A stretch of 64,000 nt of DNA. Origin: Prochlorococcus marinus (GTDB taxonomy: Bacteria > Cyanobacteriota > Cyanobacteriia > PCC-6307 > Cyanobiaceae). The stretch is taken from contig NZ_CVSX01000023.1 of NCBI RefSeq assembly GCF_001180305.1, forward strand, positions 62,001-126,000, in the 5' to 3' direction. The notes under the pieces are model-generated. The model worked only from the letters and a program-made list of their open reading frames with translations, ran no database searches and was not told the DNA's origin. How positions within the stretch are numbered: the first letter of the stretch is position 1; every line of letters starts with the position of its first letter. This document shows, one piece after another, positions 1 to 64,000 of this stretch. A program made the translations under genes and the position numbers.

Positions 1-186
1 GCTAAAAACTCTGTGATCTAAAAATCCTTTATTAATAAAATTTTCATAATACTTTCTTGCTTCTTGAATATTTCCTTGAGAATGTTGCTTGAATGCTCTA
101 GTTATTATTTGATTTTTAATGGTTTGTTCATCACTATAAATTTTTTTCTTTTTAGAATTCTTATGCTTTTCACCAAAACCCTTCAT
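1..186 (-). CDS. TPR/sulfotransferase family protein, N-terminal part (cut by window edge)
   Basis: Reading the minus strand from the ATG at 186-184 gives an open frame of 62 codons that leaves the window at base 1. It begins MKGFGEK, then a Lys-rich stretch, then a helical segment resembling the first TPR-like repeat of the two full paralogues at 573-1949 and 7526-9013 (for example ARKYYENFINKGF followed by DHRVF). By homology the missing part should contain more TPRs and a PAPS-dependent sulfotransferase domain, but that part is not visible. It is the third member of a local paralogue group on the same strand. Confidence 0.8.
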   Translation of the reverse strand, partial: MKGFGEKHKNSKKKKIYSDEQTIKNQIITRAFKQHSQGNIQEARKYYENFINKGFLDHRVFS

Positions 187-572
187 AATTTTATATCGAA
201 GAAAAAGGTAAATTATTTGAATTCTACAACTCACGTATAATTTAATTATTAACGTTGTAAGATTTATTATTTTTCTACAAAAATGTATCAAACTTGAATA
301 TCCTTCAGATTGCTTTCTATGAATGGGTTATAAGTGAAGAAACCTGTCTTATTCTTCCCTCAAATCAACTGATATGAATATGTTTCTGACAGTCCAATTT
401 CCTCGTACTATCTAGTTGCAGTAGTTCACTAGGTATTGTGTTATTACTAGTTAGGGATTAGTGGTTTGTCACGGCACTTTGGTAATTTCTCTGCCGAGAA
501 ATCATAGAGTAGCTTTTTTATCTACAAGATATTTTTCTAATTTTTGTTATAAATAAAATTTTTTGTAATTTA
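187..572. other. Gene-free interval with a GC-elevated segment and a short hairpin
   Basis: No credible ORF spans this 386-bp gap between two paralogues. Bases about 340-505 are visibly richer in GC than the flanks. The segment contains a perfect 6-bp stem, TTTCTC-TGCC-GAGAAA at 486-501, extendable to 7 bp, followed about 12 bases later by a T run at 514-519. That could mark the end of a small plus-strand RNA, but the spacing to the T run is long for an intrinsic terminator. No known RNA family was recognised. Confidence 0.3.
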
Positions 573-1949
573 TCAATAATATAAGTTTTTATACTCATCA
601 TCTTGAGCAAGAATTTCGAAAACAGGTTTAAGCATTTCTTTGTAATTTTTCCAACCTCCAATAGATTTTGAATTAATCCTAGAACGAACTTGGACATCAC
701 TTGCTGTAATTACTAATCGTTGATTTAAATGAGGTTTAAGATATGATTTGTCCCACTTCCATCCCAACCATTTAATTAAAAGTTTTATTTCTTCTTCTGG
801 ATTTTTAACTAACAAATCATAATCTAAGTCGTAAATATTTTCTCGATATCTTTTCTTGTATTCATTCATTACTCGCTTTTGATCAAGATATATTTGAGCA
901 CAATCAACTAGGGAGGATGTATATTCATTACCCATAGGAAAGTTTGCTCTATAAATAGAAAGAATATTATCTAGTGGATTTCGGTAGCAGTGAATAATTT
1001 TTGAATTTGGTATTTGAGTTGAAATTATGCCTGCATATTGATAGTTATATAACCATTTGTTAGTTGTAATATCTGACTTTATTTTATTTATTTTATGCAA
1101 ATATAAATCAATCAGATCAACTTTTTTTTTATTTTTCTTCCATTCTTTAAAAGATCTCTCAAGAGAATTTATTTCACCTAAAGCGAAAACTTTAGAATTC
1201 ATGCTGATAATAGATTCAGTCAGAGTTGTTCCGCTTCTAGGCATACCTACAATAAAAATGTTTTGCGAATACTTTTTTTCTTTTTTGAAATTAAGATTTG
1301 CCTCACTTGATTCAATTAGTAATGACCTTGATTTTTTAATCAATGATGCAGAATTGGATGGGCGGATTAAGAGTTTTAATTGATTCGCTAATTCGAGGTA
1401 TTTAGCGCTTTCTTTATAATTTTTTCTCTTGTGGAGAATATTTGCTCTTGCGAAAAAAATAATAAATTGATCATTTTTTGATTTATTTTTTAGGAAACTT
1501 TCAGAGAAGAGATTTGGTTCCCAAATTTTATTTTCGTCTGTGGAGGTAAGAGTCGATAAATTATAGTATGGTTTTATGAAATCGGGATTAAATATAATCG
1601 CCCTGCAGAAGCATGATTCTGCTTCCTTAAGTTTATTTTTTGCTTTCAAAATATTTCCAAGATTATTATGCGCAATTGCGTAGTCTGGTTTGAGTAAAAT
1701 TGCTCTACGAATCCATATTTCTGCTTCTTCTAATTTGCCTAAATCTTTTAAGATTTCCCCAGAATTTAAAAAAACTCTATGATCTTTAAAACCTTGATTA
1801 ATAAAAAATTGATAGTATTTTGATGCTTCAGCAATATTACCCTGCAAATGATAATGAAATGCTTTGTTTATGATTTCATCTCTAGAAAGACTTGTTTGTA
1901 ATTTTTTTTCTATTTTCTTTGAGTTTTTCTTTTCATCAAATTCTTTCAT
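573..1949 (-). CDS. TPR-repeat sulfotransferase family protein
   Basis: This 458-aa protein joins an N-terminal TPR module (about residues 30-135; helix pairs such as GKLEEAEIWIRRAILLKPDY) to a C-terminal PAPS-dependent sulfotransferase domain. The 5'-phosphosulfate loop is visible as IVGMPRSGTTLTESI at about 233-247, and the 3'-phosphate region as HCYRNPLDNILSIYR at about 320-334. The family transfers sulfate from PAPS to carbohydrate or protein hydroxyls; the acceptor here is unknown. The start is the ATG giving MKEFDEKK; the Lys-rich head matches the other two local paralogues. It lies among methyltransferases and wall genes, so a surface-decoration role is inferred. Confidence 0.82.
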   Translation of the reverse strand: MKEFDEKKNSKKIEKKLQTSLSRDEIINKAFHYHLQGNIAEASKYYQFFINQGFKDHRVFLNSGEILKDLGKLEEAEIWIRRAILLKPDYAIAHNNLGNILKAKNKLKEAESCFCRAIIFNPDFIKPYYNLSTLTSTDENKIWEPNLFSESFLKNKSKNDQFIIFFARANILHKRKNYKESAKYLELANQLKLLIRPSNSASLIKKSRSLLIESSEANLNFKKEKKYSQNIFIVGMPRSGTTLTESIISMNSKVFALGEINSLERSFKEWKKNKKKVDLIDLYLHKINKIKSDITTNKWLYNYQYAGIISTQIPNSKIIHCYRNPLDNILSIYRANFPMGNEYTSSLVDCAQIYLDQKRVMNEYKKRYRENIYDLDYDLLVKNPEEEIKLLIKWLGWKWDKSYLKPHLNQRLVITASDVQVRSRINSKSIGGWKNYKEMLKPVFEILAQDDEYKNLYY

Positions 1950-2012
1950 TTTTTAAGTTGTGAATCTGATTATTAATGATTATATTATTTTTAAAATTAA
2001 AATAGTAACTAA

Positions 2013-2774
2013 CTATTGAGAATTTAGTGAATCTTTTATCCACATAAGTCCCTCTTTTAATTCAATAGTAGGTAGCTCTTTGAAATTGTTATAAAAATAA
2101 TCAAATGTTTTCATTTTTGTTTCATTTAAAAGGAATTGATCTGTTAATTTGATACCTTTTGGAAAAATAACGCATTGCCCATTATCAATAAGAATGATTT
2201 TGTAGTTAATTCCATCTAATTTATTTAAATCAAATAGTAACTTCCATACATCTCCTGTCCACTTACTCTGAACTCGGGGTGTTTGTTGCTCTTTCCAATT
2301 TCTTGGAATCATATCATCTAAGACAATTACTCCCCCATCTTTAATGACTGCTAATGAATTAATAAAGTCCTTTTTAACTTGTTCATAAGTATGCAAACCA
2401 TCAATAAAAATAAGATCAAAATTTTTATTTTGAGATTTAAAAAAATCATCAGAAGTTAATCTTATGTTGCCGCCCATATCAGGATCGACTCCTGTCTTAT
2501 TAATGATAGGTATTGCATCAAAAGTTTGATTAGAAGCAGTTCCAATTTCTAGATAACTTAAATTAGTACCGAGTGGATGGCTACAAATTATATAATTTAT
2601 AAGTGCTGTTCTATTAAAATTGATTTTTTCCCATTGGTAATTTAAATTGCCAGAAAATGCATATTTTCTATCTTTAAATTCAAGAAATTTATAATAGAAA
2701 TAACTAGTAAATTTTCTCAGTGATAAATTAAAAAATTTATTTCTTGCAATTTTAAAAGGCCTTAATCTTGACAT
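2013..2774 (-). CDS. Class I SAM-dependent methyltransferase (Methyltransf_24-like)
   Basis: This 253-aa protein has a Rossmann methyltransferase core. Motif I is YLEIGTASNQTF (about residues 74-85), where GTAS replaces the usual GxGxG. The acidic strand-2 segment is followed by FDLIFIDGLHTYEQ (about 119-132) and by a VIVLDDMIP strand. These features fit small class I methyltransferases often found in polysaccharide or glycan clusters. The first 45 residues are basic and lack a clear domain. It is transcribed divergently from the FkbM-like gene across a 160-bp AT-rich spacer. The substrate is unknown; a sugar or small glycan is likely from context. Confidence 0.7.
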   Translation of the reverse strand: MSRLRPFKIARNKFFNLSLRKFTSYFYYKFLEFKDRKYAFSGNLNYQWEKINFNRTALINYIICSHPLGTNLSYLEIGTASNQTFDAIPIINKTGVDPDMGGNIRLTSDDFFKSQNKNFDLIFIDGLHTYEQVKKDFINSLAVIKDGGVIVLDDMIPRNWKEQQTPRVQSKWTGDVWKLLFDLNKLDGINYKIILIDNGQCVIFPKGIKLTDQFLLNETKMKTFDYFYNNFKELPTIELKEGLMWIKDSLNSQ

Positions 2775-2934
2775 AAAAAATTAATAATTCAAAATTTTCA
2801 AATTTTTTTAAATTTAAAAATAATATAATTCATACTATCCATTTTAATTGTCAAAATCTTATTAAAAAGTAGCAAATAAATAATTAATAGGATTTATAGT
2901 TATTTTTGTTGCTTTGAAAAATAAAATATTTTTT

Positions 2935-3669
2935 ATGACTGATTTGCTGAACTATAGATTAAATATTTATTCTCAAAATGGAGAAGACGGAATTATTTCT
3001 GAAATTTTGAAAAGATTAAATCTTGATCAAAAGGAATTATGGTGCGTTGAATTTGGTGCCTGGGATGGTATTCATTTATCAAATACTTTTGCTTTAGTTC
3101 AAAGAAATAATTGGAATGCAGTTTATATAGAGGGAGACAAGAATAAATATAATGATCTTTTAAAGACTTCTCAAAAATACAAAAATATTACTACGGTCAA
3201 TAAATTTGTTGAATCAGATAAAAATCATAAAAATAGCTTAGATAATATTTTATCGAGAACTTCATTACCAATTGATTATGAGTTACTTTCTATAGATATA
3301 GATAGTTATGATCTTGCCATATTTAGTGAGTATCAAGGGAAACCAAAAATAGTTGTTATTGAAATTAATTCTTCAATACCTCCAGGAATCTTGCAGTGGC
3401 ATAACGGTAAAAATTTTATTGGCAATTCATTTTCATCCACATTATTAGTAGCAAAAGAAAAAGGATACACTTTGGTTTGTCATACGGGTAATATGATTTT
3501 TGTAAGAAATGACATAGTATCAAAATTAGATTTGGATGAAGCAACAATAAAGTATCCAGAAAGATTATTTAGAGATAACTGGATAAATTTAAAAGAACAA
3601 AATTTTTTATCTAAAATAAAACGAAAAATAAAAAAATTTATAAATTATCTTGAGCATAAAAGTTATTAA
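2935..3669 (+). CDS. FkbM-type methyltransferase-like protein
   Basis: The protein (244 aa from the ATG at 2935) begins NYRLNIYSQNGEDGIISEIL, a signature of the FkbM-related methyltransferases of glycan clusters. An AdoMet-binding segment follows, WCVEFGAWDGIHLSNTF, then an acidic strand (AVYIEGDKNKY) and LLSIDIDSYD. A TTG seven codons upstream (2914) would add KNKIFF; I prefer the ATG because neither start has a Shine-Dalgarno and the conserved domain begins after it. The C-terminus ends in a Lys-rich helix. FkbM enzymes O-methylate sugars or small molecules; the target here is unknown. Confidence 0.7.
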   Translation: MTDLLNYRLNIYSQNGEDGIISEILKRLNLDQKELWCVEFGAWDGIHLSNTFALVQRNNWNAVYIEGDKNKYNDLLKTSQKYKNITTVNKFVESDKNHKNSLDNILSRTSLPIDYELLSIDIDSYDLAIFSEYQGKPKIVVIEINSSIPPGILQWHNGKNFIGNSFSSTLLVAKEKGYTLVCHTGNMIFVRNDIVSKLDLDEATIKYPERLFRDNWINLKEQNFLSKIKRKIKKFINYLEHKSY

Positions 3670-3717
3670 AGAAGTTTATAAAACCGTGTTACTATAAATA
3701 ATAGTTTTTATTAGTAA

Positions 3718-4785
3718 GTGAATTTTTTAAAAAAGTTTTGGAATAAATTTCAAATATCTAGAGATATAGGTATTGACTTAGGGACTGCAAATACTCTTAT
3801 TCATGTTTCTGGAAAGGGGGTAATTCTTGAGGAGCCTTCTGTAGTAGCAATGGATTTAGAATTGGGTGTTCCCTTAGCAGTTGGCGAAGAAGCGAAACAA
3901 ATGTTAGGAAGAACTCCAGGGAATATTAAAGCTGTTAGACCTTTGAGGGATGGAGTAATTGCTGATTTTGATGCTGCAGAAAAAATGATTCAAACATTTA
4001 TTCAGAAATGTAATGAAGGCAAAGGGATTTTAGCCCCAAGAATAGTTATTGGTATTCCAAGCGGTATTACAAGTGTTGAGCGTAGAGCAGTTAGAGAAGC
4101 TGGATTAGCTGGAGCAAGAGAAGTTTATCTAATAGATGAACCAGTTGCTGCTGCAATTGGAGCTTCTCTGCCAGTGACTGAACCAGTTGGAACAATGATT
4201 GTAGATATTGGGGGAGGAACTACTGAAGTTGCAGTGTTAAGTCTTGGAGGAACAGTTGTAAGTGAATCTCTGCGAATTGCAGGTGATGAAATAAATGATT
4301 CAATATCCAGTTATTTGAAAAAAAAGCATAGTATGGCTGTCGGTGAGAGAACAGCAGAAAAGATAAAAATTAAAATAGGCTCTGCTTTTCCTGATGATAA
4401 TTTTGATAATACAACTTTTGAAGTTAGAGGTTTGCACTTATCTTCTGGTTTGCCAAGATCCATAACTTTAACTTCTGGAGAAATTAGAGAAGCAATGGCA
4501 GATCCGCTTAATAAAATTGTTGAAGCAATTAAAAGAACTTTAGAGAGAACGCCTCCTGAATTAGCTGCTGATATCGTTGAAAGAGGAATTATGCTTGCAG
4601 GAGGCGGAGCTCTAATACGAGGGATAAATGATTTAGTTACTCAAGAGACTGGTATTTTTACGCACATAGCAGAGGACCCTTTATTATGCGTAGTTAATGG
4701 TTGTGGTGAAATACTTGACGATTTTAGGAAACTTAAAAGAATTGTAGATACAATTGATCTAGGAACTACTTCAATCAGAAATTAA
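3718..4785 (+). CDS. mreB: Rod shape-determining actin homologue MreB
   Basis: This 355-aa protein has full MreB length. The phosphate-1 loop is IGIDLGTANTL (about residues 17-27). The phosphate-2 region, VDIGGGTTEVAVLSLGG, lies near 162-178, and the adenosine motif MLAGGGALIRG near 293-303. MreB forms membrane-associated filaments that organise elongation-phase peptidoglycan synthesis. The start is a GTG; no other in-frame start precedes the conserved core. The usual partners mreC and mreD do not follow: the next gene is convergent. The wall genes murA and mrdA are nearby, which fits an envelope neighbourhood. Confidence 0.95.
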   Translation: MNFLKKFWNKFQISRDIGIDLGTANTLIHVSGKGVILEEPSVVAMDLELGVPLAVGEEAKQMLGRTPGNIKAVRPLRDGVIADFDAAEKMIQTFIQKCNEGKGILAPRIVIGIPSGITSVERRAVREAGLAGAREVYLIDEPVAAAIGASLPVTEPVGTMIVDIGGGTTEVAVLSLGGTVVSESLRIAGDEINDSISSYLKKKHSMAVGERTAEKIKIKIGSAFPDDNFDNTTFEVRGLHLSSGLPRSITLTSGEIREAMADPLNKIVEAIKRTLERTPPELAADIVERGIMLAGGGALIRGINDLVTQETGIFTHIAEDPLLCVVNGCGEILDDFRKLKRIVDTIDLGTTSIRN

Positions 4786-4859
4786 GTAAATAATTTGTTT
4801 AACTTTTAAGCAAAAAGAATTTGTTCATAAAGTCATTAGACTCAGTGAATATGGATTTA

Positions 4860-5165
4860 TTACTTTTCTAATAAATAAATTCTTTCTTCCCCAATTTTGT
4901 CTGGCTGTACTAATTTACAGCCTTTATCTTTTTCTAAATCGCAATCTTTAGTAGCAGCGATCGTTTTCCATGAGCAAACTTTTTCTTCCGTATATTCTTT
5001 TTTAATTTTCCATCCATCCTTAATATATTGATCGAGATCATTATTATCTTCTTCACATGAAATAATAATTTCAATGTTATTTTCGTTCTCATTAAATTCT
5101 TTGACAGATGTTTTGCAGCCATTTATCAAAAAAAAGATCATAAAAATGTACGTTATTTTTTTCAT
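4860..5165 (-). CDS. Small putative lipoprotein, unknown function
   Basis: From the ATG at 5165 the product is about 101 aa. It starts MKKITYIFMIFFLINGCK: a short basic head, a hydrophobic core and a lipobox-like LINGC, so lipid attachment at that cysteine is expected. The rest is acidic and polar with several more cysteines. Its start overlaps the stop of the upstream gene by four bases (ATGA), indicating translational coupling. It is the last gene of a murA-led transcription unit. An upstream in-frame ATG (5180) would put residues before the signal sequence and is less likely. No family was recognised. Confidence 0.65.
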   Translation of the reverse strand: MKKITYIFMIFFLINGCKTSVKEFNENENNIEIIISCEEDNNDLDQYIKDGWKIKKEYTEEKVCSWKTIAATKDCDLEKDKGCKLVQPDKIGEERIYLLEK

Positions 5166-5458
5166 TTTTCTGTCATACAAATATTTAATTTTTCAATAGC
5201 TGTTTTTGGAAATCCGAGACTTAAAAACTTTGCATAATCACTATTTTCAGTTTTGCATAATTTTTCTTTGTTAATCATTTGCATTTTTTTTTGTTCTTGA
5301 ATTAATTTATTAACTCTGAAGTTATCTTGTAACTTATAAATAAAGGGTATAGATCCCATAAGTAATCCTATTATAAATGAATATAATAGTTCTGATTTGT
5401 ATCTTTTCAAGTTCCCTTTAAGATTACTTGTTATTAAATATTTACTTATTTCAAACAT
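5162..5458 (-). CDS. Small single-pass membrane protein, unknown function
   Basis: This 98-aa protein has one clear hydrophobic segment (about residues 24-41, LLYSFIIGLLMGSIPFIY) preceded by a basic N-terminus (KGNLKRYKSE), so the N-terminus is probably cytoplasmic. The C-terminal half is charged with two cysteines. It starts four bases after the murA stop and overlaps the next gene by ATGA, so it sits in the middle of a three-gene unit. No family was recognised. The context suggests an envelope role, but that is inference only. Confidence 0.6.
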   Translation of the reverse strand: MFEISKYLITSNLKGNLKRYKSELLYSFIIGLLMGSIPFIYKLQDNFRVNKLIQEQKKMQMINKEKLCKTENSDYAKFLSLGFPKTAIEKLNICMTEK

Positions 5459-5462
5459 AATA

Positions 5463-6740
5463 TTATTTTTTTGAAATTACTGCCCCAATTTTTTGTAATT
5501 TTGCAGAGAAATCCTCGTATCCTCTTTCTAGATATTCTAATCCTTTAACTATCGTTTTACCATCTGCAGAAAGGCCTGCAATAGCTAATGCAGCAGTAGC
5601 TCTTAAATCAGATCCCATAACTAATCTTCCTTCCAACTTTTTGACTCCTACAACTGTTGCTATATTATCTTTTACAGAAATATTGGCTCCCATGCTATTT
5701 AGCTCGTTAACGTGATGCATTCTATTTTCAAATACTGATTCTTTTATTTGAGAAGTTCCATGTGCTGTTGTCATTAAAGCCATGAATGGAGCTTGAAGAT
5801 CAGTAGGAAAACCTGGGAATGGACTAGTAGTAATATTAACTGAATTTAAAATTTTATTCGGAATTATTGTTATGAGGTTTTTTGAATATTTGAACTTGCA
5901 ACCACAAAGTTCTAGTTTTTTAATTACTTCTTCTAAGTGATTTGGTTCGCACTGGGAAAGACTAATTTTTGATCTTGTAATGGCCGCAGCAATTAAAAAA
6001 GTACCTGCTTCAATTCTGTCAGGCATTACTCTGAAATCGCAACCTTTTAGGGATTCAACTCCTTCAATTGTTATGCATTCAGATCCTGCACCTAATATTC
6101 GTGCGCCCATAAGATTTAACATTTTTGCTAAATCTATTATTTCTGGTTCCTGTGCTACATTTTTTAATATAGTTTTCCCTTTTGCTAATGATGCTGCCAT
6201 TATTAATGTTTCAGTAGCACCTACACTTTTGCATGAAAAGTTGATAGATGATCCAAGCAATCTTTTACTGGGCGTAATTACTTCCGCAATTAAATAATTT
6301 TTTTTTAATTTAAAGATAACTCCTAATTTTTTTAGTGAATTTATATGTTCATCAATTGGTCTAGATCCTATTAAGCATCCTCCTGGTAAAGGTATCTTTG
6401 CTTTACCAAATCTAGCAAGGAGTGGTCCTATACAAAAGAAACTAACTCTAAGAGAATTAAATAAATCAAAAAATAAATCCTGTGAAGGAGGGCTAATTTT
6501 TTCAGTTTTAATTTTTAATTGATTGGCATTTGATTTTATATCCATACCCATTGCAATTAATATTTTAGACATAACTAAAACATCTGAGATTTGAGGGACA
6601 TTAAAAAGATTAATTTGACCTTTTGAAAGAATGGATGCTGCCATTAAAACTAGAGCAGAATTTTTTGCGCCACTTATGTTTATGTTTCCTTCAAGGAATT
6701 TACCCCCTTCTATTTCCAAACGTTTGTTATTTAAAAACAT
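5463..6740 (-). CDS. murA: UDP-N-acetylglucosamine 1-carboxyvinyltransferase MurA
   Basis: MurA transfers enolpyruvate from PEP to UDP-GlcNAc, the first committed step of peptidoglycan synthesis in the cytoplasm. The N-terminal SGAKNSAL contains the conserved Lys-Asn pair. The catalytic cysteine lies in the loop PGGCLIGSRPIDEH (about residues 119-132), so the enzyme should be fosfomycin-sensitive type. The inside-out alpha/beta repeats and the C-terminal GYEDFSAKLQKIGA are typical. I choose the ATG at 6740; an in-frame TTG two codons upstream (6746) is possible. It heads a unit with two small membrane genes. Confidence 0.95.
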   Translation of the reverse strand: MFLNNKRLEIEGGKFLEGNINISGAKNSALVLMAASILSKGQINLFNVPQISDVLVMSKILIAMGMDIKSNANQLKIKTEKISPPSQDLFFDLFNSLRVSFFCIGPLLARFGKAKIPLPGGCLIGSRPIDEHINSLKKLGVIFKLKKNYLIAEVITPSKRLLGSSINFSCKSVGATETLIMAASLAKGKTILKNVAQEPEIIDLAKMLNLMGARILGAGSECITIEGVESLKGCDFRVMPDRIEAGTFLIAAAITRSKISLSQCEPNHLEEVIKKLELCGCKFKYSKNLITIIPNKILNSVNITTSPFPGFPTDLQAPFMALMTTAHGTSQIKESVFENRMHHVNELNSMGANISVKDNIATVVGVKKLEGRLVMGSDLRATAALAIAGLSADGKTIVKGLEYLERGYEDFSAKLQKIGAVISKK

Positions 6741-7063
6741 TTCCAAATATTTTGATAGTACGTTTTTTTTATATTCATCTTTTCAGAGTCATAAAAAGTT
6801 CTTAGTTATATGATCAATATCATTTTGATATACAAAATCTATTTCTTCCAAATAATTTTTTCATTTCAAAGTTTTTTTCTTCAATTTTGTAAAATAAATG
6901 ATCAAATATATGAAGATAATTTGTGTTAAAAATTTCAAATTATTTAATTCTTAGTTGAGAGTATTTATATTTTTGTTTATTTAATGATAAGTATTGAAGT
7001 TGGAAAAGTCAGAAAAGTAAAAAAGATTCTTTTTATACATTTTTTTAAAACATAAAATTAATT
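6741..7063. other. AT-rich gene-free interval
   Basis: This 323-bp gap lies upstream of murA and downstream of the 106-aa gene at 7064. It is extremely AT-rich and contains only very short frames (the longest starting at an ATG near 6984 is about 23 codons). I see no convincing hairpin-plus-T-run terminator. The murA promoter presumably lies here. Confidence 0.5.
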
Positions 7064-7384
7064 TTAATCAGTTAAAGATAAATCTAAAGGTTTTAAAAAT
7101 TGACTATTTTCATTGTGAACTTTTCTACAAATTGTTTTATCTTTAGCTAATGGTTCATCACTCCAGATTTCAATTGAACAATGCTTTTGAGTCAAATTTA
7201 CCCATGAAATTAGAAGATTTACTTTTGAAAATTGATTATCATTAGTACTACTAAATTCAGCATATAGTTGCTTTGAATGTTCAAATCTTTTTGGAATAAT
7301 CATTCCATAATTTTCTAGTAAAGGAACAAAACTATTTACTAAAGATTCTGAATCTGCTTTGGTTAAATATTGAATAAAAGCCAT
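7064..7384 (-). CDS. Conserved small protein, unknown function
   Basis: This is a 106-aa soluble protein starting MAFIQYLTKADSE, with no signal peptide or membrane segment. It alternates beta-like stretches (VNLLISWVNL; HCSIEIWSDE) in a way reminiscent of small alpha/beta cyanobacterial proteins of unknown function. The start has a good ribosome-binding site: AAGAGG lies about 5 bases before the ATG on the minus strand, unusual in this SD-poor genome. Upstream is a 6-bp inverted repeat (TTAGGT at 7400-7405, ACCTAA at 7417-7422) in the presumed leader. No function can be assigned. Confidence 0.6.
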   Translation of the reverse strand: MAFIQYLTKADSESLVNSFVPLLENYGMIIPKRFEHSKQLYAEFSSTNDNQFSKVNLLISWVNLTQKHCSIEIWSDEPLAKDKTICRKVHNENSQFLKPLDLSLTD

Positions 7385-7525
7385 AAAAGACCTCTTAAAT
7401 TAGGTAAATCCCCATCACCTAAGTTTTAGAAACAATCATAAACCTAATGTACATACTTATACAGAATTATAAAAAGATTTACTTTCAAACTCACACTTTT
7501 GCGTAGTAAAAGAATATTAAATTTG

Positions 7526-9013
7526 TTAATACTTTAAATCCTTATTTTCTTTATCTTTAGCAATTATTTCCATGGCAGGTTTTAGCATTTCTTTGTAGTT
7601 TTTCCATCCGCCAACTGACTTTGAATTAATTGGTGATCGAACTTCTACATTGCTTCTTGTTGAAATTTGGCGTTTATTTAAATGTGGTGATAAATATAAT
7701 TCATTCCAATCCCACTTCAGCCAATAAATTAAAGACTTTATTTCTTTAACTGGGTTTTTTACTAATTTGTCATAATTCAATTCATATATTTGTTGTTTAA
7801 ATTTATTTTTATATATTTTCATTATTTTTTTTTGGTCAGAGTAAACTTCAGCACAATCAACTAAGGAAGAAGAAAATGTAATGCTATTAAAAAAATGAGC
7901 TCTATAAATTGAGAGAATATTATCTAATGGGTTTCTATAACAATGAATAATTCTAGCATTCGGAATTAGCGCTGCAATTATTCCTGCATATTGATAATTA
8001 AATAACCATTTATTTGTAGTAATTGTTGCTTGCTTATTAATTCTTTTAATGTTTTTTTTATAAATTTCACCGAGATTTAATTTTTGACTTGTCTCAATAT
8101 ATTCTTTATATGAATCCTCAAAAATATTGACTTCTCCAAGATCTGTAACTTGAGAATTTAAACTAATAATTGATTCGATTAAAGTAGAACCAGATCTAGG
8201 AAGTCCAACTATAAAAATACTTAATGGATCATTTGACGATTTTGGAGAATTATTTTGTAAATTGCTAAGGGATTGTTTCAATTCATTTGTTTTTTTGATT
8301 AAAAAGTTTGCATTCGATTTTTGCATTTTTAATTTTAAATTATTTGCAGTAATTAGATTTTTAGCACTTTCTCTATATTCATTTTTTCTATGTAGGATGT
8401 TAGCCCTCGCAAAAAAAATGTTCACTAAATCTCTGCTTCTTTGATTTTTTAAAAGATCCTTAGAAAAAAGCTTTTCTTGCCATTTATGATTTTGATTTTT
8501 GTTATTAATGGTTGATAAAGAATAATATGCATCAGAAAAGTGAGGGTATATTTCAAGAGCATTTTGCGTATATAATTCAGCTTCCTGCAATCGACCGAGA
8601 TCTTTTAACATGAATCCTAGATTATAATGCGCAATTGCGAAATTAGGCTTATGTTTTATTGCTTGTTTTAGATATATTTCTGCTTGTTGAAAATCTTTTT
8701 TATCTATAAATATTCCTGCAAGATTATAGTATGCATTAGCATATTCAGGATTTAATATTATTGCTTTTTTGAGATTTATTTCTGCTTCTTTATGTTTGCC
8801 TTCTTCTTTGAGAAATGTTCCATAATTTGAAAATACTCTGTAATCTTCTATTCCATTTTTAATAAGATATAAATAATATTTTCCAGCCTCAATTTTATTG
8901 CCTTGTCTTTGGAGTTCAAATGCTTTCTTAATTAATTGGTCAAGATTAATTTTATTATTTATAGTTTGAAGTTTTTTCTTTTTTTTAGGTCTTTTTTCTC
9001 CAAAACCTTTCAT
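7526..9013 (-). CDS. TPR-repeat sulfotransferase family protein
   Basis: This 495-aa paralogue of the protein at 573-1949 has about one more TPR unit (TPRs about residues 30-165; for example AYYNLAGIFIDKKDFQQAEI). The sulfotransferase domain begins near 265. The PAPS 5'-phosphosulfate loop is IVGLPRSGSTLIESI (268-282) and the 3'-phosphate region is HCYRNPLDNILSIYR. The C-terminal signature SVGGWKNYKEMLKP is nearly identical in both full paralogues, pointing to duplication. The start gives MKGFGEKRPKKKKK, the same head as the partial copy at 1-186. TPRs may bind a protein partner or acceptor. The acceptor is unknown. Confidence 0.83.
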   Translation of the reverse strand: MKGFGEKRPKKKKKLQTINNKINLDQLIKKAFELQRQGNKIEAGKYYLYLIKNGIEDYRVFSNYGTFLKEEGKHKEAEINLKKAIILNPEYANAYYNLAGIFIDKKDFQQAEIYLKQAIKHKPNFAIAHYNLGFMLKDLGRLQEAELYTQNALEIYPHFSDAYYSLSTINNKNQNHKWQEKLFSKDLLKNQRSRDLVNIFFARANILHRKNEYRESAKNLITANNLKLKMQKSNANFLIKKTNELKQSLSNLQNNSPKSSNDPLSIFIVGLPRSGSTLIESIISLNSQVTDLGEVNIFEDSYKEYIETSQKLNLGEIYKKNIKRINKQATITTNKWLFNYQYAGIIAALIPNARIIHCYRNPLDNILSIYRAHFFNSITFSSSLVDCAEVYSDQKKIMKIYKNKFKQQIYELNYDKLVKNPVKEIKSLIYWLKWDWNELYLSPHLNKRQISTRSNVEVRSPINSKSVGGWKNYKEMLKPAMEIIAKDKENKDLKY

Positions 9014-9146
9014 TCACTTTTTTTTTAATATTTAATAATTCTATATCAAATTAAATTTGAACGCTATCTATTAACTTTCAATATCCTACTAATTAGATAT
9101 GATTGGAAATTCTTTTTATAGATACTAGCCAAATATAGGAATAGCA

Positions 9147-9254
9147 ATGAAGAAATCGCTAGGTTATTTATTGAACACTCAATATGAAATTTTTAGAAAT
9201 CTTGCTTCCATATTTCATAAAGTTGAAAATAAAAAATGTATTCTCTACAATTAA
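9147..9254 (+). CDS. Possible 35-aa small ORF
   Basis: An ATG preceded by AGGA at a suitable distance opens a 35-codon frame (starting MKKSLGYLLNTQYEIF) in the otherwise empty 453-bp interval 9014-9466. The product is basic, with no clear membrane segment. The only support is the ribosome-binding site and isolation from other genes, so it may be chance. I see nothing else in the interval: the rest is AT-rich with no strong hairpin terminator. Confidence 0.25.
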   Translation: MKKSLGYLLNTQYEIFRNLASIFHKVENKKCILYN

Positions 9255-9466
9255 TTTATATATTAATAATTAGGTTATTAGTATTGGATCTTATAAGTTT
9301 TACCGTGGTTTTAAAAGCTATTTATTACTCAATAAATTTCATAAATGCTAGTAATTTTCAAACTTCTAAAATTCGTAGGTTTTAAGATGTGGGTAAGCTA
9401 TCAATTTTTTTGAGAATTGAAGACCTTTAATTTATTTAATAAATTTTAAATTAGATTTAAAACGTA

Positions 9467-10180
9467 ATGACTCAAATTATTAAATTAAGTCGATCAACTG
9501 TAGAGAAATATATTAATTGCCCAAGATGTTGTGTACTTGATAAAAAATATCAAATAAAACCTCCATCTTTACCATTTACTCTAAATATAGCTGTAGATAA
9601 TTTATGTAAAAATGAATTTGATCACTACAGAAAAATACAAGAGCCACATCCTTTATTTATAGAAAATGGTATTGATGCGGTTCCTTTCAAGCATCAAGAT
9701 TTAGATAGTTGGAGAAATAATTTTCAAGGTATAAGATATAAATCAATTAAGCATTCTTATGATTTTGGTGGAGCTGTAGATGATATTTGGCAGAAAAAAA
9801 ATGGTGATCTTATTATTGTTGATGTAAAAGCAACATCTAGAAGCAATTTTGATTGGTCAGAGACTTTTAGTAAATACGAATATGCAAAAGCTTATAAAAG
9901 ACAATTAGAAATGTATCAATGGTTATTTAAAAAAAACGGCTTTCAAGTTGCTAATGAAGCCTATCTTTTATATTTTAATGGAAAGAAAAATGAAAAGGTT
10001 TTTAATAATCAGTTAAATTTTGATGTACACCTAATTAAATTAGATTGTTCTACATCTTGGGTAGAAAATAAGATAATTGATACAGTTAATTTATTGCGAA
10101 AGGATATTTTTCCAAAACCTTCTTTGAATTGCGAATATTGTAATTATTTAAAGAAACGTTGGAGATTATCGATATCTTAA
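9467..10180 (+). CDS. PD-(D/E)XK nuclease with Cas4-like cysteine cluster
   Basis: This 237-aa protein carries the PD-(D/E)XK order of motifs: the first acid in GGAVDD (D105), the core IIVDVKATSR (D119, K121), and QLEMY (Q146, Y150) for motif IV. Cysteines at the N-terminus (C18, C21, C22, in NCPRCC) and near the C-terminus (C222, C225, in NCEYCNY) bracket the nuclease core. This is the arrangement that binds a 4Fe-4S cluster in Cas4 and AddB-type nucleases. Family members cut single-stranded or end DNA. No CRISPR array or cas gene is in the window, so this is a solo nuclease, perhaps for repair or phage-related. Confidence 0.72.
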   Translation: MTQIIKLSRSTVEKYINCPRCCVLDKKYQIKPPSLPFTLNIAVDNLCKNEFDHYRKIQEPHPLFIENGIDAVPFKHQDLDSWRNNFQGIRYKSIKHSYDFGGAVDDIWQKKNGDLIIVDVKATSRSNFDWSETFSKYEYAKAYKRQLEMYQWLFKKNGFQVANEAYLLYFNGKKNEKVFNNQLNFDVHLIKLDCSTSWVENKIIDTVNLLRKDIFPKPSLNCEYCNYLKKRWRLSIS

Positions 10181-10261
10181 TACTTGTAGAAAAATTTCTG
10201 GATATTCTTTGAAAAATAGCGAATAGAAGATACTCTTTAATTAGATTGTAAATTTTGACTT

Positions 10262-10870
10262 TTGATAAATTCAAAAAATTCTGATAGAAAGATAACTAAT
10301 CATCTTCAACAAGATGTAGTAAAAGTTTCTGGTAAAATAGTTTTTATTAATCCTTTTTTGTATTGGCGAAGGTTTGACGAAAATACCAACAGATGGCTTA
10401 GAGAGCTTGGTCAGATGTCAGAGGATCAAATTCAACCTAATAGAAATCGTTTTTATCCTGAAATAGATTGGTCTGATTTAAGTCACGAGCAAAAGCTCAT
10501 AAAAGATGCCACTATTGAGATGTTTTTAAAAACTCTTGAATTGATAAGTACATTTCATCCTTCTCTTAGTTCTGGCCAGCTATTAGAAGTTGAGAGAAAA
10601 ATGGCTATCATTAAAAAAGCACCTTTTGAAAAGTGGGTTAAAAAATCTTTTGCAAAAAAAGCAAGATTATTAGAAAATGAAAAAAGAAAATATCAAAGAG
10701 AAAGGTTTTTTAATGCTTGGAAAGAATGGTTTTGTCTTGAAAATACTCAACAAGCTATTCTGCCATTCATAGTTACCATCTTCATTTCATCATTCATAGG
10801 TTGGTCTTTAGGAATATCCAAAAATAGTTGTAACCCTTATTTTGAACAAAACCAAGATCAATTAAATTAA
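10262..10870 (+). CDS. Unknown protein with C-terminal membrane anchor
   Basis: This is a 202-aa protein starting at TTG. The N-terminal two thirds are soluble and charged (FLYWRRFDENTNRWLREL; a Lys/Arg-rich helix about residues 120-150). A single hydrophobic segment near 166-186 (AILPFIVTIFISSFIGWSLGI) lies close to the C-terminus. It therefore looks like a tail-anchored membrane protein with its bulk in the cytoplasm. It follows the nuclease gene by 81 bp on the same strand and could be cotranscribed with it. No family was recognised. Confidence 0.6.
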   Translation: MINSKNSDRKITNHLQQDVVKVSGKIVFINPFLYWRRFDENTNRWLRELGQMSEDQIQPNRNRFYPEIDWSDLSHEQKLIKDATIEMFLKTLELISTFHPSLSSGQLLEVERKMAIIKKAPFEKWVKKSFAKKARLLENEKRKYQRERFFNAWKEWFCLENTQQAILPFIVTIFISSFIGWSLGISKNSCNPYFEQNQDQLN

Positions 10871-10977
10871 TTTTTTTTAAAATATTTTTTAAAATCCAAC
10901 TTAATATAATTTTGAAAAATAAAAATTTCTATCTAGAATTGGATTAAATGGATTAATAATTTAAAAATATATTCCTT

Positions 10978-11121
10978 ATGAATGAAAAATCAACTGCAAA
11001 TGATATTGAAAATGATGAGAGTAGTAGGAGTACTTTAGAAACTGATTATGAAATTTTACTTAATAAACTTGGGGAGATAAAAACGACTATTTCTTTTTTA
11101 AAAAAAAATATATTTAGATAA
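10978..11121 (+). CDS. Small acidic protein (47 aa), unknown
   Basis: A 47-codon frame starts at the ATG at 10978 and ends 11 bp before the TTG start of mrdA. The product is acidic and Ser-rich at its N-terminus, then becomes amphipathic and coiled (YEILLNKLGEIKTTISFLKK). The tight spacing to mrdA and the good codon pattern suggest a real gene cotranscribed with it. It has no detectable membrane segment and no known family. Confidence 0.45.
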   Translation: MNEKSTANDIENDESSRSTLETDYEILLNKLGEIKTTISFLKKNIFR

Positions 11122-11132
11122 ATTTAAAGTTT

Positions 11133-12923
11133 TTGATAAAAAATACTTCTAATAAAAAATCTCTTTCATTAAGGAGACAACCTTTTGTTTTCCTCAGTTT
11201 ATCTTCTCTTGCGTTTTTATTGATCTTAATAAGATTAATTTTTTTGCAAATATTTAATTATGAATCTTTTAAAAAAATGTCTGACGAGAATAGGATTAGA
11301 CTTATCGCTTCTCAACCAATACGTGGAAGAATATTTGATAATAATGGTAATGTTTTAGCAGATAGTAAAGTTAAATATTCTCTAATAATAAAACCTCAAT
11401 CTGTAAATAAAAGTACTTGGGAAAGACATAAATTTGGTATTTCTGATCTGTTAAATGTTGACAGTCAATTGATTCAAGAAAAATATATTGATGGTTTAAA
11501 AAATCAGAAACTTTCAGTCACTATTCTTGATGATTTAAACCCGGATCAATTAATTAAATTTAAAGAAAATGAAGATAATTTATTTAGTTTTGAAATAGCA
11601 ACTAAATTAATAAGAAATTATCCTTATAAATCTCTAGCTGCCCACGTTATTGGATATACTCAGCCAGTCACTGATTCAGAATATAAATTCTTATCTAAAA
11701 AGGGTTATAAATTAAATGACTTAATTGGGAGAACTGGCATTGAATATGTTTATGAAGACCTTATTAGGGGTGAATGGGGTGGAGAAATGATTGAAGTAAA
11801 TTCTATAGGCAAATTCCAAAGATCATTGGGGATTAAACCTGCAAAGCAAGGTAATGATATTGAATTGACTATTGATATGCAATTGCAAGTAGTTGCTGAA
11901 GAAGTACTTAAAGATAAAAAAGCGGGAGCAATTATAGTTATGGATCCAAGAGATGGTGCAATAAAGGCAATGGCTAGTAAACCAACATTTGATATAAATT
12001 TTTTTTCAAAAGATTTTAAACCTGAAAGAGAATATAAAAGGTTGTTTAATTCAGCTGAAAAACCTCTTTTTAATAGAGCATTAAATGCTTATGATCCAGG
12101 AAGTGTATGGAAAATAGTAACGGCTTTGGCTGGTTTGGAAAGTGGAAAATTCCCTATTGATACTATGTTGGAGACAAAAGCATGTATCACATATGGTAGT
12201 CAATGTTTTAGAGAGCATAACGATTTAGGTTTTGGTGTAATTGGATATGAAGATGCTTTAAGAGTATCTAGCAATACTTTCTTTTATCAAGTTGGTTATG
12301 GCGTAGGTGTTGATGAAATTCATGAGGTTTCCGGTAAGCTTGGTTTCAATTCTTTATCTGGGATTGAAATTTCTGAACAAGAAAATATTGGATTAGTAGC
12401 GAGTAGTCAATGGGCTGAAGATGGAAGAGGATGGGGTGAACCAGGTAAGACTCCCTGGGTACCAGAAGATATTGCAAGTATGTCGATTGGACAATTTGTG
12501 GTTCAAGTCACTCCTATTCAAATAGCAAGAGCTTATGCTGCTATTGCCAATGGAGGTTATCTTGTTACTCCTCATTTAGTCAAAAAAGATGGAAATTATT
12601 TTTCAGATAAAAAACGTATTAAACTTGATTTTGATCCCCAAAATATTCAGTTGATAAAAAGTGGTCTTAGGAAAGTAGTTGAAGCTGGCACAGGTCAATC
12701 AATTAATTTTGGAGTAACAAATCTACCCCCAGTTTCCGGTAAAACTGGAACGGCTGAAGATGGTGAAGGTGGTTTGGATCATGCATGGTTCGTTTGTTTT
12801 ACCCCTTCGGAAAAGACTGAGTTACTTGTAGTTGCTTTTGCACAAAACACTCCTGGTGGCGGTTCAGTACATGCACTTCCAATGGCTAGAGAAATTTTAA
12901 AAGTTTGGAATGAAAACAAATGA
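11133..12923 (+). CDS. mrdA: Penicillin-binding protein 2, peptidoglycan transpeptidase
   Basis: Class B PBP of 596 aa. It has a short cytoplasmic head, one membrane segment (about residues 18-40), a pedestal domain with the IRGRIFDNNGNVLAD box (63-77), and a transpeptidase domain. The catalytic triad motifs are visible: SVWK (S324-K327), SSN (379-381) and KTG (537-539). Length and pedestal fit PBP2, which cross-links wall during elongation with MreB and RodA, better than FtsI, though FtsI is hard to exclude. The start is TTG, since no ATG precedes the membrane helix. The preceding 47-aa ORF is probably in the same transcript. Confidence 0.88.
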   Translation: MIKNTSNKKSLSLRRQPFVFLSLSSLAFLLILIRLIFLQIFNYESFKKMSDENRIRLIASQPIRGRIFDNNGNVLADSKVKYSLIIKPQSVNKSTWERHKFGISDLLNVDSQLIQEKYIDGLKNQKLSVTILDDLNPDQLIKFKENEDNLFSFEIATKLIRNYPYKSLAAHVIGYTQPVTDSEYKFLSKKGYKLNDLIGRTGIEYVYEDLIRGEWGGEMIEVNSIGKFQRSLGIKPAKQGNDIELTIDMQLQVVAEEVLKDKKAGAIIVMDPRDGAIKAMASKPTFDINFFSKDFKPEREYKRLFNSAEKPLFNRALNAYDPGSVWKIVTALAGLESGKFPIDTMLETKACITYGSQCFREHNDLGFGVIGYEDALRVSSNTFFYQVGYGVGVDEIHEVSGKLGFNSLSGIEISEQENIGLVASSQWAEDGRGWGEPGKTPWVPEDIASMSIGQFVVQVTPIQIARAYAAIANGGYLVTPHLVKKDGNYFSDKKRIKLDFDPQNIQLIKSGLRKVVEAGTGQSINFGVTNLPPVSGKTGTAEDGEGGLDHAWFVCFTPSEKTELLVVAFAQNTPGGGSVHALPMAREILKVWNENK

Positions 12924-12946
12924 CGGTTAATTTCACTTTAAATAAT

Positions 12947-13471
12947 TTACGTTTTTAATTTTTCCATTTGTAAAAGTCTGTGAAGGATATCTTCAATTGT
13001 TTTTGTATCAATTGGTTTACTATAAGAGGACAATAGTTGTCTTCCTAATACTTGACTTCCTAAGTGAACTAATTGAATGCGTAATGAGGTAAGTAACTCT
13101 AAACCTATTCCACCAGAGAATGTAGCAATTGCGATTGGTTGACCATTAAATAAATTCCTAAAATCATCTCCTGAAATAGATAACCAAGCTATGAAGTTTG
13201 AGAGAATAGGAGGTATAGATCCATTATATTCAGGAGCACAAATCACCCACTTTTCTATTGTGAAAAGCTTTTTTTTTAATTCTTCTATTACAACTGGGAT
13301 ATTATCTTTGCTATGAATTCTTGGATTAAATAAAGGAATATCAATGGTCGTAAGATCTAGTATCTCTGAACTTATTTTAAGTTCATTACTTTTTTCAAGG
13401 AATTTTTCTGAAAGTTCTAGATTTTTTCCACAACTAGCAGTAATGATTATAAGATCTTTTGATTCAGTCAT
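12947..13471 (-). CDS. NAD(P)H-dependent FMN reductase family protein
   Basis: This 174-aa flavodoxin-fold protein has the FMN_red signature CAPEYNGSIPPILSNFIAWL (about residues 78-97) and the phosphate-binding strand IIITASCGKNLELS near the N-terminus. These enzymes reduce FMN or bound flavin, or act as quinone or azo reductases. It starts 17 bp after flv1 on the same strand, so it is probably the third gene of a flv3-flv1-reductase unit. It may supply electrons or reduced flavin to the flavodiiron proteins, but that is inference from position. Confidence 0.8.
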   Translation of the reverse strand: MTESKDLIIITASCGKNLELSEKFLEKSNELKISSEILDLTTIDIPLFNPRIHSKDNIPVVIEELKKKLFTIEKWVICAPEYNGSIPPILSNFIAWLSISGDDFRNLFNGQPIAIATFSGGIGLELLTSLRIQLVHLGSQVLGRQLLSSYSKPIDTKTIEDILHRLLQMEKLKT

Positions 13472-13488
13472 AAATTAGATAAATAAAT

Positions 13489-15291
13489 TTAATAGTTAGC
13501 ACCTGTTTTACGGTGATGAACTGCGGTTAGACTATCGGATTTTAGTATATTGCCGTGTAGTACTTCAGCATATATTACCCAATGATCCCCACATTCCATT
13601 CTCTCTTTTACTGATGCGTCTAACCAGGCTAAAGATTCAGGAATGATTATTTGTTCATTGGGAGTTAACTCAATATCTAAACCTTCAAATCTATCTTCTC
13701 CTGGTGCAAAGGTTTTTGTGAATCTTTTCAAAGGTTCTTTAAAATCTTTTTCGCTAAGAATATTTAATGCGAATGAATCTCCTATTTGCAGAAGAGACTC
13801 TACCGACCTATCTTTTGCAACTGCAATACTTAATCCCGGAGGAGAAAAACTTGCTTGACTAACCCAAGATGCAAGCATAGCCCCTTTGATATTATTCTTA
13901 TCTTTGCCTTTAGAGGCAGTTAGAACGCAGAGTGACCCAATTACTCTCCCAAGAGCTTGTAGCTTTGGATCCGTTTTGCTTGTAATCATTCCAGTATCTG
14001 ACGTTCTGGGTTTTTTCTTTGCTTTTTTTATAATTTTTCTTCCAAAGTGAGTTCCTATTTCTTCTAGCTCTTTAATCTTTGGTTTATTTGGACTGAATTT
14101 AATCCTTATGGGTTCAAAACTAAACTTAAAACCACCGTCTTTTAATTTTGTTTCAAGTAAATCTATAGCTTCGCCGCTCCAGCCAAAACTACCAAAAATT
14201 CCTACTGGTTTATCTCTATTACCCTCTGATAATAATGTTCCTAGTGCACTTACTATTGGAGTTGGGGCGTGACCACCTAGTGTTGGTGATCCTATTAAAT
14301 ATCCATCAGCGTTTTGGATAGATTTTATAAGTACATCATTTGGTGTAAATTCACAATTTATACTTTCAACTTCGACAGAAGTTCTATTTATCCCTTTAGC
14401 CAATGCATCACCAATTGAGGCTGTATTTCCATATGCACTTGCATATATCAGAGCGATCTTAGGATTATTTTTTGAGATATTTTCACCCCATCTAATGTAG
14501 TCATTTAAGAAGCTTTTTAAACTATATTCGATAGCCGGACCATGTAATGGTGCAATAGTTTTAATGTCGTAATCTGCAATTTTTTCAGTTATTGATACTA
14601 CTTGATTAGACATTGGTGCCATTAAGCAATCATAAAAATGTTTCCTATCAATTTCTGTACTAACTCGATTGATTTCAGACCAATCTGCAGAAGCAATGTG
14701 AGCAGAGAAAATTTTTTCACTTAGAAGAATTTCTTGATTACGTTCATAAATTATCAGCCCTCCAGGCCAACGTGCTGTTGGAATAGGAATTAACTCTAGT
14801 GAAATGTTATCAAATTCTAAATTTAGTTCCTTTTTGACTATGTTTATATTGGGTAATTGAATTTCAACGAAGTCTTTTAAATTAGGATTTCTTTGATTCC
14901 AAAGTTCATTAATAAGTTTAAAGCCAGGATTTGAGCAAGTTATGGTTAAGTCCTGAAATTGCTTACTTACGGTTTTTATGGTTTCTATGATTTGAGGATT
15001 GATATGTCCAGAAATGACGTTTATTTTTTTTAATTTGTATTGATTAAAAAAATTAGATATTATCTCGTTAAATAAATTTAAATATTGTTTCTCAGGTGGA
15101 TGAATAATAAAAAGTTCCTCATTACTTCTAATGAAAAAAGTATTAAAAGAGGTTCCTTTTTCAAGGTTAAATTCAAGTTCAAATCTTTCTTTATTTTGGT
15201 CTAGGAATCTTACACAAGAAAAATTTTCAGTAATTTTAAATTCTGATAAATTTTGATTTTCTGCAAGTAAGCCTATATTAATATCTGACAT
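13489..15291 (-). CDS. flv1: Flavodiiron protein Flv1
   Basis: This 600-aa class C flavodiiron protein has a metallo-beta-lactamase-like domain (about 30-265), a flavodoxin domain (about 280-425; IALIYASAYGNTASIG) and a C-terminal flavin reductase-like domain (about 445-600). The canonical HxExDH iron-ligand motif is replaced: the equivalent stretch reads ISGHINPQIIETI. Loss of the ligands is typical of cyanobacterial Flv1, which acts as a heterodimer with Flv3. The complex reduces oxygen to water with NADPH or ferredoxin electrons on the acceptor side of photosystem I. It shares clear similarity with flv3 at 17539-19314 and is followed by an FMN reductase gene. Confidence 0.9.
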   Translation of the reverse strand: MSDINIGLLAENQNLSEFKITENFSCVRFLDQNKERFELEFNLEKGTSFNTFFIRSNEELFIIHPPEKQYLNLFNEIISNFFNQYKLKKINVISGHINPQIIETIKTVSKQFQDLTITCSNPGFKLINELWNQRNPNLKDFVEIQLPNINIVKKELNLEFDNISLELIPIPTARWPGGLIIYERNQEILLSEKIFSAHIASADWSEINRVSTEIDRKHFYDCLMAPMSNQVVSITEKIADYDIKTIAPLHGPAIEYSLKSFLNDYIRWGENISKNNPKIALIYASAYGNTASIGDALAKGINRTSVEVESINCEFTPNDVLIKSIQNADGYLIGSPTLGGHAPTPIVSALGTLLSEGNRDKPVGIFGSFGWSGEAIDLLETKLKDGGFKFSFEPIRIKFSPNKPKIKELEEIGTHFGRKIIKKAKKKPRTSDTGMITSKTDPKLQALGRVIGSLCVLTASKGKDKNNIKGAMLASWVSQASFSPPGLSIAVAKDRSVESLLQIGDSFALNILSEKDFKEPLKRFTKTFAPGEDRFEGLDIELTPNEQIIIPESLAWLDASVKERMECGDHWVIYAEVLHGNILKSDSLTAVHHRKTGANY

Positions 15292-15305
15292 TTCAAAGAC
15301 TTTTT

Positions 15306-15329
15306 TCTAATAGTGGTTAGTGACTTTCT
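15306..15329 (-). pseudogene. Relic of the flv3 3' end
   Basis: On the minus strand these 24 bases read like the last codons of flv3, ending KVTNHY-stop against KVANHY-stop in the intact gene (17538-17562). The two segments differ by three substitutions and one missing A. The relic's stop lies 15 bp before the flv1 start, the spacing expected of an operon. Homology stops upstream of it. I read it as the original flv3 terminus left behind when DNA inserted there. Confidence 0.6.
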
Positions 15330-15354
15330 AGCGATACCAAGGGGTGATATGCAC

Positions 15355-15429
15355 TTTCAACGGATTTTCAACTATCGACCAGAACATTTAATTCTTGGAA
15401 AACCGTTATGTATCAGTCGATTATACCTA
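15355..15429 (+). repeat. 75-bp direct repeat, copy A
   Basis: It begins TTTCAACGGATTTTCAAC and ends CGATTATACCTA. It matches copy B (16500-16574) over 75 bp with three substitutions and no gaps. Copy A lies 25 bp inside the flv3-end relic, at the left edge of the accessory DNA. An internal imperfect inverted repeat can fold into a stem. The family is unknown. Confidence 0.9.
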
Positions 15430-15496
15430 TAACAGCACCATTAATGAGTTATTAAATGTAGGGTTTCCAACTGGAACGCGATTTCTTGTTGATTAT

Positions 15497-15643
15497 CTAA
15501 GCAAATTGATGATTTTTATAAATTTTTCTGTAATCATCATGCAATCTTTCTGTTGCTAATCTTCTATTCTTCATTGCGTCTCTAATCAAATCCATTTCAT
15601 GGAAGTTTTGATTGAGAATAGTGAAAGGAGTAATGAGTTTCAT
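15497..15643 (-). CDS. 48-aa protein, unknown
   Basis: This minus-strand frame starts MKLITPFTILNQNFHEMD and encodes a hydrophilic, basic, helical product of 48 aa (RDAMKNRRLATERLHDDYRK). The start is preceded by AGGAGG four bases upstream, an almost perfect Shine-Dalgarno that is rare in this genome, which strongly supports translation. It lies between repeat copies A and B. It has no membrane segment, signal peptide or recognised family. A small regulatory or nucleic-acid-binding role is possible, given charge and size, but nothing proves it. Confidence 0.65.
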   Translation of the reverse strand: MKLITPFTILNQNFHEMDLIRDAMKNRRLATERLHDDYRKIYKNHQFA

Positions 15644-15647
15644 AAGA

Positions 15648-15653
15648 CCTCCT
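15648..15653 (-). promoter_or_regulatory. Strong Shine-Dalgarno for the 48-aa ORF
   Basis: AGGAGG on the minus strand lies four bases before the ATG at 15643. It decides the start of the 48-aa ORF and is a stronger match to the anti-SD than the other starts I inspected in this window. Confidence 0.7.
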
Positions 15654-15689
15654 ATATCTACACTTATATTGTCCTCCTTTTTACTTGAA

Positions 15690-15859
15690 ATTCATAGGGT
15701 ATTTCTACCCGAGTATTAGTGCTTTGTGGTTGTCACGACTATCATTTTCCATTCAGTAGGAGTAGAAATAATTCAGGAGTCAAAAGCACTTCATCGACTT
15801 TGTGGACAGCGAGGTGCATACGACTCGAAGAGGGCGAATAAATGCCCTCTTATTTTTTT
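15690..15859 (+). ncRNA. Candidate small RNA ending in an intrinsic terminator
   Basis: The segment contains a 5-bp hairpin (GGGTA-TTTC-TACCC near 15697-15710), about 110 bases of mixed sequence with higher GC than the surroundings, and a strong plus-strand terminator (15828-15859). No plus-strand gene precedes it, so the terminator implies a short untranslated transcript starting somewhere near 15680-15730. The 77-codon frame from 15726 runs through the terminator and is unlikely to be translated. The RNA start and function are unknown. Confidence 0.4.
15828..15859 (+). terminator. Rho-independent terminator
   Basis: An 8-bp perfect stem, AAGAGGGC (15828-15835) with GCCCTCTT (15844-15851), has an 8-base loop and is followed by A then seven Ts. 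This is the clearest intrinsic terminator seen in the window, and it faces the plus strand. Confidence 0.8.
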
Positions 15860-15912
15860 CTTTGATCTACTTTATAGATCTACAGTGTGGAAAGGGAGAG
15901 AGGGATGTTGCT

Positions 15913-15934
15913 CAACTGTCACATGTGACAGTTG
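15913..15934. promoter_or_regulatory. Perfect 22-bp palindrome, possible operator
   Basis: The half-site CAACTGTCACA is followed directly by its reverse complement, giving a perfect 22-bp dyad with no spacer. It lies 91 bp upstream of the 147-aa secreted-protein gene. The inner GTCACATGTGAC resembles dimeric repressor or activator operators, but its half-sites are inverted relative to the CRP consensus. It could equally be an RNA hairpin. Confidence 0.5.
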
Positions 15935-16025
15935 CCAAAGAATAATATTTCAACTTTAAATTTTCAACAAATAATTTATTGTTTAAATGTGTGAGTGAGT
16001 TGTTGAAAATATCTTAATTTTTAAA

Positions 16026-16469
16026 ATGAAAATTCTTATCGCATCTCTTATATTGGGTGCTTCTTTTCCAGTTAATGCTCATGAGAGCATTGGTGATCAT
16101 ATCCATCGAGAAGCATATGAGTCACAAAAAGGATATGCATATGAGAACAAGTGCTTCCGCTATGAATACAGGGAAAAATATATTCCAGGCACTTCAATTT
16201 CCCCGGGTTATGTCAAATCTTATAGTGAAAAGGTTTCTATCCCATGCAATACTCATCGAAAAGTATTTAACCATTATCATCATAAGACTGAACCACAAAC
16301 TTCGTATGTGAAATATAAACCTGCTCCAAAATGTACTGGAAGTACAACTTTAGGTGGATTAATAGGTGGTGGAATTGCAGCATCTTTATCAAAAAGTGAT
16401 GCATATGGTTGGAGTATTCCTTTAGGTGCAGTTTTAGGTGCAGGAATTGGAAATGCCGAATGTAAATAA
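16026..16469 (+). CDS. Secreted glycine-zipper protein, unknown
   Basis: This 147-aa protein has a clean signal peptide (basic K, hydrophobic core to residue 15, cleavage after VNA at 18). The mature N-terminal half is rich in His and Tyr (HESIGDHIHREAYE). A C-terminal glycine-zipper stretch (about 108-145) contains GGLIGGGIAA and GAVLGAGIG, which could span a membrane as two short helices, as in outer-membrane glycine-zipper proteins. Four cysteines in the mature part may form two disulfides. It lies between repeat copies A and B, downstream of the palindrome. No specific function is known. Confidence 0.65.
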   Translation: MKILIASLILGASFPVNAHESIGDHIHREAYESQKGYAYENKCFRYEYREKYIPGTSISPGYVKSYSEKVSIPCNTHRKVFNHYHHKTEPQTSYVKYKPAPKCTGSTTLGGLIGGGIAASLSKSDAYGWSIPLGAVLGAGIGNAECK

Positions 16470-16494
16470 TTATGGTTTTTATCTATATTGAGGA

Positions 16495-16574
16495 TCAATT
16501 TTCAACGGATTTTCAACTATCGACCAGAAAATTTAATTCTTGGAAAATCGTTATGTATCAATCGATTATACCTA
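16495..16574 (+). repeat. 75-bp direct repeat, copy B
   Basis: The core, 16500-16574, is 72/75 identical to copy A. Five further bases at the left end (TCAAT, 16495-16499) are shared only with copy C. Arms AACGGATTTTCAA (16504-16516) and TTGGAAAATCGTT (16540-16552) can pair as 12 base pairs with two single-base bulges. It lies 25 bp after the glycine-zipper gene and separates the two cargo genes. Confidence 0.9.
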
Positions 16575-16699
16575 GAAATTAAGGATTAGGGATTTTTCAA
16601 GTTAATTAGAAAACTATAAAAATAGATCTAGTAATTTATGTTGAATTAAACTCAAATTAGACTTTTTGTAGTAGGTTATAAAGTTATTAAAATAAATAA

Positions 16700-17086
16700 A
16701 TGAAAAAAAACAAAGTTCTCATGTCTTTCCAAAAATCAATTATATTTTTTATCCCCCTTTTAGTAACTAGTTGCGTAGGTGGGGCAACTACAATAAATTC
16801 TACAGATGGTTCAAAAATAAGATTTAAGAGTGAGAATGTTACTTGTAAAAATAGCGTAGAATATCCAGACTATTTTGGTATTGGATTTAGTGGTAAAAGA
16901 AGAAATGTTGAATGCACTGCAAATGGTGTTCGCACTTTTTTAACTGGAGATAGAACAAATTTTTCTGAAAAGAAAATTTGTAAAGTTATTGATGAAAGAG
17001 GAGTGGAACAAGATGCTGTAATCTCAAGAAATAATAAAAATTCATTTGCATGTCTAGCGGCAACAAAATTTAGAAAACTTAAATAA
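16700..17086 (+). CDS. Cysteine-rich putative lipoprotein, unknown
   Basis: This 128-aa protein has a lipoprotein signal: a basic start, hydrophobic IIFFIPLL, and lipobox VTSC with the lipidated cysteine at 25. The mature protein has four more cysteines, spaced for two disulfides, and a beta-rich pattern (GSKIRFKSENVTCKN; GVRTFLTGDRTNF). A start at M8 would also give a valid signal. It lies alone between repeat copies B and C. It is probably anchored facing the periplasm. No family was recognised. Confidence 0.6.
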   Translation: MKKNKVLMSFQKSIIFFIPLLVTSCVGGATTINSTDGSKIRFKSENVTCKNSVEYPDYFGIGFSGKRRNVECTANGVRTFLTGDRTNFSEKKICKVIDERGVEQDAVISRNNKNSFACLAATKFRKLK

Positions 17087-17538
17087 TTTAATTCAATTAT
17101 TTTCTAAAGTTTTTATATTTATTTTGTCGCTATTCATTTAAAAAATATTCACATTTTTTAGTAATAATCAGTCAAAAATAATTTCTTTTTTGCAAAATTA
17201 AAATTAATTGCTTTTTTGTTTTGAAAAGAATCAGATTTCTAATATTTTATTTTTATATTTTTGGAATATAGAAATAGTCTTTTTTCAATCGCAGATAGTC
17301 CTCAAAATAAAAAATTTAAACAATTAATGCCTTCATGTATGCAAATCTTTTAAAAAAAATAAGTGAATTTTGCTTAGTTTGGGGGGGGTCAATTTTCAAC
17401 GGATTTTCAACTATAAATCAAAAAAAACCTAGTTATAACTTGAATCTATATTTTTTTCAACTGAATTTAAAAGTATAATTTTTTTATTTGCACTTAGTGA
17501 TACCAATGGGTTTCAAGTCTTTAGATGCTAAATCAAGT
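17087..17538. other. Gene-free interval with repeat copy C and a G8 tract
   Basis: This 452-bp interval is very AT-rich. It holds eight Gs in a row (17381-17388), truncated repeat copy C (17389-17414), and a segment TAGTGATACCAATGGGT at 17491-17507 that resembles TAGCGATACCAAGGGGT beside the flv3-end relic (15329-15345). A start-less frame ending near 17357 could be a decayed gene but cannot be supported. Confidence 0.5.
17389..17414 (+). repeat. Truncated direct repeat, copy C
   Basis: 26 bp identical to the left end of copy B (16495-16520). The remaining repeat is absent apart from a possible CCTAG remnant about 15 bp further on. It lies 124 bp from the flv3 stop, at the right edge of the accessory DNA and in the same orientation as copies A and B. 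Confidence 0.8.
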
Positions 17539-19314
17539 CTAATAGTGATTAGCAACTTTTCTGTGATGCACTGCTGTCTTACATGATAAGTCAGAAACAT
17601 TGCCATTTTCAACAATTCCGTAAATTATCCAATGGTCTGGAGTCTCCAGTCTTGAACTGACTTTACAATCTAAAAAGGCGAGTGAATCTGAGAGAACTGG
17701 TCCACCTTCAGCGATGTTGCTAATTACATCTACATCCGCAAATCTATCGGCTCCAGGGGCAAATCTTTTTAAAAAATGTCTGAACATTTTTTGATAATTA
17801 TCTTCTCTCAAGATATTCACAACAAAACCTTTCCCAACTTGCATATAAGATTCAATAGCTCTATCTTTTGCTACGGCAACTGTAATACCTGGTGGAGAAA
17901 AGCTTGCTTGACTAACCCAACTTGCGACCATTGCACTTTGTCTAAATGTCGAACCTTCTCCTTGGCTCGCTGTTACTACATATAATCCACCACTTAATCT
18001 CCCTAGCGCTTTATCTAAATTTGAATCAAGGCTCTTCATAGAGGCAATATTCTTCTTTTTGTTGATCAATTGACCCAAGTCAGTTCCAGCTTCTTCGAAT
18101 TGTTGATAAACAATGGGATCTGGAATATTTTTAACTCTTAACGGAGAGAAAGCTTCTTTTTGACCAAGTTCTCTTAATTTATTTGCTAAGGAATCTATAG
18201 GTTCATCATTTCCACCAAATGAATCATAAACTGCAGTAAATTGCTTTGGTTTTAGTGCTGCAAATAAAGTACCGAGAGATTCTTTTAATTCATTATCTGA
18301 GTCTACTGGCCATGTGGGAATGACTACTGCTTTCGATTCGGAAATTAAACTTGTTAATTCTTGCGGATCAGAAGATCTTAAATCAATTAACTGAACCTGA
18401 GCATCTGCTTTGCTTATTCCATGAGATATCGCTTGACTTAGTCGATCACAATAACCATAGTCGCTTATGTAGCAGACTGACACAAAATCATTGCCTTTGC
18501 TTTTGTTACTACTCCATTCAAGATATTTTCCTTTCCAAAAATTGACCTGATTATGGAGCAGAGGCCCATGACCAACAGCTATTGTTTTCAATTCAGGTAG
18601 CTTATCTATTCTTTTAATTGCCTGCATAACGCTTCTAGCGTTTGGACCCATAAGGCAATCGTAATAAAAACGGAAATCATCGTATATTTCTTTTTGATCA
18701 GTGTCAAAAAATTCGTCAGAACAATAATGGAGTCCAAATGCATCGCATGTATAGAGAACATTTGTGCTGTGATCATATGAAAATATGGTATCTGGCCAAT
18801 GTAAATTTGGTGCACTTATAAATTCAATATTATGTTCTAAACCACTATTAGGATTAGTTCCGAGGTTTAAAAAATCTCCACTCTTAACCTCTAGACGTTT
18901 AAAGGGAATATGTATTTGGTCTTCAATAAATTTAAGTGCTAATTTTGATCCAACTACTGTGATATTTTGGTTTAACTCTAAAAGATTACCTATTAAACCA
19001 GAATGATCAGGTTCTGTATGGCTAGTAATTAGATAATCAACTTCTTGCGGATTTACCTTTGTCAGTAATTCTTCAAACCATAATTCTTCGAACTTTGCGT
19101 GACTAGTATCAATAATTGCTAGTTTCTCGCCTTTAATAATAAAACTATTGTAAGTAGTTCCATTTCTTAAACCAAATTCAATATCAAATCTACTGCGATC
19201 CCAATCCAAAGATCTTATGGCACAAGAATCATCAGCAAAGTTTTGAGATTGAACCGTCAACTTGTTATTAGTTTGTGCCAATTTAAAATTACTTGTCTGG
19301 GCAGAGGCTATCAT
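17539..19314 (-). CDS. flv3: Flavodiiron protein Flv3
   Basis: Class C flavodiiron protein of 591 aa: a metallo-beta-lactamase-like diiron domain with intact ligand motif SHTEPDH (H99, E101, D103, H104), a flavodoxin domain from about 280 (VSVCYISDYGYCD), and a flavin reductase-like domain from about 435. Intact ligands distinguish Flv3 from its partner Flv1. Together they photoreduce oxygen to water without releasing superoxide, protecting photosystem I under fluctuating light. It was probably once directly upstream of flv1; about 2.2 kb of accessory DNA now separates them. Whether flv1 is still cotranscribed is open. Confidence 0.92.
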   Translation of the reverse strand: MIASAQTSNFKLAQTNNKLTVQSQNFADDSCAIRSLDWDRSRFDIEFGLRNGTTYNSFIIKGEKLAIIDTSHAKFEELWFEELLTKVNPQEVDYLITSHTEPDHSGLIGNLLELNQNITVVGSKLALKFIEDQIHIPFKRLEVKSGDFLNLGTNPNSGLEHNIEFISAPNLHWPDTIFSYDHSTNVLYTCDAFGLHYCSDEFFDTDQKEIYDDFRFYYDCLMGPNARSVMQAIKRIDKLPELKTIAVGHGPLLHNQVNFWKGKYLEWSSNKSKGNDFVSVCYISDYGYCDRLSQAISHGISKADAQVQLIDLRSSDPQELTSLISESKAVVIPTWPVDSDNELKESLGTLFAALKPKQFTAVYDSFGGNDEPIDSLANKLRELGQKEAFSPLRVKNIPDPIVYQQFEEAGTDLGQLINKKKNIASMKSLDSNLDKALGRLSGGLYVVTASQGEGSTFRQSAMVASWVSQASFSPPGITVAVAKDRAIESYMQVGKGFVVNILREDNYQKMFRHFLKRFAPGADRFADVDVISNIAEGGPVLSDSLAFLDCKVSSRLETPDHWIIYGIVENGNVSDLSCKTAVHHRKVANHY

Positions 19315-19433
19315 AGGATAATTAGCTTTATAATTTAACTTTAGTTATATAGAATATAAATTCGCGTGATTATCTTTGCGAAATAACCGAAATTACGCTT
19401 TTCTTTAATTTTTAATCTTCTTATTCTGGATAA

Positions 19434-22094
19434 ATGACATCTCAATTAATTAAAAAAATAGTTACTGGAGATGAGATAAGAAATGCTTTTTTAAAATTTT
19501 ACAGTGAAAAATTACATAAAATCATTCCAAGTGCATCTTTGATTCCAGATGACCCTACTGTTATGCTCACAATTGCTGGAATGCTACCTTTTAAACCAGT
19601 TTTTTTAGGTTTAAAAGAAAGACCATCAAAAAGGGCTACATCTAGCCAAAAGTGCATCAGAACAAACGATATAGAAAACGTTGGAGTTACAGCCAGACAC
19701 CACACTTTTTTTGAAATGCTTGGTAATTTCTCTTTTGGAGATTATTTTAAACAAGAAGCTATTCAATGGGCTTGGGAATTAGTTACTAATATTTATCAAC
19801 TTTCTGTTGAAAATATAATTGTGAGTGTTTTTCACGAAGACGAAGAGTCTGCAAAAATTTGGAGAGATGAAATTGGTATTCATCCAGATAGGATAGTCAA
19901 ACTAGGCGAGGAAGATAATTTTTGGTCATCTGGCAAAACAGGTCCATGTGGACCTTGTTCAGAACTTTATTATGATTTTCATCCTGAAAAGGGTCTGAAG
20001 AATATTGATTTAGAAGATGGAGAGCGTTTTATTGAATTTTATAATCTTGTTTTTATGCAATATAATCGTGATCCTAATGGAAAATTGACAGATTTAAAAT
20101 TTAAAAATATTGATACAGGAATGGGTCTTGAAAGGATGGCTCAAATACTCCAAAAAAAGCAAAATAATTATGAGACAGATTTAATTTTTCCTATTATTCA
20201 AAAAATTTGTGAGATTGCAAATATTGATTATTTTTCTTCAGATTATAAAAACAAAATTTCTTTAAAAATCATTGGTGATCATACAAGAGCTGTTATTCAT
20301 TTAATTTCTGATGGAGTATCAGCAAGTAATCTCGGTAGGGGATATATATTAAGAAGGCTTATTAGAAGAATGGTCAGACATGGCAGATTATTAGGTATAA
20401 CTGATGAATTTTTACCTCATATTGCTACTGTCGGAATTAACTTAATGCAAAATAATTATCCTGATTTAAAAAATAATAATGATTTAATTTTGAATGAGAT
20501 AAAAATTGAAGAAATAAGATTTAGGGAAACTCTTGAAAGAGGAGAGAAATTGCTAGATGAGTTAATTTCTTCAGGGCAGAAATTAATTTCTGGTTTTAAA
20601 GCTTTTGAACTTTATGATACTTATGGATTTCCTCTAGAACTTACTGTAGAAATTGCTGAAGAACATTGTATCAGTGTAGATGTAAAGGGTTTTGAAGAAG
20701 AAATGAATAAACAAAAAGAGAGAGCTAAAGCGGCTTCAAGTAATATTGATTTGACATTAGAGGGATCATTAGAGCGAGAAATAGATCTTTTTAACAAAAC
20801 TGTTTTTAATGGTTATGAGTCACTCCTTTCGGAAGCTGAAATAAAGGGTATATTCTTGGATTCAACATTAGTTAAGGAAGCAAGTGAAGGTCAGAAAGTT
20901 TTAATTGTTCTTGATCAGACAACTTTTTATGGAGAATCTGGCGGGCAAGTTGGTGATATTGGAACGATATTTTCAAACGATGTTGAGGTCTTGGTTGATA
21001 ATGTCATGCGAAAGAAAAATGTTTTTTTACATTATGGAACGATCAAAAAAGGAAAATTAACTATTGGACAAAAAGTTAAGACTAATGTTAGCTCCTCTAG
21101 TAGAGCTAAGGCTGCTGCAAATCATACAGCTACTCATTTATTACAATCTGCACTTAAATCAGTTATTAATGAAAGTGTTGGACAAAAAGGTTCATTAGTA
21201 GCCTTTAATAAATTAAGATTTGACTTTAATTCCTCTAATCCTATTTCTAAAGATCAAATTTCTAAGATTGAGACTTTAGTTAACTCTTGGATTATGGAAA
21301 ATCATGCCCTAGAAATAAAAAATATGTCTAAGAGTGAGGCTCTTGAAAAGGGCGCAGTCGCCATGTTTGGAGAAAAATATGATGATGAAGTGCGCGTTGT
21401 TAATGTACCAGGAGTTTCAATGGAACTTTGCGGTGGCACACATGTTAAAACTACATCCGAATTAGGTTCTTTCAAAATAATTAGTGAGGAAGGAATCTCA
21501 GCTGGAGTCAGAAGAATCGAAGCATTATCAGGCCAATCAGCATTAGACTATTTCAGTGATAGAAATGCATTAGTAAACCAACTAAGTGATTTGTTAAAAG
21601 CAAATCCTAATCAACTTTTTGAAAGGGTTAATAATTTGCAAGCAGAGCTTATTAATAAGAATAAAGAGATACAAAAAATGAAAGATGAAATTGCATATTT
21701 TAAATACTCTTCTATAAAATCATCCGCAGAAATAGTAAATTCTTATTCAATTTTAGTAAATCAGATTGATGGCTTAGATGGGAATTCTTTGCAATCTGCA
21801 GCACTTAATTTAACTTCTCATTTGGGAAATAAAGCAATAGTGATTCTTGGGGGAATACCAAATCCAGAAAATAGAAAGTTGTTATTTGTAGTTTCTTTAG
21901 GTGATGATGCAGTAAAAATAGGATTGCATGCAGGTAAGTTAATTAATGAGATTGCAAGAATTTGTTCGGGAGGTGGAGGAGGAAAGCCTAACTTTGCTCA
22001 AGCAGGTGCTAAAGATATTGATAAGTTAAGTGATGCTTTAGATTATGCTAAAAATTATTTGCAAAAAACATTGGTTAGTCATTCTGATAAATAA
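19434..22094 (+). CDS. alaS: Alanyl-tRNA synthetase
   Basis: This 886-aa enzyme has the full AlaRS layout. The class II catalytic domain comes first ([16 protein letters not shown] and [18 protein letters not shown] near 70-105). The editing domain has the zinc-binding HTATHLLQ motif and the second CGGTHV motif. The C-Ala domain ends [16 protein letters not shown]. It charges tRNA-Ala and edits mischarged Ser and Gly. It is divergent from flv3 across a 119-bp spacer, and its 3' end overlaps the convergent speA by 16 bp. Confidence 0.97.
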
Positions 22095-24025
22095 CTACTT
22101 TTTCTGAGACTAATTTCGATTTGATCCATTAATTTCCTTGCTTCTTCAATAGTTAATTTTTTTTGATCAATTGCTGATTCAGTATTTATCCTTATAGATT
22201 CAACCAAAGAAGCTGAACTGTAATTCAATAATTGTAAAATTTCAGATTTACTGTCTTCTTTAATAATATTTTTAATCTTATATGAATTATCTAGATTTAT
22301 ATCTATATGCACTACGTTTGTATTCCCAAATAAATTGTGTAAGTTTCCTAATGCTTCTTGATAGGCTCCAGTCATAAAAATTCCAATTAGATAATCTTTA
22401 TCTTGTTCTGGCTTATGTAAATTTAGTAATGATTTAATTTTTCCATCATCAATAAAATTATTTAGTTTTCCATCTGAATCACAAGTTAAATCCGCAAAGT
22501 TACCTTTGCAGAACGGCTCTTCTAAGTGCCTATGTATTGGTACTATTGGAAAAATCTGATTAATTGCCCAGCTATCGGGAATAGATTTAAAGATAGATAA
22601 ATTTGCATAATAAGTTGATGCAAGAGTTTCTGTAATTTCAGATAAATCAGGGTGATTGATTTCATCATTACTCAGGTTTTTAGAAATTTCTTTTGCGCAA
22701 GCCCAGGTCAGTTCTTCTGCATAGGCTCGTTCTGCTAAGCTTAAAAATCCTAATCTAAAGGCAACTAAGCAATCTTCTTTAAACTTTTTTGCATCATTCC
22801 ATAGTTCAATTATTTGAGATAAATTTATTTTTTTATTTTTAAGTTTTTTTAATTCATAAAAAGTTTCAAGTAAATTTGAAATGATTAATTGTTGATTTTT
22901 TTTATCAAAAATTTGTAGATTTGAACTTACATGGCTTGTTCCTAAGACATTAAAAATTAAAACTGAACAATGACTAATTATTGCCCTTCCACTTTCTGAG
23001 ATTATGGTTGGATGGTTGATATTATTTAATTCACATGAATCTTTAATGGTCGCAATTACATCGTTAGCATAATTTTGAAGAGAATAATTAGTAGAGGTGT
23101 TGGAGGAGGTTTTAGTTCCATCAAAATCTATCCCTAATCCTCCCCCTACGTCGATATATTGCATTGGGGCTCCTAGTTTGCATAGTTCAACATATATTTG
23201 ACTAGCTTCTTGTAATGCGTCTTTGATCACAGCAATATCACTAATTTGACTTCCTATATGAAAATGGAGCAATTTCATTTCGTTTATAAGATTTGCTTCT
23301 TTAAGTTCTTTTATTGTCGACATAATTTCTGGGATTGATAATCCAAATTTGGAATTATCTCCAATAGATTTACCCCACCTCCCACTACTTTTACTTGATA
23401 ATTTTGCTCTAACTCCTATCAATGGAGTCGCTTTTAGTTCTTGAACTGCGTGAATAATTCTTTTTACCTCATCTCGTTGCTCAATTACGATTATTGGATT
23501 TTTGCCTAGTTTTCTGGCCAAAGTAGCAATCTCAATATATTTTTTATCTTTATATCCGTTGCATATCAATAATGAGTTTTGGTTTTCAAGAAGAGCAAGG
23601 CCAATTAATAGTTCTGATTTACTTCCTACTTCTAAACCAAAATTCCATTGACTACCAAACTCAATTATCTTTTCCAATACATTTTTTTGTTGATTACATT
23701 TGACAGGAAAAACGCCTTGATAAATATTCTCATATTTATAGGTTTTTATTGCTTTTAAAAAAGCACTATGTAGTGCATTTATTCGATCTTTCAAGATGTC
23801 GTTAAATCTTATGATTAATGGAGGATTTATTTCTCTACTTTTAAGTTCTTTCACAAGCTTGAAAAGATCAATCTTATTTTCAGATTTTATATCTTTAGTT
23901 ACTGATATATTTCCTTTGGAATTGATAGAAAAATATTTCCCCCCCCATTTGTCTATGTTGTAAGTCGAAATACTATCTTCAATAGTCCAAGTATTCTTTA
24001 ATTTTTTCGGCTTAAAATTGGTCAA
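22079..24025 (-). CDS. speA: Biosynthetic arginine decarboxylase
   Basis: This 648-aa PLP fold-III decarboxylase converts arginine to agmatine, the entry to polyamine synthesis. The PLP lysine is in [12 protein letters not shown] (K109), the glycine loop is [14 protein letters not shown], and the C-terminal active-site region contains [11 protein letters not shown]. Length matches bacterial SpeA rather than the shorter ornithine decarboxylases. It converges on alaS with a 16-bp overlap of coding ends. Confidence 0.95.
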
Positions 24026-24147
24026 TTTATGTCTTAGTGATTAATTAAGTGTTTTTAAAATAACTCAAAACAATATCTTTTATTTTACTGATTACTTGCC
24101 AAGTTACCACCCAAAAGTTGAATATACATAGAGTGATTATTAACTAA

Positions 24148-24606
24148 ATGACCAAAGAGAGAACCTTTATTGCAATTAAACCAGATGGAGTTCAAAGAGG
24201 ATATGTTGCTGAGATTATTGGCAGATTTGAAAAAAAAGGATTTAAATTGGTTGGATTAAAGCAATTAATTCCCTCAAAAGATCTTGCTAAAAATCATTAT
24301 GGAGTACATAGAGAAAGACCCTTTTTTGGTGATTTAGTAGACTTTATTTCAAGTGGCCCTGTTGTAGCAATGGTGTGGGAAGGCGAAGGAGTTATTTTGA
24401 GTGCTAGAAGACTAATAGGTGCGACAAAACCTCTTGAAGCAGAGCCTGGAACAATTAGAGGAGATTTAGCTATTGATATTGGGAGAAATATTATTCATGG
24501 TTCTGATGGAGAAGATACAGCAAAATTTGAAATTGATCTATGGTTTAATACAGAGGAATTATGCGAGTGGGAAACTTCTGATTCAAAATGGCGATCTGAA
24601 AATTAA
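24148..24606 (+). CDS. ndk: Nucleoside diphosphate kinase
   Basis: This 152-aa enzyme moves the gamma phosphate from ATP to other nucleoside diphosphates. The start [13 protein letters not shown] and the catalytic histidine in NIIHGSD (H117) are canonical. Length is normal for the hexameric bacterial enzyme. It ends three bases before the convergent thiO stop. Confidence 0.97.
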
Positions 24607-24609
24607 AAT

Positions 24610-25719
24610 TTAAATCTCAAATCTATCTAAACTAAATTTTTTTAAAAAGTTTTTTTCTATCTCTTTAAGACTTTTATTTTGAACTATCTTCAAAAGAAGA
24701 TCACTTGTTATTGCAGAAAATAAAACCCCATTTCTGTAATGTCCTGTCGCTATAAAAAGGTTTTTAATTTTTGATTTTCCAATTATTGGTTTAAGATCTG
24801 GAGTGCAGGGTCTAAAACCCCACCAATGTTCCATTTGTGGCCAATTTATAGCTTCTGGTAATAAAGAGCTGATGCCTTCTTGCAGTTGTTTTATTCCATG
24901 AGGAGTATTACCCTGATTAAATTTTGAATTTTTTTCAACTGTCGCTCCAACGATAATAAGTCCATCATCACGAGGAACTAAATAAGTTTTTGGACCAAAA
25001 ATAACTCTTTTTAAAAAATTTGTTGGACCTTGTATTGATAACATTTGTCCCTTTACAGGAAAGACTGGAAGCTTATTAAAAATTTCTTTACTCCAAGCAC
25101 CACTGCATATAATTGCTTTTTCGCAGTTAATTTTTTTTAGTTCGCCAGTAGCACATAAAACTGTTGCACCAGTAATTTTATTTTTTTCTAATAGTAAATC
25201 CTTTACTTCTGATCCTTCTTGAAATTCGACTCCACGCAAGGAGCATGCTCTCTCAAGAGCACGCATCAGTCTTCTTCGGTTATCTATTTGACCATCTTGC
25301 TCAAAAAGTAAACCATGCTTCCAAATAGAATTTATTCCATTAATTTCTTTTTGGAGATCTCTTTGATTTAAATATTTTCCATATTCATGAGTGGGAAACT
25401 CTTCAATATCTTTTTTATTTTTAAAAGGAACTACTATGCCACATTTTTTTAAACCGCATTTAACATTGCTATCTTGTTCAATACTTTTTATCCACTTTGG
25501 AATTAGACTTTGACTTTCTTGGCCAAATTTTAGTAATTCATCTTCGAGCCCTTCGGCATGAGTAGCTAACATTCCTGCAGCAACAAATCCAGCCGATTCA
25601 TTTCTGTTTTTGCTTAAAACTAAAACTTTGAAGTTATTTCTAGAAAATTCATAAGCAATAGATAAACCTACAAGTCCACCGCCAATAATTAATATTGAAT
25701 TTTTTGTTTCTTTTGTCAT
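24610..25719 (-). CDS. thiO: FAD-dependent glycine oxidase, ThiO-like
   Basis: This 369-aa DAO-family flavoprotein has an N-terminal dinucleotide-binding motif, ILIIGGGLVGLSIAYEFSR (about 9-27), and the C-terminal ThiO-type HWWGFRPCTPDLKPIIG. ThiO makes the iminoglycine used to build the thiazole of thiamine. A D-amino-acid dehydrogenase (DadA) label is the main alternative. The cyanobacterial setting and length favour ThiO. It is divergent from gatB across 80 bp. Confidence 0.82.
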   Translation of the reverse strand: MTKETKNSILIIGGGLVGLSIAYEFSRNNFKVLVLSKNRNESAGFVAAGMLATHAEGLEDELLKFGQESQSLIPKWIKSIEQDSNVKCGLKKCGIVVPFKNKKDIEEFPTHEYGKYLNQRDLQKEINGINSIWKHGLLFEQDGQIDNRRRLMRALERACSLRGVEFQEGSEVKDLLLEKNKITGATVLCATGELKKINCEKAIICSGAWSKEIFNKLPVFPVKGQMLSIQGPTNFLKRVIFGPKTYLVPRDDGLIIVGATVEKNSKFNQGNTPHGIKQLQEGISSLLPEAINWPQMEHWWGFRPCTPDLKPIIGKSKIKNLFIATGHYRNGVLFSAITSDLLLKIVQNKSLKEIEKNFLKKFSLDRFEI

Positions 25720-25799
25720 TTAATAATTAATATTTTTATTTGTGTTTTGGTCCTCTTTTACTTTATATCCAATAATATTAATTAAAGAGACTTTTTATA

Positions 25800-27272
25800 A
25801 TGAACAATTTGGAATCTTGGGAAGCTGTGATTGGTTTGGAAACTCATGTACAGCTAAATACGAAAAGTAAAATATTCACATCTGCGTCAACAGCTTTTGG
25901 AGATGCACCAAATACTCATATAGATCCTGTAGTCTGTGGGTTACCAGGAACCCTTCCAGTTTTTAATGAGACTGTTCTTGAGTATGCAGTAAAAACCTCT
26001 TTAGCTTTAAATTTAAATGTTGCAGAACATTGTAAGTTTGATAGAAAACAATATTTTTATCCTGATCTGCCTAAAAATTATCAAATTTCACAATTTGATG
26101 AACCATTAGCTCAAAATGGCTGGTTAGAGGTTGAAATAATTGAAATGGGCAAAGAACCATATATCAAAAAAATTGGTATAGAAAGGTTACATATGGAAGA
26201 AGACGCAGGCAAACTAGTCCATTCAGGTAGTGACAGATTAGCTGGTTCTAAGTATTCTTTAGTTGATTACAATCGAGCTGGAATAGCACTTTGTGAGATT
26301 GTTAGTAAACCAGATATTAGATCAGGTAAAGAGGCATCTGAATACGCTTCAGAGATTAGAAGAACAGTTAGATATCTAGGAGTATCAGACGGAAATATGC
26401 AAGAAGGTTCATTGCGCTGTGATGTTAATATTTCAGTTAGAAGAGGACCTAATGCTCCATTTGGCACCAAAGTGGAAATAAAGAATATGAATTCATTTTC
26501 TGCAATTCAAAAGGCTTGTGATTATGAAATAGCCAGACAGATAGAAGTTTATGAAAATGGAGGAAAAATTTTCCAAGAAACAAGGTTATGGGATGAAGCT
26601 AAGCAATTAACAAAAAGTATGAGAATGAAAGAAGGCAGCAGTGACTATAGATATTTTCCTGATCCTGACTTAGGACCAATTGAAATAACAAAAGCTCAAA
26701 AAGAAATATGGTTAAAAGAACTTCCAGAATTACCTTCAAATAAAAGAAATAAATACGTAAGTGAGTTTGGGTTATCTGCATATGATGCAAGGGTAATTTC
26801 TGATGAAATTAATATGGCAAACTTTTTTGAAGAAACAGTAGCTAATGGTGCTGAGGTCAAACTAGCCTCAAATTGGATAACAAGTGATATTGTGGGTTAT
26901 TTAAAAGCAAATAAACTTAGTTTTAGTGACTTAAAACTTAGTGCTGAAAATCTCGCTGAAATGATTAATATGATTTCGAATAATACTATCAGTGGAAAAA
27001 TTGCAAAAGAAATTTTACCTGAATTAATTGGAAAAAACATTTCTCCAAAAAAATTAGTTAAAGAAAAAGGGTTGGCTATGATATCTGATTCTTCAAGTAT
27101 TTTACCAATAATTGATGAACTTATAACTGAACATCCAGATGAGGTTCAAGCATTTAGAAATGGTAAAACTAAATTGCTTGGTTTTTTTATTGGTCAACTA
27201 ATGAAAAGAACAAAAGGTAAAGCTGACCCTAAACTTGCAAATAAACTCCTTGTAGAAAAATTGAATAGCTAA
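25800..27272 (+). CDS. gatB: Asp-tRNA(Asn)/Glu-tRNA(Gln) amidotransferase subunit B
   Basis: The 490-aa protein opens WEAVIGLETHVQLNTKSKIF, the GatB kinase-domain signature, and contains YFYPDLPKNYQISQFDEP and the YRYFPDPDLGP metal/tRNA-binding segment. A helical YqeY-like tail follows from about 340. GatB phosphorylates and amidates mischarged tRNA together with GatA and GatC, which are not in this window. It is convergent with coaE, four bases apart. Confidence 0.97.
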   Translation: MNNLESWEAVIGLETHVQLNTKSKIFTSASTAFGDAPNTHIDPVVCGLPGTLPVFNETVLEYAVKTSLALNLNVAEHCKFDRKQYFYPDLPKNYQISQFDEPLAQNGWLEVEIIEMGKEPYIKKIGIERLHMEEDAGKLVHSGSDRLAGSKYSLVDYNRAGIALCEIVSKPDIRSGKEASEYASEIRRTVRYLGVSDGNMQEGSLRCDVNISVRRGPNAPFGTKVEIKNMNSFSAIQKACDYEIARQIEVYENGGKIFQETRLWDEAKQLTKSMRMKEGSSDYRYFPDPDLGPIEITKAQKEIWLKELPELPSNKRNKYVSEFGLSAYDARVISDEINMANFFEETVANGAEVKLASNWITSDIVGYLKANKLSFSDLKLSAENLAEMINMISNNTISGKIAKEILPELIGKNISPKKLVKEKGLAMISDSSSILPIIDELITEHPDEVQAFRNGKTKLLGFFIGQLMKRTKGKADPKLANKLLVEKLNS

Positions 27273-27276
27273 TGCT

Positions 27277-27894
27277 TCAAAGAAGCTCTCTTATTGTCTT
27301 GATCCATTTATTTTGATTATCTGAGTTATCTAAAATAATATCTGAAAATTTTCTTTTTTCTTCAAAACTTAATTGAAGATTTATGGATGCATATGCTTCT
27401 TTTTCGCTAATTTTATCTCTTGCGATAAGTCTTTTCTTTTGCAGTTCTTTAGAACATTTAACTAACCATATTTCAGTGCAAATATCTTCAAATTTTGCTT
27501 CAAATAATAATGGAATAACCAATACTATAGTTTGATTATTTTTGTATTGACTGCATTCTTCTATCATTTTTTCTTTTATTAGTGGGTGAAGTAGTTTTTC
27601 TATCCATTCTTTACTTTCTGAATGTTTAAAAATAATGTTCCTTAAAAGTTTTCTGTTTATTGCTCTTTCTGAATTGTTCTTATAATCAATAATTTTATTT
27701 CCAAAATGATCTAAAATTTTCTTATATCCATAAGTGTTTGGTTTGATTAATTCTCTTGATAAATTATCTGCATCCAATATTGGAATGTTTTTATGTTCTC
27801 TAATGTAATTAGTGATGGTTGTCTTCCCACTGGCAATACCTCCTGTTAAACCAATTCTTCTTTGGCTGTTTTTTGATTTTTGAAGAATATCCAT
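27277..27894 (-). CDS. coaE: Dephospho-CoA kinase
   Basis: This 205-aa P-loop kinase starts IGLTGGIASGKTTITNYI (Walker A at 18-26) and has the substrate loop DADNLSRELI and the lid region KRLIARD. It phosphorylates dephospho-CoA, the last step of CoA synthesis. coaX (pantothenate kinase) is at 60315-61010 in the same window, so first and last CoA steps are both present. Confidence 0.95.
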   Translation of the reverse strand: MDILQKSKNSQRRIGLTGGIASGKTTITNYIREHKNIPILDADNLSRELIKPNTYGYKKILDHFGNKIIDYKNNSERAINRKLLRNIIFKHSESKEWIEKLLHPLIKEKMIEECSQYKNNQTIVLVIPLLFEAKFEDICTEIWLVKCSKELQKKRLIARDKISEKEAYASINLQLSFEEKRKFSDIILDNSDNQNKWIKTIRELL

Positions 27895-27969
27895 ATAATT
27901 AATAATAATCTAATTAACTGTTTCTTTAGCATTAAAGAGCAGTTAGTATGAATTAAAATACCTAAAAGT

Positions 27970-29208
27970 TTGAGCCAGTTAGATTCCAATTGGTCGTTAG
28001 TTGATGACAGTAAGGTAACACCCAAGGGATTCCTCTTTGCTGGTATATCTGCTGGATTAAAAGCTTCTAATAAAAAAGATTTAGCACTAATACTTGCTCC
28101 AGAAGGAAGTATTTTTAGTGGGATGTTTACCCAATCAATAGTTCGCGCCTCTTGTGTTGATATTTGTGAAGAAAGGATTAAAACAACTTCAGGTTTTGCT
28201 CGAGCAATAATAATTAATTCTGGCCAAGCAAATGCATGTACAGGAAATCTTGGATTGCAACATTTTCAAATTGCTACAGGAAAGATTGCGGAACTTTTAG
28301 GAATAAAAGAAGAAGAAGTTTTAATGTGCTCAACTGGTGTAATTGGTGTTCCAATACAAATAAATGATTTAGTAAAAAATTTACCGAATTTAGTTAATGA
28401 TTTAAAGGATAATAATTTTCAAAATGCAGCAGAAGCAATTTTAACTACCGATTTGACTTTGAAAAAAGTCTTAATTGAGACGATTATTCAAGGTAGAAAA
28501 ATAAAAATAGCAGGATTTGCAAAAGGTTCAGGAATGATTTACCCCAACATGGCTACAATGCTTGCTTTTCTAACATGTGATGCGGGTATTGAAAAAGAAG
28601 AATGGGACAAAATGATTACAATTGCAGTTAAAAAATCTTTTAATGCAATATCAGTTGATGGAGAGACAAGTACAAATGATTCTTTTGTTGGAATAAATGC
28701 AGGAGAGAAAATTGAAAAAAGGTTTTTCCCAATTATTCAAAAAGGGGTTGATATTGTTTGTCAAAACTTGGCAAAAAATATCGCAAGGGATGGAGAGGGA
28801 GCAAATTGTTTAATAGAAGTTTTGGTTCAAGGAGCAAATAATACTGATGATGCAATTATGGTTGCTAAATCTATTTGTAATTCCGCATTGGTAAAAACCG
28901 CGATACATGGTTGTGATCCTAACTGGGGAAGAATCATTTCTGCTGCAGGTAATTCTGGAGTTAGTTTCAACTTAAATGAGGTTGACTTGTATATAGGAAA
29001 CGCTCAGATTTTGGAAAAAGGTAAGTTAAATAAATATGATTCGCAAAAAGTCACAGACTATATTAAGTCCAGAATGAAGGGTAGATATTTAGTTGATGAT
29101 ATTGTGCAAATTATGATTAATCTAAATTCTGGCGAATCGAAAGGAACAGCTTGGGGATGTGATCTTTCTAAAAAGTATATAGAAATAAACTCAGAATATA
29201 CTACTTAA
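27970..29208 (+). CDS. argJ: Bifunctional glutamate N-acetyltransferase / N-acetylglutamate synthase
   Basis: ArgJ (412 aa) recycles the acetyl group in arginine synthesis. The autocleavage site is GMIYPNMATMLAF with the nucleophilic threonine at 196. Other landmarks are GEGANCLIEV and HGCDPNWGRIISAAG. The start is TTG, with no ATG available before the conserved GFLFAGISAGLK. It precedes a convergent membrane gene, whose stop lies inside the last eight bases of argJ. Confidence 0.96.
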   Translation: MSQLDSNWSLVDDSKVTPKGFLFAGISAGLKASNKKDLALILAPEGSIFSGMFTQSIVRASCVDICEERIKTTSGFARAIIINSGQANACTGNLGLQHFQIATGKIAELLGIKEEEVLMCSTGVIGVPIQINDLVKNLPNLVNDLKDNNFQNAAEAILTTDLTLKKVLIETIIQGRKIKIAGFAKGSGMIYPNMATMLAFLTCDAGIEKEEWDKMITIAVKKSFNAISVDGETSTNDSFVGINAGEKIEKRFFPIIQKGVDIVCQNLAKNIARDGEGANCLIEVLVQGANNTDDAIMVAKSICNSALVKTAIHGCDPNWGRIISAAGNSGVSFNLNEVDLYIGNAQILEKGKLNKYDSQKVTDYIKSRMKGRYLVDDIVQIMINLNSGESKGTAWGCDLSKKYIEINSEYTT

Positions 29209-29443
29209 GTTTAAATAAATCTAATGGCAGATATTCATTTATATAAAGGAAAAATATTGTTAAAGTTCCAATTATGGAGCTTATTAAACTTATAAAAAAG
29301 TTAACTAATAATCCAGATTTTGGAATTATTGTCTCTTTTTTTGTGGGTTTCTCAAAATCAGGGCTATCTACTACTTTTAAGCGCTGATTGGTTGTTGGTT
29401 CTTTAAGTTGTTGGTTTCGGATGAGGGCTTCGAAATCAGGCAT
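29201..29443 (-). CDS. Small membrane protein overlapping parA-like gene
   Basis: From the ATG at 29443 the product is 80 aa, starting MPDFEALIRNQQLKEP. A polar basic N-terminal half is followed by one hydrophobic segment (GLLVNFFISLISSIIGTLTI) near the C-terminus. Its first 67 bp lie inside the 3' end of the ParA-like gene in another frame, implying coupled translation. An ATG at 29467 is an alternative. No family was recognised. Confidence 0.55.
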   Translation of the reverse strand: MPDFEALIRNQQLKEPTTNQRLKVVDSPDFEKPTKKETIIPKSGLLVNFFISLISSIIGTLTIFFLYINEYLPLDLFKLK

Positions 29444-30048
29444 GGAATTTGTGAGGCAATTGAACAATAAGCAGACCAGCCCGTCATTCGACGAGGATCT
29501 GATCTACCTAAATCGTCTACAGCATCAAATACAGCATTGCCTGAGGCTTCTGCTTTATCGAACGCTGAGAGTAAGGGGATAAATGTATCAAAGACATACA
29601 AATCAAAATTCTCTAGAGCTTCTTTGGCTTGTTGCGCTGCTTTTTGTTGTCTAAAATCAACTTTTACTATTACTACTGCATGGTTAACTTTTAAGTTCCT
29701 CAATAAATTAGCTAGTTCAACAGTTAGTTCTACTGATCGTGCTTGTGCAGTGGTTGGTAGGATAACTAAATCTGAGCCATATGCTAAGTGTTTAAGTTCT
29801 TCATGATCACTGCTAGCTTGCCCATCAGTTATTACAATTTCTGATGATCTCGATGCTTTTGCAGCTGAACTGACCGGAAAAACTGGAAATGGAAGATTTC
29901 CTCTTGATGAGTATGCTAATGCTGATCTATTCTTATCTGCATCAACTATGCAAACTTTTTTACCTTCTGAATGCCAAACACTAGCAAGGTGAATACTTGT
30001 ACAGGTCTTGGCCACGCCTCCTTTTTGTCCGCAAACAGTAATAAACAA
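29377..30048 (-). CDS. ParA/MinD-like P-loop ATPase
   Basis: This 223-aa ATPase has a deviant Walker A, KGGVAKT (residues 9-15), followed by CIVDADKNRSALAY (switch region) and LVILPTTAQARSVE. Such proteins position DNA or protein cargo by ATP-driven dimerisation on a surface. No parB or parS-like array is seen nearby, so this is an orphan ParA, more likely for cargo positioning than chromosome partition. Its last codons overlap a small membrane protein gene that may be a partner. Confidence 0.85.
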   Translation of the reverse strand: MFITVCGQKGGVAKTCTSIHLASVWHSEGKKVCIVDADKNRSALAYSSRGNLPFPVFPVSSAAKASRSSEIVITDGQASSDHEELKHLAYGSDLVILPTTAQARSVELTVELANLLRNLKVNHAVVIVKVDFRQQKAAQQAKEALENFDLYVFDTFIPLLSAFDKAEASGNAVFDAVDDLGRSDPRRMTGWSAYCSIASQIPCLISKPSSETNNLKNQQPISA

Positions 30049-30200
30049 TTTTTTATTTTTATTTCTTTTACTTTGTAGAATAATTTCTTAATGTCAAGAG
30101 TAATTGATTTTTAATGCATAAAAATTTATTTTTTCTGAAATATTTTAAGGAGGTTAATATTTTTAGATAACCTTATATAGTTCTTTATTAAAATTAGCTA

Positions 30201-31163
30201 GTGAAGAAAAGAATTGGATTAGGTACTTGGTCTTGGGGGAATAAGCTTTTTTGGAACTATAAATCTACAAATGACGATGATTTACGTGAAACATATAATG
30301 AAGCCTTACAAAGAGGTTTTGATCTAATTGATACCGCAGATTCTTACGGTACTGGCAATCTTCAAGGTAGAAGTGAATCATTAATAGGGGAATTTTTACT
30401 AAATACTCCTTCTACAAAGAAAAAAAGAATTCAAGTAGCAACCAAACTCGCACCTTATCCTTGGAGGATTGGTAATAAAGGGTTTAACAAACCTTTTTTG
30501 AAAAGTTTAGAAAGACTTAATAACAAATTAGATATAGTGCAATTACATTGGTCAACTGCAAAATACAATCCTTGGCAGGAATTAGGACTATTGAATAATC
30601 TTTGCGATTTGAAAGATCAAGGCTTTGATTTTCAAATTGGCTTATCAAATATAGGTCCTCAAAGGTTAAAAAAATTAGTTAATTATTTGTCAATGCGAGA
30701 TCATAGGCTAAAAAGCGTTCAGATTCAGTTTTCTTTACTTGCTCCAGATTTACAAAAACAATATCAAGTAAAAAAAATTTGCGAAAAAAATAATATTGAT
30801 TTCTTTGCTTATAGTCCTTTATCTTTTGGAATTCTTTGTGTTGATCCAGATAAAGACGAAAAAAGAGAAAGTAGTTTTTTAAGAAATGTTTTATTTGAAA
30901 AATATAAAAAACCAACATATGAATTGCGGAGGTGTCTAAAAAGGATTGCGAAGCAAAGATCAGTTTCCCAAGCTCAAGTAGCAATTAATTGGTGTTGTTA
31001 TCAAGGAACTATTCCTCTCGTTGGAATGCGAAAAAAATCTCAGGTTATAGATGTATCTAATGTATTCAAGTGGAATTTAAATAAAAATGAATTTAAAATA
31101 CTTCAGGAGGTTTCAAAAAATTGTTTAAAAAAAATGCCGAAAAATCCTTTTTCGAGTATTTAA
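30201..31163 (+). CDS. Aldo/keto reductase
   Basis: This 320-aa TIM-barrel oxidoreductase has the AKR signature GFDLIDTADSYGTG (Asp and Tyr of the catalytic tetrad), the lysine in VATKLAP and the histidine in VQLHWS. It reduces carbonyls with NADPH. The true substrate is unknown. The start is GTG immediately before KKRIGLGTWSWG, a typical AKR beginning. Confidence 0.88.
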   Translation: MKKRIGLGTWSWGNKLFWNYKSTNDDDLRETYNEALQRGFDLIDTADSYGTGNLQGRSESLIGEFLLNTPSTKKKRIQVATKLAPYPWRIGNKGFNKPFLKSLERLNNKLDIVQLHWSTAKYNPWQELGLLNNLCDLKDQGFDFQIGLSNIGPQRLKKLVNYLSMRDHRLKSVQIQFSLLAPDLQKQYQVKKICEKNNIDFFAYSPLSFGILCVDPDKDEKRESSFLRNVLFEKYKKPTYELRRCLKRIAKQRSVSQAQVAINWCCYQGTIPLVGMRKKSQVIDVSNVFKWNLNKNEFKILQEVSKNCLKKMPKNPFSSI

Positions 31164-31171
31164 TTAAATCT

Positions 31172-31309
31172 TTAGGTAGATATCTTTTTATTTTTTTTTA
31201 TTTGGATATTACTGTTCCATAGTTCAGTGGGAAATTTTTCACCAGTGAATCTAATAACTTTAGGCTTGAGATTTATTATCAATTCATTTAGGTTTTTATT
31301 AGATTCCAT
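31172..31309 (-). CDS. Possible 45-aa small protein
   Basis: A complete minus-strand frame of 45 codons starts MESNKNLNELIINLKPKVIR and ends eight bases after the convergent reductase. Composition is protein-like: KVIRFTGEKFPTELWNS has mixed hydrophobic and aromatic residues unusual for random AT-rich DNA. The Shine-Dalgarno is weak. It lies in the 300-bp interval between the reductase gene and ssrA. No family was recognised. Confidence 0.45.
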   Translation of the reverse strand: MESNKNLNELIINLKPKVIRFTGEKFPTELWNSNIQIKKNKKIST

Positions 31310-31458
31310 TTCGTAAGATTGGAGTTTTTAATAAGTTAAATGAATTTAAAGCTTATCTTGTCAGTATTTATACTTATAAAATTAAAAAATTTTTTTTTAA
31401 TACAAGCAATTGAAGCAATATTTACACGCTAATAAATAATCTATTACAACTTCTTATT

Positions 31459-31486
31459 TAAAAAAGTGGAGTCCTTCCAGACTCCG
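31459..31486 (-). terminator. Terminator-like hairpin at the 3' end of ssrA
   Basis: On the minus strand GGAGTC and GACTCC pair across a 6-base loop (31468-31485), followed by AC and a run of Ts (31459-31465). It may both terminate transcription and form the 3' stem of the coding piece. Confidence 0.65.
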
Positions 31487-31735
31487 CGTATCATTTGGTT
31501 GATAAGGCTGATATAACCCCATCTCCTTTAGGATCAAGCAGCAACTGGTGCTGTCTGACGGGAGAAACTAACGATTTTGTTAGCGTTTGTGTTTTTGCTC
31601 TAACCGAGCCGGCTTCAGTCACCTTCCTTATGTCCCGTCGAAACCATTACAACCCCAAATAGTGGAGTTGAGCGGAATCGAACCGCTGTCCGAAACATCG
31701 GTTGAGATCACCTAGTCCAATTGGACATTTATATT
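31464..31735 (-). ncRNA. ssrA: Two-piece (permuted) transfer-messenger RNA
   Basis: In transcript order the acceptor piece comes first. It contains the T-arm (GCGGTTCGATTCCGC) and the 3' acceptor strand CAACTCC, ending near 31663. After a short excised spacer comes the coding piece, starting GGGGTTG at 31656, whose GGGGTTG pairs with CAACTCC to rebuild the tRNA-like end. The tag frame (31534-31584) encodes ANKIVSFSRQTAPVAA and stops in TGA. This order is the circular permutation known in marine picocyanobacteria and requires cleavage into two RNAs. It rescues stalled ribosomes with SmpB. The exact 5' end of the acceptor piece is uncertain. Confidence 0.92.
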
Positions 31736-31786
31736 CTGACAGGCAAAATGAGTATTGAATAGTTTTTTTATAAAGTTTTATCGTAT

Positions 31787-32911
31787 ATGAATGTAGTTGC
31801 ATCAGTTCCAGAGGGACTAGAGAAATCTTTAGCTGAAGAAATTTTAAATTTAGGTGGCTTTAACATTAATACTTATAAAAGATTTATAAATTTTGAATGT
31901 GATTCTAAAACTTTTTATAGAGTTCATTTCTATTCCAGATTAGCTTTTCGTTTTTATAGAGAAATTGCAACTTTTAATTGCTACGATAAACAATCTTTAT
32001 ATGAGGGCGTTAGAGATTCATTTGATTGGTTAAATTGGTTGCACTTTGAAAAAACTTTTAATGTTCAAGTAACTGGCAGAACATCTTCTTTAAGTCATAC
32101 ACATTTTACTGCTCTTGAAGTAAAAAATTCTATAACTGATTTGCAACAAGCAGTTTGGAATAAAAGATCAAATATTTCTTTAGATAATCCTGATTTTATA
32201 ATTCATCTTCACCTAAATAATGATAAAGCAATTATCAGTCTTCAAAGTAGTTTGGAAAGTTTACACAAACGAGGCTATAGACCAGCAGTTGGAAATGCTC
32301 CATTAAAAGAAAATTTGGCTTCTGGATTGATAAATATGACTCAATGGAATGGCAAAGTCCCATTAATTGATTTGATGTGCGGTTCAGGAACTTTTTTAAT
32401 TGAAGCAGTAAATCAATTTCTTGAAGTTCCCATAAATATTGATCAAGTATATCTTTTTGAGAATTGGTTGGATTTTAGGAAAGATATTTACCTTACGGAA
32501 AAAAATAAGGCAAAAAATAAAATTATCAATTATGAAAAATTACCAACAATAATAGGTTGCGAAATTAATAAAAAGGTTTTTGAGCAGGCGAATGTAAACA
32601 TATCATTGGCTGGACTCGAAAATTATATTGAACTTATAAATAATAATTTTTTAGAACTCCAATTAAAATGCGCACCTGGGATAATTATATGTAATCCTCC
32701 ATATGGCAAAAAATTGGGTAATGAAAATGAATTGATTAGTTTATATGAACAAATGGGAATCTATTTAAAGAATAATTTTTCAGGTTGGGAATTTTGGCTT
32801 CTAAGTGGAAATCCAAAATTAACCAAATATTTGAAAATGAAATCTTCATTGAAAATTCCAGTTAGTAATGGGGGGATAGATTGTAGATGGATAAAGTATT
32901 TAATAAGATAA
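31787..32911 (+). CDS. RlmL/RlmK-type rRNA (guanine-N2) methyltransferase
   Basis: This 374-aa protein of the COG0116 type combines an N-terminal THUMP-like RNA-binding region (about 40-150) with a methyltransferase domain. SAM-binding is shown by LIDLMCGSGTFLIEAV and the catalytic loop by IIICNPPYGKKLG. The NPPY motif and THUMP domain point to N2-methylation of 23S rRNA guanine (E. coli RlmL N-terminal half). The exact target nucleotide cannot be told. It is transcribed away from ssrA. Confidence 0.85.
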   Translation: MNVVASVPEGLEKSLAEEILNLGGFNINTYKRFINFECDSKTFYRVHFYSRLAFRFYREIATFNCYDKQSLYEGVRDSFDWLNWLHFEKTFNVQVTGRTSSLSHTHFTALEVKNSITDLQQAVWNKRSNISLDNPDFIIHLHLNNDKAIISLQSSLESLHKRGYRPAVGNAPLKENLASGLINMTQWNGKVPLIDLMCGSGTFLIEAVNQFLEVPINIDQVYLFENWLDFRKDIYLTEKNKAKNKIINYEKLPTIIGCEINKKVFEQANVNISLAGLENYIELINNNFLELQLKCAPGIIICNPPYGKKLGNENELISLYEQMGIYLKNNFSGWEFWLLSGNPKLTKYLKMKSSLKIPVSNGGIDCRWIKYLIR

Positions 32912-32912
32912 T

Positions 32913-33299
32913 TTATTTTTTGCCAAAAACGGCTTTTGTTGTCTTTCCTAAACCCTCAAATGTTTGAGGAAGATAAGGTCCTTTGGCTAATTTTCCTCCA
33001 AGCTTCAAACTTAAGCCTGCAAGAAATAAATCGATGAATATTATGAGTAATAAATTATATTCAATATTCCAGTTATTATATTTTTTCAGAAAAAGATAAA
33101 AAATAACATGGATGCAAATTAGTACTAATAATAGTAATATGCTTCCAATTGCCAAAAATATTCCGCCACTAATTAATCTTCTTTTTTCTCTATCTACTTC
33201 TTGAAGAGCTATCCTTACATGCAAATCCATCACTGAACTTGCGATGGCTGAAATTCTTGAAGCAGTATTTGCAAAGTTTTTATTTTTTGGTTTTTCCAT
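32913..33299 (-). CDS. Holin-X-like phage-holin superfamily membrane protein
   Basis: From the ATG at 33299 the protein has about 128 aa. A basic amphipathic head (SVMDLHVRIALQEVDREKRRL) precedes two membrane segments (about 44-70 and 82-102 in this numbering). This matches the Phage_holin_3_6 group common in cyanobacteria, which is not evidence of a prophage. A GTG at 33314 would add MAENN and overlap the upstream gene by 14 bp. It follows a companion membrane protein and is probably coexpressed. Function is unknown. Confidence 0.6.
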   Translation of the reverse strand: MEKPKNKNFANTASRISAIASSVMDLHVRIALQEVDREKRRLISGGIFLAIGSILLLLVLICIHVIFYLFLKKYNNWNIEYNLLLIIFIDLFLAGLSLKLGGKLAKGPYLPQTFEGLGKTTKAVFGKK

Positions 33300-33300
33300 A

Positions 33301-33762
33301 TTATTTTCTGCCACTGTTTAAGAGAGTTCCTATTAGTAAACCAATACCAGCCGCAATAGCAATAGATAATAGTGGTTTTTTTCTTATTGGACTTTCTATT
33401 TTTGGTCTAAGAGTATTGTTAAGTTCTTCTAATAACTCTTCTAATTGACCTTCGATAGGTTCAATTTTTTCTGATATCTCCCAATTGTTATCTCGTATTG
33501 AATCAATGATTTCAAATAGTTGGCTTTTTATGCCAATTGCTGAGGTTCCACTATGGCTCGCTATTACTTCAACTAAATCATCAATACTCCCTTTTGTGGC
33601 TTCAAGGGTTTGTTGTGCAATGGTAGGCCATTTCTCTTTTATTAAAGGTATTAAACTGTCAATTTTTTCACGTAACCATTTCTCCGAGATAACTTCTTGT
33701 TGATGAAGTTCAGAGTTATTTTCTTTTTCTTCTAGTTCTTTGGGAGGATGGTAAGTCTCCAT
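33301..33762 (-). CDS. Membrane-anchored protein, DUF883/ElaB-like features
   Basis: This 153-aa protein has an acidic helical body (IEGQLEELLEELNNTLRPKI) followed by a C-terminal segment KKPLLSIAIAAGIGLLIGTLL with a glycine-rich pattern. That layout resembles the ElaB/YqjD family of inner-membrane ribosome-associated proteins, although the similarity is only in layout. It lies directly upstream of the holin-X-like gene and shares its transcript. Confidence 0.55.
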   Translation of the reverse strand: METYHPPKELEEKENNSELHQQEVISEKWLREKIDSLIPLIKEKWPTIAQQTLEATKGSIDDLVEVIASHSGTSAIGIKSQLFEIIDSIRDNNWEISEKIEPIEGQLEELLEELNNTLRPKIESPIRKKPLLSIAIAAGIGLLIGTLLNSGRK

Positions 33763-33949
33763 TATTTAAACTTAATTATTATAAGATTAGACCCTATTTT
33801 CTTAATTTGGAACCCTTATCTTAAAATTGAGCGATTTATATAGATTAAAAACATATAAAAGTTTATTTACATTTTATTTATCTACTCTTTTCTGTAAGAA
33901 GGTTTTGTTAAGCTATTACTGAATTTATTAAATCAGTTTAAATTTCATC

Positions 33950-34087
33950 ATGGATATTACATTTGCATCATTAATTTTTGCATCTCGCACAATCCCTACA
34001 GATTTTGGATTAGTAGCTGCAGCGATCGCTGGAGCTGGAAGCTTGCTATTCATTGCTTTAAGATTCGTTCCTGATGCAAGTAATTAA
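33950..34087 (+). CDS. 45-aa single-membrane-span protein, unknown
   Basis: The frame starts MDITFASLIFASRTIPTDFG and ends with DASN. A central alanine/glycine-rich hydrophobic helix, LVAAAIAGAGSLLFIALRFV, is one membrane span. It resembles small photosystem or thylakoid subunits in size and composition, but I could not match it to psbI, psbM, psbT, petN, psaI or ycf12 by memory. It is the only gene between two operons and looks well conserved by codon use. Confidence 0.6.
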   Translation: MDITFASLIFASRTIPTDFGLVAAAIAGAGSLLFIALRFVPDASN

Positions 34088-34170
34088 ATAACAAGAGCCA
34101 TCTTTAAGAAAACATATTTTTATCTCAACTTTGTTTTGAAAATAGATTCGATTTATTTATAAATTAGATA

Positions 34171-34533
34171 ATGAATAAATGGGTTTTGCTTGAACATAAA
34201 GTTTATTCTGCTAACTCTTTAGATATTCATTATGATTTTCTTGTTGAAAATGGCATAGATTGTTTAACTTGGAAATTTTTAAAACTACCTTTATTAAATC
34301 AAACTTCTATAGAAATTTTTAAGCAACCAAATCATAGACTTGTATGGCTATCAAGGATAGAACATGAAATGTCTGGAAATCGAGGCTTTGTAAAAAGAAT
34401 CGATCATGGAATATTTAAAAACGTTTCTGATAAATTAGACTCTAAATATTATAAATTCATTTTAGATGGTGAACTTCTTTATGGTTTGTTTGAAATTTCT
34501 GGGAATTTTTGTAGATTAAGCAAAAATAATTAA
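34171..34533 (+). CDS. Stand-alone LigD 3'-phosphoesterase-like domain protein
   Basis: This 120-aa protein resembles the N-terminal 3'-phosphoesterase domain of bacterial LigD. The visible pattern is WVLLEH (H9), then IHYDFLVENG with H20 and D22, then CLTWKF, HRLVWL (H55), and SGNRGFVKRIDHG (S68-G80). The His/Asp/Arg arrangement fits the metal site of that nuclease fold. In LigD the domain trims 3'-phosphate or ribonucleotide ends during end joining. Here no ligase or polymerase domain is attached. It lies 76 bp upstream of smc on the same strand. Activity is inferred from motif pattern. Confidence 0.65.
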   Translation: MNKWVLLEHKVYSANSLDIHYDFLVENGIDCLTWKFLKLPLLNQTSIEIFKQPNHRLVWLSRIEHEMSGNRGFVKRIDHGIFKNVSDKLDSKYYKFILDGELLYGLFEISGNFCRLSKNN

Positions 34534-34609
34534 TATCTATTTATAAATAATCGTAATATTTCTATTGAGAATTATCGCAAATTAGTTATTCTTATTTAGC
34601 TATTGAGAC

Positions 34610-37600
34610 TTGAGTTTGGTCCATATCAATCAGGTCGAGTTTGAAAATTTCAAATCTTTTGGGGGAAGTGTAAAAATTCCTCTCGAAGAAGGTTTTACAG
34701 TGGTTACTGGACCTAACGGATCTGGCAAAAGTAATATTCTAGACGGAATTTTATTTTGTTTAGGCTTAGCTAATAGTAGAGGGATGAGAGCAGAAAGATT
34801 ACCTGATTTAATAAATAATTCCAAAGTTAAAGAGGGTAAATCATCCGAAACATTTGTATCTGTAAAATTCAATATTACTGATTGGTCTCCAAGAGAGGAT
34901 CTTCCTCCCTTGGACTTAGAAGAAGAAGAAATTGCTCTCAATAAGGGTCAAAAAGAATGGGTAGTTTCTAGAAAATTAAGGCTTATGCCTGGTGGTTCTT
35001 ATGCTTCGACTTATACTTCTGATGGGAAACAATGTACCTTGCAACAAATACAGAGAATTTTAAGGGATATAAGTGTAGATCCAGAGGGCAGCAACGTTGT
35101 TATGCAGGGTGATGTAACAAGAATAGTTTCGATGAATAATAAAGAGAGAAGAAATCTTATTGATGAATTAGCAGGAGTTGCACTTTTTGATACAAGAATA
35201 GAACAAACTAATGCAAAATTAAATGATGTATTTGAAAGACAAGAAAGGTGCGAAATTTTAGAAAATGAGTTGCAATCTAGTAAAAATAAGCTTGAAAAAG
35301 AATGTGAAAAAGCTAAGCGATATAAAGAGATGAAGGCAAAACTTTTTCAAATAACGGAACTAGAGAAAGTTCTTATTTTTGATAAACAAGTTAAGCATGT
35401 TGAAGCTATAGAGAAAAAAGAAACTGAAATTGAAAAAAATAAAATACTATTTAATGAACAAAAAGAATCTATTAATAAAGAAATAGTAGTCTTAGAAGAT
35501 TCTTTGAAAATACTGGTTGCTGAGCTTAAAGATAAAGGAGAAGATAAATTGATAAAAGTAAATTCTGATATTGGAAGTATTAATTCTAGCTTGAGAGAAT
35601 TAGACAGGATTTCAAGTTTGAATAAAGAAGAGGGCATTAAATTACAAAAGCAGAGAGACGAAATTGCGATATCTAAGAGAAATATTGAGTCAGATAAGAT
35701 GAAACAAGAGAATTTTGATGAAAATTATTTAAATAAATTGAACTTGCAAATTGATGATCTTTCATCAAAACATAAATTATCTAGAAAAAAACTTTCTGAT
35801 GCGGCGGGGGAATCAGGTGAATTCTCAAAACAAAGTATCAAATTAAGTGCTGATCTTGAAAGTATAAAAAATATAATCAATCCATTGGAAGAGAAAAAAA
35901 GGAAAGTTGAAGAAGAAACTATTCAAAATAATATTCAAAAAGATGAAATATCTTCTCAGATTAATTCTCTAGAAATAGAAAAGGAAAAACTTTTAGAGAG
36001 AAATCTAAGCAAACAAGAGACATCTGATATCAAAAATAATAATTTGATAACTAATAGTTCGGAAATTAATGCTTTAAAAAATGAAATTGATTTATTAAAT
36101 AAAACTAAATTAAGGCTTAATAACGAGCAATTAAGGCTTGAAAAGGATTTATCTAGATTTGAAAGTAGAAAAGAAGCTTTAAATGAATCCAGAGGTTCAT
36201 ATGCTCTCAGAATTCTTTTAGAAGCAGGGTTAGAAGGTATACATGGTTATGTAGCTCAACTTGGAGAGGTAAGTGAGAAAAACAGATATGCACTTGAAAT
36301 TGCTGCAGGTAATAGACTTGGACAAATTGTTGTTGATAATGATCATATTGCTGCCAAAGCAATTGAAATTCTTAAAAAGAAAAAGGCAGGAAGATTAACT
36401 TTTTTACCTTTGAATCGAATTAAAAGTCAAAATAAGAATTATGCAATTTCAAGATTTGAAAATAATAGCGAGCCTGGTTTTATTGATAAAGCTATAAATT
36501 TAATTACTTTTGAAGCAATTTATTCAGATGTTTTTAGATATGTTTTTGGAGATACTTTGGTATTTTCAGATTTAGCTTCAGCTAGGTTATCTAAACAAAA
36601 AATTAGGCTAGTTACTTTAGGTGGAGAATTGTTAGAGGCAAGTGGTGCTATTACAGGAGGTAGTAAGTTAAATAAAGATTTGGCTTATAAATTTGGAATT
36701 AATAATGATATTGATGATTCTAACCCTATAAAAGAGAGATTATCAGTTATAGATGAAGCTTTAAAAGAGTCAAATAATGATTTGATCATGAAAAATAAAA
36801 GGCTTAGTCAATTAAACTCTAACCACAGTAAAATAATTGAGGATTGCGCCTCATTTAATAAAGAAATTGAAGTTAATAAACATTCATTAGATGTTGTCAT
36901 GCAAAGAATTGAGGACTGTAAATCAAGATTAAGAAAAATTGTTAGTGCTGATAATTTATTAGTTGAGGAGTTAGATCGTATAAAAAATGAACTTAAGCCT
37001 CATTATGAAAAGTTTGATAAATTGCAAATCATTCTTAGAGCTAACTATGAAAAAAATCAAAAATCATCTCTCATAGCTTTTAATAATGATTTTAATAATC
37101 TTGATAATAAACTTGAATTACTTATTAAGGAAAGAGATACATTATTAGAAAAGAAAAATCAATTTGCCTTAAATAAAGAACGTATCAATAATTCATTAAA
37201 AATAACATTACTAAAGGAAAAAAACTTGCAGGAATCTATTAAAGAACTTGCAAGTGCACATAGTGAATGGAAAGAAAAAAGAGATGAATTGAAAAAAGAG
37301 CTTTTGGTTCTCGATGATCGAAAAAATTCTTTAGAGAAGGATTTAGGTTTTTTGAGAAGGAAAAGAGATGAATTAAACTCCTCAATTTCAAACAAAAGGC
37401 AAGAATTTAATAATTATTTATTAAAGCTGGAGTACCTTGAACGGGACATGCATTCTCTCAAAGAAGAGATGAGGAGTGAGAAAATAAAATTAGAAAATTA
37501 CAAAAAAGATTTACCTAATCCTGTTCCAGAGTTTGGAGAATATGAAGGGAAGAGTCTTGAGTCTTTGCAATCAGAAATCTCGATGCTCAATGCAAAATTA

Positions 37601-38200
37601 CAAAGCTTAGAACCTGTAAATATGCTAGCTCTTGATGAATTAGAAGAATTAATTGATAGATTAAATGATTTACAAGAAAGACTAGAAATTCTATCTAAAG
37701 AAAGATCCGAATTATTGCTTCGAATTGAGACGGTATCGACTATGCGTCAAGAGGCATTTATGCAAGCATTTGTAGAAGTTGATAAACACTTTAGAGAAAT
37801 CTTTGCAAATTTATCTGATGGAGATGGTTTTCTTCAGCTTGAAAATCCCAATTCTCCACTAGAAGGAGGCTTAACTTTAGTTGCTCATCCTAAAGGGAAA
37901 AATGTAAGAAGATTAGCATCTATGTCTGGTGGTGAAAAATCATTAACTGCTTTAAGTTTTTTATTTGCTTTGCAAAAATATAAACCTTCACCTTTTTATG
38001 CTTTAGATGAGGTTGATAGTTTTTTAGATGGTATAAATGTTGAAAGATTGTCAAAATTAATATCTAATCAGTCATCAAATGCTCAATTTATAGTCGTAAG
38101 TCATAGAAGGCCTATGATAAGTGCGTCTGAACGAACAATCGGTGTTGCTCAAGCAAGAGGTTCAAATACTCAAGTTGTTGGGTTGCCAAATGCGGCATAA
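34610..38200 (+). CDS. smc: Chromosome segregation ATPase SMC
   Basis: This 1196-aa SMC has an N-terminal head with Walker A, GPNGSGKSNILDG (34-46), then a coiled coil (about 170-500). The hinge lies near 530-660 (GLEGIHGYVAQLGEVS; GGELLEASGAITGGS). A second coiled coil runs about 690-1000. The C-terminal head has the signature LASMSGGEKS and Walker B FYALDEVDSFLDG. SMC dimers with ScpAB compact and segregate the chromosome. ScpA/B are not in this window. The start is TTG, fixed by the conserved LVHINQVEFENFKSF. Confidence 0.97.
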   Translation: MSLVHINQVEFENFKSFGGSVKIPLEEGFTVVTGPNGSGKSNILDGILFCLGLANSRGMRAERLPDLINNSKVKEGKSSETFVSVKFNITDWSPREDLPPLDLEEEEIALNKGQKEWVVSRKLRLMPGGSYASTYTSDGKQCTLQQIQRILRDISVDPEGSNVVMQGDVTRIVSMNNKERRNLIDELAGVALFDTRIEQTNAKLNDVFERQERCEILENELQSSKNKLEKECEKAKRYKEMKAKLFQITELEKVLIFDKQVKHVEAIEKKETEIEKNKILFNEQKESINKEIVVLEDSLKILVAELKDKGEDKLIKVNSDIGSINSSLRELDRISSLNKEEGIKLQKQRDEIAISKRNIESDKMKQENFDENYLNKLNLQIDDLSSKHKLSRKKLSDAAGESGEFSKQSIKLSADLESIKNIINPLEEKKRKVEEETIQNNIQKDEISSQINSLEIEKEKLLERNLSKQETSDIKNNNLITNSSEINALKNEIDLLNKTKLRLNNEQLRLEKDLSRFESRKEALNESRGSYALRILLEAGLEGIHGYVAQLGEVSEKNRYALEIAAGNRLGQIVVDNDHIAAKAIEILKKKKAGRLTFLPLNRIKSQNKNYAISRFENNSEPGFIDKAINLITFEAIYSDVFRYVFGDTLVFSDLASARLSKQKIRLVTLGGELLEASGAITGGSKLNKDLAYKFGINNDIDDSNPIKERLSVIDEALKESNNDLIMKNKRLSQLNSNHSKIIEDCASFNKEIEVNKHSLDVVMQRIEDCKSRLRKIVSADNLLVEELDRIKNELKPHYEKFDKLQIILRANYEKNQKSSLIAFNNDFNNLDNKLELLIKERDTLLEKKNQFALNKERINNSLKITLLKEKNLQESIKELASAHSEWKEKRDELKKELLVLDDRKNSLEKDLGFLRRKRDELNSSISNKRQEFNNYLLKLEYLERDMHSLKEEMRSEKIKLENYKKDLPNPVPEFGEYEGKSLESLQSEISMLNAKLQSLEPVNMLALDELEELIDRLNDLQERLEILSKERSELLLRIETVSTMRQEAFMQAFVEVDKHFREIFANLSDGDGFLQLENPNSPLEGGLTLVAHPKGKNVRRLASMSGGEKSLTALSFLFALQKYKPSPFYALDEVDSFLDGINVERLSKLISNQSSNAQFIVVSHRRPMISASERTIGVAQARGSNTQVVGLPNAA

Positions 38201-38245
38201 ACACACTTTTTTAAATTTATACGTCAGAATGATGAAAAGGTATTT

Positions 38246-39292
38246 ATGAGTTTGACTAACACATCTGCAAATCAGAATAATCCTAATTCTGTCCCTAGTG
38301 AAAGGTTATGGCTAAGGTCAGAACTAATGGGAACACAAGTCATCACTACAGATACAGGTAAGCGTTTAGGTGTAGTTGGTGAAGTAGTTGTTGATATTGA
38401 TAGAAGAGAGGTAGTCGCTTTAGGACTTAGAGATAATCCACTTACAAGATTTTTACCTGGCTTACCAAAATGGATGCCATTAGAAAGTATAAAGCAAGTT
38501 GGTGATGTTATCTTAGTTGACTCTCTAGATTCATTGAGTGAAGATTTTTCTCCTGAAAGATATGGAAAGGTAATTAATTGTCAGGTTATTACAGAATCTG
38601 GACAACTTTTGGGAAGAGTTCTTGGTTTTTCATTTGATATCGAGACTGGAGATTTGATTTCTCTTGTTATGGGTGCCGTTGGTGTTCCGCTTTTAGGCGA
38701 GGGAGTTTTAAGTACTTGGGAAATTCCTTCTGAGGAAATAGTAAGTAGTGGTACGGATAGAATTATTGTTTATGAAGGTGCAGAAGAGAAATTGAATCAG
38801 CTAAGTAGTGGACTACTCGAGAAACTTGGAGTTGGAGGCTCTTCATGGGATGAAAGGGAGGTAAATGGATACTCTGCGAATCTTGTGCCAGTTGAAAATC
38901 AGTTACTTTCTGGTTCGCAATTAGAAGAACAAAATAATTTGGTTGAAGATTATGAAGAAGAAGTTTATGAACAAGATGCTTATGAAGAGCTAGATGAGGA
39001 TGAACTTGAATATGTTGAAATTAATGGTTCGTCAGAAGAAGTTAATAAAAGAAAAAAGCTATATATGGAAAATGATTATCCTAATAAGATTGAAAGTCAA
39101 AATAGTTTAAATCAAATGGATGAAGAAAAAAATATTGATTTGAAGCAAAAAACCCAATCAAATAATAGTTTTGTGTCGAAAAGACCTATTCAAAATGCGA
39201 AAGAAACTTTAGATATTGAACCTTTGGATGAAAAAAATCTAATAAAAAACAATGAAAACTTAGAAAAGTTTGAGATTGATGATCCTTGGTGA
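38246..39292 (+). CDS. PRC-barrel domain protein with acidic tail
   Basis: This 348-aa protein has two PRC-barrel-like domains. The first has ELMGTQVITTDTGKRLGVV (about 27-45) and the second CQVITESGQLLGRVLGFSF. A long acidic low-complexity region follows (about 230-275; EDYEEEVYEQDAYEELDEDE) and a charged tail. PRC barrels occur in photosynthetic reaction-centre H subunits and RimM; the cyanobacterial two-barrel proteins are of uncertain function. It follows smc by 45 bp and is probably cotranscribed. Confidence 0.7.
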   Translation: MSLTNTSANQNNPNSVPSERLWLRSELMGTQVITTDTGKRLGVVGEVVVDIDRREVVALGLRDNPLTRFLPGLPKWMPLESIKQVGDVILVDSLDSLSEDFSPERYGKVINCQVITESGQLLGRVLGFSFDIETGDLISLVMGAVGVPLLGEGVLSTWEIPSEEIVSSGTDRIIVYEGAEEKLNQLSSGLLEKLGVGGSSWDEREVNGYSANLVPVENQLLSGSQLEEQNNLVEDYEEEVYEQDAYEELDEDELEYVEINGSSEEVNKRKKLYMENDYPNKIESQNSLNQMDEEKNIDLKQKTQSNNSFVSKRPIQNAKETLDIEPLDEKNLIKNNENLEKFEIDDPW

Positions 39293-40561
39293 TTAATGTA
39301 GTTTTTTTATCCAATAAATAATTATAGATGCAAGTTTTTTAGCGGCACCCTTTTTTCCTCTTTCTTTAAGTAAATTATCATTAATAATTTTTAATTGATC
39401 TTTATTCTTTATTAAAAATAAAACTTCTCTTGCAATTTCTTTAGGCAAAATATTTCCTACTCTTTCAGGGACTATCATTTTTTTCGCTTTAATATTTGGC
39501 CAAGCAAAAAACTTCTTTTTTTTAAAATAAAAATATTTAGCTATTAAGGTTACTAATTTATTTATGAATGAAATTTTTCCAATTACCCCAAAAATACCAT
39601 CCCAAGCATTCATCATATTTAAATGTTGAGTTGGAAGGACAACTAACATTGGAAGAGAAATTGCAGCTAATTCTGCTGTATTTGCCCCCACAGTTGTAAT
39701 AGCTAAATCACATTCTTTTAATATTTCGTAGCAAGGATTTTTCTTTATTAAAAAGATTTTTGTATTGTTTGATGTTTCTATTAAATAATCAAAACGCTCA
39801 TCTTTTATGTTTTGGATTGTTTTAATTTTTGATGAGTAATATTTTGCAATGGGATTTCTCTCGCTTTGAAAGAATAAATATTCATTTTTATTTGTGGTTG
39901 GGGCAATTGGGATTACAAAATTTATATTTTGATCTTCTTTAGCAATATGATCTGCCATTTCTAAAAAGAATGGGATGCCAATTGAAAGCTTGGCTTTTTT
40001 GGAACCGGGTAATAATGCAACGTACTGCTTTTTTTTATTTTTTAAAGATAATTTGCTATTCAATTTGATATCTGCCATCAAATCGCCAATTACTTTGCAT
40101 TTATATTTATATCTTTTAGGGATTAATTTTTTTACATTTAAATTCATAGCTGCAATTTCGTTTGTCCATTTAGGCCATCTCGAAATCCATTCAGCATATG
40201 TGATATTTATGTAACCTAATCTTTTCGCTAGTAGAATGCTCCAAAATTGATCCCCACCAAGGAAGATAACTATTCCTTGTTTAGGCCAATTAGCAAAAGA
40301 AGAGGGCTTAATTAATAACTTCCAAAAACTGTTGGATTTGGTAATTAATTCAAACTTATTCCATGAAGATGCAACGTTACATTCTTTTCCCGTAGCATTT
40401 GGGCAAGGAACAAGGGCTAACCTAAGACTGAAATCAAGTTTATTTTCATCACAAAGAGATTCATTAATTTTATTAAGCTCATCTATTACAGGTCTAACCC
40501 ATGTAGCTAATTCACCAGGACCATTGGAGACAATAACTACTGCAACTGATTTTTTTTTCAT
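39293..40561 (-). CDS. Lipid-A-disaccharide synthase-related protein
   Basis: This protein of about 422 aa resembles LpxB-type glycosyltransferases but belongs to the cyanobacterial LpxB-related group (TIGR03492-like). The start region reads VAVVIVSNGPGELATWVRP, later YVALLPGSKKAKL and CDLAITTVGANTAELAAISLPMLVVLPTQ, matching the nucleotide-sugar side. I start at the ATG at 40561; 40582 is possible. Longer frames would run into the tRNA gene and are wrong. Its stop touches the PRC-barrel stop (convergent). The reaction is unknown, since a separate true LpxB normally exists. Confidence 0.72.
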   Translation of the reverse strand: MKKKSVAVVIVSNGPGELATWVRPVIDELNKINESLCDENKLDFSLRLALVPCPNATGKECNVASSWNKFELITKSNSFWKLLIKPSSFANWPKQGIVIFLGGDQFWSILLAKRLGYINITYAEWISRWPKWTNEIAAMNLNVKKLIPKRYKYKCKVIGDLMADIKLNSKLSLKNKKKQYVALLPGSKKAKLSIGIPFFLEMADHIAKEDQNINFVIPIAPTTNKNEYLFFQSERNPIAKYYSSKIKTIQNIKDERFDYLIETSNNTKIFLIKKNPCYEILKECDLAITTVGANTAELAAISLPMLVVLPTQHLNMMNAWDGIFGVIGKISFINKLVTLIAKYFYFKKKKFFAWPNIKAKKMIVPERVGNILPKEIAREVLFLIKNKDQLKIINDNLLKERGKKGAAKKLASIIIYWIKKLH

Positions 40562-40586
40562 TGCAGTTAAACCAAAATACATCAAA

Positions 40587-40668
40587 TGCGGACGGCGAGA
40601 CTTGAACTCGCAAGGCCTAAGCCACACGCTCCTTAGACGTGCGCGTCTACCAATTCCGCCACGTCCGC
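40587..40668 (-). tRNA. tRNA-Leu, anticodon AAG
   Basis: The 82-nt gene folds with a perfect acceptor stem GCGGACG/CGTCCGC, D-arm GCG-CGC, anticodon stem CACGT/GCGTG with loop CTAAGGA, a long (class II) variable arm and T-stem GCGAG/CTCGC around TTCAAGT. The anticodon read from the loop is AAG, so it should decode CUU/CUN leucine, with A34 presumably converted to inosine. No CCA is encoded. The long variable arm supports leucine identity. Confidence 0.93.
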
Positions 40669-40672
40669 AAAG

Positions 40673-40702
40673 GGTTTTTACGCACCTGCGGGTGCCTAAA
40701 CC
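40673..40702. repeat. Two-tier inverted repeat beside the tRNA
   Basis: GCACC (40682-40686) pairs with GGTGC (40691-40695) around a TGCG loop; GGTTT (40673-40677) and AAACC (40698-40702) form an outer arm. It lies directly in the 5' leader of the tRNA on the minus strand, so it may be a processing or promoter element, or a terminator for antisense transcription. The rest of the spacer to accC shows nothing clear. Confidence 0.45.
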
Positions 40703-40930
40703 TTAAAAATATAATACATTATCAACTGAAATAAGGATGTCCTCCTTAGTGGGAAGTATTGGATATTATGAATTATTTTTCTATTGCATAAAACAAATAT
40801 TTATACATATATAACGTTCTAGGTTGTATTGTAAAAAAGGTCCTCTAATAACTATAAAAATTTTGTTAATTACTTTGGCAAAAAATTTTTATTTATAAGT
40901 CATTTTCATTTCTTCAATTTAATTTTCATA

Positions 40931-42280
40931 ATGGTTGAAAAAGTTTTAATTGCTAATCGTGGAGAAATAGCTTTACGAATTGTAAGAAGTTGTAGGGAAC
41001 TAGGTATTGCTACAGTGGCAGTCTTTAGCACCGTAGATAAAAAAGCATTACATGTTCAGCTTGCTGATGAAGCAGTTTGCGTTGGAGACTCTTTGAGTAA
41101 CAAGAGTTATTTAAATATTCCGAATATACTTGCTGCTGCTACATCCAGAGGAGTTGATGCTATCCATCCAGGTTATGGATTTCTTGCTGAAAATGATAAA
41201 TTTGCTGAGATGTGCAACGATCATGGCATTGTTTTTATTGGCCCCTCTCCTCAAGCTATTAGATCTATGGGAGATAAATCTACAGCTAAGGAAACTATGG
41301 AAGAAGTAGGCGTTCCAACAGTACCAGGAAGTAAAGGCTTATTGTCGAATGTTGATGAGGCTTATAAATTGGCGGATGACATGGGGTATCCGGTAATTAT
41401 AAAAGCAACTGCTGGTGGAGGGGGAAGAGGCATGAGGTTGGTTGAAAATGCAGATAATCTTGAAAAAATGTTTAAAGCAGCTCAAGGTGAAGCAGAAGCA
41501 GCTTTTGGTAATGATGGTTTATATATGGAAAAATTTATCAAGAAGCCAAGACATGTAGAAATTCAAATTTTGGCAGATAGATTGGGTAATGTTGTTCATT
41601 TAGGAGAGCGTGATTGTTCAGTTCAAAGAAGACATCAGAAGTTATTGGAAGAGTCTCCTAGCCCTGCAATTAATACTGAACTAAGAAAAAAAATGGGGAA
41701 TGCAGCTATTGCTGCTGCAAAGAGTATCGGTTATGAGGGAGCTGGTACAGTTGAATTTTTAGTTGATGATGAAGATAATTTTTACTTTATGGAAATGAAT
41801 ACCAGGATTCAAGTTGAACACCCTGTGACTGAAATGGTTACGGGTGTTGATTTAATAGCTGAACAGATTAAAATTGCAAGCGGAGCTAAATTGGAATTTA
41901 GTCAAGAGGATATTCACTTAAATGGTCATGCCATTGAATGTAGAATTAATGCCGAAGATCCTTCTCACAATTTTCGACCTTCTCCTGGAAAAATAACTGG
42001 GTGGCTTCCTCCTGGTGGCCCCGGTGTGAGAGTGGATAGTCATGTATATACTGGTTATGAAATACCTCCATTCTATGACTCGTTAATAGGTAAGCTAATA
42101 GTATGGGGGAAGGATCGTAATACTGCAATTAAACGAATGAATAGAGCTTTAAATGAGTGTGCAGTAACGGGTATTCCTACAACAATTAACTTTCATTTAA
42201 GCTTACTAAATAAAACTAAATTTAAGGAAGGTAAGATTCATACTAAATATGTGGAAGAAGAATTATTACCAAATAACTGA
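40931..42280 (+). CDS. accC: Acetyl-CoA carboxylase biotin carboxylase subunit
   Basis: This 449-aa ATP-grasp enzyme carboxylates biotin on AccB, the first half-reaction of fatty-acid synthesis. Conserved elements are [15 protein letters not shown] (start), the glycine loop AGGGGRGMR (161-169), [13 protein letters not shown] and the catalytic [14 protein letters not shown]. Full length. AccB and carboxyltransferase subunits are not in this window. Confidence 0.97.
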
Positions 42281-42298
42281 GGAATAATTAAATAATTT

Positions 42299-42628
42299 CT
42301 ATGGGGTAGGAGTATGTAAAACAAGTTTTATAAGCCCTTGTTGCCCCACTAAAATCTCTCTTAAAAAACTTATAATTCCAACCCAAATTACCGGACCCAC
42401 ATCAACTCCTCCTATAGGAGGGATAAATTTTCTAGTTAGATTAAGGATAGGGCTTGATGGTATAGAAATTAGCAACCATAAGCCTTTGTTTAAATCAATT
42501 TTTGGGTACCAAGAAAGAATTAATCTTATTAAAAAAACTATAGTTAGATATGATAGTAAAAGACCAAGACAAACATCTAAAATTTGTAGGAAGTTCTCGT
42601 TCAAAGAAGTCACAATTATTAAACTCAT
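42299..42628 (-). CDS. YggT family membrane protein
   Basis: This 109-aa protein has two membrane segments (about 15-38 and 78-98) and the family loop SPILNLTRKFIPPIGGVDVGPVIW. YggT proteins are small membrane proteins; the cyanobacterial and plastid version (Ycf19/CCB3-like) has been linked to thylakoid or cytochrome assembly. The exact role is open. It converges on accC and is divergent from psbX. Confidence 0.85.
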   Translation of the reverse strand: MSLIIVTSLNENFLQILDVCLGLLLSYLTIVFLIRLILSWYPKIDLNKGLWLLISIPSSPILNLTRKFIPPIGGVDVGPVIWVGIISFLREILVGQQGLIKLVLHTPTP

Positions 42629-42695
42629 CTTAATAAATAACCCATTGATTAGTATTTAATTCGTATTATAAATTGAGAACTAAATATTTAAAAAA

Positions 42696-42881
42696 GTGTT
42701 TCAAATTTCAAATTTATTACTAGCTGCAGATTTCTCTGCTGAAGTCGCTAATAATTCCGCAGTTGGAATGATAGGCAGTTTTATTGCTGCCGCTTTACTT
42801 ATCGTTGTTCCAGCAACTGCATTTTTGATTTTTGTTAGTCAGAAAGATTCTCTAGATCGTACTTCTACTGGTAGACGCTAG
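42696..42881 (+). CDS. psbX: Photosystem II protein PsbX
   Basis: This 61-aa thylakoid protein starts with GTG and has one membrane helix ([23 protein letters not shown]) followed by [14 protein letters not shown], the characteristic PsbX tail. PsbX is a peripheral subunit of the photosystem II core near cytochrome b559. The N-terminal extension compared with the plant protein is typical of Prochlorococcus. It is followed by ycf66 on the same strand. Confidence 0.92.
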
Positions 42882-42961
42882 TTTTTATAAAAGTTTTAAG
42901 TACACTATATATATAGGGTGATTTTTGTCCCCTCTAAAAAAATAAATTTTGGAGAAAGAAT

Positions 42962-43891
42962 GTGGTCAATGCTAGTCTCAATTGGGCCAGTATTGTTGGT
43001 ATAGTTCTAGCCGTATGTGGTGGAGGCCTTTATTTTTTAAGGTCTTTTAAACCTGCATTGGCTAGAGATTATGATGTTTTCTTTGCAGCAATAGGCCTTT
43101 TGTGCGGAGGGATATTATTTTTTCAAGGCTGGAGGTTAGATCCTATCCTGCAGTTCGGTCAGTTTTTGTTAGCAGGAACAACAGTTTTTTTTGCATATGA
43201 AAGCGTGCGATTGAGGGGAATTGCTACTGATCAAGCTAGAAGGTCATCTTATTTTGATGATGATCCTATTTCTGATATTCCCAGAAATTCAAGAGGTAGA
43301 TTCAATGATGAATATGAAAGGTTTGAAGAAGCTGAAAGACCCTCTAGAAGATTTAAACCTCAAGCAGATGACTACGATGAAGAATATATTGAAGAGAGAT
43401 CTCGTAGGAGGAATGTTTCACGTGCTATACCTGCTTCTGCGGTAAGTAGAAGCAGGTCATCTTCAAGAGAAGCCAATAAGTTAGAAAATGAAGAACCTAT
43501 TAGAAGAAGAAGACAGAGTCCTGCAGATAGAAATAGTAATGAATCATTAAGAAATAACTTTGGTGAGAGACGAAATCTTTCTCGTAATGAAATTAAAACA
43601 GGATCTAGACCTAGAAGGAATCAAACATTATCCAGACAAGAAAATATTGCTTCTTCTAGTGAGCCTTCTTCATTAAGAAAGCAACCAGTTAAATCTTCTA
43701 TTAGACAGCAAATTTCAAAAGAGCAAGTAGAAGATGCATCCTTCAAAGATGCTAATCCAGTAAAAAAATCTCGGGAAACTCGCAGAACAAGTTCTTCAGG
43801 TAGATCAAGTTCAAAAAATCAAAATAGTAGATATAGCGTTGGGACAGAAAAAAGGAAACCTAGAGATAATAGTTCTAGATTTGATGATTAA
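42962..43891 (+). CDS. ycf66: Ycf66 family membrane protein with basic tail
   Basis: This 309-aa protein starts with GTG. It has an N-terminal membrane part (about residues 8-85, three hydrophobic segments ending FAYESVRLRG) typical of Ycf66, then a long Ser/Arg/Glu-rich disordered tail (SRSRSSSREANK). Ycf66 is conserved in cyanobacteria and some plastids with unknown function. The tail is a low-complexity lineage feature. Its stop directly abuts the convergent hli stop. Confidence 0.85.
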   Translation: MVNASLNWASIVGIVLAVCGGGLYFLRSFKPALARDYDVFFAAIGLLCGGILFFQGWRLDPILQFGQFLLAGTTVFFAYESVRLRGIATDQARRSSYFDDDPISDIPRNSRGRFNDEYERFEEAERPSRRFKPQADDYDEEYIEERSRRRNVSRAIPASAVSRSRSSSREANKLENEEPIRRRRQSPADRNSNESLRNNFGERRNLSRNEIKTGSRPRRNQTLSRQENIASSSEPSSLRKQPVKSSIRQQISKEQVEDASFKDANPVKKSRETRRTSSSGRSSSKNQNSRYSVGTEKRKPRDNSSRFDD

Positions 43892-44167
43892 TTATAAAAT
43901 GCCTGCCCATTTTAAAAATGATTGTTGACTAAATAATTCAATTATTATTATCGCTAGAAGTCCAATCATTGCAAATCTTCCATTAGTTATTTCAGAATAA
44001 CGACTCCATCCAAATTTGTATTCATTTTCAAGATCTATTGATTTTTCATTTAATTCAATATCTGAAGTTTGTTCATTGTTGTAGTTTGAATCATTCTGTA
44101 TTTGTTTGTTACTTTCATTCTCTAAATTAGAGACTTTTGAGTTTGTATTTTCTTCTTTAGAATTCAT
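43892..44167 (-). CDS. hli: High-light-inducible protein (Hlip)
   Basis: This 91-aa single-helix chlorophyll-binding protein has the ELIP/Hlip motif EITNGRFAMIGLLAIIIIE, with Glu and Arg for helix pairing and Asn/Arg for pigment binding, near residues 57-75. A 55-residue Asn/Glu-rich head precedes it. Hlips bind chlorophyll and carotenoid, quench excess energy and protect newly made photosystem II. High-light Prochlorococcus carry many. It lies 8 bp after the ABC-transporter gene. Confidence 0.9.
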   Translation of the reverse strand: MNSKEENTNSKVSNLENESNKQIQNDSNYNNEQTSDIELNEKSIDLENEYKFGWSRYSEITNGRFAMIGLLAIIIIELFSQQSFLKWAGIL

Positions 44168-44175
44168 TTGTTTTC

Positions 44176-46158
44176 CTAATCCTTAAAATTATACTTTTCA
44201 GAAGTCAATAATTTCCAATCTCCTTTTCCATTCAATTCTAAAATATTTTCATGAAAATCTTTTAAACTAGGTCTGTGTCCAACACTGATAAGCGAAAGTT
44301 CTCGTTTTTTTAGTAAACTATACAGTTTTTTTTCAGTTTCAATGTCTAAAGCACTTGTTGCCTCATCAAGTACTGCAAATCTTGGAGAATTTAGTAAGAG
44401 CCTAGCAAAAGCCAACCTTTGCTGTTCGCCTAAAGAAAGAATTCTCGGCCAATCTTGCTTGATATCAAGATTAGGATAACGATTGACTAAAGTTTTTAGA
44501 TTTACTTCATTTAGTACTGAAGTAAGATGTTCATCACTAAATTTATTAACTTCTGTGGGATAACACAACTGTTCTCTTAATGAACCAAGTAACATATAAG
44601 GCTTTTGAGGTATAAATAATAATTCTCCAATTTTTGGTTTTTTTATTACTCCATGATTTGGTTCCCATAAACCACTAATCATTCTTAGTAAAGAAGTTTT
44701 CCCACATCCAGATGGTCCTACAACCAAAAGTGATTGATTAGCTTCAATGCTTAGATTTAAATTTTTAATTATAGTTTTATTTGAACCTGGAGGGCAAAGG
44801 TTAGCATCATTAATAAGAATAGAGGGATAATCTGCAATAACGTTTCGATTGCTTGTAGGACTAGTTTGACTAATGGATTCGACTTTTGATTGAAATCCTT
44901 CTAATCTGCCAATTCCAGCAGTAAATTTTGCAAGTTCTTCTATTTGATTAACAATGAAAAATAATGAACCTTCGACCATTCCAAATGCAAAGCTTGCCTG
45001 AATAAACCGGCCATAATCAATATCACCTTTAAAGTAAGGAATTGCCATTATTAAATATGGAAAGAAATTTCCTGCATAATTAATAGATCTTCTCATGACG
45101 TCAATTATTACTCTCCATATAATCAGCAAATTAAAGTTTCTCACCACTTCTCCCAATCGCCTTTCAGTTTCGCTTCGCTCAGGATTCTCCCCAGAGTAAA
45201 AGGCTATAGATTCAGCATTATCTCTAATATGTACTAAGCCATATCGAAAATCTGCTTCATATCTGAGTTGATCAAAGTCAATCTTTACAAGATTTTTTCC
45301 AGCAATTAAAAGAATAGAAGTTGCAAATGCAGCGTAACCAAACAAAGAAAAAGTAAGTGTTGTACTAATACTCCATAAAATGAGAATATTTAGTGAGAAT
45401 GTTAGTAGTGCATCAAAAATACCTAAAGTGAAAGAGAGACTTTGCCCCGTAAAAGCTCGGGTATCATCTGTGATCCTTTGATCAGGATTATCTACATCAG
45501 TTTGTTCTTCATCATTGGGATTTAGTTGGTAATAAGCTTTATTAGTCATATAATCTTTGACTAAACTTTTTGAAAGCCATTCTCGCCAAATTATTCCTAA
45601 CTTATAAGTAAAAAATATTTGGGAAACACGTATTGGTAGTGCTACAGCGAAACAACAAGCGTAAATCCCCAATATCCGATAAAACCCATCTTCTTGTTTC
45701 TCTACCAAAGCATTTGTTAAATCTCTTGCTATAAATCCAATACCTGCGTTTATTCCATTTACAGCCAAGAGCATTAATACAATTATCGCAAGGAATAACC
45801 AATGTAACCATCTACGGTTTTTTAATTGACGTCTTAAGCTAAAGAAGCTACCGGATCCAATTAGAAATAATGCAGAGAAAAGCAATCCCCAGCTTCCAGC
45901 CCAAATTGAATTGACAGTATTTACTACACCTCCGAAATACTTTTCAAGAAAAATTGGTTGAAAACTTTGAAAAAAACTGATTATTCCTGTAAGACCAACA
46001 AGTACTACTCCACCAACACAAAATAAAAGAGAAATTAAAAGCCATATGAATTGAAATCCATTACATTGATCAATAGGAAGAAAAAATGGCTGAGATAGTT
46101 TCCTTAACTTTTGTAATTGGTACAGTATTTTAGATTTATTTTTAACTGACTTATTCAT
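44176..46158 (-). CDS. ABC transporter, fused permease-ATPase (ABC_membrane_2 type)
   Basis: This 660-aa half-transporter has a membrane domain (about 30-410, six or so helices) with the EAA-like segment RYEADFRYGLVHIRDNAESIAF, typical of the SbmA/BacA-ALDP (ABCD) group. The ATPase domain has Walker A GPSGCGKT (481-488), signature LSLGEQQ (575-581) and Walker B FAVLDEA (594-600). It probably works as a homodimer. The substrate is unknown; relatives move peptides, B12 or acyl-CoA. Confidence 0.85.
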   Translation of the reverse strand: MNKSVKNKSKILYQLQKLRKLSQPFFLPIDQCNGFQFIWLLISLLFCVGGVVLVGLTGIISFFQSFQPIFLEKYFGGVVNTVNSIWAGSWGLLFSALFLIGSGSFFSLRRQLKNRRWLHWLFLAIIVLMLLAVNGINAGIGFIARDLTNALVEKQEDGFYRILGIYACCFAVALPIRVSQIFFTYKLGIIWREWLSKSLVKDYMTNKAYYQLNPNDEEQTDVDNPDQRITDDTRAFTGQSLSFTLGIFDALLTFSLNILILWSISTTLTFSLFGYAAFATSILLIAGKNLVKIDFDQLRYEADFRYGLVHIRDNAESIAFYSGENPERSETERRLGEVVRNFNLLIIWRVIIDVMRRSINYAGNFFPYLIMAIPYFKGDIDYGRFIQASFAFGMVEGSLFFIVNQIEELAKFTAGIGRLEGFQSKVESISQTSPTSNRNVIADYPSILINDANLCPPGSNKTIIKNLNLSIEANQSLLVVGPSGCGKTSLLRMISGLWEPNHGVIKKPKIGELLFIPQKPYMLLGSLREQLCYPTEVNKFSDEHLTSVLNEVNLKTLVNRYPNLDIKQDWPRILSLGEQQRLAFARLLLNSPRFAVLDEATSALDIETEKKLYSLLKKRELSLISVGHRPSLKDFHENILELNGKGDWKLLTSEKYNFKD

Positions 46159-46200
46159 TACTAGACAAGTTTTATAAAATAAATTATAACTTTTAGAAGT

Positions 46201-46479
46201 CTATTGACCAAAGCCAATAAATGAAAGTGCCCAGTCTGGCAAATTCAAGTAATTGAATATTTTTACATCAAATTCATGAACTTTTGCAGAATACTTATCT
46301 AATGCCCACCATAGTAGAAAAGGTAAATTAAATAAAATTTGTAATTGCCATTTATAAGTTAAAACGTTCCAAATTTTTATTAACCTTGTTTTGAGTGAAT
46401 CATCTAGTTCTTCCCAATTTTTTAAAATTAACTTTAATAAATTTTTGGGTTCTGTATTTAAGGAATCTGGGGTATTCAT
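46201..46479 (-). CDS. Conserved small protein with one membrane segment
   Basis: This 92-aa protein has a charged helix (LLKLILKNWEELDDSLKTRLIK) followed by an aromatic hydrophobic stretch (ILFNLPFLLWWALDKY) near residues 49-64, a probable single membrane span or membrane-bound hairpin. It lies between the HIT protein and the ABC transporter on the same strand with short gaps, so cotranscription is likely. No family was recognised. Confidence 0.55.
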   Translation of the reverse strand: MNTPDSLNTEPKNLLKLILKNWEELDDSLKTRLIKIWNVLTYKWQLQILFNLPFLLWWALDKYSAKVHEFDVKIFNYLNLPDWALSFIGFGQ

Positions 46480-46525
46480 TTTGTTTTTATTTATTTATAA
46501 CCCATAAACATTTCTTTCGAGAGTT

Positions 46526-46867
46526 TTAACCTGGGGGCCAATTCATTTTTCTTCCAGATAAAAAATGAATATGTAAATGAAAAACTGTTTGTCCAGATTC
46601 TGCTCCAGTATTAATTACTGTCCTCCAATTATTTAAATTTTTTGATTTAGCTATTTTGCTACCAATCAAAAGTAAATGCCCTAATAAATTTGAGTCTTCT
46701 TCAATACATTCCAATAGACTTATAATTGGCTTCTTTGGAATCACTAAAAAATGTACTGGAGCTTGTGCCTGTATATCATTAAACGCAATACAAAACTCGT
46801 CTTCATAAAGTTTATCGCAGGGTATTTCTCCATTAATTATTTTTTGAAATATTGTAGTTTCAGTCAT
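46526..46867 (-). CDS. HIT-family nucleotide hydrolase
   Basis: This 113-aa HIT (histidine triad) protein carries the triad as HLHIH within TVFHLHIHFLSGR. It is the HinT/PKCI type, which cleaves purine nucleoside phosphoramidates and aminoacyl-AMP. Length and start (TIFQKIINGEIPCDKLYED) are canonical. It starts four bases after the def stop and is probably coexpressed with it. Confidence 0.93.
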   Translation of the reverse strand: MTETTIFQKIINGEIPCDKLYEDEFCIAFNDIQAQAPVHFLVIPKKPIISLLECIEEDSNLLGHLLLIGSKIAKSKNLNNWRTVINTGAESGQTVFHLHIHFLSGRKMNWPPG

Positions 46868-46871
46868 TGAG

Positions 46872-47477
46872 TTAATTGATAGAAATCACATCTTTTTCGT
46901 TAAACCCTTCTTTTAAAAGTTCTTTGTTCAAATCCTCTTTTGATGTAACTCTATCAACAAATAATATTCCATTTAAGTGATCCATTTCGTGCTGAATACA
47001 CCTCGCTAGAAGTCCATCTGCTTTCATTTTACGTGGTCTCCCCATTTCATCTCTAAATTTTAATTTTATAGTTGATGGTCTCACTACATTCAAATAGATA
47101 CCAGGTATGCTTAAGCAGCCTTCTTCGTATGAATTAAGGGTTGTTCCAAAGTCTGTGATTTCTGGATTGATTAATATTAAAGGTTCTGCTGCTGAATCTT
47201 CAAAATTTACATCTATGACAAGAAGCTCTTTATTGATGCCAATTTGAGGTGCAGCAAGTCCAATTCCTTTAGCTGCATACATGCTTTGAAGCATTTCTCT
47301 AGCGAGTTTTCTAATCGATTCGTCAACCTTAGTTATTCTTTTGGAATTTTGTCTTAATACATCATCACCAAGTTTATAAATGTCTAGAGATGGCTTACCT
47401 GTCTGTTCCTTTGCAATTTTTTCTGCGTTTCCATTTGTTCTTGACTTTTTTGCAAGTTGTGAAAAATGGTTTGCCAC
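46872..47477 (-). CDS. def: Peptide deformylase
   Basis: This 201-aa metalloenzyme removes the formyl group from nascent proteins. All three motifs are present: GLAAPQ (73-78), EGCLS (119-123) and HEMDH (163-167), which supply the Fe/Zn ligands. The N-terminus is about 30 residues longer than the short E. coli form, as in other cyanobacterial deformylases. It heads a run of same-strand genes down to hli. Confidence 0.96.
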   Translation of the reverse strand: MANHFSQLAKKSRTNGNAEKIAKEQTGKPSLDIYKLGDDVLRQNSKRITKVDESIRKLAREMLQSMYAAKGIGLAAPQIGINKELLVIDVNFEDSAAEPLILINPEITDFGTTLNSYEEGCLSIPGIYLNVVRPSTIKLKFRDEMGRPRKMKADGLLARCIQHEMDHLNGILFVDRVTSKEDLNKELLKEGFNEKDVISIN

Positions 47478-47554
47478 GTTTAAAAAAGTTTTTACTAAAG
47501 GGTTTAGCTATAAAAATATTAGCACTTTAATTTACTTTCTTTATATTTTTTAAA

Positions 47555-49480
47555 ATGAGTAACGATGATAAGTTAGAAGTTAGGCAAACTCTATCTAAAA
47601 AAAAAGATTTTAAGGAATTATCCATTATTAGAGATATTATTTTTTGGATTGATTTTGTTGGCGAAGATCAAAATGAAAATGGTATTTTTGCAAGACCATT
47701 TAATGATAAAGAGGCTTTTCCTCAGAAATTAACAAGTAAAAAATATAATATTAAAAATAACTTTCATGGATATGGTGGTAAATCTTATAAATGTATAAAT
47801 TTTAAAAATAATTTTTATTTGATATGGATAGATCAGATTACTAATGCATTATGGTTTCAAATTTTTAGAGAGGTAGCATCAAATAATATAACTCAACACA
47901 AATATCTTGATTCAGTTCAAGAACCTAGACAACTATCTAAATCAATTGATGGCAATTTCGATTCTTCATTTGTTATTTCTCAAAAAGATTTTTTGTATGG
48001 CATTTGTGAAATAAATAATAGAGATTATTTATTTTCTTTAGACTTAAAAAAAACTAAACAAGATATTTGCCGAATAATAAAATTTAAAAATTTCGCTGGA
48101 GAATTATCTTCCAATACTTCTGCTAGCTTACTTTCATGGGTCGAGTGGGATTCTCCACATATGCCTTGGGAGAAAAATGATCTGTGTTTTGCTCAAATAG
48201 ACTCAGATGGAGAGATAAAAACAATAAAAAAATTCTCAAATAAACTGATCAATGTCAAAAAAAATGTTTCTTTTTTTCAACCTTTTTGGATAAGTGAAAC
48301 ACTTTTAGTATGTTCTGAGGATAGTTCTGGATGGTGGAACTTACTGTTTTTAGATGTAAGTGAAATTGAGAATATTTTTATTAAGAAAAGAGTAGAGAGA
48401 AATTTGATTGAATATGGAGTACCACAATGGGTCTCAGGAATAAAATTTTTTTCGGGTACTATAAAAAACTTTTTTTGTGTAGGAAAAAAAGAAGATAGTT
48501 TAATAGTTGAACAATATAAAGATCTTGTATTAGTTAAAGAATTTTCTACTCCTTTTACAGCAATAAGTGATTTTAATGTTTTTAGGAATAAAGTTCTTTT
48601 AAGAGGTTATGGATCTGATTTTTTGGGAATTGTATTTGAAATTGATTTTGCAGAAAAAGTTCTATCCAATTTTTCTGAGCAGATACATATTGATCATATT
48701 AAAGATTGTTCCAAACCTGAGACATTTTGGTTTAAAGGTTTTGAAAATCAATCAACTCATTCTTTTCTTTATAAACCGCTTCTTGAAAATTTTAGAAAGC
48801 CCCCGCTCCTTGTTAGAGCTCACAGCGGACCAACTTCATTTTTTGATGGGTCATATAATTCTGAAGTTCAATATTGGACTTCGAAGGGATTTTTTGTTGC
48901 TGAAGTTAATTATGGAGGATCATCAGGATTTGGCAAAGAATATAGAGAGAGGTTGAATTATAAGTGGGGTATTGTTGATTCTTATGATTGCAAAGCATTA
49001 GCTCTTGAATTATCTAAATTAAATCTAGTTGATAGTGAAAAAGTAGTTATTTCTGGTAATAGTGCTGGTGGGTTAACTGCCCTGAATTGTTTATTATTTG
49101 GATCTATTTTTACAGCAGCAATTTGTAAATATCCTGTTATTGATTTGAAGGACATGTATTACAACACTCATAGGTTTGAAAAAGATTATTTAAATTCTTT
49201 AATAGGAAATTATGAAAAAAATTACGATGATTATATAAATAGATCGCCAATAAATCATATTAATAAAATAAAAAAACCTATCTTATTGTTTCATGGAAAA
49301 AAAGATAAAGTTATTTCGTATAAACAAACTTTAAAAATTCAAGAAATTTTGATTCAGAATAATAAATATTCGGAAGTTATTTTTTTTGAGAATGAAGGGC
49401 ATGGTTTTAAAAATATAGAAACTAAAGAGGTAGTATTGCAAAAATCTCAGCGTTTTTTAAAAAATGCTTTAAATATTTAA
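47555..49480 (+). CDS. S9 family prolyl oligopeptidase-like serine peptidase
   Basis: This 641-aa protein has an N-terminal beta-propeller-like region (about 1-390) and a C-terminal alpha/beta hydrolase. The nucleophile lies in ISGNSAGGLTAL (S503), the acid near HGKKDKVI (D584) and the histidine in NEGHGF (H616). The layout is that of dipeptidyl-peptidase/acylaminoacyl-peptidase members of family S9. The substrate is unknown. Its stop overlaps the convergent sufS stop by four bases. Confidence 0.88.
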   Translation: MSNDDKLEVRQTLSKKKDFKELSIIRDIIFWIDFVGEDQNENGIFARPFNDKEAFPQKLTSKKYNIKNNFHGYGGKSYKCINFKNNFYLIWIDQITNALWFQIFREVASNNITQHKYLDSVQEPRQLSKSIDGNFDSSFVISQKDFLYGICEINNRDYLFSLDLKKTKQDICRIIKFKNFAGELSSNTSASLLSWVEWDSPHMPWEKNDLCFAQIDSDGEIKTIKKFSNKLINVKKNVSFFQPFWISETLLVCSEDSSGWWNLLFLDVSEIENIFIKKRVERNLIEYGVPQWVSGIKFFSGTIKNFFCVGKKEDSLIVEQYKDLVLVKEFSTPFTAISDFNVFRNKVLLRGYGSDFLGIVFEIDFAEKVLSNFSEQIHIDHIKDCSKPETFWFKGFENQSTHSFLYKPLLENFRKPPLLVRAHSGPTSFFDGSYNSEVQYWTSKGFFVAEVNYGGSSGFGKEYRERLNYKWGIVDSYDCKALALELSKLNLVDSEKVVISGNSAGGLTALNCLLFGSIFTAAICKYPVIDLKDMYYNTHRFEKDYLNSLIGNYEKNYDDYINRSPINHINKIKKPILLFHGKKDKVISYKQTLKIQEILIQNNKYSEVIFFENEGHGFKNIETKEVVLQKSQRFLKNALNI

Positions 49481-50730
49481 GAATTAATTTTAAGAAAATC
49501 AATAGTTTCTTTTAATTTTTCAATAAATATATCAATTTCTTCCTTATTGGTAGTGAAATTCATGCTAATTCTTGCGGTTGATTTTATTCCGATGTATCTG
49601 TGAAGAGGTTGACAGCAATGATGCCCACTTCTGATGCAAATTCCTTTTGAATCAAGAATTTCTGCAATATCGTTTGAATGTATATTTTTAATATAAAAGG
49701 TGGCAAGTGATGCTCTGTCTGGATCTATCTCCGGCGATGGACCTATAATTTCAACATTTTCTATTTGATTTAATTTTTCAAATAAATATTTTGTAATAGT
49801 TTTTTCATATTCATGAATTTCATTCAATCCAATATTGTTTATATAATTAATTGCTTCTGCAAGACCTATTGCTTCCGCAATGGCTGGAGTTCCAGCTTCA
49901 AATTTATGAGGTAGCTCTGCCCAAGTACTTGTCTCTTCAAAAACATCTTGAATCATTTCTCCACCTCCAAAAAGAGGAGGAATCTTTTCTAGGATTTCTT
50001 GTCTTGACCAGAGGAAACCAATACCGGTAGGACCGCAAAGTTTATGTCCTGATCCCGCCAAGAAATCTATATCAAGATCAATTACATCTAATTTTTGATG
50101 CGCCAAACTTTGACATGCGTCTATTAAAACTAAAGAACCTTTTTGCTTAGCTAATTTAGTTATCTCTTTGATTGGATTACAGCAACCTAGTGTATTACTA
50201 ACATGTACTAGGCTAACAAGCTTAGTTCTAGATGTTAGTTTTGATTTAAAATCATCTATATCTAATTTCCCATTTTTATCTATACCTATAAATTTTAATT
50301 TGCATTTATTTTTTGCTGCAATCATTTGCCATGGAACGATATTGCTATGATGCTCCATTATTGATAAGAGAATTTCATCGTTTTCTCTTAATGAAGATTC
50401 TCCCCATGATCTAGCCGCTAGATTGATTGCTTCAGTAGCATTTCTTGTGAAGATAATTTCTTTTGTTGAATTCGCTTTTATATATTTGCTAATTAAATAT
50501 CTTGCATTTTCAAATTCTTCTGTTGCCTTTGCACTTAATTGATGTGCGCCTCTGTGTACATTAGCATTGAAGTGTCTATAATATTCATCAATTTTTTTTA
50601 AGACTTGTATTGGTTTTTGAGTTGTTGCAGCATGGTCTAAATAAATGATTTGATCATTACTTTTTAAGTTCTTATTTAAAAGAGGAAAGTCTTTCTTAGT
50701 TATTTCAGGAAAATTTTGAATCGTTTCCAT
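49477..50730 (-). CDS. sufS: Cysteine desulfurase SufS
   Basis: This 417-aa class II PLP enzyme takes sulfur from cysteine for Fe-S cluster assembly. Landmarks: YLDHAATTQKP (start), the histidine in MEHHSNIVPWQ, the PLP lysine in AGSGHKLCGPTG and the persulfide cysteine in RSGHHCCQPLHR. It is the last gene of sufBCDS and shares its ATG base with the sufD stop. A separate SufE was not seen. Confidence 0.96.
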   Translation of the reverse strand: METIQNFPEITKKDFPLLNKNLKSNDQIIYLDHAATTQKPIQVLKKIDEYYRHFNANVHRGAHQLSAKATEEFENARYLISKYIKANSTKEIIFTRNATEAINLAARSWGESSLRENDEILLSIMEHHSNIVPWQMIAAKNKCKLKFIGIDKNGKLDIDDFKSKLTSRTKLVSLVHVSNTLGCCNPIKEITKLAKQKGSLVLIDACQSLAHQKLDVIDLDIDFLAGSGHKLCGPTGIGFLWSRQEILEKIPPLFGGGEMIQDVFEETSTWAELPHKFEAGTPAIAEAIGLAEAINYINNIGLNEIHEYEKTITKYLFEKLNQIENVEIIGPSPEIDPDRASLATFYIKNIHSNDIAEILDSKGICIRSGHHCCQPLHRYIGIKSTARISMNFTTNKEEIDIFIEKLKETIDFLKINS

Positions 50731-51947
50731 TAATTCTCATTTAAAAGTTTATCAAGCAAATCCCATCTATCTTTTGATACGGGAATAAATGAAATTATTT
50801 CTTGAAAGTAAGAACTTAATTGTAGTTTACTTGCTTCTGCTAATGTGATCCCTCTTGTTCGCATGTAAAAAAGTTCTTCTTCATTTAGTTGAGAAATTGT
50901 AGCTCCATGTTTGCATTTGACATCATCAGCAATTATTTCTAATTGAGGTTTGGTATCTATTTGTGCAAGACTTGATAAAAGTAAATTTCTGCTTAGTTGG
51001 GAAGCATCAGTTTTCTGAGCAATTTTCGGAACTATTATTGAACCTTCAAATATTGCATGTGATTTATCATCAGCAAGTGATTTGTTGATTTGATCAAGAA
51101 ATCCATTTGGGCCATTAAAATCTATTTTTGTATAAGTAGCAATTTGTTCATCTTTTTTTGTTATTTGCATACCTTTGATTTTGGTTTTAGCACTTCCTTC
51201 AGATTGCTTAATATTAATTTCAAATCTTGCATAATTAAATTTGAAATGTAATGATCCCAATTTGTATTCGCTGTTTTTCTGTTGAATTATGTTGAGAGAA
51301 TTTAATAAATTTGATCCGCTTTCACCGTAAGAAACAACGCCATGTTTTAGGGAACTATTTTCTTCTAAAAAAAAGAATGTTGATTGAGATAATGAAGAGT
51401 TTTCTTTGCCAAGATTGACTTGCAATAATTCAATATTGCAATTCTTTTCTAAAAATATTACTAGGGTTTTTGCGTTAAAAGAGTTAGTTGATGAATGACT
51501 AAAGATTTCAATAGGAGGGATTTTTGATCCATTAATTTTTAATCCCAAGATATTTTTTTTGCAACTTATAGATAGATTTAAGAGGTCACTCCAATTTTCG
51601 TTTTGATCAAAAAAGGATATTTGTTCTTTCATAAATTTATCTAATTCATCTTCACTTAATTGCTGTATTGAATAATTTTCCTCAATCAATTTAATTTGGT
51701 AATTCTCACCAATTATTAATCGAATAGTGCTTTGAGAATTTTTTGGATAGGGTGTATCCAATTTCAGATCTTTTTCATTAATCGAGTAGTCTAATAAGTT
51801 TGAAAATTTTGATTTATTTGAAAGTCTCCATAGTTCACTTTTAGGATTTGGAAGGGGACTCGATTGTAATTTATGAAGACAGATTTTTTGTATTTCTGTT
51901 TGATTTTCAACTAATTTATTGGTTGTTATTTTTTCAATAATTTCCAT
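50730..51947 (-). CDS. sufD: Fe-S assembly scaffold protein SufD
   Basis: This 405-aa SufD is paralogous to SufB and forms the SufBC2D scaffold. The C-terminal signature CKHGATISQLNEEELFYMRTRGI (written here only as its start CKHGATISQL) and the beta-helix core are visible. It lies four bases after sufC and overlaps sufS by one base. The N-terminal region is divergent, as usual for SufD. Confidence 0.95.
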   Translation of the reverse strand: MEIIEKITTNKLVENQTEIQKICLHKLQSSPLPNPKSELWRLSNKSKFSNLLDYSINEKDLKLDTPYPKNSQSTIRLIIGENYQIKLIEENYSIQQLSEDELDKFMKEQISFFDQNENWSDLLNLSISCKKNILGLKINGSKIPPIEIFSHSSTNSFNAKTLVIFLEKNCNIELLQVNLGKENSSLSQSTFFFLEENSSLKHGVVSYGESGSNLLNSLNIIQQKNSEYKLGSLHFKFNYARFEINIKQSEGSAKTKIKGMQITKKDEQIATYTKIDFNGPNGFLDQINKSLADDKSHAIFEGSIIVPKIAQKTDASQLSRNLLLSSLAQIDTKPQLEIIADDVKCKHGATISQLNEEELFYMRTRGITLAEASKLQLSSYFQEIISFIPVSKDRWDLLDKLLNEN

Positions 51948-51951
51948 TTAT

Positions 51952-52737
51952 TTAAGTCTCTTTTACAAAGTTATCAGTCCATTCATAACCTTTTTTTTCA
52001 AGTTCTAATGCAAGATCACTCCCACCTGTTTTTATAATTTGTCCGTCTGCCATAACATGGACGTAATTTGGTTTAATTTCATCTAGTAATCTTTGGTAGT
52101 GAGTAATTAATATAATTCCAGTTTGTGCATTAGATATTTTTTTGATTCCTGATGCGACTATTCTAAGAGCATCAATATCTAGACCAGAATCAGTCTCATC
52201 TAATATTGCTATCTTGGGCTCAAGTAAAGCCATTTGTAGAATTTCATTTCTTTTCTTTTCTCCTCCAGAAAATCCCTGATTTACACTTCTTGTTAGAAAT
52301 GCTTGATCCATTTTTACAAGTTCTAACTTTTCTTTAACTAATTCCTCAAAATCAAAAGTGTCTAATTCTTCTTTATTAAGGAATTTTCTTCTAGCATTAG
52401 TTGAAACTCTAAGAAACTCGAGATTGCTAACCCCTGGAATTTCTATTGGATATTGGAAACCGAGGAAAATTCCTGCTTGTGCTCTTTCTTCAGGCTCCAG
52501 TGAGCTTATTTTTTCACCAGAAAATTTAATTTCGCCATTGGTAATATTATAAGAGGGATGACCAGCAATGATTTTCGAAAGAGTACTTTTACCACATCCA
52601 TTTCTACCCATGATGGCATGGATTTCACCAGGATAGACATTGATCGAAACCCCTTTCAAAATTGGAAGATTGTCTGTTGATGCAAAGAGATTGTGAACTT
52701 CTAATATTGGATCTGATTCTTTCATTTTACTTTGCAT
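51952..52737 (-). CDS. sufC: Fe-S assembly ATPase SufC
   Basis: This 261-aa ABC-type ATPase drives the SufB/SufD scaffold. Walker A is GRNGCGKST, the signature is [11 protein letters not shown] and Walker B is [15 protein letters not shown]. The GLDIDAL variant following Walker B is typical of SufC. The ATG at 52737 is used; M5 (52725) is an equally possible start. It is 21 bp or more after sufB in the same operon. Confidence 0.96.
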
Positions 52738-52758
52738 TTCACTTTAGAAATTGATTGA

Positions 52759-54207
52759 TTAACCTACTGATCCCTCGAGTTTTAAAGACAGTAGTTTATC
52801 TGCTTCGGCTGCAAATTCCATAGGTAATTGATTAAATACATCTCTGCAGAAACCACTGACCATCATAGAGATTGCCTCTTCAAATTCTATACCTCTGCTT
52901 TGGAGATAAAAAAGTTGATCTTCGGAGATTCTACATGTGCTTGCTTCATGCTCAATTTCTGAATTTGGTTGTTGAGATTTGATGTAAGGGAATGTATTCG
53001 CAGAAGCTTGATCCCCTATTAACATTGAATCACATTGACTGTAATTTCTTGATCCAGCCGCTTTTGTACCCATTTTGACAAGCCCTCTATAGCTATTTAT
53101 AGAATTGCCTGCACTTATTCCTTTGCTAACGATAGTGGATTTGGTTTTGGGACCAATATGGATCATTTTTGTGCCGGTATCTGCTTGTTGAAGATTGTTA
53201 GTGAGTGCTACAGAATAAAATTCTCCAACAGATTCTTCACCTAGGAGTAGACAGCTAGGATATTTCCAAGTAATTGCAGAACCTGTTTCCACTTGAGACC
53301 AGCTAATTTTACTTCTCTTGCCTAAACATTTTCCTCTTTTGGTCACAAAATTAAAAATCCCGCCAACTCCTTTTTCATTACCTGCATACCAATTTTGCAC
53401 TGTTGAATATTTTATTGAGGCATCGTCAAGGGCTATTAATTCAACAACCGCAGCATGCAGAGTATTTGTATCGAACATTGGCGCTGTACAACCTTCTAGG
53501 TAACTTACAGAACTTGATTCTTCGGCTATGATTAGTGTTCTTTCGAACTGTCCAGAATCTCCACTATTAATCCTGAAATAAGAAGATAAGTCCATAGGAC
53601 AGGTCACACCTTTAGGTATATAAACAAAAGAACCATCGCTAAAAACAGCAGAATTTAGTGCCGCAAAATAATTATCACTTGCTGGAACTACAGTACCTAA
53701 ATATTTTTCAATCAAATCTGGGTGATTTTTTACAGCTTCACTGATTGAGCAAAATATAACCCCATGTTCAGCAAGTTCTTCTCTAAATGTCGTAGCTATA
53801 GAGACACTATCAAATACAGCGTCAACAGCCACATTTGTAAGTTTTTTTTGTTCAGTAAGAGGTATACCTAATTTGTCAAAAGTCTCAAGAAGTTTGGGAT
53901 CAACTTCATCTAAACTAGAAAGTTTTTCTTTCTGTTTAGGAGCAGAATAATAGATGATATCTTGATAATCGATTTTTTGATAGCCTATTTCTGCCCAGTT
54001 AGGTTCCTTCATTTTTTGCCATTTTTTAAAGGCTTTTAATCTGAAATTGAGTAAAAAATTTGGCTCTCCCTTTTTCTTTGAAATAAGTTTTACAATATCC
54101 TCGTTTAACCCTTTTGCAATTTTTTCAGTTTCAATATCTGTAACGAAACCATATTTGTAAGGCTCTTTTTCCCTTACTACATCCTTAACTAAATTTTCGT
54201 TAGCCAT
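52759..54207 (-). CDS. sufB: Fe-S assembly scaffold protein SufB
   Basis: This protein of about 482 aa is the main Fe-S scaffold. Conserved elements are [31 protein letters not shown] and the C-terminal [15 protein letters not shown] start at the ATG (54207, [10 protein letters not shown]); an in-frame TTG at 54216 is less likely. First gene of sufBCDS. No SufR-type regulator lies next to it: the divergent neighbour is an unrelated 117-aa protein. Confidence 0.97.
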
Positions 54208-54302
54208 CTTATTCAAAAATAACTTATTACAATTAGCTTATATACTCTAACGAAAGATACCCCTAATATTGAGTTTTTTTCTTTTATTAAAATTAAAAAT
54301 TA

Positions 54303-54656
54303 ATGTCTGATTCTCTTAATTTTTCGTCAAACCCGTTAAATGTGCAAGCTATTCAAGAAATTGACAATCTAGATCTTCCTATAAAGCAAAAACATCATGT
54401 AAGAATACTTGCACATTGTCTCCAGATCTTAAAGAATATATCAGCAGAAAATAGTTCTAAACCATTGACTAAAACTCCTTTGAGAGAATGGTGTGATGCT
54501 CAATCCAAAAAATTCGATGATAAAAAGTTTAGTGACCTTTTTTATGATCAAATAGAATCCACTGCAAAAAAATTAAATTTTTTTGCACAAACTAAAGGCA
54601 AAAATATTGATGATTTAGAGATTGATGATTTAGTCCTTTTAGTTAAACAAAGTTAG
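54303..54656 (+). CDS. Conserved cyanobacterial protein, unknown
   Basis: This 117-aa soluble, helical protein is divergent from sufB across 95 bp. It contains KQKHHVRILAHCLQILK and LREWCDAQSKKFDDKKF, with two cysteines but no recognised metal motif. It occupies the place where other cyanobacteria have sufR, but lacks a winged-helix and the SufR cysteine motif. A link to Fe-S biogenesis rests only on position. Confidence 0.6.
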   Translation: MSDSLNFSSNPLNVQAIQEIDNLDLPIKQKHHVRILAHCLQILKNISAENSSKPLTKTPLREWCDAQSKKFDDKKFSDLFYDQIESTAKKLNFFAQTKGKNIDDLEIDDLVLLVKQS

Positions 54657-54940
54657 AAGTCGCTTCAAATGATCCCGAAGAAAAGATATATTTTTGTTGA
54701 GTCGTTAACAAATTGAGGTAATAAAATTTAAAAAAAAAGAAAATTAATTTACATTTAAGCGAATTTAAAAAATTAATTAATCCTTCTGATACCAACTATT
54801 CTGAAGAGAAACACTAAATTTATAAATTTCTAAGTAGTCAGAGGATCCTGACGACAGGGCTAAATAACACACAATTGCAAAAAAAAAAGAACATACTGAT
54901 CCCATGCAAAATTGGAGAATTTAATGTGGCTGATGGGATC

Positions 54941-56026
54941 ATGAATAAAGATCAATTACTCTCACAAACCCTCAGACAATTACGTCAAGAAGCAAGTAAG
55001 TTATCAGTACCTTTATATAGTCGTAAAACAAAGGCTGTTTTAGTTGACCTAATACTGAAATATCAAAAAAAATCTTTTAAGGAATCAAATTCCACTGCAG
55101 AACATCTAAAAACTGAAAATAATTCCGAGTTTAGTGATTTTAACAAAAGCGAAGAAGTTAAAACTAACGTGGTTTTCTTACCAAGGGATCCAGATTGGGC
55201 CTACGTTTTTTGGCAAATATCTGATGCTGATCGAGAAAAAGCACAATCTTTGGGAGCAAATAAATTATGTTTAAGATTATTTGATGCATCTGGTTCTGAA
55301 GGAAGTAATCTAAACCAAGGAACACTTAGGGAGATAGTAGTAGATAGTTATAGTACTGAATGGTATTTGCCAATTCCGTTAGCAGATAGAGAATATAAGG
55401 TTGAACTAGGTTATAAGTACGGATTTAACTGGATGTCTTTGGCTTTCTCTTCAATAAGTCACGTGCCTGGATCCCATCCATCGGAGCAAATATTAGATAA
55501 ATTTGTACCGTTTAGCTTGGACTCTACTTCAGAATCAATTCCAGATATTTCTAGTGGTATTGCATCAGAACAAAATGGCATGCATGAAAGGTTATATCAA
55601 GCAGCTACTAATATTCCCCTGAGAAGGAAAGTTGGTTCAGAGGAATTTATGGAAAATGTGAATTCAACAAAGGAAATTGATAACCTGACTGATTCAGGAG
55701 CTGGTAAATGGTCCTCTGGTTTAAATGAATCTGGAAGCGGAGTTGTTAAGAATAGATCTTTTTGGCTTGTTGCAGATGCTGAATTAATTGTTTATGGAGC
55801 AACTGAACCTTCTGCAAAACTTACTATTGGTGGAGAAGAAGTTCCGCTTGCAGCTGATGGTACATTTAGAATACAAGTTCCATTTCGAGACGGTACTCAA
55901 AAATATGATATTAAAGCTATTGATGTTTCTGGAGAACTAGAAAAAAACATATCAATGAAATTCGATAGAAATACTCCACTAGACGACACTAACGAAAAAG
56001 ACAATGCTGAGACCGAATGGTTTTAA
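54941..56026 (+). CDS. DUF4912 protein with SAP-like N-terminus
   Basis: From the ATG at 54941 the protein has 361 aa. The first 40 residues (LRQLRQEASKLSVPL, YSRKTKAVLVDLIL) look like a SAP or Rho-N-like nucleic-acid-binding helix pair. The DUF4912 core follows (DPDWAYVFWQISDADREKAQ, about 90-175), with a C-terminal beta domain (VYGATEPSAKLTIGGEEVPL). A TTG at 54875 would extend it by 22 residues without known similarity. Function unknown; the domain pair suggests a DNA- or RNA-linked regulatory protein. Confidence 0.72.
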   Translation: MNKDQLLSQTLRQLRQEASKLSVPLYSRKTKAVLVDLILKYQKKSFKESNSTAEHLKTENNSEFSDFNKSEEVKTNVVFLPRDPDWAYVFWQISDADREKAQSLGANKLCLRLFDASGSEGSNLNQGTLREIVVDSYSTEWYLPIPLADREYKVELGYKYGFNWMSLAFSSISHVPGSHPSEQILDKFVPFSLDSTSESIPDISSGIASEQNGMHERLYQAATNIPLRRKVGSEEFMENVNSTKEIDNLTDSGAGKWSSGLNESGSGVVKNRSFWLVADAELIVYGATEPSAKLTIGGEEVPLAADGTFRIQVPFRDGTQKYDIKAIDVSGELEKNISMKFDRNTPLDDTNEKDNAETEWF

Positions 56027-56038
56027 TTAATTAAATTA

Positions 56039-56209
56039 ATGCTTAAAAAAATCGTAGCCTTTACTCCTTTATTTGGAGCATTAACATTTCCAATTATAGT
56101 TCCAATTACAATCTCTAGATTTGGTATTAATTACGGTATTCTAAGTGCATTATTAATTTCTTCATTATGGTTTATCGCTATGTTAAGAACATCCGAAATG
56201 CCTCATTAA
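56039..56209 (+). CDS. 56-aa two-span membrane protein, unknown
   Basis: A complete frame starts MLKKIVAFTPLFGALTFP, 12 bp after the DUF4912 gene. Two hydrophobic stretches (FGALTFPIIVPITI and YGILSALLISSLWFIAML) predict a membrane hairpin. The length and clean codon pattern suggest a real small cyanobacterial gene in the same transcript as its neighbours. No function known. Confidence 0.6.
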   Translation: MLKKIVAFTPLFGALTFPIIVPITISRFGINYGILSALLISSLWFIAMLRTSEMPH

Positions 56210-56242
56210 TTTAGTTAGATTTTTTGGAAGTTTATTAAAAAT

Positions 56243-57880
56243 ATGATTGAAGTCAACGTAATAAATATCAAATCTCCTTTTTTAGATCAAAAACCAGGAA
56301 CTTCTGGTCTAAGAAAAAGTACTGTAAAGTTTCAGGAGGAACATTATCTAGAGATTTTTATTGAAGCAATTTTACAATCACTGAAAGATTTACAAAGTTC
56401 AACATTAGTAGTTGGAGGTGATGGCAGATATGGAAATATCGAAGCAATAGAAAAAATTGTCAAAATATGCGTTGCTCACAAAGTTCAAAAGGTTATTGTT
56501 CCAAAATTCGGTTTATTATCTACTCCTGCGACATCACATTTAATTAGAAAAGAAAACGCAATTGGTGGAATTATTCTTTCTGCAAGTCATAATCCTGGTG
56601 GGATTGATGGCGACTTTGGAGTTAAATTGAATATCTCTAATGGTGGCCCAGCTCCTGAGATAATTACTAATAAGATTTTTGAGGCTTCGCAATTACTAAC
56701 TAATTATAAAATTTGTAAAATTCAGTTACCTGATTTTAGTGAATATGGAACTTATTATTACGGTGAAACTACCTTAGAAATTATTGATGGATTGAAAGAT
56801 TATTCTAATTTGATGGAGAAAATTTTTGATTTTGATCAAATTAGTGATTTTTTAAAAAAAGACTTCTCGTTAATCTTTGATGCAATGAATGCTGTTACAG
56901 GCCCATATGCAAAAAATATTTTTGTTGAAAAAATGGGTCTAACTCATGATTGTGTCATGAATGGTAACCCGTTAAAAGATTTTGGAGGTTTACATCCTGA
57001 TCCTAATCTTACTTATGCATCTCACTTAGCTGATTTGTTATTAAATAAAAAATCTTACAGTTTCGGTGCCGCTTGTGATGGAGATGGAGATAGGAACATG
57101 ATTTTAGGAAGTGGGTGTTTTGTAAATCCTAGTGACAGCCTTGCAGTTATTACCGCTAACACTAAATGTGTCCCAGGGTATAAAGATGGTATCACAGGTG
57201 TGGCACGATCCATGCCAACCAGCTCAGCGGTTGATAATGTTGCCAGAGTATTAAATGTACCTTGTTTCGAGACACCTACTGGCTGGAAGTTTTTTGGTAA
57301 TCTTTTAGATTCTAATTTAATTACTTTATGTGGAGAAGAAAGTTTTGGAACAGGTAGTAATCATGTAAGAGAGAAAGATGGATTATGGGCAGTTTTGTAT
57401 TGGTTACAAGTTTTAGCCGATCAAAAATGTTCGGTAAGTGATTTGATGCAGAAGCATTGGCAACAATTTGGTAGGAATTATTATTCAAGACATGACTATG
57501 AGGCAATCCCCTCAAACATTGCTAATCAAATCTTTGGTAATTTAATATCTCTGCTCGAAAATTTAAAGGGAACTAATTTTGCTGGTCATTTAGTTAAAGT
57601 TGCCGATAACTTTTCATATTTAGATCCCGTTGATAATTCCTTAAGTGAAAATCAAGGTTTAAGGTTGGTGCTTGAAGATAATTCCCGAGTAATTGTGCGC
57701 CTTTCTGGAACTGGAACTAAGGGTGCAACATTAAGACTTTACTTTGAGAAATTTGTTAATCCTCAAGAAAATCTTATGTTAAATCCTCAGGTTGCTTTAA
57801 AACCTTTAATTAATGATTTAGATGCTTTATTAAATATTTCAAAACTTACTCAAATGGAAACTCCTACAGTAATTACATAG
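56243..57880 (+). CDS. pgm: Phosphoglucomutase
   Basis: This 545-aa alpha-D-phosphohexomutase interconverts glucose 1- and 6-phosphate for glycogen and sugar-nucleotide metabolism. The phosphoserine is in ILSASHNPGG (S115), the metal loop is CDGDGDRNM, the sugar loop CGEESFGTGSNH and the phosphate site RLSGTGTKGATLRLY. The Pgm-type start (PFLDQKPGTSGLRKS) fits PGM rather than phosphomannomutase. Confidence 0.96.
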   Translation: MIEVNVINIKSPFLDQKPGTSGLRKSTVKFQEEHYLEIFIEAILQSLKDLQSSTLVVGGDGRYGNIEAIEKIVKICVAHKVQKVIVPKFGLLSTPATSHLIRKENAIGGIILSASHNPGGIDGDFGVKLNISNGGPAPEIITNKIFEASQLLTNYKICKIQLPDFSEYGTYYYGETTLEIIDGLKDYSNLMEKIFDFDQISDFLKKDFSLIFDAMNAVTGPYAKNIFVEKMGLTHDCVMNGNPLKDFGGLHPDPNLTYASHLADLLLNKKSYSFGAACDGDGDRNMILGSGCFVNPSDSLAVITANTKCVPGYKDGITGVARSMPTSSAVDNVARVLNVPCFETPTGWKFFGNLLDSNLITLCGEESFGTGSNHVREKDGLWAVLYWLQVLADQKCSVSDLMQKHWQQFGRNYYSRHDYEAIPSNIANQIFGNLISLLENLKGTNFAGHLVKVADNFSYLDPVDNSLSENQGLRLVLEDNSRVIVRLSGTGTKGATLRLYFEKFVNPQENLMLNPQVALKPLINDLDALLNISKLTQMETPTVIT

Positions 57881-57913
57881 ACTGGAAAGTAATGATTTTT
57901 TGATTTTATTTAT

Positions 57914-59203
57914 ATGCATTCAGAAAATTTATTTACTAATTATTCTCAAATAGAAAATAATGCACCTTTGGCAGATAAATTAAGACCAAAGAATCTGGAC
58001 GATTTTTTTGGCCAACAACCAATCTTGAACGAGAATTCGCTTTTAAGGAGTGCAATATTAAACGATAAAATTAGTAATTTTATTTTTTCTGGCCCTCCTG
58101 GTGTTGGAAAAACTACTTTAATTGAAATTATTTCTTTTAATACGCGTTCAAAATTAATTAAGTTAAATGCGGTATTAACAAGTGTTAAAGAATTAAGAAA
58201 TGAAATCGCTAATGCAAAAGATAGATTAATAAATTCAAAAAGAAAAACAATTTTATTTATCGATGAGGTTCATAGATTTACATCAGTTCAGCAAGATGCT
58301 CTATTACCTTCAATAGAAAATGGAACTATAACTTTTATTGGGGCCACAACTGAAAATCCTTTCTTTGCTGTTAATAAAGCCCTTGTTAGTAGGTCTCGTA
58401 TTTTCACATTACTCCCTTTGACTGAAAATGATTTGCAGAAAATAATACAAAAAGTCATAACTCATTATTTGAAACTAAAAGATTCAAAAAAGGTTTATTT
58501 AACCAAGGATGCAATAAATCATTTAATTAAATTTTCTGGCGGTGATGCAAGAACATTAATCAATGCCCTAGAGATGGCCATAGAAACAACTGCTGAAAAT
58601 GATTCGAAAGAAATCAATATTAATCTCTCAATAGCAGAGGATGCAATTCAAAAGAAAAATATTGTTTACGATAAAAATGGTCAAAATCACTACGATGTAA
58701 TAAGTGCCTTTATAAAGTCCATAAGAGGTTCTGATCCAGATGCAACTTTATTCTGGCTTGCGAATATGCTAGAGGCTGGCGAAGATCCTAATTTTATTTT
58801 TATAAGACTACTTATATCTGCCAGTGAAGATATTGGAATGGCAGATCCTAATGCAATAGTAGTTGTTCAGTCGTGCTGTGATGCGTTTGATAGAGTTGGT
58901 TTTCCAGAAGGATTATATTTTTTAACTCAGGCTTCTTTATATTTATCTATGTCTCCAAAAAGTAATAGTGCGAAAAGTATTTTTAAAGCAATTGAAAAAA
59001 TTAAATTAACCAATGATTTTGATGTGCCACCACATTTAAGAAATAATTCAAATAGTTATGTCAATCCTCATAATTATCCAGGGAATTGGGTTGCTCAAGA
59101 ATATCTTCCTAAATCTTTAAGTGGAATAAAAATATGGGAACCAAATAATAATGGATGGGAGAAAATTAAATATGAAGAGATGCTTAGAAGAAAAGAAAAC
59201 TAA
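57914..59203 (+). CDS. rarA: Replication-associated recombination ATPase RarA (MgsA)
   Basis: This 429-aa AAA+ ATPase of the RarA/MgsA/WRNIP1 family acts at stalled replication forks. It starts with APLADKLRPKNLDDFFGQ, then Walker A GPPGVGKT, Walker B ILFIDEVHRF, sensor region GATTENPFFAVNKAL and the C-terminal oligomerisation domain with DPNAIVVVQSCCDAFDRVGFPE. Its stop overlaps the phosphopantetheinyl transferase stop by four bases. Confidence 0.92.
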   Translation: MHSENLFTNYSQIENNAPLADKLRPKNLDDFFGQQPILNENSLLRSAILNDKISNFIFSGPPGVGKTTLIEIISFNTRSKLIKLNAVLTSVKELRNEIANAKDRLINSKRKTILFIDEVHRFTSVQQDALLPSIENGTITFIGATTENPFFAVNKALVSRSRIFTLLPLTENDLQKIIQKVITHYLKLKDSKKVYLTKDAINHLIKFSGGDARTLINALEMAIETTAENDSKEININLSIAEDAIQKKNIVYDKNGQNHYDVISAFIKSIRGSDPDATLFWLANMLEAGEDPNFIFIRLLISASEDIGMADPNAIVVVQSCCDAFDRVGFPEGLYFLTQASLYLSMSPKSNSAKSIFKAIEKIKLTNDFDVPPHLRNNSNSYVNPHNYPGNWVAQEYLPKSLSGIKIWEPNNNGWEKIKYEEMLRRKEN

Positions 59204-59856
59204 AAATTTTTCGAACAACAAATAATCTCAGGATTTAAAAAAGGTTTTTCTTCGTAGGCTAAAGCAATATACCAATTATAGAAGTTAATCTGTGAATAAT
59301 TTAAATGTATATTTTTCTTCTTATGAATTAACTCTTTTGGATTTTCAAAATATTGCCATTGTTTTATGTCATTAGCTAATTTTCCATGATCCCATTTTAT
59401 AGCTGCTTCAACAGAACACCATTGTTTTAAAATCATATTCTTTGTCAAATAATTATTATGGTTTGATTTATTAGTATGAAAAAAATATTTTTCTGCAAAT
59501 TTTACATGGTTAAAATCTCTATCTGTTCTCTCAATATCAATTCCTATTTTGCTTTTATGCCAGACTATAGTAATGGCATCTTTACAATGACTCAAACTTA
59601 TGTTTCCCATACCAGAGGGTAAACTTGGAGGTTCTCCAGGATGAGCACTAATCGGAATTTCTAGGGGATCTAAATCAAAAAGTGTTGAAAGTGATTGTCG
59701 TAAATAAGCTCTTGTTTCTAAAAAAATTTTTGATCTTGAACTTGATAGATTTTTTGCAGTTTTAATTTCTTCTACCGTTGCGACATCCTGCACACCTTTA
59801 ATCTCATAAAACCAAATTTTTGGTATTTTATATTCATACTCATTTAATAATTTCAA
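59200..59856 (-). CDS. 4'-phosphopantetheinyl transferase
   Basis: This protein of about 218 aa is an Sfp/HetI-type transferase. The signatures are IGIDIERTDRDF (GxDxE) and WCSVEAAIKWDHGKL (the WxxxEAxxK motif). It activates acyl-carrier proteins by attaching phosphopantetheine. I start it at the TTG at 59856; the ATG at 59883 would put 28 bp inside bcp on the opposite strand. Starting at 59856, it meets the bcp ATG with a one-base overlap. Confidence 0.85.
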   Translation of the reverse strand: MKLLNEYEYKIPKIWFYEIKGVQDVATVEEIKTAKNLSSSRSKIFLETRAYLRQSLSTLFDLDPLEIPISAHPGEPPSLPSGMGNISLSHCKDAITIVWHKSKIGIDIERTDRDFNHVKFAEKYFFHTNKSNHNNYLTKNMILKQWCSVEAAIKWDHGKLANDIKQWQYFENPKELIHKKKNIHLNYSQINFYNWYIALAYEEKPFLNPEIICCSKNF

Positions 59857-60323
59857 TGGCTCTAAAGGTTGGCGACAAAGCACCAGAATTTAAATTAAAA
59901 GATTCTTTTGAAAAAGAAGTGTCTCTTAGTGATTTTAAAGGTAAAAGAATAATACTATATTTTTATCCAAAAGATAATACTCCTGGATGTACTAAAGAGG
60001 CCTGCAATTTTAAGGAAAATTGGGATTTGCTACAGAAAAAAAACATTGTTGTTATTGGCATCAGTAAAGATAATGCCGTTTCTCATCGGAAGTTTATAGA
60101 AAAATTTAATTTACCCTTTATTCTTTTAACTGATCCTGAACCTTATAAAGTTTCTTCTGATTACGATAGCTATGGACTTAAGAAATTCATGGGAAAAGAA
60201 TATATGGGAATGATGAGAAATACATTTTTAATTGATACTGATGGTAATATTGAAAAAATTTACCTAAAGGTAAAAGCAGCAATAATGGCTGATCATATAA
60301 TTGCGGATCTTGGATTAAATTAA
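59856..60323 (+). CDS. bcp: Thioredoxin-dependent peroxiredoxin (BCP/PrxQ)
   Basis: This 155-aa peroxiredoxin detoxifies hydrogen and organic peroxides with thioredoxin electrons. The BCP/PrxQ signature YFYPKDNTPGCTKEACNF contains the peroxidatic cysteine and, five residues on, the resolving cysteine. The start ATG precedes ALKVGDKAPEFKLKDSF, the usual beginning; the longer upstream frame is not needed. It overlaps convergent coaX by nine bases. It fits the oxygen-protection theme of flv1/flv3. Confidence 0.94.
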   Translation: MALKVGDKAPEFKLKDSFEKEVSLSDFKGKRIILYFYPKDNTPGCTKEACNFKENWDLLQKKNIVVIGISKDNAVSHRKFIEKFNLPFILLTDPEPYKVSSDYDSYGLKKFMGKEYMGMMRNTFLIDTDGNIEKIYLKVKAAIMADHIIADLGLN

Positions 60324-61010
60324 TTGTTTTATAGATAGGTAGTGAATGATCATTCCCTCCATAACCAAATTAGGAACATTAATTATATTTTTTCTGTTCA
60401 TTTCAAGAGCATTTGTAAGGAATTGAGAGTCTCCTCCACAGGTTATCAAGATATCCATGAGTGGATTAAATGAACTATTAATAGCTCCAGTAAGAGAATT
60501 GATTACTCCTTTTAAAATCGCCTCTTCTGTATTAATCAAAAATTCTTTTGTAGGAATTTGATAATTTTTTGGAACTTTAAGATTTTTTGTGTTTTGTTCC
60601 ATTGATTTTAATTGTGTTAGAAAACCTGGAATAAGTTGGCCACCGATAATCGATCCATTTGAATTTAATTTTGTTATCGATAATATTGTTCCAAAATCAG
60701 CAATTAGAAAATTTTTTTTTAAAGGGTTTTCAATAGTTTTTAAAGCGGCGAAACAAGCTAGAGCTCTATCAATTCCAAAATAATCAGGGAGATTTGATAA
60801 CTGAATATCTTGGGTTTTTATTTCATTTTCTTCTTTCAGTGAAAAATGAGGTAATTTTCCTACAGAAGCCCAAATTAATTGGTTGCAATCAATATTTTCG
60901 GGAACTTTTTCATCTTTTTTGGTATGGAAGAATTTAGATTGATTTTGAGAATAGTTAGCCCAATGAAGCCTACTATTTCCTACTAACAAAAAGTTTATAT
61001 TTGAGACCAT
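60315..61010 (-). CDS. coaX: Type III pantothenate kinase
   Basis: This 231-aa ASKHA-fold kinase phosphorylates pantothenate, the first CoA step. Visible motifs are LLVGNSRLHWAN at the start (where most CoaX have an Asp in the DxGN motif, here Leu), FLIADFGTILSITKL and GGQLIPGF for the central catalytic region, and TCGGDSQFL near the C-terminus. Shorter than typical by about 25 residues. Overlaps bcp by nine bases. Confidence 0.85.
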   Translation of the reverse strand: MVSNINFLLVGNSRLHWANYSQNQSKFFHTKKDEKVPENIDCNQLIWASVGKLPHFSLKEENEIKTQDIQLSNLPDYFGIDRALACFAALKTIENPLKKNFLIADFGTILSITKLNSNGSIIGGQLIPGFLTQLKSMEQNTKNLKVPKNYQIPTKEFLINTEEAILKGVINSLTGAINSSFNPLMDILITCGGDSQFLTNALEMNRKNIINVPNLVMEGMIIHYLSIKQLI

Positions 61011-61025
61011 TTTTTGATGGTAAAT

Positions 61026-61748
61026 TCAATTATTTGTATGTATTCCACATTCTTGTTTAATCCCTCCAAATCGTGTATTTCTGCCTTTTGTTTGGATACC
61101 ATCAGGATTGCTGGAGTGCCAATCGCCTACAGTAGAGTAACCTTTGCTAAACAGTGGATGAGCAGGTAAATTATTCTCCTTCATATAATAAAAAATATCT
61201 TTATTTGTCCAATTCAATAAAGGCCTTAAAGAAAGTCTTTTCCGAATAATGTCGAGGAATCTCATTTTATTTCTGTTTTCTGTTTGGCCTGCTCTAACAC
61301 CGCTAGCCCAGCAGTAAATATTATATTTTTCTAGACCATTTTCTAAAGGTTTGATCTTTCTTAATTCATGATACTTATCTAGATCACTCACTTTGTTTGT
61401 TTCCCAAAGTTTTCCGAATATAGCTTCCATTCTTGCTGGAGATAATTCACTTTGCAAAACTTCTACTTCTAACGACAAATCTTCAATAAGTTTTTCAGCG
61501 TATTGGTATGTTTCTGGAGGTAGGTAACCTGTATCTATCCAAAATATTTTGATTTTTCTTTGCAGACATAATTTACTGACCATATCTAAAAGGACTGATG
61601 ACTGTATTCCAAAACTTGTCGTAATAGCAAATTGATTATCAAAATTTTTATAACCCCATGTAAGCATTTCTTGAGGCTTCAAATCTATAAGCTCTTTATT
61701 ATATTGCCTTAAGTTAGGTTGAATATCTTTGTGGATGTTTTCAATCAT
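61026..61748 (-). CDS. cysH: Phosphoadenosine phosphosulfate reductase
   Basis: This 240-aa enzyme reduces PAPS to sulfite with thioredoxin. The nucleotide-binding loop TTSFGIQSSVLLDM, the IDTGYLPPETYQYAE strand and the C-terminal catalytic cysteine in ECGIHTN are conserved. It lacks the paired CC and CxxC cysteines of 4Fe-4S APS reductases, so PAPS is the likely substrate. PAPS is also the donor for the sulfotransferases at the start of the window. Confidence 0.93.
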   Translation of the reverse strand: MIENIHKDIQPNLRQYNKELIDLKPQEMLTWGYKNFDNQFAITTSFGIQSSVLLDMVSKLCLQRKIKIFWIDTGYLPPETYQYAEKLIEDLSLEVEVLQSELSPARMEAIFGKLWETNKVSDLDKYHELRKIKPLENGLEKYNIYCWASGVRAGQTENRNKMRFLDIIRKRLSLRPLLNWTNKDIFYYMKENNLPAHPLFSKGYSTVGDWHSSNPDGIQTKGRNTRFGGIKQECGIHTNN

Positions 61749-61843
61749 TCTTCAAGTTGTTTATGAGTTTAATGTTATTTCGCTCAATTTAAAAATTATT
61801 CGTATAGTTTAATAATACATTTAGGCATAACAATATTTCGCTA

Positions 61844-63037
61844 ATGAAATCAATACAAAAACCAATAGTAATAGTTGGAGCAGGTTTTGCAGGTATGACT
61901 TTTGCATTGAATTTAAAGAATCTTAATCCCTCTTTGCCAATTCTTGTAGTTGATTCTGAATCTAGTTTTATATTTAAACCCTTAATGTACGAAGTTTTAA
62001 GTAAAGAAATAAGAAGTTGGGAAGCTACACCAAAATTTGCAAATATTTTTTCTGATGTAGGTATAACTTTTTTAAAAAATTGTTTAACCAAGGTTTGCTT
62101 CAAAGAAAATATGCTTGAATTCAGTGACGAACTTAAATTAAGTTTTCAATATCTTGTAATTTGTACAGGTTCTATTCCAAATAGTTTTTCAACAAAAGGT
62201 GTTGAGGAAAATTGTTATTTTTTTAATGATTTTCATGATCTAAATCAATTAAAGTCTTTTTTAATAAAATCACAAAAAACCTCGTTTCATAAAAAGTTAT
62301 TCATAGTTGGGGGAGGTCCTTCTGGTGTTGAGTTGGCATGCAAAATTAAAGATATATTTAAAGACCAATTTGAAATACACATAATAGAAAAATCAAATGA
62401 AATTCTTAATAGAAATAAAATTTTTAATAGAGAACAATCAGAGAAGGCACTTGAAAAAAGAAAAATCAATGTACTTTTAAATTCAACAGTTCAAGAAGTC
62501 TCAGAAACTAAAATTATTATTTCTAATGAGGGTGGAATAACTTCTTTGGATAAAGATATTGTTATTTGGACTGCAGGTGTTAAACCTAATTTGTCTTATT
62601 TGAAAACTGACGAAATAACAAAAAAATTTGGAAGAGTTTTAGTAAATAATAATTTGCAAATAGAAAACCATGAAAATTGTTTTGCTATTGGCGATATTGC
62701 AATTATTGAAGGAATGGAGGATTTACCAATAACAGCTCAGGTTGCTATGCAGGAGGGAAGTCATCTGGCTAAAAATCTAGGTCTATTAATTCAAGAAAAG
62801 GATCCTTTACCTTTTGAATTTCAAGACAATGGTGAAATGATAAGTTTAGGAATAGGCGAAGCTTCAATTTCTGGGATTGGGGTTACTTTATCTGGAAAAT
62901 TGGCTTATGAGGCAAGGAGACTGATATACGCTTCTAAGTTGCCTAATATTACAGAAAGCTTAAAATCTGCATCTTCATGGATATTCCAAAAAAAATCTAT
63001 TTTTAGAAAGTTTTTTAAAAAAGATAGTTCTAATTAA
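61844..63037 (+). CDS. ndh: Type II NADH dehydrogenase
   Basis: This 397-aa flavoprotein oxidises NADH and reduces quinone without pumping protons. The FAD site is IVIVGAGFAGMTFA (about 8-21), the NADH site is LFIVGGGPSGVELA (about 149-162), and the second FAD motif is NCFAIGDIA. A basic, amphipathic C-terminus (SIFRKFFKKDSS) probably binds the thylakoid or plasma membrane. Length matches NDH-2. Confidence 0.9.
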   Translation: MKSIQKPIVIVGAGFAGMTFALNLKNLNPSLPILVVDSESSFIFKPLMYEVLSKEIRSWEATPKFANIFSDVGITFLKNCLTKVCFKENMLEFSDELKLSFQYLVICTGSIPNSFSTKGVEENCYFFNDFHDLNQLKSFLIKSQKTSFHKKLFIVGGGPSGVELACKIKDIFKDQFEIHIIEKSNEILNRNKIFNREQSEKALEKRKINVLLNSTVQEVSETKIIISNEGGITSLDKDIVIWTAGVKPNLSYLKTDEITKKFGRVLVNNNLQIENHENCFAIGDIAIIEGMEDLPITAQVAMQEGSHLAKNLGLLIQEKDPLPFEFQDNGEMISLGIGEASISGIGVTLSGKLAYEARRLIYASKLPNITESLKSASSWIFQKKSIFRKFFKKDSSN

Positions 63038-63086
63038 ACTTTTTCGAAATATTGTTTTTGGGTATATTGAGTTAAATTAGTCTCAT

Positions 63087-64000
63087 ATGAATTTAATTTC
63101 ATTAGTTAGTAATAATTTTGATGCGTTTATAACCGTAGTTGTTTTAATAATGTCAATAATTTTGTTTATCAAAAATACTATTGCTCCAGAATTGACTGGT
63201 TTATTATGTGTTGGAATATTTATATCCACAGGAGTTCTTTCTCCTGAAAAAGCTTTAGCTGGATTTGGAAGCCCTTCCCTAATTACCCTCATGGGTCTAT
63301 TTGCAGTTTCTTCTGCATTATTTAAAAGTGGTGCCTTGGATAGAGTAAGAGAATTAATTTCTTCTGAAAGTATTAGAACGCCAAGGAAATTGATTTTTTT
63401 AATAGCTTTTTTGATTGCTCCAATATCTGGAATTGTACCTAATACTCCAGTAGTAGCATCTTTGTTACCTTTAATTGAAGGTTGGTGTGAGCGGAGAAAT
63501 ATATCACCATCTAAGGTTTTATTACCTCTTTCTTTCGCTACTTTACTTGGTGGAACTTTGACATTATTAGGTAGCTCAGTAAATCTTCTTGTAAGTGATA
63601 TTAGTCAACAATTAGGTTATGGAACTTTAGAATTATTTAGTTTGACTTCTATTGGAATTCCTGTGTGGCTGATTGGTACAACCTACATGATTCTTGTTTC
63701 TGACATCCTTCTGCCAGATAGAGGCAGAGATAAGGATTTTATTAAAAATGGGGATATGAATGTTTACTTTACTGAAGTTACTATTCCTTCTGCCTCAGAA
63801 TTGGTTGGTCAATCTGTCAGAAATAGTAGATTGCAAAGACGATTTGATGTTGATGTTTTGGAGTTACAAAGAAATGGAAAAGTTATTCTTCCTCCTTTGG
63901 CAGATAGAAAGATTGAACCTGAAGATAGATTGATAATTCGCGTTACAAGAGCAGATTTATTTAGATTGCAGCAGGAACATACCATTGTATTAGGAGAGAA
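63087..64000 (+). CDS. SLC13-family (DASS) sodium/anion transporter with RCK domain, truncated by window end
   Basis: The frame starts MNLISLVSNNFDAFITVV at 63087 and stays open to the last base (304 codons visible). Several membrane segments are followed by GIVPNTPVVASLLPLIE and LGGTLTLLGSSVNLLVSDI, matching the substrate- and sodium-binding hairpins (the SNT/SNL region) of the citrate/sulfate transporter family. From about residue 225 a TrkA-C (RCK) domain is visible (LVGQSVRNSRLQRRFDVDVL; EDRLIIRVTRADL). Cyanobacterial members with RCK inserts are often sulfate transporters. Its neighbour cysH supports that. Confidence 0.8.
   Translation, partial: MNLISLVSNNFDAFITVVVLIMSIILFIKNTIAPELTGLLCVGIFISTGVLSPEKALAGFGSPSLITLMGLFAVSSALFKSGALDRVRELISSESIRTPRKLIFLIAFLIAPISGIVPNTPVVASLLPLIEGWCERRNISPSKVLLPLSFATLLGGTLTLLGSSVNLLVSDISQQLGYGTLELFSLTSIGIPVWLIGTTYMILVSDILLPDRGRDKDFIKNGDMNVYFTEVTIPSASELVGQSVRNSRLQRRFDVDVLELQRNGKVILPPLADRKIEPEDRLIIRVTRADLFRLQQEHTIVLGE

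Follow-up and report, generated by a model that had tools for sequence, protein, structure and literature searches.

The 22-bp palindrome at positions 15913–15934 of the 64,000-nt Prochlorococcus marinus stretch analysed here (the window) raises the question of whether it is an operator and, if so, for which regulator and which gene. A sequence-only reading had described it as a perfect dyad, rare by chance, placed ahead of a gene for a secreted glycine-zipper protein as an operator would be. The sequence (CAACTGTCACATGTGACAGTTG) and coordinates proved exact, and a scan of all centres showed that nowhere else in the window does a perfect palindrome reach 18 bp. Its rarity is borne out by 60 dinucleotide-preserving shuffles, which yielded 5 perfect palindromes of at least 22 bp in total (∼0.08 per window), and no second copy was found at up to 3 mismatches in the window or in its own genome (1.46 Mb, 91% complete). 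The dyad ends 91 nt before the ATG at 16026 of the 147-aa gene (16026–16469, plus strand), exactly as had been claimed, while its distance from the T run of the preceding terminator was measured as 53 nt. The latter, an intrinsic-terminator-like stem-loop on the plus strand (15828–15851, with the T run to 15859), is context and lies outside the operator. Both flanking genes are on the minus strand (13489–15291 and 17539–19314; 600 and 591 aa) and, judged from reading their sequences, presumably encode flavodiiron-type proteins. The conserved unit within the dyad, not assigned to a strand, is the 20-bp core at 15914–15933 (AACTGTCACATGTGACAGTT), since the outermost C/G pair is variable in orthologs; its consensus is AACTG[T/G]CACATGTG[A/C]CAGTT, giving two half-sites AACTGKCAC.

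The 147-aa protein, which resembles PF05433 at E 0.014 (below the family cut-off) and for which NCBIfam yielded no hit at E up to 0.01, is matched in 211 of the 266 genomes of the genus. Full-length orthologs (62–100% identity, 28 distinct proteins) are found in 29 of these, a partial match with no start found (L091) having been excluded; the remaining matches are weaker and mostly represent a distant paralog, and no such site was found at the paralog in the window's own genome. Far from being absent or freely substituted at orthologous loci, the site ends 90–93 nt before the ATG in all 29 orthologs, which are close relatives of one genus and hence non-independent cases, with a core that is perfect in 24, carries one mismatch in four and two in one. 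With gaps penalized, mean column identity reaches 0.99 in the core compared with 0.54 in the 48 columns to its left and 0.86 between core and gene, so it is the core that has been held rather than its neighbourhood. A divergent Yfr2 gene lies on the other side of the site in seven of the ortholog loci (once weakly) and is not seen at the other 22; Yfr2 alone therefore does not explain why the site is retained. The placement of an operator before the glycine-zipper gene, as first proposed, thus finds strong support in its retention at 29/29 orthologs. In genome G018 (L007/L085), the glycine-zipper gene faces, across the site, a divergent 261-aa gene with its start ∼57 nt from the site.

Other features are found in the same part of the window. 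Positions 15720–15859 (plus strand) form a candidate sRNA with a fold z-score of −2.29 (4 of 200 shuffles as good) and no Rfam family at E up to 5; the stretch 15700–15855 is matched at 75–100% identity, in some cases partially, in 48 of 109 loci, at both glycine-zipper and Yfr2 loci. The glycine-zipper gene is flanked by a direct repeat (15355–15455 and 16500–16600; 101 nt, 85%) with a 40-nt partial third copy at 17386–17425, and the repeat core TTTTCAACGGATTTTCAACTAT occurs three times at up to 3 mismatches (chance 0.01); similar stretches are present in many orthologous loci. Downstream, 16700–17086 (plus strand) encodes a putative secreted protein or lipoprotein of 128 aa, for which no Pfam match was found at E up to 0.1.

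When AACTGKCACATGTGMCAGTT was scanned across the GTDB collection of 84,980 species genomes, 79 stretches matched exactly, of which 75 are from Prochlorococcus, one from Cyanobium and three from other bacteria; the genomes concerned overlap with the 29 ortholog genomes. The site stands with Yfr10 and Yfr2 at 39 stretches, with Yfr2 without Yfr10 at 13, with the glycine-zipper gene at 16 and between that gene and Yfr2 at four, so that Yfr2 is found at 56 stretches and the glycine-zipper gene at 20 (90–94 nt away), four of which have both. The seven matches with neither are those in the three other bacteria, two at stretch ends (L117 and L127), the Cyanobium locus L160, and L172, where the syntenic glycine-zipper gene has been lost. 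The Yfr2 start lies 51–68 nt from the core, mostly 55–58 nt. A DNA search of relatives led to other palindrome loci (Cyano-1, i.e. Yfr2, in 12 of 14 scanned, and Yfr10 in 9 of these 12), and in two other genera, with one locus taken per genome, Yfr2 was present at 19 of 20 loci, the last ending at a contig end. The palindrome, sought in related genomes as the sequence-only reading had advised, thus recurs at both glycine-zipper and Yfr2 loci: the element is not confined to the glycine-zipper gene and stands at Yfr2 promoters as well. With AACTGNCACATGTGNCAGTT at up to 2 mismatches it is found in 137 of the 266 genus genomes, the reversed-pattern control giving none among the matches listed, and the K/M form at up to 1 mismatch is present in 97 of 392 family genomes of completeness at least 80. 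These belong to 4 of 40 genera, the other 36 having no 20-bp form at this threshold.

An element of this kind is CGRE1, reportedly defined by Lambrecht 2018 (DNA Research). As described in PMC6778093, CGRE1 lies upstream of yfr2 in marine picocyanobacteria, is bound by the GntR-family regulator PMM1637, and in MED4 is confined to yfr2 homologs. The present motif is found in the promoters of yfr2 homologs, the window copy itself being without Yfr2. A genome of 1,657,990 bp (G015), which by its length we take to be MED4, has two copies of the site when up to 2 mismatches are allowed, and each of them lies upstream of Yfr2; with this identification the MED4 sites are indeed confined to yfr2 homologs. 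A regulator is encoded in the same genome as the window copy, at the level of the GntR family: the single match is a 328-aa protein with PF00392 (G000:C55; L061:487-1473), and homologs were found in all 30 chosen family genomes. Across the 31 genomes the whole protein is 67–91% identical to that of the window's own genome and its DNA-binding domain is nearly invariant; being alike throughout, the domain does not tell genera that have the exact 20-bp site from those that lack it. Likeness to CGRE1 extends to the position class upstream of Yfr2, the two sites in the presumed MED4 and the conserved regulator gene. The difference is that the window copy precedes a protein gene and not an sRNA, whereas CGRE1 in MED4 is described nowhere but at yfr2 (PMC6778093, in part). 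Because the distribution of the site fits the published account, we propose that the palindrome is a CGRE1-type operator through which a conserved GntR-family regulator of the PMM1637 type would control the glycine-zipper gene, with a probability of roughly 0.8; the class assignment is drawn from the position and distribution of the site as set against the description of CGRE1 in PMC6778093. The glycine-zipper gene would be, as judged from its upstream sequence, a new target for a known kind of element.

Any dimeric protein would suit a perfect dyad, and since GntR binding is a prediction and CGRE1 was matched by description, a different dimeric regulator (TetR, MarR, CRP-like or other) could instead govern a regulon of Yfr2, the glycine-zipper gene and the phage gene discussed below. 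The two sites in the presumed MED4, both at Yfr2, fit the GntR account. CRP/FNR sites have the order TGTGA-N6-TCACA and NtcA sites read GTA-N8-TAC. The dyad reads TCACA and then TGTGA without a spacer and holds no GTA-N8-TAC, and both types of site were rejected. The suggestion of a CRP/FNR-type regulator in the sequence-only reading accordingly fell, its half-site order being the reverse of the CRP consensus, a mismatch which that reading had itself correctly remarked upon; TetR found no support. The published regulator of Yfr2 promoters is of the GntR type, CGRE1-bearing yfr2 promoters being reportedly bound by PMM1637 (PMC6778093, in part), and a different dimeric regulator is rather unlikely.

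The left flank of the palindrome bears on the history of the promoter. Positions 15887–15934, palindrome included, align at 79–85% identity to Yfr2-holding loci, while beside the window site no match to Yfr2 (Rfam Cyano-1) was obtained in 13000–19500 at E up to 5, the single weak Rfam match in this interval being Spy392987 (E 2.5, under the cut-off). Since the flank at 15887–15912 (minus strand) resembles a Yfr2 promoter read leftwards while Yfr2 is absent from the window, it is probably the relic of a divergent Yfr2 promoter. The promoter unit would then be a Yfr2 unit turned towards the protein gene, as suggested by locus L006, where Yfr2 and the glycine-zipper gene stand on either side of one site, and by the many ortholog loci without Yfr2. 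It might be argued from the same flank, from the divergent Yfr2 still present at seven of the 29 loci, L006 included, and from L172, which keeps the site without the gene, that the palindrome itself is a mere relic with no role for the glycine-zipper gene. This is improbable, as the distance between site and gene has stayed constant in the 22 loci without Yfr2 despite the drift of the left flank, and two Cyanobium-type genomes (L160/L268, by length the same contig, and L269) likewise pair it with a glycine-zipper gene. In these, 72–73 nt separate the site from the ATG of a gene for another secreted protein of the glycine-zipper kind (PF05433, E 1.4e-4, below the family cut-off). Locus L269 (genome G321) has two site copies 668 bp apart, both followed after 73 nt by a glycine-zipper-type start; the frame opened by the second start is short, suggestive of a truncated duplicate.

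The window's own genome has Yfr2 and Yfr1 genes, and its two Yfr2 genes carry degraded sites with 12 and 14 of the 18 half-site letters. Because these sites are poor, the protein gene, not Yfr2, may be the main target of the element in this genome. In 13 genomes of 11 genera the 20-bp form is seemingly absent upstream of Yfr2 outside one locus. When the spacing was freed, 14 of 30 Yfr2 loci in these genomes reached 17–18 of the 18 half-site letters (counts that stand without a shuffle control); in 13 of the 14 the spacer is 1 bp long and not 2 bp, and the distance to the RNA is ∼50 or 14 nt. The other 16 loci have no recognisable site in either spacing.

The resemblance to Yfr2 continues downstream of the operator. 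The leader contains a 5′UTR motif, GTGTGAGTGAGTTG (15989–16002, plus strand), around which 16 columns have a mean identity of 0.94 in the orthologs, and transcription probably starts near this position. Yfr2 begins with a similar motif, which is nearly complementary to that of Yfr1 (PMC6778093, in part). Predicted pairing with the Yfr1/Yfr10 motif ranges from −11.7 to −16.7 kcal/mol for the 29 ortholog leaders, the window leader reaching −16.7, compared with a best value of −11.6 and a median of −3.3 kcal/mol for 40 control stretches upstream of long window ORFs with mechanically assigned starts. Among four Yfr2 5′ ends, three give −16.4 to −17.3 kcal/mol and one, from the window's own genome, −9.6. 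No such motif is visible in the Cyanobium leader. The glycine-zipper transcript resembles the Yfr2 (Rfam Cyano-1, RF01701) and Yfr1/Yfr10 network in its spacing from the site and in a 5′ RNA motif predicted to pair, and differs from Yfr2 in being an mRNA without a Cyano-1 match.

It is likely that, in the assembled promoter, a GntR dimer would bind the two half-sites ∼55 nt upstream of the 5′UTR motif and switch the glycine-zipper gene, and in numerous strains Yfr2 as well. Since it would be placed as at Yfr2, the regulator would most likely act as an activator, and the conditions reported for Yfr2 suggest activity in high light and late nitrogen starvation. The resulting mRNA would start with a Yfr2-like motif able to pair with Yfr1/Yfr10, which may add a layer of sRNA control.

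The exact site is also found in 91 viral contigs, which include close relatives and are non-independent, compared with 0 and 0 for two scrambled palindromes. In 86 of the 91, a homolog of the gene for a cyanophage outer-membrane protein (T4-like, T4-GC 241) starts 32–148 nt downstream; its product, an outer-membrane-like barrel, matches PF24653 (cyanophage outer membrane protein). The five loci without the gene are L230, L258, L235, L237 and L259, and in the last three one side covers merely 88, 198 and 37 nt, respectively. In 59 of the 86, the 60 nt preceding the site contain a sigma-70-like pair, compared with 249 of 4300 shuffled stretches. This would often place the phage site just after the transcription start, and a protein bound at such a position would be expected to repress, in contrast to the host arrangement. 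S-CAM9 carries the site and S-PRM1 is a putative carrier. The 20-bp form is missing from P-SSM3, P-SSM2, P-HM1, P-RSM4 and P-SSM7, all of which possess the outer-membrane gene (P-SSM2 twice); the best approximation in P-SSM3 has 5 mismatches. Forms with 1-bp and 3-bp spacers (L363–L406) were observed in 35 and 9 viral stretches and are followed by the phage gene in 29 and 7 of them, respectively. A GntR gene was found in none of 8 viral records, some of which are possibly fragments.

A perfect dyad also folds as RNA, and phage copies, which often lie just downstream of a promoter-like pair, would be transcribed, so that the palindrome could act as a hairpin, whether terminator, stability element or protein target. 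We consider this very improbable: in the host the Yfr2 RNA, as modelled, starts downstream of the palindrome, and asymmetric G/T variants that break one pair are common, at 32 of the 79 genome and 37 of the 91 viral matches. No Rfam family was matched at the leader with the palindrome in any of 14 phage loci searched.

The CGRE1-type operator reading, extended to phages, has a precedent in host PhoB, which controls cyanophage genes via Pho boxes, with binding observed by EMSA (PMC10976474, in part). The two cases are alike in having a host regulator's site before phage genes. They differ in regulator family and signal, in the evidence, which is binding by EMSA there (PMC10976474) and sequence association here, and in the phage gene, which in the present case encodes an outer-membrane-like barrel. 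The parts consulted of PMC6778093, PMC7368042, PMC9692554, PMC9241938, PMC2662882 and PMC10976474, among the literature searched, hold no report of the site in cyanophages, although Lambrecht 2018 could contain one. It is about evenly balanced whether T4-like cyanophages have put the host GntR site immediately behind the promoter that drives their outer-membrane-protein gene, in which case the light and nitrogen state of the host, sensed through GntR, would gate a phage envelope protein. On this reading the site would serve the host for both Yfr2 and the gene of the secreted glycine-zipper protein, and the mRNA of the latter would imitate the Yfr2 5′ end and might be a target of Yfr1/Yfr10 or titrate them. 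This extension to phages, a sequence association, is the more surprising part of the finding.

Prochlorococcus has few regulators. A site at a protein gene would widen the CGRE1 regulon in other strains beyond Yfr2. It would also link the regulon to the cell envelope, the place where two porins are reported targets of Yfr1 (PMC6778093, in part). The 20-bp site before the cyanophage outer-membrane gene supplies an exact DNA fragment for testing binding and suggests that phages may heed this host regulator, much as they respond to PhoB (PMC10976474, in part).
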